This document shows, piece after piece, positions 1 through 49,077 of a stretch of DNA of 49,077 nucleotides. How positions within the stretch are numbered: position 1 is the first letter of the stretch; each line of letters begins with the position of its first letter. The notes beneath the pieces were generated by a model. It did not search any database, was not told the DNA's origin, and saw nothing but the letters and a program-made list of their open reading frames with translations. The DNA is taken from positions 1 to 49,077 of the IMG/VR virus record IMGVR_UViG_3300022562_000273; one strand, 5' to 3'. This DNA is from a virus. The translations under genes and the position numbers were made by a program.

Positions 1-144
1 GTCACTGTTAACAGGGACGCTCTTGAACGAATTGAGTCTTACTTTTCTGCGAAACAAATTGTTGCTCATATCATCCTTCTTAGAGAAATTGGAAAAAAGA
101 TATCGGTCCTCAAAACTGAAATCGACCCTGACAATAGAATACGA
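1..144. repeat. Terminal direct repeat, left copy
   Basis: These 144 bases are identical to 48934-49077. The repeat lies inside the DNA polymerase reading frame, and joining the ends keeps that frame open (unique length 48933, divisible by 3). This shows the molecule closes into a circle. An overlap left by a circular assembly explains it better than a physical terminal repeat, because true short terminal repeats of T7-type genomes normally lie outside essential genes. Confidence 0.95.
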
Positions 145-1089
145 ACCTCTTACAACATCGGAGGAACAACTACTGGAAGACTATCTTCAAGCTTTTCTGA
201 ATTTGGAACTGGAACCAACCTTCAAAATATTGAGGAAACCCTTAGGTCAGTCTTCATAGCTGATAAGGGAATGAAGATGGCCTACATCGATGCGCAGCAA
301 GGTGAGAGCCGCGCGGTCGGGGCCATTGAATGGAACCTTTTCAAAGATGGGAGATATCTAGATGCTTGCGAAACTGGAGACCTACATACAACAGTGGCAA
401 AAATCTGTTGGCCCAGATTGGGTTGGTGTGGTGACCTCCGTAAAGATCGAGAGCTTGCAGAGCAACCTTACTACCGTCATTACGATAGAAGGTTTATGTG
501 CAAGAAGATCGGCCATGGAAGCAATTATGGAGGAAAACCCAAGACTCTTTCAGAGGAAGCCAAAGTTGACATTGACGTAATCGAAGACTTCCAACCCAAA
601 TACTTCCTTGCTTTCCCTGCCCATCTACGATGGCATGCAAACGTCGATCAGCGACTACGCAACGATGGTTACCTCATCACTCTCACTGGACGAAAGCGAT
701 GGTTCTTTGGTCGTCGCAACGATCCCGCCACCTTACGAGAGGCAATCGCTTACGACCCACAAGGTTCTCTCGCTGACATACTCAATCGGGGTATGTTAAA
801 TCTCTGGCGCCATCGAGTCTGCACCCTCTTGATGCAAATCCATGACGCAGTTCTAATTCAATATCCAGAGGAACAAGAAGACGAAGTCATTCCTAAGGTT
901 TTAAAGCTCCTTGAATATCCCATCAAACTCAATCATGGTCGGGACTTCGTAATCCCTTACGATTGCAAAGTCGGCTGGAATTGGGGACACCATTCGAAAG
1001 AAAATCCTGATGGTCTTAAAACCTACAAGCCTGGCGATGAACGGAAAAGGACGCCGCAAGTGTCAATCTTGGATAGAAAGTTTTATTAA
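1..1089 (+). CDS. Family A DNA polymerase, C-terminal part (continues from 48535)
   Basis: This is the polymerase domain that copies the phage genome. The frame is open from base 1 and continues the gene starting at 48535, giving 495 aa across the junction. In full-length numbering: the template-binding segment with TTTGRLSSS (189-197) and NLQNI; motif A YIDAQQGESR (228-237, catalytic Asp230); motif B with Arg297, Lys301 and Tyr309-Gly310; the PQGSLADILN helix; and motif C IHD (Asp415). The position matching E. coli Phe762 is His305, and motif C reads HDA instead of the usual HDE. The 5'-3' exonuclease domain is absent, as is usual in phages. The downstream helicase gene starts inside its 3' end. 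Identification is firm. Confidence 0.95.
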   Translation, partial: VTVNRDALERIESYFSAKQIVAHIILLREIGKKISVLKTEIDPDNRIRTSYNIGGTTTGRLSSSFSEFGTGTNLQNIEETLRSVFIADKGMKMAYIDAQQGESRAVGAIEWNLFKDGRYLDACETGDLHTTVAKICWPRLGWCGDLRKDRELAEQPYYRHYDRRFMCKKIGHGSNYGGKPKTLSEEAKVDIDVIEDFQPKYFLAFPAHLRWHANVDQRLRNDGYLITLTGRKRWFFGRRNDPATLREAIAYDPQGSLADILNRGMLNLWRHRVCTLLMQIHDAVLIQYPEEQEDEVIPKVLKLLEYPIKLNHGRDFVIPYDCKVGWNWGHHSKENPDGLKTYKPGDERKRTPQVSILDRKFY

Positions 1090-2224
1090 CTTTTCTAGCA
1101 ACGTTGAGTCGGCGCACATCTTCCGTAAGTGGGCTGCGATCACAACCATCGCCGCAACCTTGGAGCAGAAGGTATGGTTCACCACGAGCGCGCAGTTGTT
1201 TCCCAACCTGTATACATTCTTAATTGGCCATCCTGGAGTGGGAAAGACGAGGACTATTACTGCTGCATCAAAGTTCATCATGGAACTTCCGGAACCGCAT
1301 ATAGCGCCAACCTCCATGACGATGGCCTCTATGACGGATTGTCTAGTGGAATCAAAACGTTCCATTCATCGATTACCAGACCCACCACTTGAATACAATT
1401 CGATGTACATTATGGCTGACGAACTATCAGCTTTTATGCATGAATACAACCTCGAAATGATTGGGGGTCTCACCACCTTCTACGACGTAGTTGCCCTTCC
1501 TTACGGACAGTACCGTCGAGGCAAGGAAATAAAGATTCGAATTAAACGCCCTCAACTAAGCATCCTTGTAGGCTCAACACCAAGTAACCTTGTTAAGTTC
1601 ATTCCTGAAATAGCTTGGGATCAAGGCTTTTGCAGTCGAGTAATCCTCATCTATTCTGACGAACGTCCGATGATGGATATCTTTGAGAATCCTTTTAGGG
1701 AACTTCCACCAGATATGGTTCATGATCTAAAGATGATCAATGGTTTGGTGGGAGGGTTCCGTGCGGAAATTCAATATCGGAAGGAAGTTAACGACTGGCG
1801 AGCTAGTGGTCTTCCTCCCACTCCTACTCACCCTAAGCTTAGTCATTATAATACACGTCGCCTTACTCATCTTCTCAAGCTTTCAATGATTGCCAGTATC
1901 GATAGAGACAACGAGCTAATCCTAACCGTCGATGACTTTAACACCGCCAAGGGATGGCTGCTGGAAGCCGAGTCCTATATGTCTGATATCTTCCAAGCTG
2001 GCGCTCCTGGTGCCGATGCGAAAGCAATGGATGAAATCGTCCACTATATCCGCGCTGTGGATATGGGCAAGGGCGTTGCGGAACATAAGATAAATAAATT
2101 CGCAGCCGACAGAGTTCCGCTTCATACTCTATGGCGGATAGTTAACATCATGGAATCAACAGGGATGATTAAAGCTGTGTCGATTGACACAAAGACTGGA
2201 ACAAAGAATTGGTCAGCTATTTAG
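1010..2224 (+). CDS. DUF3987-like ATPase, probable replicative helicase
   Basis: This 404-aa P-loop ATPase has Walker A GHPGVGKT (73-80), a Walker B-like IMADE (134-138) and a later GFCSRV segment where an arginine finger would sit. The N-terminal WAAITTIAATLEQKVW stretch and overall order resemble the DUF3987/primase-helicase type of phage proteins. It lies directly after DNA polymerase and overlaps its end by 80 nt, which suggests translational coupling and a role in opening DNA or loading at the fork. A second ATG at 1037 is a possible start. No primase domain is visible. Its stop overlaps the stop of the convergent gene at 2217 by 8 nt. The ATPase fold is sure; the helicase role is inferred. 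Confidence 0.75.
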   Translation: MVLKPTSLAMNGKGRRKCQSWIESFINFSSNVESAHIFRKWAAITTIAATLEQKVWFTTSAQLFPNLYTFLIGHPGVGKTRTITAASKFIMELPEPHIAPTSMTMASMTDCLVESKRSIHRLPDPPLEYNSMYIMADELSAFMHEYNLEMIGGLTTFYDVVALPYGQYRRGKEIKIRIKRPQLSILVGSTPSNLVKFIPEIAWDQGFCSRVILIYSDERPMMDIFENPFRELPPDMVHDLKMINGLVGGFRAEIQYRKEVNDWRASGLPPTPTHPKLSHYNTRRLTHLLKLSMIASIDRDNELILTVDDFNTAKGWLLEAESYMSDIFQAGAPGADAKAMDEIVHYIRAVDMGKGVAEHKINKFAADRVPLHTLWRIVNIMESTGMIKAVSIDTKTGTKNWSAI

Positions 2225-2561
2225 TCTTTCTCTTATATGGAATATTCAAAGCATCCTCAACAGTATGCAATCTTGCCCTTGTCTCTCTAGCGTACTCCTC
2301 AATCCGTAAGGTCCGCTGATCCATTCCATCGATCTTAACATTCTGCGTTGCGTCGACAATTGACTTGTCATTAAGAGTATGGACAATGCTAGCTAAAGTT
2401 CCAAGAGCTTTGTCCTGTGAATCAAGTCGGTAAGTGAAGAGTGTGTGATCACTCTTTATCTGATACCATCCACCAATCGCAACAGCAATGAAAGTAATCA
2501 CGGTCAAGATATGACCTAGCGTGATAGTATTGTCGTACTTAGGTACCGCGCGCTCGATCAT
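2217..2561 (-). CDS. Single-span membrane protein with coiled coil, lysis region
   Basis: The protein is 114 aa. It has a short basic N-terminus, one membrane segment (HILTVITFIAVAIGGW, about 16-31) and then a heptad-like charged stretch. An ATG 129 nt further upstream is open but would run over the next gene; the start at 2561 has AGAAAGG at good spacing. It is the last gene of the late operon. The topology (N-terminal anchor, coiled coil outside) would suit an inner-membrane spanin or a holin accessory protein, but I recognise no family. The stop overlaps that of the opposing helicase gene. Confidence 0.7.
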   Translation of the reverse strand: MIERAVPKYDNTITLGHILTVITFIAVAIGGWYQIKSDHTLFTYRLDSQDKALGTLASIVHTLNDKSIVDATQNVKIDGMDQRTLRIEEYARETRARLHTVEDALNIPYKRKTK

Positions 2562-2576
2562 AGCACTGGCCTTTCT

Positions 2577-2606
2577 AAAAAAGCGGGGAGCCTCCTTAGA
2601 CTCCCC
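2577..2606 (-). terminator. Intrinsic terminator inside the lysis gene group
   Basis: On the minus strand, GGGGAGTC pairs with GGCTCCCC (one T-G wobble) around a TAAGGA loop, followed by GC and six T. It sits after the gene ending at 2620 and before the gene starting at 2561, so it probably lowers expression of the last late gene. Confidence 0.8.
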
Positions 2607-2619
2607 AGTCTGGGAGGAA

Positions 2620-2910
2620 CTACGGAGCCATCTCGTCTGGAGTGGGCTGAGCCGCAGCAGCTTCGAACTCAGCGTCGATCCTTGCCTCAAGAGCGTCGAG
2701 AGCGTCTAACTGCTCCTGTGTAATTGCGTCATTGCTACGCAAAGCGGAGACAATGTTTTGGATCAGCGGCGCCACGTCCTGCACCTCCTTGATGATCGTC
2801 GGCAACCATTGTTCCAACGTAGTGATGACAGTCATGATGGATGCAGGAGTTCCAAGCGAACCTGCAATCTGTCCAATCAGACTGAGAAGGACTGGTAAGA
2901 CTGCACTCAT
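2620..2910 (-). CDS. Small hydrophobic/acidic protein of the lysis region
   Basis: This 96-aa protein has a hydrophobic N-terminal half (VLPVLLSLIGQIAGSLG) and an alanine-, glutamate- and aspartate-rich C-terminal helix (QLDALDALEARIDAEFEAAAA). It overlaps the upstream lipoprotein gene by an ATGA junction and is followed by a terminator. Proteins of this look are common in phage lysis regions, but I cannot give a function. It could be membrane-associated. Confidence 0.7.
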   Translation of the reverse strand: MSAVLPVLLSLIGQIAGSLGTPASIMTVITTLEQWLPTIIKEVQDVAPLIQNIVSALRSNDAITQEQLDALDALEARIDAEFEAAAAQPTPDEMAP

Positions 2911-3299
2911 TGTCCGACTCCTGTGATGTGGTATTGATCAGCTATGCCTTGTAGCGTGTGGGTTGCGGCGACTAGCGCATCATAGACACCTTGCGCTCCG
3001 ATTGCGTCGGGGTGATCTTTGAGGTACTGCGTAAGATTATTCCTCGCCACCCTTCCAGAACGCACGGCAGGGACAATAGCGTTGATAGCACTCTTCGAGC
3101 AGCCTTGTGTCGTCGGAGCTTTCTTGCAGAAGCTGATGTAGTTTGTCGCAGACACCTCGAGCGCATCGAAGGAGTTCCTAGCAACATACACCGCAGCCGG
3201 CGATACTGACGCACCTGTGATTACGTTCCAAGTGCTTTGCAGTTCCGTGCAGCCAGCAAGGCTGAGAGCCACAGCGAAGGCAAGAAGGATTTTTCTCAT
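2907..3299 (-). CDS. Lipoprotein of the lysis cassette
   Basis: The 130-aa protein begins with a basic residue pair and a hydrophobic signal (MRKILLAFAVALSLAGC) ending in a lipobox L-A-G-C, so Cys17 is probably lipidated. The mature part has two further cysteines (FCKK, GCSK). It starts in an ATGA overlap with the holin candidate. Its position after endolysin and holin raises the idea of an outer-membrane spanin, but it is longer and less proline-rich than typical o-spanins, so this remains a guess. Confidence 0.75.
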   Translation of the reverse strand: MRKILLAFAVALSLAGCTELQSTWNVITGASVSPAAVYVARNSFDALEVSATNYISFCKKAPTTQGCSKSAINAIVPAVRSGRVARNNLTQYLKDHPDAIGAQGVYDALVAATHTLQGIADQYHITGVGQ

Positions 3300-3466
3300 T
3301 GAGTCACCTGCTTGTTAGGCGTGGCCCAAACAATCACAGCCACGATCAGTGCCGCTACAGCAGTCTTCACATCATCCGGCACAGAGATGTGAAAGAAGTT
3401 TAGGGCTACGTTAGCGAGTAGAGAAACCACACCACCAGCAATAGCCTTGTCGATAGTTGTCAACAT
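3296..3466 (-). CDS. Holin candidate, 56 aa
   Basis: This short frame has two hydrophobic segments, about residues 10-26 (AGGVVSLLANVALNFF) and 35-49 (TAVAALIVAVIVWAT), joined by a polar turn with PDD and ending in PNKQVTQ. The layout fits a small two-span holin that permeabilises the inner membrane to release endolysin. The start overlaps the endolysin stop (TGATG) and has a strong GGAGG seven bases upstream; its stop overlaps the next start (ATGA). The function is inferred from size, topology and position. Confidence 0.75.
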   Translation of the reverse strand: MLTTIDKAIAGGVVSLLANVALNFFHISVPDDVKTAVAALIVAVIVWATPNKQVTQ

Positions 3467-3954
3467 CAATTATCCTCCGCTGAGTAGTTAAGATCAGTCG
3501 CTATCCGTCGAGTCCAGCCCTTGCCAAACAGCGACCACGTTTTGAGGCTGGTATAGAAGTTGAGTCTCTGTGCAGCGAAGCGCATTAACACATCATTCAC
3601 GTCCATCTCTTTAAGCTTGGCTGCGCTGACTGGTCCCCAACGTCCGTCATCGGCAACGCCAATCGCTGCTTGCAGCTTGCGGATTGACGTTCCCACACCT
3701 GCGTTGACACCGAAGTCGAACGCTTGGAATTTAATCGCTGGGTGTACGTCGTCGCCAAGGATGTTCCAGTAGTCTTCTAGGTAGATTTGCTTGGCGAACT
3801 CCTTTGGCATATCTTTCATATCGCCGGTGTAGCCATGAGCCCTGGCTTCTTTAACTATGATCCCCCAACAAGTCTCGCCACCGGGATCGCCAGGGTCGTT
3901 GGAGTAGTGTCCCTCGTTGCCGAGAAGACGATCGAAGGCTTGGTCGAAGTTCAT
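3466..3954 (-). CDS. Endolysin, GH108 family muramidase
   Basis: The protein is 162 aa and degrades peptidoglycan glycan strands to lyse the host. The N-terminus carries the GH108 signature: catalytic Glu14 in LLGNEGHYS followed by NDPGDPGGETCWGI (19-32). The C-terminal half (FQAFDFGVNAGVG, then AIGVADDGRWGP) matches the peptidoglycan-binding part usual in this family, and the length is typical. There is no signal peptide or SAR segment, so export through the adjacent holin is expected. Its start overlaps the end of the giant virion protein gene (ATGA). Confidence 0.92.
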   Translation of the reverse strand: MNFDQAFDRLLGNEGHYSNDPGDPGGETCWGIIVKEARAHGYTGDMKDMPKEFAKQIYLEDYWNILGDDVHPAIKFQAFDFGVNAGVGTSIRKLQAAIGVADDGRWGPVSAAKLKEMDVNDVLMRFAAQRLNFYTSLKTWSLFGKGWTRRIATDLNYSAEDN

Positions 3955-6900
3955 TTCTCACCTCTTATATGTCTGAACCATTTCTCTGGTGTAGCAGAAT
4001 GGCCTTTAGTTCTTCCGTAGCGCAACCCAACACCAGTCTGCCATAGATTTCTTGGGCGCTCTCTTCCAATGTATCTATTGTATATGTACTCCATTACCTT
4101 CCCTTCTTGTGCGTTAGCTAGGCCAGTCAACGCACCGAAGGCTGTGACGCCGTGAGCAATCATGCTTCCTCTGTGTTGCTTCGAGAAAGCGTTCTCTCTA
4201 CGGAGGTCACGTATCAGATCAGTGGCATCCTTCGCAGCAGTGGACATAAGACCTAGCGTTGGGTCCCTGCCTTCTTCGATTGCGTAGGTAAGGTCTCGAA
4301 TACCGATCCAAGAAGAAGTCGTGCCTCTAATAAGAACCTCAGCTGCTTTCTTACCCCAAGACTTCTTCTCTTTGTTAGTTGCTGGGCTAACCATTTCCTC
4401 AATGATTGCCGGAGCAATGATATAAGAGAAGAGCATAACACCAAGGCGAGGCAGTTGCTTTCCTGCTTCGGCAAGCTCTCCTTGCATTGCCAATGACAGA
4501 GTGTCTTTGGATCGCCAAGCTAGCTCGTACTGGCGATTGAGGATATGGCTAAAGAATCCGTAGAGGCTTGTCATCCACTGACCCATAGGACCAGTGCGCA
4601 TGATTGCTGGACGGTTAGTGATTGCCATCGATCCATGAGCGTTACGCACAGCACGATCAGCTTCAAACACAGCGTTGCCATGAATACCATGTGCAAGCAT
4701 TGACTTCTCGTACTGCGCGATCCAAGTCGGTACCGCAGACATAAGGTCCGACAATGCCACAGGCGTTGCGGCTAGCTTAATCATAACCTGTCGCCAAGAC
4801 CTTTCGCCAAGGACTTCTTGATGAGCGCCGGTGATAGTCTCTTGATAAGTTCTCACTCTCTGCTGTAGTTCCTCAGACCCTTTCCAAACCTTACCATCAG
4901 GCAGGATCATCCCACCACCATGCATAGCAAAGTTCCAATTTGAATCCGCAACGCGTTCGCTCTTTGAGAACATGGTGGCGAAAGCTTTGGCGAAGTTGAT
5001 AGGGCCAACCTCTGTAATGGAGTTCATTGCCGCAGTTGGTCCGTGCTTTAGCACAGTTCCAGGATTGAAACCAATCAACGTACTGATGATATTCTGCCGA
5101 GCAAATTCTAACCACTGTGTTCCAATCCTCTGTGCGTCAGAGCGATAGCCGGCTGCACCAGCAACGTCTCGGAGCCAAGGATCGAACAGTTTCTCATATA
5201 CCTCACCGTAGTGGTTGATGACAGCTTGCTTCACATCGTTGTGTCTAAATAACTTCCCTGTGTTAACAACTGCCTCACGCATATTCATATCGTGAATCAT
5301 TTGCTTGATTGTAAATGGAATAGCATCAAGGTCGAGGCTGACTGGACCAACATATCCAGTGCGTTTCTTCATGTAGCTGTTGGCGGTGGAAGCGTTTAGG
5401 TACTGTGGGTCCATCAAATCGTCAGACCCACGAAGGCGCTTGCTCTTTTGCGGAAGCCTGTGATCGTAGGTGACACGGTTGTACCAACCTTTATACGTTC
5501 CAAACTTGGTGACGACAGGACGAATTACAATGTCCTCGCCAGGAACCATCGACATTAACTCGTACCGATTGTCAGCTTCCTTCTTAAGCTCACCAAACAT
5601 ATCCCCTTGCTTCTGTGCCCAATCCCAATCCTCTTTCTTCGCATGGGTATTAAGCCAATCCATTAACTGCGCTGGCTCAATGTTGTAGCCTTCGGTAATC
5701 TTCTTCATACCGCTATCGCTACCGACGTACATCATTGCAGCGCGAAGATTCTTTCGAGTAAGACTAAAGGCATAGCCCTCTTGTGGATGGCGGAATAGAT
5801 CGTTCTCGATCTTCTCGTTTAGATTAACTCTATCTCTAATGGCAAGGAGCTTCTCGCTATAGACTCTCTCCATCGTCCTGGTAGCAAGCGCAGCCTCAAT
5901 CATTGGGCGGGCAATCCATTGCGTCCATACCCCTTGCGGATCGCCACGATCGAACCTTCTAAACAAAGCTTCTAACTGCAAGTGAGATGCAAAGTAAGTA
6001 CGCAAAGCACGAGTCAGCTTACTCGTGGAGGTCTTTTGCATATCAATCTTTTTAAGTGGCATATCAGAGATGGTCTCGGCAAGCTCACCTGCCTTAAGAT
6101 CGAGGTCGGCTTTCTCACCTTCCTTAAACACCAGCTTCTCGTCTCGACCATTCTTAATCAAGGATTCAAGAGAGTAATGTAGCTGCTTGAATTCCTCTGT
6201 TGATAGAGTATCTAGCTTACCTTTGAAAGCAGGGTCCTGCAAGAACTCCGCAACTTCTAAGGGCTGGCGTTGCCTCTCCTGCTTATAGTTAACAAAGTCT
6301 TCAAGCGTCTTGAACCCGCTTCTATTAACTGCCTGTTCTAAATCCTGCACAGTCCTTTTAACACCAATACCAAGGTTCATCATTATCTGATGGATGAAGT
6401 TAGTGTAAGGGATATCGACGCCAGAAACATCTCTGGCAGAGAACCTCTTGGTATTCTTCTTGAATTTCTTGTCTAATTTCTCGAGCTTCTTCGCTTCTTT
6501 GGCGAATAGCATTGCCATGTATTGTTCTTGTCGAGCCTTGAGAGCCTCGATATGATCGTCGAATAAATGCTCTGCAACAATCCTTCGCCAAGCCTTGCCA
6601 GAGGCTGTGATATACTTATCGTAAGAGTGACTAGCGTATGGAGCCTCATTGAACTTCTCTCTGATCCATCCATCCAATTGCTCTTTGGTAATCGGTAACT
6701 GAACGTCACCGGCGCGGACTATAGCAGGACCATCAGGGCCCATGACGATCTTGACGCCAGCTTTAGATGCAAGGCCAAGAACTTCCTCATGGAGAATTCC
6801 AAGTTGCCCTTCGGAGGTGATATGATCCTCAGCCTCTTCGAGAACGTTCTTTTGGAAGTCGCCATATCGCTCTTCCATCAATCGCTTAGTCTCATCGCCA

Positions 6901-9254
6901 ATAAGCTTTCGTCTAAAGTCCATTGGGCGAGTGGTACCTCTTGCCTTGTCAAAGGCAGCGAGGTGCTCAATCATGATATCGCCAGAGGGATAACCGAATA
7001 GAGTGGCAACGTCGTTAGGATGCATACCCTCGTTGACTTGGTATTTCTCTGGTAGCTTCTTCCGTTGCTCAGCTGTGAGAGTGTTGCGACCGATCTTTCG
7101 AACCTTTGGAAGCTTCTCACCAGAGAGCATCCCGTTGCGAAGGAACTCATCGGCAGCGATATCAGGACGGTTCTCAAGCTTGGTGATTACCTCAGCACGA
7201 ACCTCAGCCTCATGTGCTTTCCACTCTGGCGTAAGCCTCTTCTTCGCAGCCTCTTGCTCACGCTTTAGCTGCGCTTCCCTTTCGGCAATGGTCTGCGCAG
7301 CGATCTTCTTTAGATGCGCTTTGTATTCCTTGGCGTTCATGCCTAAGGCTTTAGCGCCTTCGAATACGTCCTTGTCCTCTAGGCGAGTAACGTCAAGTTC
7401 TAGTTGCTTCGCCTCAGTGGTTGGCTTGCCTGTCGGTTCAGGTGGAGCTTCATCAGGCCTTCTAATCTTAACTTCTCTTTCTTCGCCAGGACCTTTTCTA
7501 ACGTCAAGGCCAGCATAGGTCTTAGCCTTTGGGAACTCCTTGATCAGTTGCCGTTCCAGATTGTAAGCTGTCAGTGGATCGAGAGGCTTGTCAGTCTCTA
7601 TGTTATTGATGTAAAGCCTCTGTCCATCAGCCTCTTCGCTAATATCGACCTTCCCAACAGCCTTGCCTTCGGCATCGAGTATATCGAAGAAGTGTTCAGG
7701 CTGATCTTCTACAACCTTCGTCCTTGTCCTTTGAAGTCGATAGCCAAGTTTGTCAGAGACAGGCTCAATCTCCGCAGCCTTCCTCACAGTCTCAATAGCT
7801 TGCTGCGTCTGATCAGTAAGTGGTAGCTGAAACTGTTCCTCAGTCTTTGCCTTGGCTAACGCTTCCGCTTCGTTTGTCGATAGTGACCCTTTCACTGGCG
7901 AGATAGAATCATGTAGAAGCTCAAACAAGTCCTTGTTCTTCTCATCGGCCATGTTCCTTAGCCAAACAGAAAATGGGACTTCCACCTTGCCGTTGTGCGT
8001 ACCAGCAACAGCCATCTGCTCAGGGAGACCTGGAATCCAGCTTAGCTTTCCGTCAGGATCAGTGAATGGTGTTTCGCCATAGAGTTGCTTAACAGCGTCT
8101 GCGTCTATCTCAATCGATCGACTTGGAAACTGCTCTGCAAAGGCTTGCCCATGGTCAGGCGAACGTTGGACTGTGTTGGTCTTGCTATAGGAATCAAGCA
8201 GGTCGTCAAGCTGCTTCATATTATCTTTTGCTTCGTCCTTCTTTATCGCATCGATTTTGGGATCAATGCCAGGAACAGGCTCCTTACCTGCCTTACGATA
8301 CAGTGAGACAGCAGAGATAAACCTCTGTGCTTCAGCAGCACCTTTGCTTGTCAGCGCTTCGCCAAGGGCAGTAGGTCTGGCAAAGACTGTGCCGAAGGCT
8401 GTGGAATAGCCAATGTGTTCCCAATTAAGCTTCCCTTCGAAGGCTGCTTCTTGCCCCGCCTCTAATCCGCCAAGCGCAGCGCCACTGAGAAGGTGAGCAG
8501 TGACTGGATGGTTCATTATCTTTTGGAAAGAGGAAGCAGCAGCAGGAAGCTCCTTGGCTGCCGCTAGCCCAGGACGCATACCAAGAGCGAACGGAGCTAG
8601 ACCACCAAGGAAAGTAGCAGTGGGCTGATTGATAATATCAGCCCGTTGTTGCGCCTTATCTTGCCCTATCCACTCTAGCAGTTCGTCAGGGAGCTTGGAT
8701 AGCAGCCAGTCTTGGACAAGAGAGATAGCGTAGGAGCCACCAAGGCCGCCAACTAGACCGCCTGTTATAGCTCCAACAGCAGTAGCGCCAGGAAGAGGAA
8801 TAGCCATACCAAGCGCTGCACCAGCCTCAGCACCTGCGCCAATGGCAGGGAAGGAGCCAACCATTGGAACGACACCACGCTCAGCTGCACGGACAAAGGC
8901 GCCAGCAGCAGTAGCTGTTTTCTTTCCTGTGTATCTCTGCATCCTATCGGAGAGGTCTTTGAGATTCCCAAGATCGTCATTGGAAATCTTACCAGCCATA
9001 GGATGCGATAGCAGATAGCCACCAATGTAAGGATCGCTAGCAGCAATCTCTGGCGCAACGATGTTCTTCTGCTTTGCAGCAAACTCATCAGGATCGTTCT
9101 CGCCAAGGATAAACTCGCTAGGAACGCCAGTGGCTTGCTCTAGCTGATAAGCCCTTGCAGCCTTGTCTGGATCAAAGTCGTTAGAAGTAACGGCAGTTGC
9201 GCGGACAGTAGATTGCCAGTTCTTAAAATCCTTGACCATTTCCTCGTCGGCCAT
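3951..9254 (-). CDS. Giant internal virion protein (1767 aa), PLxRFG/polyvalent-like
   Basis: At 1767 aa this is the largest gene of the window. Its place at the end of the tail block, after the transglycosylase protein, matches the gp15/gp16-type ejected core proteins of T7-like virions, which form a conduit for DNA across the envelope. Visible parts: a Gly/Ala-rich hydrophobic stretch at about 110-185, long lysine/glutamate-rich helical regions (about 600-1000), and a C-terminal region with LYGFFSHILNRQYELAW and hydrophobic LFSYIIAPAIIEEM of the type found in phage polyvalent proteins (LPD38/PLxRFG). I see no lytic transglycosylase motif here; that lies in the next gene. The role is inferred from size and context. 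Confidence 0.8.
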   Translation of the reverse strand: MADEEMVKDFKNWQSTVRATAVTSNDFDPDKAARAYQLEQATGVPSEFILGENDPDEFAAKQKNIVAPEIAASDPYIGGYLLSHPMAGKISNDDLGNLKDLSDRMQRYTGKKTATAAGAFVRAAERGVVPMVGSFPAIGAGAEAGAALGMAIPLPGATAVGAITGGLVGGLGGSYAISLVQDWLLSKLPDELLEWIGQDKAQQRADIINQPTATFLGGLAPFALGMRPGLAAAKELPAAASSFQKIMNHPVTAHLLSGAALGGLEAGQEAAFEGKLNWEHIGYSTAFGTVFARPTALGEALTSKGAAEAQRFISAVSLYRKAGKEPVPGIDPKIDAIKKDEAKDNMKQLDDLLDSYSKTNTVQRSPDHGQAFAEQFPSRSIEIDADAVKQLYGETPFTDPDGKLSWIPGLPEQMAVAGTHNGKVEVPFSVWLRNMADEKNKDLFELLHDSISPVKGSLSTNEAEALAKAKTEEQFQLPLTDQTQQAIETVRKAAEIEPVSDKLGYRLQRTRTKVVEDQPEHFFDILDAEGKAVGKVDISEEADGQRLYINNIETDKPLDPLTAYNLERQLIKEFPKAKTYAGLDVRKGPGEEREVKIRRPDEAPPEPTGKPTTEAKQLELDVTRLEDKDVFEGAKALGMNAKEYKAHLKKIAAQTIAEREAQLKREQEAAKKRLTPEWKAHEAEVRAEVITKLENRPDIAADEFLRNGMLSGEKLPKVRKIGRNTLTAEQRKKLPEKYQVNEGMHPNDVATLFGYPSGDIMIEHLAAFDKARGTTRPMDFRRKLIGDETKRLMEERYGDFQKNVLEEAEDHITSEGQLGILHEEVLGLASKAGVKIVMGPDGPAIVRAGDVQLPITKEQLDGWIREKFNEAPYASHSYDKYITASGKAWRRIVAEHLFDDHIEALKARQEQYMAMLFAKEAKKLEKLDKKFKKNTKRFSARDVSGVDIPYTNFIHQIMMNLGIGVKRTVQDLEQAVNRSGFKTLEDFVNYKQERQRQPLEVAEFLQDPAFKGKLDTLSTEEFKQLHYSLESLIKNGRDEKLVFKEGEKADLDLKAGELAETISDMPLKKIDMQKTSTSKLTRALRTYFASHLQLEALFRRFDRGDPQGVWTQWIARPMIEAALATRTMERVYSEKLLAIRDRVNLNEKIENDLFRHPQEGYAFSLTRKNLRAAMMYVGSDSGMKKITEGYNIEPAQLMDWLNTHAKKEDWDWAQKQGDMFGELKKEADNRYELMSMVPGEDIVIRPVVTKFGTYKGWYNRVTYDHRLPQKSKRLRGSDDLMDPQYLNASTANSYMKKRTGYVGPVSLDLDAIPFTIKQMIHDMNMREAVVNTGKLFRHNDVKQAVINHYGEVYEKLFDPWLRDVAGAAGYRSDAQRIGTQWLEFARQNIISTLIGFNPGTVLKHGPTAAMNSITEVGPINFAKAFATMFSKSERVADSNWNFAMHGGGMILPDGKVWKGSEELQQRVRTYQETITGAHQEVLGERSWRQVMIKLAATPVALSDLMSAVPTWIAQYEKSMLAHGIHGNAVFEADRAVRNAHGSMAITNRPAIMRTGPMGQWMTSLYGFFSHILNRQYELAWRSKDTLSLAMQGELAEAGKQLPRLGVMLFSYIIAPAIIEEMVSPATNKEKKSWGKKAAEVLIRGTTSSWIGIRDLTYAIEEGRDPTLGLMSTAAKDATDLIRDLRRENAFSKQHRGSMIAHGVTAFGALTGLANAQEGKVMEYIYNRYIGRERPRNLWQTGVGLRYGRTKGHSATPEKWFRHIRGEK

Positions 9255-9256
9255 GA

Positions 9257-11566
9257 TTATTCTCCAGCCTCAGCTTCGCGCTTTCTGCTTCTCTCAGTAA
9301 GTAAATCAATCTGATGTTGCCGAATAGCTTCTTCCTCTGCTTTATGCTGCGCTTCTTGCGCCTTCATGTTTCGGCTAGCGTTATCGATAGCGTCGGAAAG
9401 TCGATCAATACCTCTGGTGACAAAGTTGCCTGAGACAGCCTTGATCTTTGGCACAGGATTTTCAGGGACCTTTTGAGGATTGATAACAGCCATGTAAATT
9501 GAACGGGCCCATTCACCTTGGATAAGAAGCTCAGTCGGAGGAAAGCCTTGAGCCTTAAGCCTTTCGATAATCTTTTCTCTTTCATCGTCTGGAGGTGGTT
9601 GCCGATAGGCAGGTTCTTCCTCAGACTGACCATACCAATGATCGGTAACCTTCCTATAGAGAAGGGCTTTGCCCATCTCAATAATGTCCTTTTGCTTGGC
9701 TGGAGTCTTGTACTGATTCTGAAATGTCTCAAGTGCATTCTGTATCAAGGCTGTGAATAGATGATAGTCATCTTCATCAATCTTCTTATCGACAATGCCA
9801 GAAAGCAATCCAGCATCCCTAAGAATACTCATAGCGTGAGTGACTCTAGGATCAGCCTCAGACTTCTCCTTCAATCTTCTCTGCTCGTTTATCAAAGAAG
9901 CCCTTGCAGAGAATGGGATAGGCAATGAGATTATATCGTCTTTATCCATCTCCAAGAACTTCCTTCGATCTTCTGGATCGTCAGAAATTGCCATTCCACG
10001 ATATGTCATATAAGTACGGAAGCTAGCCTCAGTGAATCCTCTATCACCCTTAGAGTTCTGCATTAAGGCTTTGAGTATCTTTGCCCTATGAACATTGTCT
10101 GCATTGAGCCAAGCAGCATCGCCCTGTGGAGAAGCTCTGAATTCCTCAACTGTGGTTGGGACCTTATTATCTGGAGTATCAATACCAGTTAAGACACCTG
10201 CAATAGCATTGTTGTTTCGCCATGTATCGTCGCGTTCAACAGCACGAGCCTTATTGTAATCGGTAGTAACTCTATCTCTAACGTAGTCCCGAAACAAAGG
10301 ATCGTCAGATTGCCCCACAGCCATTGTGTCAGCTTTTGCTAACAACGCTTTTAGCGGAGTTGATCCTGCAAGATAAGCGTTGGTCTTCTGCAAGTATCTA
10401 TTTACGTCAGTACCAAAAATGTCCTTGGCTCCACTAGCCTGTGCTTCGGCAACTGACTTGCCAGTGAACCACCTAGAAGCAGCTTCATTGAAGCTACCAT
10501 AATCCTTCATATACTTGCCGAATTTGAATTCAAACAATTGCTCTTGCGCAGCAGGGTTGTGTAGAAATGCATCTCCTGTCATCGCAGGCATTCCTGCCTC
10601 TTTGAGAAACTCAGGAAGATACTCTTCCATCACTTGGTACTTCCCAAGCGCCCTGCCATGTTTAGTCTGAGGCCCAATAGCATTGTAATCGTTGCCGCTC
10701 TCATAGCTTCCAATTGCCATCTTTGCCTGGTCCATCGTCACAGTACCAGAGCCAAGAACGGGGCTTGCACCAGAGAGGATATCGTTTGAAATCAATCTTG
10801 CGCCAGTAGAATCCATCTCATGACGAACAGACTGTTGTGTCTTGGCGATATCGTCACCGATAATGACTCCACCATCAATATCACGCCTTGACATTTTTGT
10901 AGCTCTGACAGGGTCGGTTCTAGCAAGGGCAATAGCTCTGTCAGAAGCAAGCTTGCTACGCTCGCTATTAAACCTCTGCTCCGCAACCTCTGGATCATAA
11001 CCTCTAAGAGCAGATTCAGACTGCTCCAAACTATGCAGTTCCTCTATCGTATCATTATACAATGGATCATTATCTGGAATCGATTTCAACTGATCGTGTA
11101 AAGCCTGTCGTTTAGAGGCAATCGAAGTCAGAGCATTCTGCTTTCCCTCAGAAGCAGCATGTGTAGCTGCACTCATCATGTTCCAGGCAACGACTCTTCT
11201 CGTTTCGTTATCGTATTGCCGAAGCGCAGCTGGGTTAAGACCTTGCCCATGCTGTTCCTGCAATTCTCTAATAGCTTTTAAATGAGAATCAAGACCATTG
11301 ACAGCATTAGACCCACGACTGTTTAAGTAATCGGCTCTGAGCTTAGCACTATTCTCAATGAAGTTAGTAGCAGCATCACTGGCCATTGTCTGGTTATTGA
11401 TCTGTTGGATCGCAACAGCACGTTGAAAAATTTCATCACCAGCCTTTTCCAAAGCCCTACCAAATCCAGCACCAAAAGCCTCAACCGGCGCAGGAATATT
11501 GAGGGTTGGCTGACCCTCAGTCGAAGGAGCTACAGTTGTAACGCCTGAGTATGGGACCTGCGCCAT
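9257..11566 (-). CDS. Internal virion protein with lytic transglycosylase domain
   Basis: The protein is 769 aa. Residues about 280-400 form an SLT-type lysozyme-like domain: catalytic Glu289 in SYESGNDYNAIG, then ALGKYQVM (306-313) and a MKDYGSFNEAASRWFTG segment. The flanks are long charged helices. In T7-like phages such a protein is stored in the capsid and ejected early to cut a hole in the peptidoglycan. It is followed after two bases by the giant virion protein, with GGAGAATAATC ahead of that start. The muramidase role is well supported; the virion location is by context. Confidence 0.88.
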   Translation of the reverse strand: MAQVPYSGVTTVAPSTEGQPTLNIPAPVEAFGAGFGRALEKAGDEIFQRAVAIQQINNQTMASDAATNFIENSAKLRADYLNSRGSNAVNGLDSHLKAIRELQEQHGQGLNPAALRQYDNETRRVVAWNMMSAATHAASEGKQNALTSIASKRQALHDQLKSIPDNDPLYNDTIEELHSLEQSESALRGYDPEVAEQRFNSERSKLASDRAIALARTDPVRATKMSRRDIDGGVIIGDDIAKTQQSVRHEMDSTGARLISNDILSGASPVLGSGTVTMDQAKMAIGSYESGNDYNAIGPQTKHGRALGKYQVMEEYLPEFLKEAGMPAMTGDAFLHNPAAQEQLFEFKFGKYMKDYGSFNEAASRWFTGKSVAEAQASGAKDIFGTDVNRYLQKTNAYLAGSTPLKALLAKADTMAVGQSDDPLFRDYVRDRVTTDYNKARAVERDDTWRNNNAIAGVLTGIDTPDNKVPTTVEEFRASPQGDAAWLNADNVHRAKILKALMQNSKGDRGFTEASFRTYMTYRGMAISDDPEDRRKFLEMDKDDIISLPIPFSARASLINEQRRLKEKSEADPRVTHAMSILRDAGLLSGIVDKKIDEDDYHLFTALIQNALETFQNQYKTPAKQKDIIEMGKALLYRKVTDHWYGQSEEEPAYRQPPPDDEREKIIERLKAQGFPPTELLIQGEWARSIYMAVINPQKVPENPVPKIKAVSGNFVTRGIDRLSDAIDNASRNMKAQEAQHKAEEEAIRQHQIDLLTERSRKREAEAGE

Positions 11567-11568
11567 CG

Positions 11569-12075
11569 TTATGCTCCGAGTGGCTCGCTAGGGAATAGGC
11601 CAGTCATTGAGCCCATCATCCATTTGTCAGCAACAGAAGAAGCGGTGCCGATGATAGAAGACGGAATCGTCCAAGCCGCCTTTGCATTGGCTAACTTTCT
11701 CTGTGCCTCATACTGTGTCGCCTGTGTCTCGTATCCGTAAGCTCGTCTAGCTGCGTTGGCTCTGGTTGTCGCTTGATCTTGCAATGCCAAGGCATGCTCA
11801 CTTGCCTGTACAGCCGCCGGTGATCCTTTGGTAACATCGAGATTACTTGCACCTTCGATAGCCCTTGTTCGTCCAATCTCCTGCCCATACTTCATTCCAA
11901 CTCTTTGTGCTTCGACTCGTCCAACTTGGCGTTCGTACGCAGCGTTTTGCAAGCTTATTTTTCTATTGAGTTCGGCAACGCCAGCCTGATACTTTGCTTG
12001 CTGCCAATTAGAGAAGCCGCTCATTATTCCGCCAGCGGCTGTAAGCCCTAGGGCCAAGGGTGCTGCGAAAGCCAT
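11569..12075 (-). CDS. gp14-like internal virion protein
   Basis: This 168-aa protein has an N-terminal hydrophobic segment (PLALGLTAAGGIMSGF) and then a long Gln/Ala/Arg-rich amphipathic helix (QAKYQAGVAELNRKISLQNAAYERQVGRV and on; key repeats of Gln, Ala and Arg). This pattern is characteristic of T7 gp14-type core proteins that insert in the outer membrane during ejection. Position between the gp13-like and transglycosylase genes agrees. It has a good AAGGAAG ribosome site. Confidence 0.8.
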   Translation of the reverse strand: MAFAAPLALGLTAAGGIMSGFSNWQQAKYQAGVAELNRKISLQNAAYERQVGRVEAQRVGMKYGQEIGRTRAIEGASNLDVTKGSPAAVQASEHALALQDQATTRANAARRAYGYETQATQYEAQRKLANAKAAWTIPSSIIGTASSVADKWMMGSMTGLFPSEPLGA

Positions 12076-12076
12076 T

Positions 12077-12490
12077 TTATTTCTTCCTTATTGAGAAAGG
12101 TATCGCCTTGCCGATAGGATGACCGAACGTTGCGCCAAGCCATTTCAACCACTTCTTCGTATCTTCTGAATCCACGTTAGTATATCCGACGAGGCAATTG
12201 TATTGCTTTAGCAATTTCTCCAAGGCAATCTGAGACTTCCTTATAAATACAAACTGATGATTTTTAACTTCCTCAGATGCGTATAGCCAGATGTAACCTT
12301 GGTCAGACATAAGGCTCGCAGGGATGACTCCCCAAATACAGATCAAAGTATTATCAACTCGGCCATAGTAAACGTGCATGCTACGAGATAGGCACTTGCA
12401 TAGCGTATCCTGCTCTAGCGGAGTCAGGTGCAAGCCGTCCATCATCAGTACGTCTGCACCATCACTGACTTCGTTGATTTCTACGTTCAT
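12077..12490 (-). CDS. gp13-like protein, GNAT-type fold
   Basis: The 137-aa protein is followed directly by the gp14-like gene. Its C-terminus (VDSEDTKKWLKWLGATFG, then IPFSIRKK) resembles the end of GNAT-like T7 gp13 proteins, which are needed for virion morphogenesis. No acetyl-CoA P-loop (Q/RxxGxG/A) is evident, so enzymatic activity is doubtful. It starts by ATGA overlap with the tail nozzle gene. Confidence 0.6.
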   Translation of the reverse strand: MNVEINEVSDGADVLMMDGLHLTPLEQDTLCKCLSRSMHVYYGRVDNTLICIWGVIPASLMSDQGYIWLYASEEVKNHQFVFIRKSQIALEKLLKQYNCLVGYTNVDSEDTKKWLKWLGATFGHPIGKAIPFSIRKK

Positions 12491-15105
12491 TGGTTCCCCC
12501 TCTTTGGGAACTTGTCAGTATCGCCTTTGGTAATCTCAGGAATGACTCCAAGGATTGTAGCTGGGAGAGGATAAGATTGTTGAATGCAGAACTGTCCTGG
12601 TTCATCCCATTGAGAGGTGATAATGGTGCGAGCATCGCCAGTGACTAGGCCCGTTACCAGTTCGTTAGTTTGGCTTCCAACGTTGCCGATAACAAGGTCT
12701 TTCATCGCAACGAGAGATGAAAAGCTCTTGCCGATAGATAACCCAAGTGTGTCCTGTACACGAACTGTTACAGCTGACACCTTCTTGCGTCGGCCTTGTA
12801 TAGTTGGATCGCCAATGTCGAGATTAAGAGTTTGCAGTTGAGGTGTGAAAGCAAGGCCAATCGTTACTTTCGAAGCTGGCGTTGAAAGAGTGAAATTCCC
12901 GCTGACAGGCATTGTAAATGGAGTGATAACATTTCCATCGGCAAGACCAGTAACGGTAGCACCAGCCAAGTGAGCGGCTCCAGAAAAGTTTGTCGCTGGT
13001 GCACCACTATACTGCTTAGCTGCATCCACACACCAAGCGTCAGCAACAGTGGTGAAGTTTCGTTCTGCAAATCGCTCGATGTATTGAACAGTTGATCCAT
13101 TGATGGTTCGTTGTACCACCACATAAACGGCATCAACAGAGTTTCCACTGACGGTCTCCGTTATTGTAGCAACGGACTTGAACGTGCCGTTGGTGTCGCT
13201 GTGAGCCCAACCAATCAGTTCCTGCTCCTTCAAGTATGTCAGCGACAATAGTGTGCCATCATTCCTAACAGCCCAAACTACTTTAAATGGCTCCTGTGCC
13301 CAGGCCCATTCCCTAATCGTATAGCCATAGAACAGGTGGCTAGAGAGGACTGAGATATCCGTGCCGGTGAAGATATTGGCGTAGAAGTTGTAAGTGATAT
13401 CTCTAACGATCGAGCCTTTCGCTTGCACATAGAGAACATCGAAGTTGGCGATGATTGGTGGAACATCTCCAATACCATTGTATGAATGAGCATTGGCTGC
13501 GATCTGCGAAGGCGTTACAGGAGTTCCATAGCTGCCACCATTCACCATCCAAGCAGCGTTGTTTGTCATTAGCATCAATCCAGCTGGAACTGATACCATT
13601 GACTTAATCTCGTTCAGCTGCCCAGCAACGATTGAGCTTGTGATAGCATCGTCGGACTTAATAGGATTGCTAACATTGTAATTGTAATACGCTCCTGTTT
13701 GACTCATATAAAAAGTCTGTAGCCCTTGCGGTGGCGCTGCGAGGACTAAGCGTTGCTGAAAGAACGTGACAGTGCTTGGATTGCCACTGGTGCTAGCAGC
13801 AAGAGTGGCTGTTGCGGTGGCAGTACCAGAACTAAACGTTACAGTAGGTGCCGTTACATATCCTGCACCTGGATATACAGGAGTGATACCATACACACCC
13901 CAAACAGAATTATTTATCTGGAATCCAGTACCTGTAATCCCAGGATTATCACCAGAAAGAGCGTTCAATAAGTTTGGCGCTGTTCCGCTACCAGTCCAAC
14001 TGCCATGCCAATAGACAGAGAACCCTGTAACTGTACCACCACCGCCAATTGAAGTCACTTGTACAGAGCACAGAATACCATATACAGAAGAGGACATTCT
14101 CAATATATTACCAACAGAATATCCACCACCACCAGCAAAGATTGCGCCGCTAGTAAGACCAAGATAAGCCTGTCCGGTGGCTGCCGCTCCACCACCAGGA
14201 GGCGCAGATATTGTCACCGTTGGAAGTGTTGTGTAAGTTCCGTTAACACCTATTGTATAGTGATCCACACCGCTACCATAGAAAGGGTTCTGAACTATTG
14301 GCGGAGAGGTAGAGAAGTCAGGTGGAATATTTGTATCGGCAAAGGCAGCTCCAGTGCAATTACCAATGTACCCAAATGCAGCACCCACAGCTATTTGACC
14401 AGTATAGGATGGCTCTGCTTTATATACGTTATAACTCAGCGCACCGCTAGCAGCAGTCCAAGTTATAGAGTTGGTTCCTGCTGTGACACTAATATCTATC
14501 TTGCTATTTAGATAAGTGATATCTGAAACGCTACTTTCTTGTCCATTAGCATCGACTGATGTAACTAAATACGCATAGTTGACTGACCCTGAACCAACAG
14601 TTGTTGATGATAGAACATTGGTTGGCGCTGATACATTCGAGCCGAATTGTATCTGTGTTAGAGTCCAATTCGTTGCAGAGATTAAATGTAATTCATAAGG
14701 CGGATAACTCGAATGTGTGAGAATCATCTTATCAACGTTCATTGCAAACTTTAACATACTCAAGTCATCAGCAGAGTAAGGAGATGGAAGAGTGTATGGC
14801 GAGCCACCGCTAAGAACTTGAGCACCATTAAAATAGAAGCGGATATAATAATCGCCAAACTCCAGAACATATCCTACAGAGAACGAAGCTTGGAATGGAA
14901 TAAGACGAATTGTCTTAGTTGGTTTGTAGCCAGCAGCAATATATTTCGTCCCTGTCCTCGTGCTAGCACCGCCTCGATAGTCAACATAGAAATTACGGAG
15001 CAGCGCCGCGCCAGCGTGATACTTGGCGAGGTCGACGCGAGCGTTCAGCGCCGGAGCCCACTCACCTGCGTGGAAAGATTTATGGAATACGCCAGGAGAA
15101 GTCAT
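12487..15105 (-). CDS. Tail nozzle protein (T7 gp12-like) with beta-domain insertions
   Basis: At 872 aa it has the hallmark N-terminus of podovirus tail tube/nozzle proteins: FHAGEWAPALNARVDLAKY, then RNFYVDYRGGASTRTGTKYI. These form the distal tail through which DNA exits. Two inserted regions break the usual fold: a fibronectin-III-like segment (about 158-265) and a Gly/Ser/Thr-rich stretch (about 285-440) with two copies of a GxGYxxxPTVT-like unit. The usual fold resumes at FFQQRLVLAAPP (448-459). It starts directly after the stop of the adaptor gene. Confidence 0.88.
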   Translation of the reverse strand: MTSPGVFHKSFHAGEWAPALNARVDLAKYHAGAALLRNFYVDYRGGASTRTGTKYIAAGYKPTKTIRLIPFQASFSVGYVLEFGDYYIRFYFNGAQVLSGGSPYTLPSPYSADDLSMLKFAMNVDKMILTHSSYPPYELHLISATNWTLTQIQFGSNVSAPTNVLSSTTVGSGSVNYAYLVTSVDANGQESSVSDITYLNSKIDISVTAGTNSITWTAASGALSYNVYKAEPSYTGQIAVGAAFGYIGNCTGAAFADTNIPPDFSTSPPIVQNPFYGSGVDHYTIGVNGTYTTLPTVTISAPPGGGAAATGQAYLGLTSGAIFAGGGGYSVGNILRMSSSVYGILCSVQVTSIGGGGTVTGFSVYWHGSWTGSGTAPNLLNALSGDNPGITGTGFQINNSVWGVYGITPVYPGAGYVTAPTVTFSSGTATATATLAASTSGNPSTVTFFQQRLVLAAPPQGLQTFYMSQTGAYYNYNVSNPIKSDDAITSSIVAGQLNEIKSMVSVPAGLMLMTNNAAWMVNGGSYGTPVTPSQIAANAHSYNGIGDVPPIIANFDVLYVQAKGSIVRDITYNFYANIFTGTDISVLSSHLFYGYTIREWAWAQEPFKVVWAVRNDGTLLSLTYLKEQELIGWAHSDTNGTFKSVATITETVSGNSVDAVYVVVQRTINGSTVQYIERFAERNFTTVADAWCVDAAKQYSGAPATNFSGAAHLAGATVTGLADGNVITPFTMPVSGNFTLSTPASKVTIGLAFTPQLQTLNLDIGDPTIQGRRKKVSAVTVRVQDTLGLSIGKSFSSLVAMKDLVIGNVGSQTNELVTGLVTGDARTIITSQWDEPGQFCIQQSYPLPATILGVIPEITKGDTDKFPKRGNQ

Positions 15106-16185
15106 TTAGTACGGACTCCACATTGGTCCCCAATCGTACTGCATATTGTTGGGGCTGAATTCCCAATTAGGATAGTTGATCCCACGAGTTCTGATCCAGT
15201 CGGGCGTCACATCGTTGATTGTCAAACCCTCATTTCCATCCGCCTTTCTTGCCTCGACTATGTAACCATTCGCTTCCTGTATCTTTGTATTGGCAAGAGA
15301 ACGATTCTTCGACAGGGTAAAGGCAATACGAGAAGCAAGGATAGCTGTCCAGGCATCTTGAAACAAAGTATCCATAATGGTTGGGTCAGTGATCTGCTTG
15401 ACGTAGCAGAGCATTGCGAATTCTTGGTTCGTCAAAATCACTCTTTGATCTGCCTTGGAACCAAAGGTGAGATTGAACGTAGCGCCTGTGCCGATGCCGG
15501 TTGTAGTGTCTTGAGAAACTGGATTAGTTGGGACGTTGAAGTAAAGACCGCCAGGAATTGTTGGTGCTGAGGTCCCTGGATCGACAGGAGTGACTGAGTT
15601 GATTTGCCCTGCACTAGCGCTAGTTACTTTTAGAGTTACAGGAGTGCCTAAAGGAACGTTGCTGCTATTATACCCAGGCAGGGTTATAAGATCATTGGCT
15701 TGATAATCAGCACCACGATTGACAGGAGAAGCGCTGGTGACAGTATAGAATTGATCGATCGCAACCTTGAACTTTACCGGAGGTCCATTCCAGAAAGATG
15801 GCCCACCACCAGTGACAGCAGTTGTTATTGGAATACCACCAGAGTAGCCAGTTTGAAGCTGTGGGATAATCCAAAGTGGCCGTAGGCAGTCGGTTGGGTA
15901 TTGATATTCGTAGGCCCAAGGTGAAGGTGGCTGACCCTTTTGCCAAAGCGTTGTTGCCGCACTGGTGTTCTCTGGCGTCCCAGGAGATGAAGTGATATAG
16001 ACAAGGTTGTTGTAATTAGTAGAACAATTCCAAGGCGCCATGCGAAGCAGGTCATCACGAAGCAGGGTAATGATCGGATTGATCACACCAGCTTCTGCTG
16101 AGTCCTGACTTAGCGAAGTCAGCTTCTTCTGGAGTCCAATCGCTATCAGCGCGCGGTTAGCGATATCAAGGTTTGTTACTGTCAT
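15106..16185 (-). CDS. Tail adaptor paralog 3 (gp11-like) with insertion
   Basis: This 359-aa protein is the longest of three adjacent homologs. The shared N-terminus reads DIANRALIAIGLQKKLTSLSQDSAEA and the shared C-terminus IVEARKADGNEGLTINDVTPDWIRTRGINYP. Compared with the other two it has an extra stretch of about 100 residues (about 145-248) rich in Val, Thr, Pro and Gly, resembling the unit inserted in the nozzle protein. Such proteins form the ring linking portal to nozzle. It overlaps the previous paralog by 20 nt. Confidence 0.85.
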   Translation of the reverse strand: MTVTNLDIANRALIAIGLQKKLTSLSQDSAEAGVINPIITLLRDDLLRMAPWNCSTNYNNLVYITSSPGTPENTSAATTLWQKGQPPSPWAYEYQYPTDCLRPLWIIPQLQTGYSGGIPITTAVTGGGPSFWNGPPVKFKVAIDQFYTVTSASPVNRGADYQANDLITLPGYNSSNVPLGTPVTLKVTSASAGQINSVTPVDPGTSAPTIPGGLYFNVPTNPVSQDTTTGIGTGATFNLTFGSKADQRVILTNQEFAMLCYVKQITDPTIMDTLFQDAWTAILASRIAFTLSKNRSLANTKIQEANGYIVEARKADGNEGLTINDVTPDWIRTRGINYPNWEFSPNNMQYDWGPMWSPY

Positions 16186-16846
16186 TGTTATCCCGCCTAC
16201 GGTAAGGGTAGTTGATACCGATAGCTTGAATCCACTCAGGAGTGGTATCGATCATCGACAGACCTTCTTCTCTATTTATCTGTTCGGCGATCATAAACAT
16301 TCTAGTGGTAATGCTGTCGAAGTATTGAACTAGGTCCTTTTGTCCTGTAACTGTTCCAGCAACATGCCAAGCTACAGCTGAAACAGCAAGACGGATAAAA
16401 TGTGCTGGCCAATACTGTTCGCCAATCCTGGCGGTATAGATTAGAATGGCGCCGTCAGTATCAGTTAACAGAACCGGCAAAGTATCATTGGTGATCACGA
16501 ACCGTTGCGGATTGCCTTGGAACTTAGTTCCATCATTCTCTGAATTCGTTATATAAATCGCTTTTATAAAATCCGATGGAAGCGTGTATTCATACTTCCA
16601 TGCTGGAGATGGCGAACTGAGAACATTCCATGTACCAGAGGTAGCGGAAGTCTTCGTCTTTGTTAATGAAGATGTCTTACGAGCAAAATTCCAATTCGTC
16701 ATCGATAGGCACCAATCAGTAACAAAGCTGTAAACTGCATTGCAAGCTTGTGCCTCCACAGAGTCTTGTGTTAAGTCTCTAATCTGTGCTTGACTACCAA
16801 TGGCCACTAAGGCCTGATTGCAAATATCAGCGCTGCTGGTTGCCAT
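16166..16846 (-). CDS. Tail adaptor paralog 2 (gp11-like)
   Basis: The 226-aa protein begins DICNQALVAIGSQAQIRDLTQDSVEA, has the NWNFARK motif, the WKYEYTLPSDFIKAIYI core, and ends EEGLSMIDTTPEWIQAIGINYP. It is closely similar to the neighbour at 16827-17570. It overlaps both neighbours by exactly 20 nt. It is probably a subunit of the head-tail adaptor ring. Confidence 0.87.
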   Translation of the reverse strand: MATSSADICNQALVAIGSQAQIRDLTQDSVEAQACNAVYSFVTDWCLSMTNWNFARKTSSLTKTKTSATSGTWNVLSSPSPAWKYEYTLPSDFIKAIYITNSENDGTKFQGNPQRFVITNDTLPVLLTDTDGAILIYTARIGEQYWPAHFIRLAVSAVAWHVAGTVTGQKDLVQYFDSITTRMFMIAEQINREEGLSMIDTTPEWIQAIGINYPYRRRDNNDSNKP

Positions 16847-17570
16847 CTTGCTTTGCCTTCATCTGTCCAGCCATAAGATCATGCATCTTTGGATCGGTTC
16901 GGAAGTGAGGATAAGGAACGCCAATGGCTTGAATCCACTCTGGAGTTTTATCGCCAAACGAGAGGCCTTCCTCACGATTCTTTTGCTCAGCAATGGTGAA
17001 CATTCTCATCGCGACGTTGTCGAGATAGGCGACAAGTTCTTTGTCTCCAGACAACGTCATCGACAATGTCCAAGCCAATGTTCCAACCATAAATCTCTCG
17101 AAGTACCAAGGCCAAAGTGTTGGGTCGGTGATTTGGGCGGTGTAGATTAGAATGGCTGGAGACTCGTTAGTGAGAATGACTTGCTGAACAACAGCAGTGA
17201 TAGTATCATTGCCGAAGGAGAACCTTTGCGGATCGCCATCATAAGCTTGCGTAGTAGCGTGTGCAGAGTTAGTAAGATAGATCGCACGAATAAAATCCGC
17301 CGGCAGTTTGTATTCGTATTTCCATGGGGGTTGAGGAACCGTCGAAGACCAAGTCCCTGCGGCACCCGTAAATTGTTTCCCTACTGTGAGGGAAACAACT
17401 TTACGAGCAAAGTTCCAGTTGCTGACACCGAAGCACCAATCGCGCACAGCATTGTAAACAAGGTTTGCCTGTATGGCCTCGTTTGACGACTCACCCATTG
17501 TAGTAACTGTCGTTCGAGTGCCAATCAATTGCAGCGCGCGATTGGTTATGTCAACATCTGTTGTAGTCAT
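16827..17570 (-). CDS. Tail adaptor paralog 1 (gp11-like)
   Basis: The 247-aa protein is the first of the three tandem homologs. It has DITNRALQLIGTRTTVTTMGESSNEA, NWNFARK, WKYEYKLPADFIRAIYL and EEGLSFGDKTPEWIQAIGVPYPHF. The family forms the adaptor ring between portal and nozzle (tail tubular protein A type). It starts by a TAATG overlap with the previous small gene. Confidence 0.87.
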   Translation of the reverse strand: MTTTDVDITNRALQLIGTRTTVTTMGESSNEAIQANLVYNAVRDWCFGVSNWNFARKVVSLTVGKQFTGAAGTWSSTVPQPPWKYEYKLPADFIRAIYLTNSAHATTQAYDGDPQRFSFGNDTITAVVQQVILTNESPAILIYTAQITDPTLWPWYFERFMVGTLAWTLSMTLSGDKELVAYLDNVAMRMFTIAEQKNREEGLSFGDKTPEWIQAIGVPYPHFRTDPKMHDLMAGQMKAKQDGNQQR

Positions 17571-17839
17571 TATCGCCTACCTTGGCTACCTGAGTTGCCG
17601 TGGTTCGTCCCGCCAATGCCTGGGCTACCAGTGAATTCTTCATAGCCCTCACCCATTGACTCGCCAGCCATTCCACCACGAGGCTCCGTGTGACCACTAC
17701 CACTCTTGAACTGAGCGCGTGGTCCTTGCGGAGGAGAGTATGGAAGTTCCTTCGCCATTGTCACACCACCAGACGTAGCCCTCGCTCGTTGCGGAGACGA
17801 AGAGTTAGGTCCGAATTCGCCGAGAATGTCTCTTGCCAT
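17570..17839 (-). CDS. Small Gly/Ser/Pro-rich protein
   Basis: This 89-aa protein is low in hydrophobic residues and rich in Gly, Ser, Pro and Arg, so it is probably disordered. It ends in GSQGRR, close to the GSQGRY end of the next upstream gene. Both neighbours join by TAATG overlaps. I do not recognise a family; the position between minor structural genes and the tail adaptors suggests a virion or assembly role. Confidence 0.65.
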   Translation of the reverse strand: MARDILGEFGPNSSSPQRARATSGGVTMAKELPYSPPQGPRAQFKSGSGHTEPRGGMAGESMGEGYEEFTGSPGIGGTNHGNSGSQGRR

Positions 17840-18069
17840 TAGTATCTCCCTTGGCTACCAGAGTCCTTGGTCTTACAAGTTGCTTTAGGCGCTTCCAATC
17901 CACGGCCGTGATACAGTTGATTAGACCGTAGTGGAAGTTCTCGATTATCAGTAATATGAGTTCCTTGAGCCAGCCCAATGCGACTTACTGGGCCTGGCCC
18001 TACTGCCTTCGACATAGGCTCAACTTTCGTTGCTCCTGTGCCACTGTGAGTTGCTCTTCCTTGCTTCAT
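17839..18069 (-). CDS. Small basic Gly-rich protein
   Basis: This 76-aa protein is glycine-rich, has one cysteine, and ends in SGSQGRY like its neighbour (which ends GSQGRR). The shared tail may reflect shared ancestry or simply the common AGG-AGA ribosome-site coding. GGAGG lies ahead of the start, and the gene is coupled on both sides. Function unknown. Confidence 0.65.
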   Translation of the reverse strand: MKQGRATHSGTGATKVEPMSKAVGPGPVSRIGLAQGTHITDNRELPLRSNQLYHGRGLEAPKATCKTKDSGSQGRY

Positions 18070-18446
18070 AGTTTACCTCCTTTGAACTCCAGTTGTCTTG
18101 TGTGATCCCAACGATTCTCCTCGTCACCAGCCATGTCCCTTCGAACTTTCTCAAAGGTGTTACCATCCTTATGTAGATTTCCTAGCAGTTGCCGATAGCG
18201 ATCGTCGAGGCGTTCTAGCTCGCGAAGGATATATGGAGGAAGTGGCTGGCCTTGTTCCTCATACATATATTTTATATCGTGAACGTCGTGCATATAGTTC
18301 ATGAACCGTCGCATCATCTCAGGTATTTCTGCTTCGGCACCACGAATATAGTTCACTGCATCTGACGCAAGCTCGCGAATGGTCTTTAGCTCATGACGGA
18401 TATTCTGTAGTTCTATCAACAACTTCTCGTCAAATAGAACACTCAT
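18066..18446 (-). CDS. Helical small structural-region protein
   Basis: The protein is 126 aa and predominantly charged and helical (ELQNIRHELKTIRELASDAVNYI; LRELERLDDRYRQLLGNL). It has ATGA overlaps on both sides. I do not recognise the family. It may be an assembly chaperone or minor virion protein. Confidence 0.7.
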   Translation of the reverse strand: MSVLFDEKLLIELQNIRHELKTIRELASDAVNYIRGAEAEIPEMMRRFMNYMHDVHDIKYMYEEQGQPLPPYILRELERLDDRYRQLLGNLHKDGNTFEKVRRDMAGDEENRWDHTRQLEFKGGKL

Positions 18447-18595
18447 TTCTTTTTCTTCCTTAAAATTCCAGTTCCTTTATCCGCTTGATTGAATTCCTTA
18501 GCAACACCAACTGGCACCCCAACCTTCTTGGCGAATTTTGGATTATGCGCAGCGGCTGCCATCATCCTTGCTTGCTTTGGAGATTTGCTTGGCAC
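18443..18595 (-). CDS. 50-aa basic protein with GTG start
   Basis: The short frame starts at GTG with AGGAG eleven bases upstream and ends in an ATGA overlap with the next gene. The product begins PSKSPKQARMMAAAAHNP and continues FAKKVGVPVGVAKEFNQADKG, a very recognisable small protein that I have seen in many tailed phages. It is strongly basic and may bind DNA or assist assembly. Its function is unknown to me. Confidence 0.8.
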   Translation of the reverse strand: MPSKSPKQARMMAAAAHNPKFAKKVGVPVGVAKEFNQADKGTGILRKKKK

Positions 18596-18604
18596 CTTTG
18601 TCTC

Positions 18605-20440
18605 CTATCCAAGTCCGATAATGAAGCTCTGTGAGTTTTGTTTAGTAATCCAGCTTAGCACTGGATTGTAGAACGTTTGTGTGTTCACAACTAGCGATGG
18701 TGAGATATTGTGAGCAGAAGTTGTGAGAACAGGAGTAAAGAAGGTGTTAGTATTCTGGAACAGCGAGGGCGATACATTAACAGTCGACGTACGCACGGCG
18801 GTATAGAAAGTGTTTGTGTTCTGATAAAGAACTGGAGTAATCTTGCTTGTCGAACGTACAGTTGCAGTATAGAAGGTATTTGTATTCTGATATAATGTTG
18901 GATTGATATGTCCTGCTTGAATACCACCAGTCAATACTGCGGTGTAGAAGGTATTAGCGTTGGTGTACAGCGTTGGTGTTATTGAAGCTGCTCCAGGAGC
19001 AACAACAGCTGTAAAGAAAGTGTTGGTATTATTGTAAATAAGCGGTGTGATTCTTTTAACATTCCTAACAACTGCGGTAAAGAAGGTGTTGGTATTGGTA
19101 TAAAGACTTGGAGTAATCCCAACAGCACCTCGACCAACGATAGCAGTATAGAATGTATTTGTGTTGACAAATAAAGTAGGTCCAATACCACTGACTACAA
19201 CTGCTGTATAGAAAGTGTTAGTGTTAGTATAAAGCGTTGGAGTAATTCCAACTGTGGTATGAATTACAGCAGTGTAAAATGTATTCGTGTTATTATATCT
19301 TGAAGGTGAGATTGTCCAAACCGCTGGCATAACAACGGTTGAGTAGAACGTGTTGGTGTTGGTATAAAGACTTGGTGCAATGTTTGCGGCGGAGGAAGCA
19401 AAGTTCCATCCAGTATTACCACCGCTGTCAGTGGAATGAACTCCGGCGTTCCAAGTAGCGCCGCCAGTAGCAGTATTGTCTTTAATGTCAAGATAGTCAA
19501 CAGAAACTGTTCCAGAACTCTTTGAAAACGTGGCTGGCGTTCCCGACGATACTGACTCTATAGATATCACCTGTCCTGTAATACCATTAACATTGAACGC
19601 ACCATTGAAAGTAAATGTCGCAAGACTAAACCTAAGCGTATGTGCTGTAGTACCATCATCAATGAAATCATAAGCGTAAGTTTGATTACCACCAAACTCG
19701 ATAGCGTTACTAGCAGCGGCGCCTGTTTGGTGAATCCAAAGTTTAGGCATAGTCAGTGTGCCAGAAACAGGAGCCCTAATCTGCATCCCCGACCCAACAA
19801 AGGTGGGTTCGACTTTTATTGTCGTTTCAGTGGATTGGCTATAACTGAAATTAGTATTTGTTATCCACCAACACGCAGCTGTGCCTGAAGTACTTGGAAT
19901 AAGATTTATAACTGTTCCCGCGCTACTAAGAGTATTTATAGAACAGGTTCCAGTTCCTGTCGATGCAAATCTACCTACAGTAATATTATGAGTAAGCGGT
20001 AAAAGTGATCCTGCTAACAGCGTTAATATTTTATCCCCAGCAAGACTAAAGTCGTCTCCAAGCTGGAAAAATTTAGATGCTCCATTAAAGGTAACGTCGC
20101 CAGCCCATGACTTTCCATTCGATGTAAAGGTGCAATTACCTGTTGCAGTAAGTGTACCAGTTACACTATAAGTGTTGCCGGAGCCAAGGGTAACATTACC
20201 TGAGGCAGTTAGACCGTTGGTACCAGAGAATGTTAGCGTAGAGTTTGCAGAGTTGAACGCAATGATAGATGGCGAGTAGTTGATAGTAACTGTGCCAGTT
20301 CCTGAGTTAGCGTCGAAGTTTACATTATCCGATGCCCCCGGAACAGAAGCTCCCGGAGCCCCTCCACTGGACGCTGCCCAATGAGAGGTATCAGAAGAAC
20401 TCCAAGTACCTGTGCCGCCAACCCAGAACCGAATAGCCAT
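18605..20440 (-). CDS. Repeat-rich structural protein, 11 NTNTFYTA repeats
   Basis: This is a 611-aa protein. The N-terminal region (FWVGGTGTWSSSDTSHWAASSGG) starts a serine/threonine-rich beta domain typical of metagenomic phage surface proteins. From about residue 352 to the end there are eleven units of about 20-23 residues with consensus [ST]PxLYxNTNTFYTAVV, separated by variable linkers. There is no catalytic motif. It is probably a fibre, appendage or decoration that contacts the host or capsid. The start overlaps the previous stop (TGATG). Confidence 0.8.
   Translation of the reverse strand: MAIRFWVGGTGTWSSSDTSHWAASSGGAPGASVPGASDNVNFDANSGTGTVTINYSPSIIAFNSANSTLTFSGTNGLTASGNVTLGSGNTYSVTGTLTATGNCTFTSNGKSWAGDVTFNGASKFFQLGDDFSLAGDKILTLLAGSLLPLTHNITVGRFASTGTGTCSINTLSSAGTVINLIPSTSGTAACWWITNTNFSYSQSTETTIKVEPTFVGSGMQIRAPVSGTLTMPKLWIHQTGAAASNAIEFGGNQTYAYDFIDDGTTAHTLRFSLATFTFNGAFNVNGITGQVISIESVSSGTPATFSKSSGTVSVDYLDIKDNTATGGATWNAGVHSTDSGGNTGWNFASSAANIAPSLYTNTNTFYSTVVMPAVWTISPSRYNNTNTFYTAVIHTTVGITPTLYTNTNTFYTAVVVSGIGPTLFVNTNTFYTAIVGRGAVGITPSLYTNTNTFFTAVVRNVKRITPLIYNNTNTFFTAVVAPGAASITPTLYTNANTFYTAVLTGGIQAGHINPTLYQNTNTFYTATVRSTSKITPVLYQNTNTFYTAVRTSTVNVSPSLFQNTNTFFTPVLTTSAHNISPSLVVNTQTFYNPVLSWITKQNSQSFIIGLG
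18655..19375 (-). repeat. Tandem coding repeats (11 units, 60-70 bp)
   Basis: Eleven diverged copies of a unit encoding xPxLYxNTNTFYTA lie head to tail. In DNA they show as repeated stretches reading, on the plus strand, gtatagaaagtgtttgtgtt and close variants. The last unit (VVNTQTFYNP) is the most diverged. Confidence 0.9.
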
Positions 20441-20766
20441 CAGTTCTTATTCCCAATGTATGGGTCTTTTACACTTAAGTTCATAAATGGAACTCGAATA
20501 GTCTGGTTGTATGGAAACACTCCGCGCTTACGCCCAAGCGAGTCGTAGTGATCCATAAGTAGCTGTTTTGTGCGACCGAAGATTTCATCAAAGCTGCGCT
20601 CAGCGCTTTCACGAGTTGGATGAACGCCACGAAGAGCATTGATGACTAGGTTTGCCGCTGCGTTGATCACATCGTCAGACGGAAAGCCATCAATCGCTTC
20701 GGATATCTTCTGAAAGAGTTCTCGGCCCTTATCAGAGGTGCCGAGAAGCATAGGGTCCTTCGTCAT
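20440..20766 (-). CDS. Small structural-region protein, 108 aa
   Basis: The start at 20766 is preferred over one 27 nt upstream because it makes an ATGA overlap with the previous gene. The product begins TKDPMLLGTSDKGRELFQKI, is helical, and has FPSDDVINAAANLVINALR and FDEIFGRTKQLLMDHYD. Function is unknown; it sits among appendage genes. Confidence 0.75.
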   Translation of the reverse strand: MTKDPMLLGTSDKGRELFQKISEAIDGFPSDDVINAAANLVINALRGVHPTRESAERSFDEIFGRTKQLLMDHYDSLGRKRGVFPYNQTIRVPFMNLSVKDPYIGNKN

Positions 20767-21188
20767 AGTTTGAATATCCCCTGAGCATCCCAAGTTACAG
20801 TGATATCACCACCATTTGGCGTGACCGGGAGGCCGGTGGCTGTGTCGATGAACAGCACCAACCGCCAAGTCGTGTTTGCGCCAGAGTTGTGGCGATAGAT
20901 TGTGAGAGCTTCGACCGAGGCGCCAGTGACGGCAGTGAAGGTCAGGTCAGAACCGTCAAAGACAGCATCCGCAACCGTGCCAACAGTCGGAGACACTATT
21001 CGTTGTTCTGTACCAACCGTAGCAGCAACAACTGAACTGTAGAACTGATCTGCTGCCGAATAGGCATGGGTGCCGGTATCGGTAAGAGCAGTGTATGGTC
21101 CGTCAGTCGTAGTGTCTACATTCATGGACGTATTCGTGTCTCCGTTCATGAACGAGTTCTTCATCAGAGGATAGACTGCATTAGCCAT
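20763..21188 (-). CDS. Beta-rich minor structural protein, 141 aa
   Basis: The 141-aa protein is rich in Thr, Val, Asp and Gly (TTDGPYTALTDTGTHAYSAADQFYSSVVAATVG), with no signal peptide. It resembles small virion beta-sandwich proteins. GGAGAACC precedes the start, and the stop overlaps the next start by ATGA. It could be a capsid decoration or appendage part. Confidence 0.72.
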   Translation of the reverse strand: MANAVYPLMKNSFMNGDTNTSMNVDTTTDGPYTALTDTGTHAYSAADQFYSSVVAATVGTEQRIVSPTVGTVADAVFDGSDLTFTAVTGASVEALTIYRHNSGANTTWRLVLFIDTATGLPVTPNGGDITVTWDAQGIFKL

Positions 21189-21199
21189 CGAGGTTCTCC

Positions 21200-21667
21200 T
21201 TATGAGGGGCCAATGATACGAACGCCTTGCAGAATGATAGTGACGTTAGTTAAGACTGACGCACTATCGAGGTTGAAGCCGATAACATCGTTCTGATTTA
21301 TCTGCTTCGTCCAACCAGTCAGCGCTGTGCTTTGTGCAGCATATTGATTAGTCAATGTAGGAGGATCGCTTCCAGTGATAGTGTTCGCTACCGTTGGTGG
21401 CGCACCGGCAAGGTAGTCATCGAGAGTGGTTTTCCACACGTCGATGACGCAGGAGCCTTGTGTTTGGCTAAGCACTATCCAGCTGTAGATGACGCACCAA
21501 TCAGGACTAAGAAGTTGACCCTTGTAACCATTGGAAGGAAGCTGACCACCACCATCAATCACGAAGTTGAAATTGATAGGAGCGTCAGTCAGCTTCCATC
21601 CAGTAGTAGGGCCAAGGTAGGTTCTAACTGTTTGCGGAATCCTTCCACCCTGATCGAGGTCAACCAT
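21200..21667 (-). CDS. Beta-rich minor structural protein, 155 aa
   Basis: Two adjacent ATG codons (21670, 21667) could serve; the second is better spaced from AAGGTGGG. The product has WCVIYSWIVLSQTQGSCVIDVWKTTLDDY, GWTKQINQNDVIGFNLDSAS and VTIILQGVRI, a lectin-like or jelly-roll-like pattern common in small phage structural proteins. Function is unknown. It follows the coiled-coil protein gene without a gap. Confidence 0.72.
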   Translation of the reverse strand: MVDLDQGGRIPQTVRTYLGPTTGWKLTDAPINFNFVIDGGGQLPSNGYKGQLLSPDWCVIYSWIVLSQTQGSCVIDVWKTTLDDYLAGAPPTVANTITGSDPPTLTNQYAAQSTALTGWTKQINQNDVIGFNLDSASVLTNVTIILQGVRIIGPS

Positions 21668-22182
21668 CATCCCACCTTACGTCGTCCGGCTACCTGTGAT
21701 TGAAGCTCAGCGTTCTGTGCCATCAACGCAGCCACTTGCTCCTGTAACTTGGCGAAGTCAGCAGGGTCAATGCCTTTGACAACAACAGGCGCAGCACGCT
21801 GACCAGATTGCAGATCGGCAACTTGCCTCTCCAAATCTTTCAGAAGCGAAGCTGAGTACGTTGTGTCAAGGCTCTCGATTGGGTGAACCCATTTAGCCTT
21901 TTCAAGGTCAGTGACCTTCGTCGCATCATCATCAAGTGGCTCCATCTCAGGTGTAGGTGGACCAACAAAGATGATATCCCTTTGCTGCTTACCCTTTCCA
22001 TCACTGACGATGATTTCGCCAAGCTCTGGATAGTTCCAATCAGCAGGGTCCTTTGGATCGAGGTACTGAGGGACGGTGAAGATTTTTCTTCCTTGTTTTC
22101 CCTCTCTTGTAGTCTCTCGATATTCCCACTCAACGCCTGGGACATTGAGGTAGTGAGCACTCAATAGTTTCCATCTAGCCAT
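21667..22182 (-). CDS. Structural-region protein with C-terminal coiled coil, 171 aa
   Basis: The N-terminal part (LSAHYLNVPGVEWEYRETTREGKQGRKIFTVPQYLDP) resembles a small folded module found in phage head proteins. The C-terminus (DFAKLQEQVAALMAQNAELQSQVAG) is a clear coiled coil likely to oligomerise. It joins the 718-aa gene by a TAATG overlap. No function assigned. Confidence 0.72.
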   Translation of the reverse strand: MARWKLLSAHYLNVPGVEWEYRETTREGKQGRKIFTVPQYLDPKDPADWNYPELGEIIVSDGKGKQQRDIIFVGPPTPEMEPLDDDATKVTDLEKAKWVHPIESLDTTYSASLLKDLERQVADLQSGQRAAPVVVKGIDPADFAKLQEQVAALMAQNAELQSQVAGRRKVG

Positions 22183-24338
22183 TATCTTCTCCCTCTTCTT
22201 CGATAGATGTTAAGCCACGACTGGCCTGCGCCAGGAGGTGGAGCGAACACGAACGGGACTGCTATACCATAAGCTGTGACACCAGTAAGAAAGACATTTG
22301 TATCTATTGAAAAGCCGAAGTCATTAACAACGCCAGTTGCAGTTACCTGAGCAAGTTCTTTCAATTCCTCAAACGTGAATAGGCCAACCTGACCTGTTGC
22401 AGAGGCTTGTGTTAGATTGACATTTGCGCTAGTGCCAGTATCAACAGTGAAATCACCAACTGCTCCAGTGCCAGTTGCCTGAGCAAGAGGAATGTCCTCT
22501 TCAATAGCAAAGCTGTTAACCGCGCCAGTCGCTGTAACCTTCGTTAGATCAATGACTGTGCCAGAGGTGACAGAGAAGTCTCCAACTGCGCCAGTTGCAG
22601 TTACTTGAGTAAGCGTCTTGTCGATAGCGGTAGTGAAGACATTGACTGCGCCAGTAGCTGTGACTTGGACAAGCTGTGGCGCAACGGTGACGCTATCAAA
22701 TGGGTTGACAGAACCTGTTGCGGAAGTGCCTGTGAAGAAGGCGCTAATGTTGGAAGTAAGGACATTGACCGCGCCGGTAGCTGTGGCCTGAACTAGATCG
22801 AAGCTGTCGTCGATCTGGAATGAGAATGTACCAACTTGGCCAGTTGCAGTTACCTTAACCAGATCAACGCTTTGACCTGTTGTAACAGTGAAGTCGCCAG
22901 GAGTTCCTGTGCCTGTAATCTGTGTAAGTAGAACGTCAGTATCGATTTGAACAGTGAATGGATTGACTGAGCCTGTTCCGGAAGCTCCAACAAGAGCGAA
23001 ACTACTGTCGATTGTGACAGATAGAGTATTGACTGTGCCAGTTCCAGAAACCTGACCTAACGTAACGCTAATGGTTGGAACGAATGAGGCAGGAGTGCCT
23101 GTGCCAGAGACCTGAGTTAGCGGAACGTCGATTGCAATATCGAATGGATTGACAAAGCCTGTACCGAAAACACCAGTTAGATCAACATTTGTAGCAGAGC
23201 TAATATCGACTGTGAACGAGTTGACCGCGCCGGTGCCAGAGGCTTGCGCGAGAGTCTTGTCGATCTGGGCAGTAATCGAATTAACATTGCCTGTGCCTGT
23301 GACCTTCGTCAGCGCCGGATTTGTCGTAATCTGCTTCGAGAACGAGCCAACCGTGCCTGTTCCAGTAACCTTCGTGAGGTTTATGCTCGGACCAGCGGGA
23401 GTGTAGGTGATTGCGATGAGGCCGCCAGCGCCCGTTCCTGGAGTGAGCGTGCTGCCACTCCCACGCATATAGGCAGTGCCACCGCCACCACCTCCGTAGT
23501 TGCCGCCGTTACCGCCAATCGTCGTCTGGTTCGAGTTATTGCTATTGCCACCGGAACCGCCTCCACCACCACCAACACCATGAGTGGAGTCCCATGTAGT
23601 GTTAGCGCCACCAGCGCCTCCGTCGCCGGGGTCCGTAGCTTGAGAGGTTAGATAGCCACCACCACCACCACCACCGCCTACAGTTCCAGCAGTGCCGTCT
23701 ACACCAGCAGCGCCACCAGTCCCATGACCAGTTCCATCGGGGCCATCACCACCATCGCCTGCAACAGTTCCGGGATCAGGGGGAACAGCGCCAGCCGTAG
23801 AACTCTGTCCGTCCGATCCACCGCCACCGCCTCCGGCATAGGTGGTTGAGTGGGAGTCTCCGCCGTTTCTACCTACACCTCCCGGACCAGCGGAACCTCC
23901 ACCACCACCACCGCCTCGCTGTTTCCCTGTAGCACCACCAGAGCCACCAGCAAAACTATTTCCAGCAGTGCCCGGAGGGGTTCCACCAGTCTCCTGTGTT
24001 GATGAACCTCCCGCTCCACCTGTATCTACTGCACCATCAGCGCCGAATTGAGCGCCGAAGAAGTTAGTTCCAGTTGTGCCATCATTACCAAAGCGCGTCG
24101 TTACCGCTCCGCCACCAGCGGGAACGCGAAATGGATTATTTCCTGAGAGAGTTAGGTTTGTTCTCTGTTGGTATGCACCACCACCACCACCACCGGCTCC
24201 GTGTCCAGATGCGCCAGTGCTGCCTTGACCGCCATTGCCACCAGCGCCGAGTAGTTCGACAGAGTTTGCGGCGTTGTTCCAATCTGCCGGGGTTGCCCAA
24301 GGCGACGAAGAACCATTAACTAGAAATACTTGTGTCAT
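22182..24338 (-). CDS. Glycine-rich repeat protein, putative tail/adhesin component
   Basis: The 718-aa protein has three parts. Residues 1-30 are a short head (FLVNGSSSPWATPADWNNAANSVELLG). About 30-310 is extremely Gly-rich with runs of six to eight Gly, similar in feel to Gly-rich phage adhesin domains. About 317-700 holds roughly 18 units of 20-24 residues with consensus LxxVTATGxVxxFxxxID. The last residues are Pro- and Arg-rich. It is probably a fibrous virion protein. It has good spacing to GGTGAGGGATC and an ATGA overlap with the previous gene. Confidence 0.8.
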   Translation of the reverse strand: MTQVFLVNGSSSPWATPADWNNAANSVELLGAGGNGGQGSTGASGHGAGGGGGGAYQQRTNLTLSGNNPFRVPAGGGAVTTRFGNDGTTGTNFFGAQFGADGAVDTGGAGGSSTQETGGTPPGTAGNSFAGGSGGATGKQRGGGGGGGSAGPGGVGRNGGDSHSTTYAGGGGGGSDGQSSTAGAVPPDPGTVAGDGGDGPDGTGHGTGGAAGVDGTAGTVGGGGGGGGYLTSQATDPGDGGAGGANTTWDSTHGVGGGGGGSGGNSNNSNQTTIGGNGGNYGGGGGGTAYMRGSGSTLTPGTGAGGLIAITYTPAGPSINLTKVTGTGTVGSFSKQITTNPALTKVTGTGNVNSITAQIDKTLAQASGTGAVNSFTVDISSATNVDLTGVFGTGFVNPFDIAIDVPLTQVSGTGTPASFVPTISVTLGQVSGTGTVNTLSVTIDSSFALVGASGTGSVNPFTVQIDTDVLLTQITGTGTPGDFTVTTGQSVDLVKVTATGQVGTFSFQIDDSFDLVQATATGAVNVLTSNISAFFTGTSATGSVNPFDSVTVAPQLVQVTATGAVNVFTTAIDKTLTQVTATGAVGDFSVTSGTVIDLTKVTATGAVNSFAIEEDIPLAQATGTGAVGDFTVDTGTSANVNLTQASATGQVGLFTFEELKELAQVTATGVVNDFGFSIDTNVFLTGVTAYGIAVPFVFAPPPGAGQSWLNIYRRRGRR
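22250..23390 (-). repeat. About 18 tandem coding repeats (TGTGxVxxF type)
   Basis: These are diverged units of 60-72 bp encoding L-x2-V-[ST]-[GA]-TG-x-V-x2-F. In DNA the plus strand repeats forms of ccagttgcagttacctgagc. Some pairs are near-identical in protein (VTATGAVN), which suggests recent duplication within the array. Confidence 0.88.
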
Positions 24339-24910
24339 GATCCCTCACCAGTATAGTGAGTGATCTTCCTCACCTTATAGCCAGCGGCCTGCATAGAGTT
24401 TATCCAACCCCATGCCACAGCATTTGGCTCGCCATGAGACTCGATAATCAATGGATCGTTATTCTCAGTGAAGATCGTTCCACAGTTGTCTGGTCTAAGC
24501 GCCTTTGGCATCTTGTCGTTGCGTGACTGCGACTTCAACCACCAGCACTTAAACGTCTTGCAGACTTTTGGGCGACCTTGATAGAGCTTGCAACCAAAGC
24601 CAACGTCGCAGTGATTGCAGAGTGCGCCAGAAGGCTTCTCGAAACGCCCATCTTTAATATAGAGCGTCTTGCAACAAGCCGTGCAACTACCACATTTGTT
24701 CTCTGGTGCTATCGTTGAGACAACGTGCTTCTGCACCTTCTCGATAAGCGGAGGAACCTCGTTCCAAGGGACCGGCTCCTGCACCTCAAGATCAGGCACA
24801 ACATAGAGGCGCTCGTTGCGCTTAACGTGATGCCTCATACGCCATCGCTGCGTGACCACTACGCGTAGCCCGCCTTTGCGGTCAACAATGCCAGCGACGG
24901 CGCTGAGCAT
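24335..24910 (-). CDS. CxxCxxCC zinc/iron-chelating protein (YkgJ-like)
   Basis: This 191-aa protein has the family signature CGSCTACC (CxxCxxCC), then CNHC, GCKLYQGRPKVCKTFKC, that is, C-x-[IL]-Y-x2-RP-x2-C-x3-[FY]-x-C. The family is thought to bind zinc or iron. The start at 24910 is chosen because it overlaps the previous stop (TGATG); a GTG three bases upstream is possible. It is unusual to find it inside the structural operon. It could be a redox or metal sensor, a modification factor for virion proteins, or a moron gene. The family call is strong; the role is unknown. Confidence 0.82.
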   Translation of the reverse strand: MLSAVAGIVDRKGGLRVVVTQRWRMRHHVKRNERLYVVPDLEVQEPVPWNEVPPLIEKVQKHVVSTIAPENKCGSCTACCKTLYIKDGRFEKPSGALCNHCDVGFGCKLYQGRPKVCKTFKCWWLKSQSRNDKMPKALRPDNCGTIFTENNDPLIIESHGEPNAVAWGWINSMQAAGYKVRKITHYTGEGS

Positions 24911-25368
24911 CACACAATGCGCAGGAGCGCGTTCGTCGAGTCGTTGGTTGGCTGGACCAGCGTCAGCGTTCCAGAGGAAACGGTCTGCGTTCCACCGAAG
25001 TCACCAACATAGACGGCTGCGTTCGAGGCTGAGGAGTTGTAAATCATGCAGCCATCAGTAGAGAACGACGAAGAAGTCCACGACGGATTTACTGACCATT
25101 CCCAATAGGCAGTCGTGCCTGACGATTGCGGAGTGATGTTCTGCGCAGCCGTCCAAGCGAAGCCACCAGCAGTATAGCCAGTGCCACTCGTCTCATCGGA
25201 GTTGCCAGTAATATCGGAATAGTTCGTGCTACCAGCACCATAAGTGCCGGTCGGTGTAGCTTTGATAAGCGCCACCTTGAACACGTTGCCAGTCGTAATT
25301 GTGAAGTTGTGCGTAGCAGTTGCTAACTCCACTTTAAAGCTGGTCGGCATTGCAGTCGTGATAGCCAT
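24910..25368 (-). CDS. Beta-rich phage structural protein, 152 aa
   Basis: The protein starts AITTAMPTSFKVELATATHNF and continues with VFKVALIKATPTGTYG and GGFAWTAAQNITPQSSG. This pattern is common in small phage head-tail region proteins. There is no signal peptide. GGAGTAATATAG precedes the start. A virion decoration or appendage base role is possible. Confidence 0.75.
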   Translation of the reverse strand: MAITTAMPTSFKVELATATHNFTITTGNVFKVALIKATPTGTYGAGSTNYSDITGNSDETSGTGYTAGGFAWTAAQNITPQSSGTTAYWEWSVNPSWTSSSFSTDGCMIYNSSASNAAVYVGDFGGTQTVSSGTLTLVQPTNDSTNALLRIV

Positions 25369-25373
25369 CTATA

Positions 25374-25676
25374 TTACTCCTTGTGATAGCCGCGTTCATT
25401 CTCCATAGAGGTCGCCAAGTCACGCAAGATTATTCGAAAGACTTTATCGATAGTCTCCTTATTCGCAGTTGGAACTTTAAGAAGACTGCGAATAACCGTT
25501 TGGACGCTAGCGTGCATTTTAGCAATAGCGCCATGAATTTCAGATGTGTTCTCTTCGTTAGAACTGAACAGCTGAAACATAGTTATATCAGCTAGCGTCT
25601 CTGGACTGTGCGGCCCGCCGTTGGTGACGAAGGCACGCATTGAGCCGATCTGTGAAGAACCATTAACCCCTTCCAT
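25374..25676 (-). CDS. Small helical protein, 100 aa
   Basis: The start at 25676 overlaps the previous stop (TGATG). The product has an N-terminal EGVNGSSQIGSMRAFVTNGG, then helical segments EIHGAIAKMHASVQTVIRSLLK and IDKVFRIILRDLATSMENERG. I recognise no family. It is coupled upstream, and five bases separate it from the next gene. Confidence 0.65.
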   Translation of the reverse strand: MEGVNGSSQIGSMRAFVTNGGPHSPETLADITMFQLFSSNEENTSEIHGAIAKMHASVQTVIRSLLKVPTANKETIDKVFRIILRDLATSMENERGYHKE

Positions 25677-26050
25677 CACTTAGCTCCTATGCTCTTTAGG
25701 AAGTTCTCTCGCTTCTCAAGCAGCGAACGAAGGTCCTCTTCTCTGAGAGCAATTTGCTTGTTGATTTCATCAAGCTTATCGTGTCGTTCGTTGGTGGCCT
25801 TTGAAGTCTCATCTTGAATTCTTGACAGTTCCATCTTGTGGAAGTCAACGCTCGCTTTCAGCTTTTCCTCTTCATCTCGAAGTGACACAAGACGAGTGTC
25901 TGCTTCATTGCAAGCGCGCTTTAGTGAAACGACAGGTGCAAGGTGCTCACCGATCTTGATAAGTCCACCAAACATCTTAGCGAAGCGTTTGGCGTCGTCG
26001 ATTATTTGTTGTTCGCTGGTGATTTCTTCGTCTGAGTAAGGTCTGCTCAT
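25676..26050 (-). CDS. Coiled-coil protein, 124 aa
   Basis: The frame is open further upstream, but residues there are Arg/His/Cys-rich shadow sequence; the ATG at 26050 sits in an ATGA overlap with the previous gene. The product (SRPYSDEEITSEQQIIDDAKRFAKMFGG) then forms a long coiled coil (EEEKLKASVDFHKMELSRIQDETSKA). Function unknown; it could be an assembly chaperone or a tail measure-like helper. Confidence 0.75.
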   Translation of the reverse strand: MSRPYSDEEITSEQQIIDDAKRFAKMFGGLIKIGEHLAPVVSLKRACNEADTRLVSLRDEEEKLKASVDFHKMELSRIQDETSKATNERHDKLDEINKQIALREEDLRSLLEKRENFLKSIGAK

Positions 26051-26421
26051 AGGCGTTGAGTCCTTAGAACGATGGTGACAGTAACGCTGGTGGTGCCGTC
26101 TCCGGCAGATACTCTCGGACGTACGAAGCGACTGATTTCTGTGATTTGAGCAAGGCCAGTGGCGGTGAAAGAGATTGCGACAGAGAATGGGTCCTTTAGA
26201 GTGTGCCAATTCGATCCATCATTTGAGCCCTCGATAACTATCGTACCGCCTGCGCCAATAGTGCCCTCAACCTGCACAGATCGATCTGACCAACCCATTC
26301 CTGGAAGTGGAGAGCCACTATCTGAGCCAGCGAAGGTCAGGGTTGACCATTGATAGACAATGGTTGGGTCGCCAACAATCTTTTGGCCATTATCAACTAG
26401 CGTGTATGGGATGACTGCCAT
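26047..26421 (-). CDS. Beta-rich minor structural protein, 124 aa
   Basis: This 124-aa protein contains GTIGAGGTIVIEGSNDGSNWHTL, FVRPRVSAGDGTTSVTVTIVLR and similar stretches that recall the Ig-like or carbohydrate-binding F5/8-type modules of phage decoration proteins. GGTGATCT precedes the start. A surface role on the head is plausible but not shown. Confidence 0.72.
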   Translation of the reverse strand: MAVIPYTLVDNGQKIVGDPTIVYQWSTLTFAGSDSGSPLPGMGWSDRSVQVEGTIGAGGTIVIEGSNDGSNWHTLKDPFSVAISFTATGLAQITEISRFVRPRVSAGDGTTSVTVTIVLRTQRL

Positions 26422-26424
26422 AGA

Positions 26425-26823
26425 TCACCATTGAGCATAAGAGAGGAATCCTGGGGCACCTGCGGTGGCGATAGTGAGACAAAGATCGAAACTGGAGGGG
26501 ACGACAAGAATGGCGCCATTGCCTGTACCAGCGACTAACGTCTGCGCGGCAGCGAAGGTCATTGCGCCAGTTAGCGCAGCGTTGCTTGTGCCACAGTTTG
26601 TGCCTGTGCCTGTAGTGTAGGTCACGACAGCACCAGCAGCTGCAACCTGTGAAATCTGTGTGACGTAGATCGACTTGCCAGTAATGCCCGAGACAATCTT
26701 CGTCTCCGTTAGGGTACCAGCAGCGATAGGGATAGTGAATTGTGTAGTAGGCGTGATCTGTTGAGAGGCTGCTGGCACCGTTGCCAACAGAGCGAAAGTT
26801 AGTGCCAGCAGCATCTTCCTCAT
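26425..26823 (-). CDS. Exported protein with signal peptide, 132 aa
   Basis: The N-terminus RKMLLALTFALLATVPAASQ is a classical Sec signal with an A-A-S cut region near residue 20. The mature part is Thr/Ala/Gly-rich and beta-like with two cysteines (NCGTSN, FDLCLTIA) that could form a disulfide in the periplasm. A secreted protein within head genes is odd. GAGGTGATCCC gives a good ribosome site. Function unknown. Confidence 0.75.
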   Translation of the reverse strand: MRKMLLALTFALLATVPAASQQITPTTQFTIPIAAGTLTETKIVSGITGKSIYVTQISQVAAAGAVVTYTTGTGTNCGTSNAALTGAMTFAAAQTLVAGTGNGAILVVPSSFDLCLTIATAGAPGFLSYAQW

Positions 26824-26827
26824 GGGA

Positions 26828-27247
26828 TCACCTCAGTCGATACCAAGTTGTGTCGGAGAGATTGTAGATGAACTCAACCGACGTAACCGCAGAAAGCGTC
26901 TGCGAGTTGTAGGTCGCGCTCAACGACATTCCCGCTGGAGCAGTGACTGTGACCATCGTGGTCAGAGTCGTTGCTGTTCCAATGGTAACGATTTTGCCAT
27001 CAGTAGCTGGAGTAGGAAGGGTAATGCCCCAAGTTGTTGGGGCAGTACCAGTCCACATCAGAGTTGACTGATCAGAAGTCATCGTTGTCGTTGCGGCACC
27101 AGAACCAGAAACCTTCGTAACCGAACGACTGTTCCTGACAATGTTGACGCTAGCGAAGGCAGCAACGCCACCAACACCTTCTTGGACTTCGATGACTTCC
27201 GTTCCAGCCAGGTTTTGCAACCCAATGAAGCGGTTTTCGTTTGCCAT
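26828..27247 (-). CDS. Capsid-region beta protein, 139 aa
   Basis: The protein starts ANENRFIGLQNLAGTEVIEVQEG and ends with SVEFIYNLSDTTWYRLR. The W-x-G-TAPTTW segment and the terminal YNLSDTTWYR are typical of small phage head decoration proteins. It overlaps the cement gene (TGATG), so it is probably made together with the capsid proteins. Confidence 0.72.
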   Translation of the reverse strand: MANENRFIGLQNLAGTEVIEVQEGVGGVAAFASVNIVRNSRSVTKVSGSGAATTTMTSDQSTLMWTGTAPTTWGITLPTPATDGKIVTIGTATTLTTMVTVTAPAGMSLSATYNSQTLSAVTSVEFIYNLSDTTWYRLR

Positions 27248-27798
27248 CAGTTTGCCACTGTAATGCCAGCAGGGTAACCACCCATGCGAGCATTGCTAGT
27301 GCCCTGATACATTTGATCCATACGATCGAGGACGATAGTCGCAAGCAGCGCACCAGCAGTGTGCGTACCTGCACTAACGTAGCCGATACGAAGGAATCGA
27401 GGAACGCCAATGCCAGCCGGAGGACGAGGCATATCCATATCGTAGAGGCGAGCGCCAGCAACAAGCGTGGCTTCCGCATACGTTGGGCTAGTCCACCAAT
27501 CAGCATAGCTGCCAGGAGCACCAGAACCGTTGTCCGGAGCGCCTTGCAGTTTCACGATGAGGCTTGTTCCACCAGAGATAGTTGTGACCACTTGGATCAG
27601 CAACTTCAATGCCGGATCGTCGCCGATGCCCATATCACGGGCGCCTTGCAAGTTGGCTAGGACAGGCAGTCCTGACATATGCAAGTCGATGATATTGGTA
27701 CTGTTCTGAGTACCGGTTGTCGGGAGATCGTAGTTGGTCCCTGAGACAGCGATACCAGTAGTCCCGCCTGTGAAGAGGAGTTGTCCATCAAGGATCAT
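27247..27798 (-). CDS. Capsid cement protein, Bbp16-like
   Basis: The 183-aa protein lies directly downstream of the major capsid gene. Its pattern (MILDGQLLFTGG, then NIIDLHMSGLP, DMGIGDDPALKLLIQV, and the C-terminal GVPRFLRIGYVSAGTHTAGALLATIVLDR) matches what I know of the BPP-1 Bbp16 cement protein family, which clamps capsid subunits. GGTGACCTGACC precedes the ATG. Confidence 0.82.
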   Translation of the reverse strand: MILDGQLLFTGGTTGIAVSGTNYDLPTTGTQNSTNIIDLHMSGLPVLANLQGARDMGIGDDPALKLLIQVVTTISGGTSLIVKLQGAPDNGSGAPGSYADWWTSPTYAEATLVAGARLYDMDMPRPPAGIGVPRFLRIGYVSAGTHTAGALLATIVLDRMDQMYQGTSNARMGGYPAGITVAN

Positions 27799-27800
27799 GG

Positions 27801-28844
27801 TCAGGTCACCTGTGCTTCGTTGTTAAGGATCGCATCGCAGGTGCGAACCGGGATGCCACGGAACGTCGTGACAGGTTTTCCATCGAACTCCTCGATTCGA
27901 AGGAGTACGTTGGTTTTGTTCATAGCCTGTAGGTCGAGATAGGTACGGATAATACGGTTGCAGTAGATAACCGTACGACCCATATTTGCTCGAACAGCAG
28001 GAGTGTCGGAGGTTTGGATCGTGCCGGCAGAGACAGGCTGAGTCGGCAAGCGATACAATGCGCGAACGATGAGATTGATTAGGTTCGCAGCAGAGACGCC
28101 AGTCAACGCAGTCACGTCGATGTTGGCAATGCGAGTCCAATAGCGCCAGTCACGAAGGACTAGTCCGATTTCCCACTTGAAGTGATCGCGGTAGGCTTGA
28201 TATGTATTCCCTACCGAGTCCTGTACAGGCCATTCACCCATATCACGATGCTGGAGGCCAGTGATCTTCCCCTTGGGGAAGGTTGCGTGGCAAGTGTCTG
28301 CTCCCCACGTTCCGAGCCAGATGCTCGTGTTCGTAGAGCCAGTTCCACCAGCGTCAAGGACGTTTGCGGCAGTCGCAGCGTTCGCGGCTGTGATTGTCGA
28401 GTACCTTGGCGCAAAGCCAGTGAACCGCTCAGGGTTCGTGAACTGATTTCCATAGATGATCGTAGCTGCCACCTGCTGGGACATACCCTCAAGGAAAGCT
28501 CGAACTTCTGACAGCCGGAACTCAGCGGTATTGCCATTAAGGTCGGCAATGTCTTTGTCGATAACTGCGTACGTTTCAAGGTTGCCGCAGGTATCGACGA
28601 TCTGAGCAGTAGTTGACTTCGCGTTCGGGACGCCTTGGTTTAAGAGGCGCCAAGTTGCTTGAGGCAGACCGGTCCGAACAGTCGTCTTGTGACCGGTCGG
28701 AAGATTGCCTTCGAGGACAAGCATATCCTCAAGGATTTCATTGGTCTGAGAGAGGATTTCGATGATCGACGCTGTGCGATAACCGTCTTCCATTCTCTTA
28801 GCCCAATCCGCATAGGTTAATGCGGTCGAACCATAGGTCGCCAT
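27801..28844 (-). CDS. Major capsid protein (BPP-1/epsilon15 type)
   Basis: The 347-aa protein builds the icosahedral head. Diagnostic stretches of this capsid family are ALTYADWAKRM, IIEILSQTNEILEDM, GNLPTGHKTTVRTGLP, WRLLNQGVPNAKSTTAQI, VIDKDIADLNGNTAEFRLSE and AATIIYGNQFTNPERFTG. It lies between scaffold and cement, the order seen in related phages. The length is typical, and GGAAG lies ten bases upstream of the ATG. Confidence 0.95.
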   Translation of the reverse strand: MATYGSTALTYADWAKRMEDGYRTASIIEILSQTNEILEDMLVLEGNLPTGHKTTVRTGLPQATWRLLNQGVPNAKSTTAQIVDTCGNLETYAVIDKDIADLNGNTAEFRLSEVRAFLEGMSQQVAATIIYGNQFTNPERFTGFAPRYSTITAANAATAANVLDAGGTGSTNTSIWLGTWGADTCHATFPKGKITGLQHRDMGEWPVQDSVGNTYQAYRDHFKWEIGLVLRDWRYWTRIANIDVTALTGVSAANLINLIVRALYRLPTQPVSAGTIQTSDTPAVRANMGRTVIYCNRIIRTYLDLQAMNKTNVLLRIEEFDGKPVTTFRGIPVRTCDAILNNEAQVT

Positions 28845-28926
28845 TTAGGGCTTCCTTCTTAGGGTTGCGGGAGTTGTGTGATCCGATCCCATCTGCGCTA
28901 CGCGTTTCATCCTCTCTGAGGCTGGG

Positions 28927-29643
28927 TTACGGGAGGTTCGGGTAGATAGCTCTCGCTGCTGTCGCAGGACGAGAGTCGGGAGCAGCTTGGCCAAATGGTG
29001 AAGGACCTCTACCCGAAACATGTTGCCCTTCTGTAACCATCTGCGCCAACTTCCAGAAAGTCTTAATGAACGCAGGGTTGTTTCCAGCACCTGTGAAGTC
29101 CATTGCCTTTCTGAATTCAGTAGAAAGATTGGCATCGCCAAGTCCATCGATAGCTTTAGAGATGGTGGTCTTTACCTCTGAAAGCTTTCCGCCAATCTCT
29201 GGATCGGCTTTGACTTGATCCTGCCATTCCTTCTGTGTATCTTCCCAAAGCTTGTAGGGCCCTTCCGACGCCTCTTGCGTCTTCTTGACGTAGTAATCGA
29301 CAAGCTTCTGTGCACCATCCTGATTGAGATTTAGTTCCTTGAACATAGCGTTGATTTCTTTGGTGGCCTCTTCTGGCATCTCGAAACCTTCCGGGACCTT
29401 GAAAGCTTCGTAGGTTTCAGGGGCGCCAGTAGCACTTGGCTCGTCTTTTTTATTAACGAGGGAGGGCTCAGAAGTGGACTCGGCCTTAGTATCACTGGGT
29501 TGCTCTTGGGAAGGTGTAGTCGACGAAGTTTCCGGCTGGGCTTGCGTTTCTGGCTGTGTCTCCGTCGTCGAAATCGGGCTCTTGATCTCCCCGGTCTCCG
29601 TCCTCGCCTCTGGGCTGTTCGGTAGTGGCGTCTCTGGCGGCAT
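28927..29643 (-). CDS. Capsid scaffolding protein
   Basis: The 238-aa protein has a disordered Pro/Glu/Thr/Ser-rich N-terminus (about 1-75), then FKVPEGFEMPEEATKEINAMFKELNL and helices with QKLVDYYVKKTQEA and WQDQVKADPEIGG, as in many phage scaffold proteins. It sits immediately before the major capsid gene. The start at 29643 has AGAAAGGAAC and overlaps the end of the Bbp19-like gene by 152 nt in another frame. An 82-nt gap separates it from the capsid gene; that gap contains only a 21-codon frame. Confidence 0.87.
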   Translation of the reverse strand: MPPETPLPNSPEARTETGEIKSPISTTETQPETQAQPETSSTTPSQEQPSDTKAESTSEPSLVNKKDEPSATGAPETYEAFKVPEGFEMPEEATKEINAMFKELNLNQDGAQKLVDYYVKKTQEASEGPYKLWEDTQKEWQDQVKADPEIGGKLSEVKTTISKAIDGLGDANLSTEFRKAMDFTGAGNNPAFIKTFWKLAQMVTEGQHVSGRGPSPFGQAAPDSRPATAARAIYPNLP

Positions 29644-29935
29644 CGCGTTCGTTCCTTTCTCTCATCATTAGGATGTATTGGTCAGGGCATGATTGCATTA
29701 TATCGTTTAGAAGCAAAAGACCTTGGCGACGTTCTCCTTCCATGAAGGCCATTTGCAGTGGGTCGGTGGAGAAGCTAGTGCGGAAGATGTGGCAGCCCTC
29801 GAGTTTTTCGAGCATCCAACCACGTCCACCCTTGACAGACATAAGACTCTTGATAACTTCAAGACGCTCGCGCTCGCGGATTTTACCTTCCTTCTCAGCG
29901 CGACGAACGTCTTTTCTCTCGCCTGCGTTATACAT
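29492..29935 (-). CDS. Bbp19-like protein
   Basis: The 147-aa protein lies between portal and scaffold. The core GRGWMLEKLEGCHIFRTSFSTDPLQMAFMEGERRQGLLLLNDIM and DQYILMMRERNER match the small conserved protein found in this place in BPP-1-like phages. The last 50 residues are acidic and disordered and overlap the start of the scaffold gene. A role in head assembly is likely but unknown. It starts in a TAATG overlap with the portal gene. Confidence 0.78.
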   Translation of the reverse strand: MYNAGERKDVRRAEKEGKIRERERLEVIKSLMSVKGGRGWMLEKLEGCHIFRTSFSTDPLQMAFMEGERRQGLLLLNDIMQSCPDQYILMMRERNERDAARDATTEQPRGEDGDRGDQEPDFDDGDTARNASPAGNFVDYTFPRATQ

Positions 29936-31668
29936 TAACCACCTGCCATTGCTTGCAGGGCATTTTGACCACCACCAAGCTCAGTCTCTGAGAGTGTCTT
30001 GGCACCTTGCGCCATCTTCTCAGCCAACTCTGCTTGCTGCTGCGCCTGTTGTTGCTGTTCACGGAGCTTGCGGATTTGAGCTAGCTGCTGTGGCGAGCGG
30101 ATTAGGCGAGGATCATTGTTCATCAACGAAGAATATTTGTCCAAGGCAAAGTCGATATCGATGTTGTCCATAACTGCTGGGTCAACGCCAGCGAGGCTAC
30201 CTGCGACTTGCAGAAGGCGATCGATGCCAGCAGTGGAGGCAGCTTGCTGTGCAACAGATAGCATGTTGATAAATTCGATATTGATTGGGGCTCCACGAAT
30301 CTCTGCTGGAGCAGGTGGAAGGATATTGGAGCGAGACATAATGCCAAAGGCACGCTCGACGATTGGCTTGAGTCCTTCGAAATAGATTCTCTCAAGCACT
30401 GGCCCAAGCATTACTAGCGATTCCGACTTGCGCATATCCCATTCAACAGCAGTGACGTTCGAACGCGTTTCAAATTGCGAGGCAGTTTGAAATAGATCGT
30501 TGAAGAATATCTTTTTGATTCGGTCGCGGATTTCCTGAAGGTCTTCAGAAATCTCGCCAATGCCTGGACGCCAGTTGCCATAGACAGACCTAAATCCTGG
30601 GTTGCCGGTTTGCATCAAGCCTTGAGTGTAGGTGATTCCGCCAGGAAGAAGGGAAGCTGGTTGGTTCTTGAGTTGGATATCAGCTTCCATAGGTGGGTTG
30701 ACTGTCTTGTCGATAGCTTGCGCCTTGCGCCTGACTTCTTGTTGAAGCTGCTTTACATCTGGTAGCGCATCCATTCCAGAGGATCGACCATAGGCGTCGT
30801 TGGCGACGAGGTCCCATCGCACGGCGATATTTGGACGCTCCATGAATCCACGTTTGCGGAGGAATCCAAGGGCGTAAGAAGAACCACCTTGAGGCGAAGC
30901 CGATCCGCCCCATTCCCAATAGACTTCACGGAATTTAAAGTGTGGAGGGAAACCATACTTGTGTGGCTCTACGTTTGGTTCAATGCAGTGGGCAACAACG
31001 AGTTCACGAGTCCAGCTTGCGCCGCCATCGCGATAGAGAGCTTGGACAGCTGAGGAACAATTTTCAAGGCCGAATTCGTCAACGCAGGATTTGACGGTGA
31101 AAGTGAATTCGCGGAGAAAGGTGACTGGTTGATAACGGCCATCAATGTCAATGTAGTATTCGCCAAAGCATGGATTGATGCAGTTGATTACGTTATCGTA
31201 ATCTTCATAGATGAGCATAACGCCAGTGCCGAAGATGACGAGGTCGAAGTAGAGGGTTGCGATTGAGTTGTAGAAATTTGACTCAGCAAAAACTAGGTTC
31301 ATCAATCGTTCGCACTCGGCAAGCCAAAGGCTAATCGGACTTGTCTGTGTCGAGTCGATCCGATTGATCTTTAGCTTTAGCCACGGGCGCGTAGGCGAGG
31401 AGACGCCAGACATTAAACCACTGGCTAAATTCCTTGCTGCCAGCGTTCCAGTTGAGTCCAGTATATGTTGGTTTATTGGCGAGCCGCGGGCCATTTGATT
31501 CGGAGTTATCAGCCATTTGTACCTCCGAGGAAGCATGTAATCGGCAAGTTCTCGCGCATGGACCCACCAGGAATAGCGATTGACACGGAGGCCAATGAGA
31601 AGGCCTTCGACGTGCTTGCGCAGATCGAGGTCAGGACCTTGTAGGGAGAGGTTCTTTGGCGTTGCCAT
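29935..31668 (-). CDS. Portal (head-tail connector) protein
   Basis: The 577-aa protein is a podovirus portal of the T7 gp8 type. Signatures include WWVHARELADYMLPRRYKW near the N-terminus, HILDSTGTLAARNLASGLMSGVSSPTRPW, the central GRSSGMDALPDVKQLQQEVRRK region, and a Gln-rich C-terminal helix (KLREQQQQAQQQAELAEKMAQG). The portal ring is the DNA entry vertex. AAAGGAAGAAG precedes the ATG; the gene before it overlaps by 38 nt. Confidence 0.95.
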   Translation of the reverse strand: MATPKNLSLQGPDLDLRKHVEGLLIGLRVNRYSWWVHARELADYMLPRRYKWLITPNQMARGSPINQHILDSTGTLAARNLASGLMSGVSSPTRPWLKLKINRIDSTQTSPISLWLAECERLMNLVFAESNFYNSIATLYFDLVIFGTGVMLIYEDYDNVINCINPCFGEYYIDIDGRYQPVTFLREFTFTVKSCVDEFGLENCSSAVQALYRDGGASWTRELVVAHCIEPNVEPHKYGFPPHFKFREVYWEWGGSASPQGGSSYALGFLRKRGFMERPNIAVRWDLVANDAYGRSSGMDALPDVKQLQQEVRRKAQAIDKTVNPPMEADIQLKNQPASLLPGGITYTQGLMQTGNPGFRSVYGNWRPGIGEISEDLQEIRDRIKKIFFNDLFQTASQFETRSNVTAVEWDMRKSESLVMLGPVLERIYFEGLKPIVERAFGIMSRSNILPPAPAEIRGAPINIEFINMLSVAQQAASTAGIDRLLQVAGSLAGVDPAVMDNIDIDFALDKYSSLMNNDPRLIRSPQQLAQIRKLREQQQQAQQQAELAEKMAQGAKTLSETELGGGQNALQAMAGG

Positions 31669-31795
31669 CTTCTTCCTTTAAGTCAAACTTTCCCATCTGA
31701 TGCATCAAGCCAACGGCCATCAAGATCGACTCTAGCGAAGGCTGCTCAATCTGTGGAGTCTTGCCTTGACCCTTTGTACCTGGAACCTGAATCAT
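31631..31795 (-). CDS. 54-aa protein between terminase and portal
   Basis: This short frame starts in an ATGA overlap with the preceding small gene and ends inside the portal coding start. Its product begins IQVPGTKGQGKTPQIEQ and continues SLESILMAVGLMHQMGKFDLKEEDG. The portal ribosome site lies within it, so reading through it may couple portal translation. I do not recognise a family. Confidence 0.65.
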   Translation of the reverse strand: MIQVPGTKGQGKTPQIEQPSLESILMAVGLMHQMGKFDLKEEDGNAKEPLPTRS

Positions 31796-31956
31796 TGCCC
31801 TAACAATGTTGATTGCCCAAGGCTTCCGCTAGTTGGCGTAGCGGTTGAGCCAAGGAAGCTTGCGGTCTGAGATTTCCTTTGAGGCCGCTTGCCTTGAATC
31901 TCGCCAAAGACTGGAGGTGGTGGAGGGGCGTCTGGGATTTTAGGAGGTTTGAGCAT
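31792..31956 (-). CDS. 54-aa Pro-rich protein after terminase
   Basis: The frame starts in a TAATG overlap with the large terminase stop. The product has a run of five prolines after KIPDAP, the segment GEIQGKRPQRKSQTASFLG and the end SLGQSTLLGQ. Similar short Pro-rich proteins ending in TLLG are common beside portal genes in podoviruses; I do not know their role. It is probably a virion assembly factor or small tail protein. Confidence 0.75.
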   Translation of the reverse strand: MLKPPKIPDAPPPPPVFGEIQGKRPQRKSQTASFLGSTATPTSGSLGQSTLLGQ

Positions 31957-33449
31957 TATGCAACCATCCTCTCTTTATCGAAGGGATTGTACTCTGTCTC
32001 TACAAGAGGTTTTTGCGGAGCGTCGCTGCCAGCGTGAGCGTGCTTGGCAACAGGCATGGCAAAGGTAAGGGCAAGGCCATCAGGAAGGTCGGGAGAGTCT
32101 AACCCTCTCCGCATCATATCTTCTTTTTTCTCTAGTTGGATTTCGTTCCGAAGATTGTAAGTGTATGTGGGACCAACGAGTTGAGCCCTGAGATCAGGGA
32201 TGATCGGAATTGCGCCGAAGGCGAGCCAGGCGCGCATTGCGCCCCACATTTCTGCTCGTTTGTTTGCGTACTTTTCACCTTCGTTGCCTGTGGCAAAGCC
32301 GATGCCGTCAGCTTTTGCTCCGAATTGAATGTCGTACACGAAGAGATGGAGAGCACGACAGTTATCAATAACACCACCACCAACGCCACCACCGTCAATG
32401 AAGATGGCGTCCACATGGTATTGATGGTAGACTTTGCTAATCTCTCCTGCAAGCGCAACCGTGGATAATCCTCGGAAGCGTAGCGGTGGGATCGTGCGGG
32501 CGTCACGCCCTTTGCGGAAGAAGATGATTGATTCGTTTTGTCCATATCGTGCAACGTCCACACCAATTACTAATGGATCGTTTGGTTCGGAATAGGCTTC
32601 ACGGACTTCTGCTTCGACAACGATATCGTTGGAGATGAACTCCATCTCACCAGTTCTTGGGAATACTCCTTTGACGCGGATGCGAACGAAGTCGGAGTCC
32701 TCGCCATAGGCGTCTATCCAGTCTTCGAACTGTTGCTTGTTGGTGAAAGAGATTGTGCGGGAGTCTACTTGGTAAGTGGTCCAAGCTCTTGAGTGTCTCT
32801 GACCGGGGAAGCACTCCCTAAATCGTCCAGAGTTTCTGGTGGGATTTCCAAATACACACCAGATGATTTCCGTGTTTGCGTCTGTAAGTGCGCCCTCCGT
32901 AGTCTCCCATATAATGTCAGGAATGGCTGATGCTTCGTCGAATAGTACGAGAATGCGTCTACCTTGGTTATGAAGTCCTGCAAACGCTTCTGTATTGCGT
33001 TCGCTCCACGGCACCATATCGATTCGCCATGTGCGTTCATGTTCAGGGTCTCTGGAGAAGAGGGCGGTTGCGGAAAGTTGGAAATGATCCTTGGCTATAA
33101 ATAAATGGAACCATTTGCCGAGTTCGGCCCAAGTCTTGGTTTTCAGCTGAGTTTCAGTATTTGCTGTGACAACGCCACGCGTGTCTGGGGCTGTTGCCAT
33201 TGACCATAGAATGATCCAGGAGACAAGAGCGCTCTTGCCTACACCATGGCCAGAAGCTGTTGCTAGTTGAATGGCCTTTTGAACAGGAAGCCCATCCCGA
33301 ATCTTACAGAGGATTTCTCTTTGCCAGGGCTCTGGACCTGAGAACTGCTCTAGCCTAGAACCCGGCTCGCCCCAAGGGAAGGCCCCAAGCACGAATGCAA
33401 GGGGATCCTTGTTGCAAGCCGCGAGCCAAGCGAGCAACTCTGGATTCAA
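31956..33449 (-). CDS. terL: Terminase large subunit
   Basis: The 497-aa packaging motor has Walker A SGHGVGKSA (66-74), Walker B ILVLFDEA (166-173, Glu172 catalytic), coupling motif FGNPTRNSG (200-208) and a C-terminal RNase H-like nuclease with Asp298 (VIGVDVAR), Asp352 (IFIDGGG) and an acidic pair in DSPDLPDG (451-458). It pumps DNA into the head and cuts concatemers. The start is TTG with AGGAG eight bases upstream; no in-frame ATG is available. A hairpin lies just upstream, after terS. Confidence 0.96.
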   Translation of the reverse strand: MNPELLAWLAACNKDPLAFVLGAFPWGEPGSRLEQFSGPEPWQREILCKIRDGLPVQKAIQLATASGHGVGKSALVSWIILWSMATAPDTRGVVTANTETQLKTKTWAELGKWFHLFIAKDHFQLSATALFSRDPEHERTWRIDMVPWSERNTEAFAGLHNQGRRILVLFDEASAIPDIIWETTEGALTDANTEIIWCVFGNPTRNSGRFRECFPGQRHSRAWTTYQVDSRTISFTNKQQFEDWIDAYGEDSDFVRIRVKGVFPRTGEMEFISNDIVVEAEVREAYSEPNDPLVIGVDVARYGQNESIIFFRKGRDARTIPPLRFRGLSTVALAGEISKVYHQYHVDAIFIDGGGVGGGVIDNCRALHLFVYDIQFGAKADGIGFATGNEGEKYANKRAEMWGAMRAWLAFGAIPIIPDLRAQLVGPTYTYNLRNEIQLEKKEDMMRRGLDSPDLPDGLALTFAMPVAKHAHAGSDAPQKPLVETEYNPFDKERMVA

Positions 33450-33465
33450 GGGATGGGCTCCTGTC

Positions 33466-33491
33466 TTTCCCGGGCCACCAACCCCGGGAAA
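33466..33491 (-). promoter_or_regulatory. Perfect hairpin between terS and terL
   Basis: TTTCCCGGG and CCCGGGAAA form a perfect 9-bp inverted repeat with an 8-base loop, placed in the 45-nt gap between the terS stop and the terL TTG start. The AGGAG site of terL lies just after it. There is no T run, so it is not a terminator. It may set mRNA stability or the terS:terL ratio. Confidence 0.75.
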
Positions 33492-33494
33492 CTG

Positions 33495-34244
33495 CTAAGC
33501 AAGCTTCCTTCTAGCGATGCGATGTGGCTCAACGCTGTGCGCAGCAGGGGGTCTACTGCCCTCTGACGAGGAGGGACGCCGAGCCACATCTATTACTGTG
33601 CCACTACGCTTGATGGCAGATTCAAGCGTCTTGGCGAAGTCGACATTGACGTTGGTGTTCGTCTGGTGCTTGCCATAGCCAAAGCGGTCCGCACGGTCGC
33701 CAGTGATCGCTACCAACTCCCTAATAGATGGTAGATCATTGTCATCGCGAGCTTGCGCAAGCCGCTCTTCCAACTGGAGTTCAGCCTCGACCATATTGCC
33801 GATAGCTACGTTTCGATACTCGTCTACTACCTCTCTAACTCTCGCGTGAGCCTCAGGACGGTACTCTGCAATTAGCTCCTGAAACTGCACGTCGTTGTGC
33901 AATTGAATGATTCGATTGAGAGAATAACCAGTGAGCTTCTGCACTTCCTTTGCCTTTAGCCCTTCGGCAAACAGAATCGCCACCCGATGATGCGAGTCCC
34001 TAAAGCGAAGAGCCGCAGACACCTTCGGTCGCGGCCCGCTCAGTTCCGCAAGGTCAGCCCTCGTCAACTCTCTGACAGGACCAATCTTTCTTTCTCTCGC
34101 AACTTTTCCTGGTCGAAGCACGTTATCCTCGGCAGTGTCACCACCATCTTCGGGTCTCGTTGGGCACGGAACTCTCTTTCCTGGTCTCGCCAAGTCCGCT
34201 TCCGCTTTCTCCCTTTGACCCAATTCCGCATAATCTAATCCCAT
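33495..34244 (-). CDS. terS: Terminase small subunit
   Basis: The 249-aa protein recognises phage DNA for packaging. The middle part contains a helix-turn-helix-like segment (HRVAILFAEGLKAKEVQKLTGYSLNRIIQLHNDVQFQELIAEY, about 86-130), followed by coiled coil and a terminal disordered, basic tail (RRPSSSEGSRPP). It lies just before terL. The first 55 residues are charged and poorly conserved in look. If the promoter at 34256 is used, transcription would start within a few bases of the ATG, so a start further in (TTG codon 18, or GTG at about codon 42 behind GAGGA) is possible. Confidence 0.88.
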   Translation of the reverse strand: MGLDYAELGQREKAEADLARPGKRVPCPTRPEDGGDTAEDNVLRPGKVARERKIGPVRELTRADLAELSGPRPKVSAALRFRDSHHRVAILFAEGLKAKEVQKLTGYSLNRIIQLHNDVQFQELIAEYRPEAHARVREVVDEYRNVAIGNMVEAELQLEERLAQARDDNDLPSIRELVAITGDRADRFGYGKHQTNTNVNVDFAKTLESAIKRSGTVIDVARRPSSSEGSRPPAAHSVEPHRIARRKLA

Positions 34245-34255
34245 CCTACACCATC

Positions 34256-34284
34256 ATCCTATTCCCATTCTCTCGAAAAGTCAA
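34256..34284 (-). promoter_or_regulatory. Sigma70-like promoter of the late operon
   Basis: On the minus strand TTGACT (34284-34279), a 17-base spacer and TAGGAT (34261-34256) form a good sigma70 promoter. Its first ten bases, TTGACTTTTC, recur in two plus-strand promoters at 36385 and 38892. It is the only promoter I found ahead of the whole late block. Confidence 0.75.
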
Positions 34285-34634
34285 GCGCCACGTTTTTTCA
34301 TCTTGCCAATTCCCCTTCCCCATCTCCCGCCGTTAGGCTTGTTCTCTTTTTGTTCCCGATTCGAAAATTGCTCACAGTTTGCGCGGCATCTCTGCGCGCG
34401 CCCGAGCGAGCGAATTTTGGCCCCCACCCCCTCGTTGTGCGGCGCACAAAAAATGTTGGCATGGTTCTTGCGTTGCCAAACATTGTGCCAAGTAGCAATG
34501 CGAGCGGCGCATGGCAGCAATGCAAACAAACATGGCTGCCGCCACAATTGTGCCTTATTGTCGCCACAATCGGCGCTCAGACTACTTGGTGCGATGCAGC
34601 AATGCGCTGTGTCCTAACACAAAGGATTGACACC
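34285..34634. promoter_or_regulatory. Divergent control region rich in dyads
   Basis: This 350-nt stretch has no convincing gene. It separates the late (minus) and early (plus) units. It holds a long imperfect dyad (34452-34461 with 34474-34484, extended outward by GGCGCACAA and TTGTGCC), a perfect palindrome CACAATTGTG (34543-34552), and GGCAGC/GCTGCC arms (about 34513 and 34535). TTGTGCC occurs twice and TTGTCGCC once. This looks like operator sites, but no early promoter is clear to me. Confidence 0.55.
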
Positions 34635-34898
34635 ATGTCTATGACAGAAGCTTTTGCTGAAATGTCGAAAGAGGCAATGCTGGCCAAGATTGCCGCGTTG
34701 GAGACAAAGCTTGCAGCCGCGACAAAGCCTCGCAAGCTGACTATGAAGGTTAGCGACAAGGGCGCAATCAGCGTCTATGGTTTCGGCAAATGGCCAATTA
34801 CGCTGTATCGACAGCAGATGGAAAGGCTATTGGATAGCGCCGACGATATCCGGGCTTTCATTGTTGCCAACGCTGATAATCTTAGCGTTAAGGATTAA
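34635..34898 (+). CDS. First early gene, 87-aa conserved phage protein
   Basis: The ATG at 34635 follows AAAGGA by eight bases; the open frame further upstream is non-coding. The product has an N-terminal helix (EAMLAKIAALETKLAAATK) and a compact C-terminal part KVSDKGAISVYGFGKWPITLYRQQMERLLDSADDIRAFI. This second part is widely seen in phages (the KGAxSVYGxGxxPxTLY pattern), with no known function that I can name. A strong terminator follows, so it is a one-gene unit. Confidence 0.85.
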   Translation: MSMTEAFAEMSKEAMLAKIAALETKLAAATKPRKLTMKVSDKGAISVYGFGKWPITLYRQQMERLLDSADDIRAFIVANADNLSVKD

Positions 34899-34916
34899 GC
34901 TATTCACCACGCTATC

Positions 34917-34946
34917 GGAAAGGGCGCATTGTGCGCCCTTTCTTTT
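34917..34946 (+). terminator. Intrinsic terminator after the first early gene
   Basis: GAAAGGGCGCA pairs with TGCGCCCTTTC (11 bp) around TTG, followed by TTTT. It is a strong plus-strand rho-independent terminator. Confidence 0.9.
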
Positions 34947-34979
34947 CGCCTCAGTTGTTCTCGTTCTGTTCAAAAATCC

Positions 34980-35067
34980 AATTAGAAGGGCGCTGGCGCG
35001 TTGGCCGAGATCGGCCGCTACCCCCGCCAAGGGCCGAGGTTCAAAACGCATCAGCGCCGCTCTAATT
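34980..35067. other. GC-rich structured element (possible RNA or origin structure)
   Basis: Arms 34980-34995 and 35052-35067 pair at 14 of 16 positions (AATTAGA..GGCGCTG with CAGCGCC..TCTAATT), enclosing GC-rich inner dyads GGCCG-AGAT-CGGCC and CGGCC/GGCCG. No open frame with a ribosome site fits. The compact nested pairing suggests a structured RNA or a DNA structure for replication. It does not fold as a tRNA by my reading. Confidence 0.5.
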
Positions 35068-35089
35068 CGATTTGCGGGGTATCCGAAAT

Positions 35090-35122
35090 CGCGCCTTGCC
35101 CCTGATCGGGCCTTGGCGCGCC
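35090..35122. repeat. Imperfect cruciform-type inverted repeat
   Basis: CGCGCC with GGCGCG as outer arms and GCCC with GGGC as inner arms surround CTGATC at about 35090-35122. It adds to the dense secondary structure of this non-coding stretch. Confidence 0.5.
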
Positions 35123-35132
35123 TCTGTAAAGT

Positions 35133-35302
35133 CCCTGATAGCCTGATAGTCAATCAACGACAATGCCAATGAGTACGCCGTCAGCGCGTTTTATTCACGA
35201 CACACACACACACACAAACCACAGTCTAAGGAACCGCCACCGACCCCACTACCTGAAGCCAACAACCATGAATACCGATAACCTACTATCAGGCTATCAG
35301 GG
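35133..35302. repeat. 18-bp perfect inverted repeat 134 bp apart, flanking an AC microsatellite
   Basis: CCCTGATAGCCTGATAGT (35133-35150) is the exact reverse complement of 35285-35302. Each arm is itself a tandem pair of CTGATAG. Between them lies an AC8 run (35200-35215) and no convincing gene. The arms look like binding sites for a protein that loops DNA, or parts of a replication origin. The right arm ends about 40 bases before the gene at 35344. Confidence 0.8.
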
Positions 35303-35343
35303 GAGTTGTAAGGATTACCAAGGACATACTAGAGGAGAGAGCG

Positions 35344-35538
35344 ATGAGAGTAACAGACAGAGAGTTGAGAGAGCGTGAGGAACGGAGAGTAGCGATACGC
35401 AATGGGGAATGCCCTGATTGTGGTGGGAAGACTGTACCGACAACCCACCATAGCTCAGGGACAGAGTTGCCGACTAAGTATGAGTGGTTCAGATGTAAGG
35501 GTTGCGGAACCCTGTTTGGCACTAGCAACGTGAGGTGA
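35344..35538 (+). CDS. Small zinc-ribbon protein, 64 aa
   Basis: The product is highly charged at its N-terminus (MRVTDRELREREERR) and carries two CxxC knuckles, CPDCGG (23-28) and CKGCG (51-55), as in zinc ribbons. AGGAGAGAGCG precedes the ATG. It may bind nucleic acid or a host protein early in infection. No named family. Confidence 0.8.
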   Translation: MRVTDRELREREERRVAIRNGECPDCGGKTVPTTHHSSGTELPTKYEWFRCKGCGTLFGTSNVR

Positions 35539-35541
35539 GCA

Positions 35542-35709
35542 ATGCAGATAGACACAGCTAAGTGGACCATTGCCGATATCCATTCTAGGAGATTGGCAGA
35601 TAAGAAAGCGCAATTCCATTGCCGAGATATTAACACAGAGGAATGGCTAATCGTAGTGGCTGTGGATGATATCAGACAGGCAATGTATGATATGATGATG
35701 GAGAGGTGA
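35542..35709 (+). CDS. 55-aa early protein
   Basis: The frame lies three bases after the zinc-ribbon gene, with AGGTGAGCA ahead of the ATG. The product (MQIDTAKWTIADIHSRRLADKK, ending VAVDDIRQAMYDMMMER) is mixed helix and strand with one Cys. Function unknown; spacing and coupling support it as real. Confidence 0.7.
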   Translation: MQIDTAKWTIADIHSRRLADKKAQFHCRDINTEEWLIVVAVDDIRQAMYDMMMER

Positions 35710-35751
35710 GCCATGAATAATTGGATGGTTTACAAATAGGGAGCAAAGACA

Positions 35752-36054
35752 ATGCCAGTATGCTTTCAACTAACTAGGATTGGCGAGATAGAGCCAGCCT
35801 ATCTGACAGACGTTGACGCTGAGTTGTGTCAACAGTTTGAGATACCATTCTCAGAGCATACCTACGCTTACGGATGGTATGATGACATTGGCTTTAAGCT
35901 TGCCTTGGGCAAGTCGTGGGATGAGCTTGCAGATCAATATCAGAAATACAGTTATACCACTAGCCAGTATCAAGAGCATGAGCTAATGATGCTGAGGATG
36001 GTTCACTACTTGCGCCAACATTACGTTGTTGATGCTTGGCGAGAGCATAAATAA
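35752..36054 (+). CDS. 100-aa early protein
   Basis: GGGAGCAAAGACA precedes the ATG. The protein is Tyr/His-rich (FSEHTYAYGWYDDIGFKLALGKSWDEL; YSYTTSQYQEHELMMLRMVHYLRQHYVVD) and ends without a membrane segment. I recognise no family. It lies in the tiny-gene early cluster. Confidence 0.75.
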   Translation: MPVCFQLTRIGEIEPAYLTDVDAELCQQFEIPFSEHTYAYGWYDDIGFKLALGKSWDELADQYQKYSYTTSQYQEHELMMLRMVHYLRQHYVVDAWREHK

Positions 36055-36078
36055 AAATAATTGACTTGGCTCAATCAA
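36050..36078 (+). repeat. 29-bp direct repeat, copy 1
   Basis: This copy overlaps the stop of the gene ending at 36054 and differs at one base from 36277-36305. It contains ATAAAAATAATTG and CTTGGCTCAATCAA. Copies lie before and after the small gene 36096-36272. Confidence 0.85.
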
Positions 36079-36095
36079 ACGAAGGGAGCAAAGCT

Positions 36096-36272
36096 ATGTA
36101 TATCATCATAGTGCATAGAGCATATGATAGCTATCCCGAATACTTTGGGCCTTTCCAAACTGAGAGCAGAGCTAAGCAATATGGAAAGGAGATGCCAGAG
36201 GAATGGATATGGTCTATTGTGCCTATCACTGTGCCGAACTGCATTGGCGTTAGCTTCACTACCAAATACTAA
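36096..36272 (+). CDS. 58-aa early protein flanked by direct repeats
   Basis: The ATG at 36096 follows GGGAGCAAAGCT. The product (YIIIVHRAYDSYPEYFGPFQTESRAKQYGKEM) begins with a beta strand and helix and is tyrosine-rich. Both flanks carry one copy of a 29-bp repeat, so the gene may have arrived or been lost by recombination between them. Function unknown. Confidence 0.75.
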   Translation: MYIIIVHRAYDSYPEYFGPFQTESRAKQYGKEMPEEWIWSIVPITVPNCIGVSFTTKY

Positions 36273-36276
36273 CGTC

Positions 36277-36305
36277 AATAAAAATAATTGCCTTGGCTCA
36301 ATCAA
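36277..36305 (+). repeat. 29-bp direct repeat, copy 2
   Basis: 28 of 29 bases match 36050-36078. This copy forms one arm of the hairpin at 36287-36321. Confidence 0.85.
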
Positions 36306-36321
36306 TCTCTGCCAAGGCAAT
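36287..36321 (+). promoter_or_regulatory. 11-bp hairpin with an overlapping alternative pairing
   Basis: ATTGCCTTGGC and GCCAAGGCAAT pair perfectly around 13 bases. CTTGGCTCAATC, which overlaps the left arm and loop, can instead pair with GATTGAGCAAG at 36332-36342 with one bulge. The two folds exclude each other. There is no T run. This may be an RNA switch or mRNA boundary just before the promoter at 36385. Confidence 0.6.
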
Positions 36322-36384
36322 GCTTCACACCGATTGAGCAAGAGTGACCAAGCGACGGTCTTGCTCATAAACTGTTCATATCGC

Positions 36385-36413
36385 TTGACTTTTCAATCGA
36401 CCTGTGCTACCAT
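36385..36413 (+). promoter_or_regulatory. Sigma70-like early promoter
   Basis: TTGACT (36385-36390), 17 bases, then TACCAT (36408-36413). The segment TTGACTTTTCAATCGACCTG is close to the one at 38892. The gene start is at 36445. Confidence 0.75.
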
Positions 36414-36444
36414 CGTGGTACAGTCGGAGAGAGGGTATCCACCA

Positions 36445-36630
36445 ATGCCTACCGAACTGGATAATCGAGACAAGCTGATAGCCAAGGTTGTCGATATGTA
36501 TCGGCAATTCAACATTGGCTATGATCCTGCAATCTCTGTGCTTATGAATTGTGGTCTTAGCGCAGCGCAAGCTGATGCTAAGTTACTTGGCTACGTTGTG
36601 CCGCCAGGCGCTACCACAGACAATCAATAG
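36445..36630 (+). CDS. 61-aa early protein
   Basis: The ATG at 36445 follows GGAGAGAGGG. The product (PTELDNRDKLIAKVVDMYRQFNIG; ISVLMNCGLSAAQADAKLLGYVV) is helical and soluble. It is the first gene behind the promoter at 36385. No family recognised. Confidence 0.75.
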   Translation: MPTELDNRDKLIAKVVDMYRQFNIGYDPAISVLMNCGLSAAQADAKLLGYVVPPGATTDNQ

Positions 36631-36639
36631 GGGTCAACA

Positions 36640-36705
36640 ATGAACACCACAGTGTCATTCACAATCGCTTGCCTTGTCATGTATGGGCTATTCTACTATT
36701 TCTGA
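36640..36705 (+). CDS. Possible 21-aa membrane micropeptide
   Basis: Behind AGGGGTCAACA, a 21-codon frame encodes a hydrophobic peptide (VSFTIACLVMYGLFYYF) able to span a membrane. Its ribosome site and placement are suitable, but a frame this short can be chance. Confidence 0.35.
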   Translation: MNTTVSFTIACLVMYGLFYYF

Positions 36706-36785
36706 CAATACACTAGTAGCCATTCGCAAGAGTGGCTATTGGCGTATTGCCACGACAATACGAAGCCAGATGAAAGGAAAGACAA

Positions 36786-37400
36786 ATGGCTGAGACTATT
36801 AAAGTACCTGTCGTGAAGGCTAAAGGACAAGTAATCGAGGTTGAACTCGATAAACTCCCTGATGAGGTATATAAGGAAATCCTCTTACAGGGCGCAAAGG
36901 CTGTGCTAAATCGGGGTATGACCAAGATTAGCTCAACCACCTATCCTAAAGAAGATGAACTCAAGGCTGCCGCTATGGAGAAAGCGGCTGAGAACCTTGA
37001 GGCAATGTACGAAGGCAAGATCAGGATTACAGGCGGTAAGGCAAAGAAGGGTATGGGTAAGATCAATACCGAAGCTCGTCGTATCGCTCGCAATCTTGTC
37101 AAAGACCTTATCAAGCAGAATGGTGGTAAGGTTGGCGACTATGAGAACAGCGAAATCTCTCGCGCTGCTCAAGAGATGATAGACGCGAACCCTGAAATCC
37201 TCAAAATGGCTGAGGAGAATATCAAGGCTCGCGAGAGTGAACAGACTAAGATCAAGTTCGATCTTAGCTCTATCGCAGTCTCCGATAAGAAGGTTGCTGC
37301 GGCTAAGGCTAAGAAGGAAAGGAAGGTGCCACTCTCTGCTACACAGGCTGGCATTGTCCAAGCTAAGGCGAAGCCTGGGACTCAGGCTACCGCTCACTAA
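36786..37400 (+). CDS. 204-aa early protein, lysine/alanine-rich
   Basis: The start follows GGAAAGACAA. The protein begins AETIKVPVVKAKGQVIEVELDKLPDEVYKEILLQGAKAVLNRGMTKI, a compact beta-alpha start, then basic helices (KINTEARRIARNLVKDLIKQNGGKVGDYENSEI) and a Lys/Ala-rich tail. I know similar hypothetical phage proteins but no function. The basic, soluble nature would fit a nucleic-acid-binding role. Confidence 0.8.
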   Translation: MAETIKVPVVKAKGQVIEVELDKLPDEVYKEILLQGAKAVLNRGMTKISSTTYPKEDELKAAAMEKAAENLEAMYEGKIRITGGKAKKGMGKINTEARRIARNLVKDLIKQNGGKVGDYENSEISRAAQEMIDANPEILKMAEENIKARESEQTKIKFDLSSIAVSDKKVAAAKAKKERKVPLSATQAGIVQAKAKPGTQATAH

Positions 37401-37494
37401 CTTAGCGTCCAGACTTGGCGCAGCATGGCCAGCAATGAGTAACGCTAGATGCATATAGCCCACAGGCTCAGGATCGCCATGTGATTTGTCTAAA

Positions 37495-37522
37495 GCCCTA
37501 GGGGTAATTCAGCCCCTAGGGC
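37495..37522 (+). promoter_or_regulatory. Perfect 10-bp hairpin upstream of 37552
   Basis: GCCCTAGGGG and CCCCTAGGGC pair around TAATTCAG. It follows the gene ending at 37400 by 95 nt and precedes the next by 29 nt. Without a T run it is a weak or rho-assisted terminator or an RNA-stability element. Confidence 0.6.
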
Positions 37523-37551
37523 AGCTTAATCAAAGCAAGGAACTCTCCACC

Positions 37552-38187
37552 ATGACTGATGAAATCACTACCACCAACTCAGGGGAGAATGAGGATATGT
37601 TCAAAATCCGTGATATGTTCTCCCGCGCTGCTGATGCTATCTTAGCTGCAACACAGTTGCGGAGAGATGTGACTGCGTTGCAAGATAGTGTTAACAAGCT
37701 ATCCACCGAGCTTGAAGCTGTGCGTAATCATAACACTTGGCTAGAGCAACAGCTTGAGGACACTAAGAGAAATCGCGATGAATGGCGTGATCGTTGCTTC
37801 TCTGCTGAGAACTCTCTTGAACAGTCTCGTCAGGAAGTCTCTCGCCTTACCTCAGTCAATGAGGATCAGACGAGAACTATCCATGACTTGAATATGCTTG
37901 TTGAGCGTATGCGAGATGAGCAGCGAGAGACTGAGCATAAGCGAGATGATCTTGAGCTTGAGCTTATGTCAGTCAATGACAAGCTCAGCCAAGTCAGAGC
38001 AGTCATCGACGATGCAGGAAGCAAGCTCACTGAGCTTTTGTTCCCTGAGGAAAAGAAGGAGCCTGAGCCTACTGCTCAGGAAATTGTCCCTGAGCTTGTC
38101 TCTGCGCCGCCTACACCAGTCTTTGAGGAACAGATAAGAGACCCTGAGACTGGTCAGTTTGGTCCAAAGATTGCTCAAGGCTTCTAA
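37552..38187 (+). CDS. Coiled-coil early protein, 211 aa
   Basis: The ATG at 37552 (AAGGA upstream) is preferred to an open extension without a ribosome site. Residues about 20-165 form an almost continuous coiled coil (TALQDSVNKLSTELEAVRNHNTWLEQQLEDTKRNRDEW and on), followed by an acidic Pro/Glu tail and DPETGQFGPKIAQGF. This resembles intracellular scaffolds or partner-binding proteins; no family is recognised. A strong terminator follows. Confidence 0.8.
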   Translation: MTDEITTTNSGENEDMFKIRDMFSRAADAILAATQLRRDVTALQDSVNKLSTELEAVRNHNTWLEQQLEDTKRNRDEWRDRCFSAENSLEQSRQEVSRLTSVNEDQTRTIHDLNMLVERMRDEQRETEHKRDDLELELMSVNDKLSQVRAVIDDAGSKLTELLFPEEKKEPEPTAQEIVPELVSAPPTPVFEEQIRDPETGQFGPKIAQGF

Positions 38188-38192
38188 TACTC

Positions 38193-38228
38193 AGCCCCCA
38201 CTATCTTGAATGGTAGTGGGGGCTTTTC
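38193..38228 (+). terminator. Intrinsic terminator after the coiled-coil gene
   Basis: AGCCCCCACTA and TAGTGGGGGCT pair perfectly (11 bp, 10-base loop), then TTTTCTATTT. Confidence 0.9.
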
Positions 38229-38262
38229 TATTTATAGAGGCACTAACAAAGGGGGTCAAAGC

Positions 38263-38514
38263 ATGGCAAGCAATCTTCCATCAGGAGTAACTGAAAGTAT
38301 GATCCCTGGCAATACGCCAGAGGAACAAAGAGCCGAAGCTATCATGGATGAAATCTATGATATGCTAACAGACTATGTTTGGTCTGAGGAAGTCAAAGAC
38401 GACATAGCACAAAAGATATACACTCTTGCAGGCAAACACTATGCCGAAGGCTATCAAGAAGGCTTGCATGATCAAGCCTTGAGTAAAACACTTGATGAGC
38501 TATCCAAAGACTAA
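38263..38514 (+). CDS. 83-aa acidic early protein
   Basis: The ATG at 38263 follows GGGGGTCAAAGC; the open upstream extension is the terminator region. The product (ASNLPSGVTESMIPGNTPEEQRAEAIMDEIYDMLTDYVWSEEVKDD) is acidic and helical. Unknown function, probably cotranscribed with the next gene. Confidence 0.75.
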   Translation: MASNLPSGVTESMIPGNTPEEQRAEAIMDEIYDMLTDYVWSEEVKDDIAQKIYTLAGKHYAEGYQEGLHDQALSKTLDELSKD

Positions 38515-38527
38515 GAGAGGTGCTTAA

Positions 38528-38746
38528 ATGATAATGAGAAAGGAACTAGCTAAAGGGCTAGTCGCAGATTATGATGGCTTTGTCTTATGGCTATCATACA
38601 CTGATAAGACTGGCGCGCACAATGTCATTGGCTTAGAGCCTTTCGTAATGATGGCTCTGTGTGACTTTCGCCGTGAGATAGTCAAAGCAGAGATGGCTCA
38701 AGGTGATGTAACGCCTGACTATATCATAAGCAAAGGAAAGCCTTAG
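38528..38746 (+). CDS. 72-aa early protein
   Basis: GAGAGGTGCTTAA precedes the ATG. The product (MIMRKELAKGLVADYDGFVLWLSYTDKTGAHNVIGLEPFVMMALCDFRREIV) shows a beta-hairpin and then helices. A strong terminator follows seven bases after the stop. Unknown function. Confidence 0.75.
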   Translation: MIMRKELAKGLVADYDGFVLWLSYTDKTGAHNVIGLEPFVMMALCDFRREIVKAEMAQGDVTPDYIISKGKP

Positions 38747-38753
38747 ACTATCC

Positions 38754-38790
38754 AAGCCCCGCTCTCACCAAGCGGGGCTTTTTCTTTTTC
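38754..38790 (+). terminator. Strong intrinsic terminator
   Basis: AAGCCCCGCT and AGCGGGGCTT pair perfectly (10 bp) around CTCACCA, followed by TTTCTTTTT. The 100 bases after it up to the promoter at 38892 are pyrimidine-rich with no gene visible. Confidence 0.93.
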
Positions 38791-38891
38791 CACTTTCCCC
38801 ATCTCACCTTTTTCTAACCCAACCTGCCAAACTTTCTTTTTCCATAAGGTCGAATCAGGGCCTCTCAGGGCTTCGTGAGAAAACGTAAACG

Positions 38892-38920
38892 TTGACTTTT
38901 CACTCAACCTGTGGTAGAAT
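38892..38920 (+). promoter_or_regulatory. Sigma70-like promoter of the replication operon
   Basis: TTGACT (38892-38897), 17 bases, TAGAAT (38915-38920): near-consensus. It shares TTGACTTTTCAxTCxACCTG with the promoter at 36385, and both are followed by a GGAG/GAGAGG site before the first ATG. It precedes a long run of closely packed genes up to the terminator at 47214. Confidence 0.85.
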
Positions 38921-38952
38921 ACTCTTTACAATCGGCGAGAGGAACCACCGCA

Positions 38953-39126
38953 ATGCCTGATTGGAAACAAATCGAAAAGGCAATCGTCGCAATCGCCAAA
39001 GAACTTGGCGATGGCATCATTGAGCAGAACTCTAACTCAGGTGACACCATCTATGTCATCTATGAACCCACCCATATCAATCTCACCGAGCTTTCCAAAG
39101 ACTTGGAAGAAAGGCTAGGATCATGA
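38953..39126 (+). CDS. 57-aa early protein, first of the replication operon
   Basis: The ATG at 38953 follows GAGAGGAACCACCGCA. The product (PDWKQIEKAIVAIAKELGDGIIEQNSNSGDTIYVIYEPTHINLTELSKDLEE) is a small alpha/beta protein. Its stop overlaps the next start (ATGA). Unknown function. Confidence 0.75.
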   Translation: MPDWKQIEKAIVAIAKELGDGIIEQNSNSGDTIYVIYEPTHINLTELSKDLEERLGS

Positions 39127-39374
39127 GCCTCTACAACGTCAAATCCATCGGTAGCGACACCAGCTATCAAATCACTAAGTTCGATGAGGACTTTGTCCCT
39201 GACACAACCTACGAAGTCTCTCTTAGTGAATGTTCTTGTCCCGCCGGCGTTCGACCAACCTGCCGCCATCGGCAAATGCTGCCAGAGTTCATTGCCGAAG
39301 GCACTATCGACACCAATAAAATGTACCGTTACGAGACTCATGAATGGATCAATGGTCCTGAGGTAGAAGCATGA
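39123..39374 (+). CDS. SWIM-like zinc-finger protein, 83 aa
   Basis: The product carries CSCPAGVRPTCRHRQML, fitting the CxCxnCxH SWIM pattern (CxC at 38-40, then C48 and H50) used to bind DNA or proteins. The family is common in phages, with the N-terminus YNVKSIGSDTSYQITKFD. It may bind DNA or a partner early in infection. Coupled on both sides. Confidence 0.78.
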   Translation: MSLYNVKSIGSDTSYQITKFDEDFVPDTTYEVSLSECSCPAGVRPTCRHRQMLPEFIAEGTIDTNKMYRYETHEWINGPEVEA

Positions 39375-39706
39375 CCACCTTTGGTTCTACCGCCAAGCCG
39401 CCTTGGGCTGTTACTATGTGGTCAGATATGACCGCAATCTATATGGAACTACCTGTCAAAGATGGACCTCCATATATCCAAAAGCTACCGTATTCAGAAG
39501 CCGGTCTCTCCAAGGCTCTGAATATCATGAATGAAGCCTATCGCAAGAACCTATCGAAGATCGAGAACGCCAAACCTGTCAATGGCAAGCCAGCACCGCG
39601 CCATCCAATGATCAATGCCAAGCTCAAGCCTCGGCACAAGGATCAGTTCAGTGATGAACTACGAGCTAACGCCAGGGACGTGCTTAAGAAGCTAAAGCTA
39701 ATTTAG
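39371..39706 (+). CDS. 111-aa early protein
   Basis: It starts in an ATGA overlap. The product is basic at the C-terminus (KPAPRHPMINAKLKPRHKDQFSDELRANARDVLKKLKLI), with a beta-type N-terminus (VTMWSDMTAIYMELPVKDGPPYIQKLP). No family recognised. It may bind nucleic acid. Confidence 0.72.
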   Translation: MTTFGSTAKPPWAVTMWSDMTAIYMELPVKDGPPYIQKLPYSEAGLSKALNIMNEAYRKNLSKIENAKPVNGKPAPRHPMINAKLKPRHKDQFSDELRANARDVLKKLKLI

Positions 39707-39716
39707 GGAGAAAACA

Positions 39717-39893
39717 ATGTGGCTCCTTCTAGTCTCTATCTGTGTTGGCTTAGCCTCAGCATCATGCAACTACATCAGCACAAACCAAATGTTCGATGAC
39801 ATAGCATCTTGCAATGATATCGGCAAAGCTATGTATAAAAGCACAGCACCGCACACCAGCGTAAGTAATTGGCATTGTATTAAAATTAGATAA
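39717..39893 (+). CDS. 58-aa putative small lipoprotein
   Basis: GGGAGAAAACA precedes the ATG. The N-terminus WLLLVSICVGLASASC has a signal with a lipobox-like A-S-A-S-C at 13-17, and the mature part holds two more cysteines (SCND, WHCIK). An early-expressed small lipoprotein would fit superinfection exclusion or surface modification; this is an inference. Confidence 0.65.
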   Translation: MWLLLVSICVGLASASCNYISTNQMFDDIASCNDIGKAMYKSTAPHTSVSNWHCIKIR

Positions 39894-39940
39894 GAAACTC
39901 GCCTAACAAACTTTCCTTGCAACAACTAATGGAGAGTGCA

Positions 39941-40309
39941 ATGACCCTACCTAAGACCGCAGTGGCTGTCGCTCTGATCCTTGCGTCAGCCACTCCCTCT
40001 TTCGCTAGGTTCGATTGTGGTAGAGTACAACGTGCTTACTTTCATATCCGTGACAGAGCCTTCAACCTCGCCTTGCATTGGGCCGTGCTTCCGCATACCT
40101 ACGCTCATCCTGGCGCTGTGGTTGTTCAGACTCGAAGAGGCCGCGCTCTTGGTGGTAGTCCTGGTGGTCACGTATCACGGATCATCTCTATCACAGGCTC
40201 TTGCACAGCCATAGTGGCTGATGAGAAGGGTCAATATAATCGCAACATATGCAGGAACTTAGTTGCGTATGTTGACCCGACAGCAAGAAAAGTCGCACAA
40301 GGAAACTGA
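39941..40309 (+). CDS. Exported protein with CHAP/NlpC-like look
   Basis: The ATG at 39941 follows GGAGAGTGCA. Residues 1-22 are a Sec signal (LPKTAVAVALILASATPSFA). The mature part has FDCGRVQRAYF with Cys26, then GAVVVQTRRGRALGGSPGGHVSRIISI, a GHV pattern recalling the His region of CHAP or NlpC/P60 cysteine peptidases, and two more cysteines. It may act on peptidoglycan or block other phages in the periplasm. The enzymatic role is a guess. Confidence 0.6.
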   Translation: MTLPKTAVAVALILASATPSFARFDCGRVQRAYFHIRDRAFNLALHWAVLPHTYAHPGAVVVQTRRGRALGGSPGGHVSRIISITGSCTAIVADEKGQYNRNICRNLVAYVDPTARKVAQGN

Positions 40310-40311
40310 CG

Positions 40312-40497
40312 ATGCCTCGCCCGACCGACTCTTACAGAGCAGCTAGAAGGAACCTTGCCCTTCGCATTGACAAGATGATGTGGTCATCAGCATATCATTT
40401 TGTTGCTCGGAGACTCGGTCGGGCGATCCAAAAGCCTGAACCTCCACCACCTCCACCACCTACTCCACCGCAGCCTAAAAGTTGGAGACGGATATGA
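40312..40497 (+). CDS. 61-aa Arg- and Pro-rich protein
   Basis: The start follows AAGGAAACTGACG. The N-terminal half is basic (PRPTDSYRAARRNLALRIDKMMW), then a Pro run EPPPPPPPTPPQP and the end KSWRRI. Its stop overlaps the next start (ATGA). Unknown function. Confidence 0.65.
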   Translation: MPRPTDSYRAARRNLALRIDKMMWSSAYHFVARRLGRAIQKPEPPPPPPPTPPQPKSWRRI

Positions 40498-40826
40498 ACG
40501 AAGAGCTATATCTCATAGCACACAAAGTCCGTGGCGAACCTGCGTTCGACGTAGCGATTAAGATGCACGTTGATACTTTGAATGAAGATTTTTGGATCAT
40601 TCCTACCAGTGGGCATAGGGCTTATCCATATTGGTTCATTCCCTTAAATGATCTTGCTGAACGATATGATCCAATTTGTGGATTCAACCAGCCCTCTATG
40701 CCCGAAGATACCATCGACCACTACAACACCACCGCTGCGCCAAAGGGCTTCGGCACTAAGACTTTCGAACATCTCCTTGGCCTCATTGGCTTGGAGAAGA
40801 AAGACAAGATCACCAGGAGATTCTAA
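40494..40826 (+). CDS. 110-aa early protein ending RRF
   Basis: The ATG at 40494 is in an ATGA overlap, preferred to an in-frame ATG 12 nt upstream. The product (NEELYLIAHKVRGEPAFDVAIKMH; EDFWIIPTSGHRAYPYWFIPLNDLAERY) is alpha/beta with many aromatics. Its last codons AGG-AGA-TTC double as the ribosome site of the XRE gene. No family recognised. Confidence 0.75.
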   Translation: MNEELYLIAHKVRGEPAFDVAIKMHVDTLNEDFWIIPTSGHRAYPYWFIPLNDLAERYDPICGFNQPSMPEDTIDHYNTTAAPKGFGTKTFEHLLGLIGLEKKDKITRRF

Positions 40827-41029
40827 TGCAATTCTGCTGGAAGGAGTTCGGCTACGATATCAAAAACTTTAGAGAAAACAACTGCTATGGCTTGCGTGAG
40901 TTGGCGAAGGAAATCAAAGTCCACTATTCAACTCTAAGTAGAGCGGAGAATGGAAAACCAACTTCGGTTGTACACTTCCTTCGTCTATGCAAGAAGATAG
41001 GTGCTGACCCATTCTACTACCTGCCATGA
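40826..41029 (+). CDS. Small XRE-type (Cro/CI) DNA-binding regulator
   Basis: The 67-aa single-domain protein shows a helix-turn-helix: YGLRELAKEIKVHYSTLSRAENGKPTSVVHFLRLCKKIGADPFYYL. This fits the five-helix Cro/CI fold. Without a partner integrase or CI gene it is more likely an early regulator of phage or host promoters than a lysogeny repressor. The ribosome site AGGAG lies in the preceding gene's end. The operators may be among the dyads at 34441-34552 or 35133-35302. Confidence 0.85.
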   Translation: MQFCWKEFGYDIKNFRENNCYGLRELAKEIKVHYSTLSRAENGKPTSVVHFLRLCKKIGADPFYYLP

Positions 41030-41187
41030 CCCACCAAAACGCAATACTTATTCTCGGAATCCTTCTCGGAGCCATGCTTGGCGCACCGTTAGGATTCCTC
41101 ACCGCCTCATTATTCATCATTGGAGATAGAGATGAGCAAGATAAAAGATATATGGCTGGTGATAACCAACAAACTAAGCTACGATGA
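41026..41187 (+). CDS. 53-aa single-span membrane protein
   Basis: The start is an ATGA overlap with the XRE gene. The product has a hydrophobic segment (ILILGILLGAMLGAPLGFLTASLFII) and a polar tail (GDRDEQDKRYMAGDNQQTKLR). It overlaps the following gene by 56 nt in another frame. It is likely a membrane protein of unknown role. Confidence 0.65.
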   Translation: MTHQNAILILGILLGAMLGAPLGFLTASLFIIGDRDEQDKRYMAGDNQQTKLR

Positions 41188-41419
41188 GTTAAAGATAGCA
41201 CAAGCCACCACCTCTCAACTAGAAATCGAAAAGCTTGATCTATCTAGGCACCTTCGCTCCTTAGATCATCGTATCTTTGAGCTTTCTCAATGCACAAATC
41301 AATCAGCCATGCAGAAGATCATGGGTCCATTGGTTGATGAAATGATGGCAAGGAAGAGTATTGAAAGCAAGCGTATCACCAACCTTCTGCAACCAGAAAT
41401 AGAAAAGTATGGAACATGA
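41132..41419 (+). CDS. 95-aa helical early protein
   Basis: The ATG at 41132 has GGAG six bases ahead; a codon 12 nt earlier is in frame but lacks a site. The product (SKIKDIWLVITNKLSYDELKIAQATTSQLEIEKLDLSRHLRSLDHRI) is helical and charged. Coupled by ATGA to the next gene. Unknown function. Confidence 0.7.
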   Translation: MSKIKDIWLVITNKLSYDELKIAQATTSQLEIEKLDLSRHLRSLDHRIFELSQCTNQSAMQKIMGPLVDEMMARKSIESKRITNLLQPEIEKYGT

Positions 41420-41613
41420 GCCTACCCACCCAAGGCGAAGTATTCGCGGAACTGACTGAGCATATCCGCAAGGCCCAAGAGAACTGCGCCACCCTCGCCC
41501 ACCTAACCCGCGATGATGATAAGCTACGCTCGCAGGGGTGGCTTGCCATTAGCGAGATGTTTAAGCTCACGCTAAAGAACGTCACCACCTTAGCGATGAG
41601 GAAATATCAATGA
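41416..41613 (+). CDS. 65-aa conserved helical protein
   Basis: The product (SLPTQGEVFAELTEHIRKAQENCATLAHLTRDDDKLRSQGWLAISEMFK) is a type I see often in phages beside replication genes. It probably forms two or three helices. ATGA overlaps on both sides. No function known to me. Confidence 0.75.
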   Translation: MSLPTQGEVFAELTEHIRKAQENCATLAHLTRDDDKLRSQGWLAISEMFKLTLKNVTTLAMRKYQ

Positions 41614-41996
41614 CCGAAATCCCCAAGGAAGCAATCGAGGCAGCATGGAAGGCTTACAACAGTGCTAATGGTCCAGGAGATTGTATGGAAGCCGCCCTCA
41701 AAGCCGCCGCGCCGTTCATGCAAGCAAAACAACACAAGTGGGTTCCCTCTCGTCTTGGTCATGGTGAGTCTATGTGTGAATACTGTTGCATAACCAATCG
41801 TGAAGCTGCTGTGCTTGGTCTGATGAATAAATGTACTAGCGCACCGGATGTCCCTACGAGCACCTTCAACGACGGCATCGAGGCAGCGGCGAAAGAGGTA
41901 GAGAAAATTCAGCTTGCTGACAGTTACCAAGGTAGCGGACCACTCGATCCGTTTAAGGCTTCAATCGACGCCATCCGCGCACTCAGGAAGGAATAG
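41610..41996 (+). CDS. 128-aa early protein with Cys cluster
   Basis: The product shows EAAWKAYNSANGPGDCMEAALKAAAPFM, a common phage motif, then ESMCEYCCITNREAAVLGLMNKC with CxxCC, and an alpha-helical end. The Cys group might bind metal. No family named. Followed by the next start without a gap. Confidence 0.72.
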   Translation: MTEIPKEAIEAAWKAYNSANGPGDCMEAALKAAAPFMQAKQHKWVPSRLGHGESMCEYCCITNREAAVLGLMNKCTSAPDVPTSTFNDGIEAAAKEVEKIQLADSYQGSGPLDPFKASIDAIRALRKE

Positions 41997-41999
41997 GCC

Positions 42000-42176
42000 A
42001 TGCAATTCCAATTCTATTGGCCCTCTTGGTGGAAGCTCTGGCCCACCTATCACTCCACCCTAAGGCAACTCGATATGTCTGCAATCCCCAATGCTCCACT
42101 ATTCGAGTGGCGTGATAACACCTTCTGCTTTGGCCCAATCCAATTCATATGGAGATCGGCACCGACACCAACGTAA
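42000..42176 (+). CDS. 58-aa Trp-rich small protein
   Basis: It starts three bases after the previous stop. The product (MQFQFYWPSWWKLWPTYHSTLRQLDMSAI; FEWRDNTFCFGPIQFIW) is a recognisable short protein in phages, rich in Trp and Phe, which may fold as a small beta sheet. No function is known to me. It was missed by length-based calling because it is under 60 codons. Confidence 0.75.
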   Translation: MQFQFYWPSWWKLWPTYHSTLRQLDMSAIPNAPLFEWRDNTFCFGPIQFIWRSAPTPT

Positions 42177-42186
42177 GGACCATCAA

Positions 42187-43608
42187 ATGGACGCTGCCCT
42201 AAAACCCACCGACGAACAAGTTGCTATTGTCGATCAGATTCTCGAGAACGATGGCAATCTAATGATCCGTTCTCTTGCTGGCACCGGCAAGACCTCTACC
42301 CTTGAGCTAATCCAATCTGTCATTGATATCAAGCCAGTCCTCTACGCCGTCTTCAACAAACGCAACGCTGACGAAGCTGAGGATAAGTTCCCTTCCACTA
42401 CCACCATCCGAACTTGGAATGGCCTCGGCCATCGAGTGTGGATGAAGTCAGTTACCAACAAGGTCACGCTTAACGGAAAGAAGATTGCCGAGCAGCTACG
42501 AGAGCTTATTAAAGAGGCTCCAGCATCAGCCCAAGGCCCACTATGGGACGTGTTTTGGGAAGTGATTGCAGCCGTAGGCATGGCGAAGTCAGTAGGCTAC
42601 GTCCCCGAAGGGAAATACCCTAACGCTCGCCGCCTCTGCACTCGTGAAGAGTTCCACCAGCGTCTTGAGGAAGAACCTGATCCTCTTGTCTCTGACCTTA
42701 TCGATCAGATGCTCTTCACCTCAATCAACCACGCTTACAAAGGCTACATCGACTTCAACGATCAAATCTATATGCCAGCACTCTTTGGCGGAACCTTCCC
42801 CAAGTTCCCATTCAGTATGTTCGACGAAGTCCAAGACCTCAACCCTGTCAATCATGTAATGGCTGAGAAGCTTGGTTCCGGTAGGAAGGTCGCTGTCGGT
42901 GACGATAACCAATCCATCTACTACTTTCGCGGAGCGATGGCTGGCGGAATGTCGAAGATGAAAGAGAAATTTGCCATGAATGAGATGGAGCTATCTATCT
43001 CCTTCCGCTGTCCAGAGGAAATCGTCAAGGCAGCCCATTGGCGAGTACCACAGCTAAAGGCGTTCAAACCTGGAGGACACTATGAACAACTTCAGCGACT
43101 TAACATGGCGACTATACCTGATGATGCTGCTATTATCTGCCGCAATAACGCTCCTTTATTTAAGCTTGCACTACGCCTACTCATGGCTAAGCGCAGCGTC
43201 TCTGTTGCTGGCAGTGATATTGGACCCAAGATTGTAGGCATCATGAAGAAGCTTGGTGATAGCGAGATGGATAAAGAATCGCTGCTTGCAAGGATCGAAG
43301 ATTGGCGAGCAGAGAAGAAAGCGAAGAACTCTTCCACCGCTGACGATATGGCTGAGTGTATGAAGGTCTTTGCCTCCTACGGGGCTACTCTCGGCACCTC
43401 TATCTCCTACGCTGAGCATCTGTTCCAGCAAAGTGGGACTATCCGGTTAATCACTGGCCATAAGTGCAAGGGATTGGAATGGAACACAGTGTACCATCTC
43501 GATCCTTGGCTTATCGGTCTGGACGAACAGGAACTGAACCTGCGATACGTTATCACTACGCGTTCTCGAGATAAACTGTTTGAAATCAACTCTGTTGGAA
43601 TAATCTAA
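42187..43608 (+). CDS. UvrD/Rep-type superfamily 1 DNA helicase
   Basis: The ATG at 42187 (AAGGA upstream) gives 473 aa. Motif I LAGTGKTST (30-38), motif II FDEVQD (212-217), motif III GDDNQSIYYFRGA (238-250), motif IV SISFRCP, motif V GHKCKGLEW and motif VI TTRSRDKL show an intact SF1A helicase that unwinds DNA 3'-5'. It is shorter than bacterial UvrD, lacking large 1B/2B insertions. It probably works with the RecB-like nuclease and Sak4-like ATPase downstream in repair or recombination. Confidence 0.92.
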   Translation: MDAALKPTDEQVAIVDQILENDGNLMIRSLAGTGKTSTLELIQSVIDIKPVLYAVFNKRNADEAEDKFPSTTTIRTWNGLGHRVWMKSVTNKVTLNGKKIAEQLRELIKEAPASAQGPLWDVFWEVIAAVGMAKSVGYVPEGKYPNARRLCTREEFHQRLEEEPDPLVSDLIDQMLFTSINHAYKGYIDFNDQIYMPALFGGTFPKFPFSMFDEVQDLNPVNHVMAEKLGSGRKVAVGDDNQSIYYFRGAMAGGMSKMKEKFAMNEMELSISFRCPEEIVKAAHWRVPQLKAFKPGGHYEQLQRLNMATIPDDAAIICRNNAPLFKLALRLLMAKRSVSVAGSDIGPKIVGIMKKLGDSEMDKESLLARIEDWRAEKKAKNSSTADDMAECMKVFASYGATLGTSISYAEHLFQQSGTIRLITGHKCKGLEWNTVYHLDPWLIGLDEQELNLRYVITTRSRDKLFEINSVGII

Positions 43609-43970
43609 TGTCCCTCCCAACCTCTCATCGCGCCTACGTTGATTGCTTCGACGTTCTCGATAAAGCCATCGAGGACGACCTTGGCGTAAGGGTAAAGTTC
43701 GAAACCTCTGAGGAAGCAACCCACTTCCGCCTCCGCTGTCACAACGCTAGGAAGCTGATGCGGCAGATGAACACTAAAATCTATCAGGATGGTCATCCAA
43801 TGCATGGAGCTTCGCCTTACGACCATCTTGTCATTAAAGTTCATTCTGATGGTTGGCTCTACGTTGAGAAGGTAACTGTCTTGGCTCAAGAGATTGTTCC
43901 CCTCTCAAAAGGTGAGCCAGAACCTGAGCCTGTTGAGATGCCCTTGCGCCCTACCTCTAGGAGATTCTAA
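43608..43970 (+). CDS. 120-aa protein ending RRF
   Basis: The product (TSEEATHFRLRCHNARKLMRQMNTKIY; GASPYDHLVIKVHSDGWLYVEKV) is alpha/beta with a Pro/Glu tail. The last codons provide AGGAGATTC for the next start. It overlaps the helicase stop by one base. A conserved phage hypothetical in replication regions; the role is unknown, with possible DNA contact. Confidence 0.75.
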   Translation: MSLPTSHRAYVDCFDVLDKAIEDDLGVRVKFETSEEATHFRLRCHNARKLMRQMNTKIYQDGHPMHGASPYDHLVIKVHSDGWLYVEKVTVLAQEIVPLSKGEPEPEPVEMPLRPTSRRF

Positions 43971-44185
43971 TGGCCATTCCAAAAGAAATCTTCAAAGAGA
44001 TTCTCTACCAAGCGCTAGAGTGTGAAGTAGGGTTGGCGATTGAGACGGATGATAGAAGGTTCTTAGTTAGGAACCTTTGGAACGTAAGGAAAGAGCTTGC
44101 CGATCCCAATCTCGACAAGCTGATAATTCTACAACCAGCAAACGAAGGCGAAGTTTGGGTAGCACATAAGGATGCAGATGAATGA
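43970..44185 (+). CDS. 71-aa early protein
   Basis: Starts from TAATG behind AGGAGATTC. The product (IPKEIFKEILYQALECEVGLAIETDDRRFLVRNLWNVRKELADPNLDKLIILQP) is alpha/beta and resembles small phage proteins with a beta-hairpin. No family named. Its stop overlaps the next ATG. Confidence 0.7.
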   Translation: MAIPKEIFKEILYQALECEVGLAIETDDRRFLVRNLWNVRKELADPNLDKLIILQPANEGEVWVAHKDADE

Positions 44186-44430
44186 CAACCACCCTCGACG
44201 AACTGATGAGGATCAATCCTCTTGAACTCACCGACCAAAATCTCGACGACCTAATCTCTTACCACCGAAAGAACCGAGAGAGAATCCAACTCTCTGGCGG
44301 AAAGGGCAGGGCCAAGATCGCCAAGCCTGAGGGAGCGAAGAAGAAGATCGACCTCTCTACTCTCAAGTTTGGTGAGATTGGTATGTCTGCACCGAAGGTG
44401 AAAGAACCTGCGTTGAAAAGGAGGTTCTAA
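44182..44430 (+). CDS. 82-aa basic protein ending RRF
   Basis: Starts by ATGA overlap. The product (DELMRINPLELTDQNLDDLISYHRKNRERIQLSGGKGRAKIAKPEG) has helices and then a Lys/Gly/Ala-rich basic tail, probably DNA- or partner-binding. Its end AGG-AGG-TTC-TAATG is the ribosome site for the nuclease gene, so the two are coupled and may form a complex. Confidence 0.72.
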   Translation: MTTTLDELMRINPLELTDQNLDDLISYHRKNRERIQLSGGKGRAKIAKPEGAKKKIDLSTLKFGEIGMSAPKVKEPALKRRF

Positions 44431-45377
44431 TGGATGCTACCACCAAAGCACCCTCACCATTCCTTCCTGGCACAACTATCCAATACGCTTGGGACTCCAC
44501 AAGTCTCGGCTATCTAAAAACCTGCCCTCGCCTTTACTACTATCAAATGATTGAGGGCTACACTCCAAGAGAGGATTCAATCCACCTGCGCTTTGGCATT
44601 GAATATCACAAAGCTCTCGAAGAGTATGAAATCCTCCGCGCTGACGCTACTCCGTTTGAAGAAGCTATGCGAGAGGTTGTCCACAACACTCTGGTTCGCA
44701 CAGCGGAGTGGGAAGAGAATCCTGACTCCAAAGCTGGGCGCTATAAGTCACGCGAAGCATTGATTAGAACTATTATCTGGTATCTTGACGAGTACAAAGA
44801 CGACCCAGCTAAAACTCTCATCAAGAGCGATGGCACACCTGCTGTTGAACTCAGCTTTCGTTTCGAAACCGATCTTTGGGCAACCGACCACCAACCATAC
44901 CTACTCGCTGGTCACCTTGATAAAGTCGTTAGCTATAACGATGAACTGTTTGGTATGGATCATAAGACTACCACCATTACCCCTGGAGACTACTACTTTT
45001 CACAGTATGCACCAAACAACCAAATGACGCTCTACACTCTTGCCACCAAGATCGTCTTTGGCGCACCAATCCGTGGCATGATCATCGACGTTGCTCAGCT
45101 AATGGTCGATAGTTCTCGCTTTGTTCGCGGCTTCACCTATCGCACCAACGAGCAACTCGACGAATGGGTTGCTGATCTCTCTTATTGGTTCGGCTTAGCC
45201 AAGAGTTACGCAGACTCTGGCTACTGGCCAATGAACGACACTGCCTGTAGCAACTATGGTGGCTGTCGCTTTAGAGATATCTGCTCCAAATCTCCAGGCA
45301 TCCGAGAGCGCTTCCTGCTCTCGGGCTACGAGAGGAAATCAGAGGAAGAGAGATGGAATCCGCTCAAGGTCCGGTAA
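44430..45377 (+). CDS. RecB/Cas4-like PD-(D/E)XK nuclease with Fe-S cysteines
   Basis: The 315-aa nuclease has Cys32 (TCPRLYYY), GIEYHKALE with His60, GHLDKV with Asp164, the catalytic MDHKT (176-180, Asp177 and Lys179), Gln198 helix QMTLYTLAT and a C-terminal CxxxxxCxxxxxC (Cys273, 279, 285). This is the AddB/Cas4-type layout in which four Cys hold an iron-sulfur cluster. It would process DNA ends. It sits between the SF1 helicase and the Sak4-like ATPase. Confidence 0.9.
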   Translation: MDATTKAPSPFLPGTTIQYAWDSTSLGYLKTCPRLYYYQMIEGYTPREDSIHLRFGIEYHKALEEYEILRADATPFEEAMREVVHNTLVRTAEWEENPDSKAGRYKSREALIRTIIWYLDEYKDDPAKTLIKSDGTPAVELSFRFETDLWATDHQPYLLAGHLDKVVSYNDELFGMDHKTTTITPGDYYFSQYAPNNQMTLYTLATKIVFGAPIRGMIIDVAQLMVDSSRFVRGFTYRTNEQLDEWVADLSYWFGLAKSYADSGYWPMNDTACSNYGGCRFRDICSKSPGIRERFLLSGYERKSEEERWNPLKVR

Positions 45378-45574
45378 AGCCACTTCGTTTAGTTCTCAAT
45401 CTAGGTAAGTACCGCGTAGCTAGTCGAGAGAATCTCCAAATGAAAATCGCCCTTGGCGGTTCCACGACTATGACAGTTACTCTACCACCACACGCTGACG
45501 TCCGTGAGGGCGATATCCTAACCCTATACACTGAGGTACTCTATGCCGAGCCTAGCAAAACACCAGTCCAGTAA
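45353..45574 (+). CDS. 73-aa beta-rich protein between nuclease and ATPase
   Basis: GAGGAAGAGAG precedes the ATG. The product (LRLVLNLGKYRVASRENLQMKIALGGSTTMTVTLPPHADVREGDILTLYTEV) has the strand-rich look of a small OB or beta-barrel. It overlaps both neighbours (25 and 32 nt). Unknown function. Confidence 0.7.
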   Translation: MESAQGPVKPLRLVLNLGKYRVASRENLQMKIALGGSTTMTVTLPPHADVREGDILTLYTEVLYAEPSKTPVQ

Positions 45575-46487
45575 ATTCACCAAGCTAATCCTTCTAGGAG
45601 ATTCTAAATCTGGCAAGACAGGCTCAGTCGCCTCTCTTGTCTGCGAAGGCTATAAGGTCCGCATCCTAGATATGGACAACGGTCTCGACGTTCTAAAGCA
45701 ATTCGTTATGAAGAATTGCCCTGACAAAGTTGACAACGTCGAGTATCGAACCCTTCGAGATAACTATAAAGCGTCTCCGATAGGGCCGATTATCGATGGT
45801 CCGCCAAGGGCCTTTCCAGACGCGCTAAAGATGCTCGATAGATGGAAATACAAAGACGAAGATGGAAATGAGATAGACCTTGGCGATCCAGCTGAGTGGG
45901 GAGAAGATACAATCCTTGTTGTTGACTCTCTATCCTTTCTCTCCGATGCAGCCTTCGCTTTCCGAGAGCCTATGGCGAAGAAGGGCGACTCTGGAAAGTA
46001 CGATATGCGTTCCGTCTATGGCGATGCCCAGGACGCTATCGAGAAGGTCCTCGATCAGCTAACCTCTGACAAGTTTTGCACCAACGTGATTGTCATCGCT
46101 CACGTTCGATATGTTGATAATCCCGATGGTACAAAGAAGGGCTACCCTGTCTCAGTCGGCAGCGCCCTTTCACCCACCATCCCACGGTACTTTAACACCG
46201 TCATAAGGTACAAGACCGTTGGATCAAAGAGAACGATCGAGACAGTCTCATCGGCAATGTTCGACCTAGCGAACCCAGCACCATTCGCTGTGCAAAACAC
46301 CTATCCGCTAGAGACAGGCCTTGCCGATATCTTCAAAGTCCTTCGTGCGCAATCAAAGGAGGTGATGCCGAGTGGACCCAAACAACCAGTTTCCAACGAT
46401 AAAACGCCAGAAAGAAAGGGGGTGATTACAGCTATCAAGCCTCTGGCTAAGGCAGCCCAGCAACCAAAACTTTCACGCAGAATCTAA
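45543..46487 (+). CDS. Sak4-like RecA-fold ATPase (recombinase)
   Basis: The 314-aa protein has Walker A GDSKSGKTG (19-27) after a LILL strand, DMDNGLDVL following the next strand, and Walker B TILVVDSLS (123-131), as in phage Sak4/RecA-like nucleotide-binding proteins. IAHVRYV with GYPVSVGSALSPTIPRYFN also fits. In other phages this protein promotes single-strand annealing with an SSB partner; an SSB-like gene follows directly here. Confidence 0.85.
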   Translation: MPSLAKHQSSKFTKLILLGDSKSGKTGSVASLVCEGYKVRILDMDNGLDVLKQFVMKNCPDKVDNVEYRTLRDNYKASPIGPIIDGPPRAFPDALKMLDRWKYKDEDGNEIDLGDPAEWGEDTILVVDSLSFLSDAAFAFREPMAKKGDSGKYDMRSVYGDAQDAIEKVLDQLTSDKFCTNVIVIAHVRYVDNPDGTKKGYPVSVGSALSPTIPRYFNTVIRYKTVGSKRTIETVSSAMFDLANPAPFAVQNTYPLETGLADIFKVLRAQSKEVMPSGPKQPVSNDKTPERKGVITAIKPLAKAAQQPKLSRRI

Positions 46488-46502
46488 ACAGGAAAAACAC
46501 AA

Positions 46503-46955
46503 ATGGCTGATACATTTGCTTCTATCTTAGACAAACCGTCGTCAGAAGTCGAGCGTCCCAAGCCGCTACCGCAAGGGACGTATGTCTGCGTAGTCAAAGG
46601 ACTTCCGCGCAAGGACAAGTCCACCAAGAAGGGTACCGATTACCTTGAGTTCACTCTGCAACCACTAGCCATCTACGAGAACGAAGCCGGCGAAACCGAT
46701 GTGGACACAGAGGCTCTTGAGGAAATGGGGGGATTCGAAAAGAGAACTATTCGAGCCACCTACTACCTCACCGAAGATGCTCTCTATCGACTCAAGCAGT
46801 TTCTAATCGACTGCGGGATCGATCCTGAGGGCAAGACGATTGCGCAGATGGTCGATGAGACCCCTGGCTGCCAAGTGTTGGCGTCGCTTGTTCATGTTGC
46901 ATCTGAGGATGGGCAGAACATCTATGCCAATTTGAAATCCACTGCTCCAGCGTGA
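46503..46955 (+). CDS. SSB-like protein (DUF669-type), Sak4 partner
   Basis: The 150-aa protein (FASILDKPSSEVERPKPLPQGTYVCVV; STKKGTDYLEFTLQPLAIYE; RATYYLTEDALYRLKQFLIDCGID) shows the strand pattern and C-terminal region of DUF669 and related single-strand DNA-binding proteins that accompany Sak4 ATPases. AGGAAAAACACAA precedes the ATG. No acidic SSB tail is present. Role inferred from context. Confidence 0.72.
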   Translation: MADTFASILDKPSSEVERPKPLPQGTYVCVVKGLPRKDKSTKKGTDYLEFTLQPLAIYENEAGETDVDTEALEEMGGFEKRTIRATYYLTEDALYRLKQFLIDCGIDPEGKTIAQMVDETPGCQVLASLVHVASEDGQNIYANLKSTAPA

Positions 46956-46960
46956 CAGCC

Positions 46961-47185
46961 ATGACAGTTGGAGAAGATAGGGTTAGAGTGAACTTTAACC
47001 CAAGCTCAGTTACAGTGGTCGATGTAATCAAGATGAGTTCTGCTCAATTGATTGACCTCTGTAATGCGGAGAAAGAAAAACTAACTAGTGATCAATATGA
47101 GACACTTAGACTATGGTCACTAGCTCAAACTGCCTACGAAGAAGCTGCCATGTGGGCAGTTAAAGCTGCGACTGCGCCTGCGTGA
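46961..47185 (+). CDS. Acb2/Tad1 hairpin-domain-like protein (possible anti-CBASS sponge)
   Basis: The ATG at 46961 gives 74 aa; a GTG at 46952 is also open. The C-terminal helix LRLWSLAQTAYEEAAMWAVKAATAP resembles the RWLSIARTxFQxGFMxLVRAVA helix of Acb2-type proteins (T4 Vs.4 family), which form hexamers that trap the cyclic nucleotides made by host CBASS. The N-terminus GEDRVRVNFNPSS matches small phage proteins that, as I recall, are annotated with this domain. The call rests on memory of motifs and has not been searched; it could be an unrelated helical hairpin. A terminator follows. Confidence 0.55.
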   Translation: MTVGEDRVRVNFNPSSVTVVDVIKMSSAQLIDLCNAEKEKLTSDQYETLRLWSLAQTAYEEAAMWAVKAATAPA

Positions 47186-47213
47186 TGACAGAGTAACCTT
47201 CACGCAAAGCAGG

Positions 47214-47256
47214 CCCCCGACGCGTCTGGATGACCCCCTAGCGCGTCGGGGGTTTT
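47214..47256 (+). terminator. Intrinsic terminator ending the recombination unit
   Basis: CCCCCGACGCG pairs with CGCGTCGGGGG (11 bp) around a 17-base loop, then TTTTA. It separates the Acb2-like gene from the DNA polymerase unit. Confidence 0.88.
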
Positions 47257-47274
47257 ACCACCAAGGAGAAAGCG

Positions 47275-47526
47275 ATGGATCGAGACCCTCTACTCCAAGA
47301 GCGAGAGAAGACGCATGGATCATTTCAACGCAACGCTGAAATAAGTATTAAGCTTAAGCTTTTATTTAATGATTTTGGTGCTGACCGTTTCAAATATGTA
47401 CACCAAGAAGCCCTTGGTATGATCGCCCTCAAACTCTCCCGTATCCTATCAGGCCAGGCTAATTTCAAAGACCATTGGGACGACATAGCTGGGTACGCCA
47501 AACTAGGAAGCGAAGCTTGTGACTAA
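47275..47526 (+). CDS. DUF6378-like protein, 83 aa
   Basis: AAGGAGAAAGCG precedes the ATG. The product has REKTHGSFQRNAEISIKLK, HQEALGMIALKLSRILSGQ and DHWDDIAGYAKL, the pattern of a very common phage protein (DUF6378, related in look to MazG-like all-alpha folds). Its role may be in nucleotide metabolism. It overlaps the UDG-exonuclease gene by 8 nt, so it is coupled to the polymerase operon. Confidence 0.82.
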   Translation: MDRDPLLQEREKTHGSFQRNAEISIKLKLLFNDFGADRFKYVHQEALGMIALKLSRILSGQANFKDHWDDIAGYAKLGSEACD

Positions 47527-48538
47527 CATCGTCATCGTAGGAGAAGCCTATGGCGAACAGGAAGAGAAAGCACAGACGGCCTTTGTTGGGGCTGCCGGAT
47601 ACGAACTTAATCGCATGCTCGATGAGGCTGGACTACGTCGAGCGGACTGTTACGTTACAAATGTCTTCAATCGACGGCCCACGAATAACAAGATTGAAGC
47701 TTTCTGCGGCCCAAAGCAGGAAGGTATTCGGGGATATCCGCCTCTTACTAAGTCAGGATACGTTCGCAAGGAATATGTCCCAGAGCTTGAGAGACTAGCA
47801 GATGAGATTGTCTCGTACAACCCAAACCTAATCCTCGCCCTCGGCAACACTCCACTATGGGCTCTTGGCGGAAAGACAGGGATTACCAAATACCGTGGCG
47901 TTCCATTCATCTCAACCCACACAGCCACTGGCTATAAGGTACTTCCCACCTATCATCCAGCAGGTATCTTTCGTCAATGGAGCCACCGCCCAATCGCAAT
48001 CGTCGATCTTATCAAGGCAAAGCGTGAGTCTGAGTACCCTGAGATAAGGAGGCCTCATCGTGAAATCTGGATCGAGCCGTCCCTCGAAGACCTCGAAGAA
48101 TTCTATAATCGATATATCAATGTGCCACCTAAGAGAGTTTCGGTTGATATTGAAACAGTTGGAGACCAGATCACATGCATTGGTTTTGCTCCCACCCCCA
48201 GAATTGCGCTCGTTATTCCGTTCTATGACTCCAGAAGAAAGGGAAGACATTATTGGTTTGATAGAGATAGAGAGCGTCTTGCTTGGCTCTTTGTTAAACG
48301 AATTCTATCTGACAAAGACATTAAGAAGACCTTCCAAAATGGTGCGTACGACATTGCGTTCCAGTGGAGGTCAATGGGTTTAGAAACCTACGGTGCGGAT
48401 GAGGACACTATGCTATTGCACCACTCGCTACAGCCTGAGAGTCTCAAAGGCCTCGGCTTTCTTGGCTCCATCTACACTGATGAGGGAGCTTGGAAAATCG
48501 AGAGGAAGGGGACTTCAACTATTAAGAGGGATGAATGA
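47519..48538 (+). CDS. Uracil-DNA glycosylase fused to 3'-5' exonuclease (ExoI/ExoII part)
   Basis: The protein is 339 aa from a GTG start. Residues 1-170 match family 4/5 uracil-DNA glycosylases: GEAYGEQE (8-15), FVGAAGYELNRML, YVTNVFNRRP, LALGNTPLWALGG, YRG and YHPAGIFRQ (145-152). The N-terminal iron-sulfur cysteines of family 4 are missing. Residues about 200-339 begin the DEDD exonuclease domain: ExoI DIE (Asp210, Glu212), ExoII NGAYD (Asn274-Asp278) and DTMLLHH (Asp296). The ExoIII YxxxD motif is in the next gene, which starts in an ATGA overlap. Together they make a split UDG-exonuclease-polymerase. Confidence 0.88.
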   Translation: MTNIVIVGEAYGEQEEKAQTAFVGAAGYELNRMLDEAGLRRADCYVTNVFNRRPTNNKIEAFCGPKQEGIRGYPPLTKSGYVRKEYVPELERLADEIVSYNPNLILALGNTPLWALGGKTGITKYRGVPFISTHTATGYKVLPTYHPAGIFRQWSHRPIAIVDLIKAKRESEYPEIRRPHREIWIEPSLEDLEEFYNRYINVPPKRVSVDIETVGDQITCIGFAPTPRIALVIPFYDSRRKGRHYWFDRDRERLAWLFVKRILSDKDIKKTFQNGAYDIAFQWRSMGLETYGADEDTMLLHHSLQPESLKGLGFLGSIYTDEGAWKIERKGTSTIKRDE

Positions 48539-49077
48539 GAATCATCCACACCGACAAGGTTACACCCAAGGAAGTCAGAACCCAAGTCGAAAAGGATTGG
48601 GTTTACAACGGTCTCGATGCCTGTGTCACAGCAGAGGTTCTTGAAATCCTTCTCCCTGACCTCGACGAATACACTTCCAAGACATACGAGTTCGCCAAGG
48701 CTCTCCAGGCCCCTGTCTTAGAGATGCGGATGCGTGGCGTTCTCATCGACCAGAAACGCAAGCGAGAAGTTATCAACTCTTACTACGATGACCTCGATCG
48801 TTTAGAGCGCCAGTTAGATCGAATTGTCCTCGATGGTTGTGGAATGAGCAAGTTCAACTGGCGTTCCACCTACGACCTAAGGGAGTTGTTCTATGATCGC
48901 CTTGGAATTCCCGCTATACGAAAACACGGAAAAGTCACTGTTAACAGGGACGCTCTTGAACGAATTGAGTCTTACTTTTCTGCGAAACAAATTGTTGCTC
49001 ATATCATCCTTCTTAGAGAAATTGGAAAAAAGATATCGGTCCTCAAAACTGAAATCGACCCTGACAATAGAATACGA
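48535..49077 (+). CDS. Family A DNA polymerase, N-terminal part (continues at base 1)
   Basis: The ATG at 48535 overlaps the UDG-exonuclease stop (ATGA). The frame just upstream of it is closed by TGA. The product begins with the missing exonuclease motif: YNGLDACVT has Tyr24 and Asp28 (YxxxD, ExoIII). Then come FAKALQAPVLEMRMRGVLID (conserved in phage polymerases), the thumb helices, and the junction at residue 134. It reads on into base 1 of the window. Confidence 0.93.
   Translation, partial: MRIIHTDKVTPKEVRTQVEKDWVYNGLDACVTAEVLEILLPDLDEYTSKTYEFAKALQAPVLEMRMRGVLIDQKRKREVINSYYDDLDRLERQLDRIVLDGCGMSKFNWRSTYDLRELFYDRLGIPAIRKHGKVTVNRDALERIESYFSAKQIVAHIILLREIGKKISVLKTEIDPDNRIR
48934..49077. repeat. 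Terminal direct repeat, right copy
   Basis: Exact copy of bases 1-144; see the left copy. Confidence 0.95.

Follow-up and report, generated by a model that had tools for sequence, protein, structure and literature searches.

Introduction

Fusions of a uracil-DNA glycosylase (UDG) to a polymerase and phage polymerases split between genes both exist, as a preliminary description of the locus studied here had held. Among split enzymes, 43A and 43B of phage 25 co-purify with polymerase activity and the split nrdA of phage Aeh1 is active, and the insertion of mobile endonucleases in T4-like phages, followed by their replacement or loss, has been reviewed (PMC2988022). Among fusions, Microcystis phage Mel-JY34 and Manatee Spring phage ctMlz233 encode UDG, exonuclease and polymerase as one polypeptide. 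Bacillus phage SPO1 gp31 likewise combines a UDG-like N-terminal domain with an exonuclease and a family A polymerase, and its gene carries an intron that harbours an endonuclease gene. The recently solved phiLo family A DNA polymerase (PDB 9qhs) is a single 1142-residue chain whose start matches a UDG profile, and it offers a fused structural reference for this UDG-exonuclease-polymerase family. The poxvirus polymerase holoenzyme includes a UDG that is crucial for DNA association (PMC10115419).

Here we describe a phage locus, and its relatives, in which a UDG-exonuclease-polymerase is divided between two genes within the exonuclease active site.

Results

Two overlapping genes share the exonuclease motifs

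In the window (the whole stretch of 49,077 nt that was analysed), open reading frames, motifs and Pfam matches well beyond chance bear out the preliminary arrangement of a UDG with exonuclease motifs ExoI and ExoII in one frame and ExoIII with the polymerase in the next, joined by ATGA. The complete polymerase described for the second frame is that of the joined genome; in the linear window the gene 2 frame runs off the end after 181 aa. Positions 1-144 and 48934-49077 are identical, and joining this 144-nt terminal repeat yields a closed 48,933-nt phage genome in which gene 2 encodes 495 aa; the window was thus opened inside the polymerase gene. The features are as follows.

42091-43608, + strand: UvrD-like helicase gene, upstream (profile matches)
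45543-46487, + strand: Sak4-like ssDNA annealing ATPase gene, upstream (AAA_24, PHROG 124)
47519-48538, + strand: gene 1, UDG-exonuclease (ExoI/ExoII) protein, 339 aa, GTG start (open reading frame; Pfam UDG, E=2.4e-19)
47522-48028, + strand: family-4-like UDG domain that lacks the N-terminal CxxC found in the Fe-S enzymes (sequence and fold matches; cysteine survey)
47540-47566, + strand: UDG motif GEAYGEQEE (conservation counts)
47951-47965, + strand: UDG motif YHPAG (conservation counts)
48146-48157, + strand: ExoI, DIET, with D210 and E212 (conservation counts)
48335-48352, + strand: ExoII, QNGAYD, with N274 and D278 (conservation counts)
48524-48529, + strand: AAGAGG, Shine-Dalgarno-like, within conserved C-terminal codons of gene 1 and 5 nt before the polymerase ATG (codon bias, spacing)
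48532-48534, + strand: TGA in the polymerase frame, abutting the polymerase ATG (sequence, frames)
48535-49077, + strand: start of gene 2 (ExoIII-polymerase, 495 aa in total), in ATGA overlap with gene 1 (open reading frame)
48604-48618, + strand: ExoIII, YNGLD, gene 2 residues 24-28, with Y24 and D28 (conservation counts)
1-1089, + strand: remainder of gene 2 after the circular join, family A polymerase thumb, palm and fingers, its positions 1-144 repeating the last 144 nt of the window (Pfam DNA_pol_A, E=1.1e-29; terminal repeat)
1010-2224, + strand: DUF3987 / PHROG 14296 primase-like gene, just downstream of gene 2 (profile matches)

The gene 1 protein aligns with positions 481-789 of the PHROG 17 DNA polymerase profile (E=1.1e-26), and a third UDG motif, TNVFNRRP, lies in the same frame. 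Its same-strand neighbours are replication genes, the upstream set also including a PD-(D/E)XK nuclease. A DUF6378 gene at 47275-47526 overlaps the start of gene 1.

The glycosylase domain keeps its catalytic motifs and lacks Fe-S ligands

The UDG domain matches solved family 4 enzymes, TM0511, 1ui0 and 4zbx among them, by sequence as well as by fold, with E=2.6e-29 against 1l9g for profile A2 and a Foldseek match to the same structure at 5e-11 (target TM 0.65). The catalytic motifs GE..G..E, TN....P..N and HP are present, and the proline of the family 4 GEAPG motif is replaced in relatives, mostly by W or Y. Among 74 non-redundant relatives, E9 is kept in 73 (with D in the remaining one), E15 and H146 in 73 each, F22 in 72, and N48 and P147 in all 74. 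The gene 1 protein is without the four-cysteine Fe-S cluster: it starts at motif A, and its UDG region has only C44 and C63. Two distant fused relatives, vir526 and L007, keep the four-cysteine pattern. The family 4 assignment made from the motifs is thus upheld in a qualified form, as family-4-like only, because the Fe-S ligands are missing.

From these motifs, the domain may excise uracil. It could instead be mainly a structural or processivity part of an assembled pair, like the poxvirus glycosylase, and not a base-excision enzyme; the poxvirus precedent and the absence of the canonical family 4 Fe-S ligands favour this reading, while the near-complete retention of E9, F22, N48 and H146 counts against it without fully separating the two roles. 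We consider a mainly structural role somewhat unlikely; it concerns only what the UDG does, and is compatible with the explanation of the split that we prefer.

The split is a trait of the lineage

Relatives were gathered from IMG/VR, in which 559 stretches encode a relative matching the UDG-exonuclease profile. The best 80 of these 559, together with earlier matches, one genome-contig match and the isolated Caulobacter phage Kuura, provided 89 UDG-exonuclease proteins, of which 74 were non-redundant once proteins with 95% identity or more had been removed; the polymerase gene was visible beside 71. In this sample all 71 loci are cut between ExoII and ExoIII, and none encodes a fused UDG-exonuclease-polymerase. 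Kuura is split at the same point, and a scan of genome contigs yielded just three loci, of which one belongs to the clade and is split too. The distance between the two genes ranges from an overlap to 1,010 nt, with 18/71 within 20 nt of each other and 50/71 separated by at least 120 nt. In two loci the genes lie in the same frame with one stop codon between them (L088, TAG at 1933-1935; L095, TAA at 2790-2792).

These loci bear on whether the two genes are really one, broken by an indel from assembly or sequencing. Although a one-base change could yield an ATGA overlap, the window's junction recurs in a second contig (L011/L025), and the split falls at the same point, with differing inserts, in dozens of diverged relatives, so a local error of assembly does not explain it. 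Kuura is moreover a plaque-forming isolate, and a restriction digest was used to check its assembly. An indel at the junction, raised in the preliminary description as a way to undo the split, is thereby ruled out for practical purposes, and we give it a vanishingly small chance; the ExoII/ExoIII split is a lineage trait and not an error.

Active-site residues are invariant on both sides of the cut

The DEDDy set of a family A 3'-5' proofreading exonuclease, comprising ExoI D/E, ExoII D and ExoIII YxxxD, is complete and invariant, but divided over two genes. ExoI D210 and E212 and ExoII N274 and D278 are each kept in 74/74 non-redundant UDG-exonuclease proteins, and ExoIII Y24 and D28 in 71/71 polymerase proteins. 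Family A polymerase motifs A, B and C are present, with D230, R297/K301 and H414 D415 invariant where covered. Distances in the two halves are correlated (Mantel r=0.87, 0/999), as plain co-inheritance of neighbouring genes would also produce. We know of no purpose that the ExoIII residues would serve without the other half of the exonuclease, and their invariance therefore argues strongly that the two proteins contribute to a single site. The proposal that two proteins share the exonuclease active site, and must assemble if it is used, agrees with this conservation on both pieces.

The polymerase could instead have given up proofreading, with the UDG-exonuclease an independent repair nuclease-glycosylase, no longer part of the polymerase. 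In favour of this, the polymerase retains all of its own motifs, and AlphaFold2 predicts the gene 1 protein alone to be well folded (pLDDT 90.6). However, the ExoIII tyrosine and aspartate, useless without ExoI and ExoII, are kept in every polymerase, as ExoI and ExoII are in every partner; the two genes are never more than about 1 kb apart; and the last 30-40 residues of the lone gene 1 model fall to a pLDDT of 46-72, as expected if a partner helix is missing. We regard two independent enzymes as improbable.

We modelled the two halves with AlphaFold as a tethered chain of 839 residues by reading the single in-frame TAA of L095 as Gly. The predicted structure (pLDDT 87.8, pTM 0.84) aligns with E. 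coli Pol I over 648 columns at a target TM of 0.78. In this model the new N-terminus of the polymerase (residues 339-342) forms a strand, and the tail TIKRED has very low confidence. The two predicted halves are compatible with one Klenow-like fold; the model is no independent test of binding, because the halves were forced together and the alignment contained fused relatives. Together with the conservation, it supports reassembly of the two proteins as a putative heterodimer, which would be expected to proofread.

The split arose once, where relatives are fused

Fused UDG-exonuclease-polymerase relatives occur on many IMG/VR contigs as well as in Mel-JY34, ctMlz233, vir526 and a Desulfofustis phage. 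A tree built from 87 concatenated proteins places all 46 split rows in a single group (support 99) adjoining the fused relatives; Mel-JY34 and ctMlz233, which have the same domain order, belong to the sister group, and Kuura, whose junction holds two small genes, is the deepest branch of the split group. The split thus lies at a point where relatives are fused and has a single origin. Homologs with the exonuclease site complete in one gene, which the preliminary description had weighed against its reading, do exist in the sister clade (e.g. Mel-JY34) and never within the clade itself; the split is therefore derived, and fixed in the clade.

Fused relatives link the WK residues to ExoIII through 17 residues in 71/88 cases and through 17-18 in 81/88. 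The split proteins have approximately 13 plus 22 residues in place of this linker, with conserved tails TIKRDD and MKIIxT, indicating that both proteins gained a tail.

Inserts occupy the junction at the 50 loci with at least 120 nt between the genes. They span 120-1,010 nt and are nearly all coding, consisting of short genes from many unrelated families. HNH_3 genes lie in the junction of three loci (L021, L046 and L067), weaker HNH matches were found in L015 and in the insert family of L052, L074 and L094, and an endonuclease VII match in L090. Most inserts are other small genes and not endonucleases, and no endonuclease gene remains at the window's own break, so a mobile-element origin is inferred; a mobile endonuclease was probably the cause of the split. 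The inserts fit the course reviewed for T4-like phages, in which mobile endonucleases insert and are later replaced or lost. Small proteins resembling DUF7768, DUF1937 or nucleoside deoxyribosyltransferase recur in the junctions of different lineages (L020, L022, L024, L021 and L085).

We also considered a hidden intron that would restore one protein and rejected it: an Rfam scan that covered the window and seven insert-bearing loci found no intron, and the inserts consist of coding sequence.

Other breaks occur in the sister group. Five loci (L006, L104, L120, L125 and L131) carry a second, independent split near polymerase residue 210, in the NLQN region, with inserts of up to about 1 kb and close to the SPO1 intron site. 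Further breaks between the UDG and exonuclease domains are present in L123, L129 and L164, and L128 has one in-frame stop (4495-4498) where its UDG domain ends.

The junction sequence favours coupled translation over a frameshift

In most relatives the gene 1 protein ends in T-I-K-R-D-D/E. The codon for the tail arginine is AGG in 28/47 relatives, compared to 9% of arginine codons elsewhere in the gene, and in the window this AGG yields AAGAGG five nucleotides before the polymerase ATG. The hexamer looks like a Shine-Dalgarno site, set within the coding sequence of gene 1, that would serve whichever gene comes next. The conserved T and I ahead of the tail arginine are unexplained by such a role. 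The tail as a pure docking motif was considered and set aside, since the codon bias points to at least partial service as a Shine-Dalgarno site.

A programmed -1 frameshift, or a bypass, would give a fused polymerase in a fraction of translations, and the preliminary description had proposed such a product, from gat gaa to atg. The second gene of the window does overlap by ATGA and lie in the -1 frame, which is also the frame of most relatives with an adjacent junction. However, the polymerase-frame TGA at 48532-48534 abuts the ATG, and gene 1 stops at 48536-48538, so that GAA is the sole slippable codon and would slip onto UGA; a slippery heptamer is absent from the window's junction. Fusion is impossible across the long gaps of the 50 relatives with 120 nt or more between the genes, and in L088 and L095 the two genes share a frame that a stop codon interrupts. 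The junction thus offers no route to a shifted fusion, the proposed product is discarded, and we judge a frameshift or bypass highly improbable.

Discussion

We think it very likely that this locus encodes a polymerase in pieces: split once, probably by a mobile endonuclease, then fixed, translationally coupled and reassembling into one proofreading site. An ancestral single-chain UDG-exonuclease-polymerase gene would have been split between ExoII and ExoIII in the ancestor of the clade, most likely by insertion of a mobile gene of the HNH or endonuclease VII type, and its reading frame would never have been restored. The break site may then have remained a hot spot for insertion, at which inserts were replaced or lost, and loss of the insert in some lineages, including that of the window, would have left the ATGA overlap. 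The two proteins would be made from one mRNA by coupled translation, with the Shine-Dalgarno site inside the 3' codons of gene 1. On assembly, ExoI D/E and ExoII D of the first protein and ExoIII Y/D of the second would come together as one proofreading site, and the exonuclease subunit would carry the UDG domain.

As the preliminary description suggested, the fork enzyme may carry the UDG to look for uracil, and the split may tune proofreading. The UDG-exonuclease might further be a detachable subunit for proofreading and uracil surveillance, so that the polymerase would work with or without proofreading according to the level of the subunit. This is a doubtful extension; if true, it would be the family A counterpart of replicases with a separate proofreading subunit.

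At this locus a nuclease active site is naturally divided, and the division persists through the whole sampled diversity of a large, mostly uncultured phage clade. It is a ready system for asking how two chains build the proofreading centre of a polymerase, and whether a glycosylase held by the exonuclease attacks uracil as DNA is copied. The locus further shows that gene annotation can miss a proofreading subunit, as in Kuura, where the first half is labelled 'hypothetical protein'.

In the literature searched, with most subscription journals outside its coverage, we found no description of an ExoII/ExoIII split, whether or not clade-wide and attached to a UDG. The closest cases are nrdA of Aeh1 and 43A/43B of phage 25, in which, as here, an essential phage enzyme is encoded in two genes; those breaks are linked with an inserted mobile endonuclease or a spacer that is not translated. 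The halves of those enzymes assemble and are active, whereas assembly of the pair in the window is predicted. Those splits moreover concern a reductase and a family B polymerase in a few T4-like phages, whereas this one concerns a family A polymerase, cuts within the exonuclease active site, has a UDG attached, and is fixed in a clade with variable inserts. Unlike the split clade, Mel-JY34 and ctMlz233 retain one chain, and SPO1 gp31 differs in having ExoI-III within one exon, a single protein formed by splicing and its break in the polymerase domain. The poxvirus holoenzyme (E4/D4) likewise holds a UDG in a viral replicase, but its polymerase is of family B, and its UDG is a protein of its own, connected through a third one. 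Each ingredient of the present locus therefore has a precedent; for a cut within the exonuclease active site that a whole clade has fixed, we found none in that literature.
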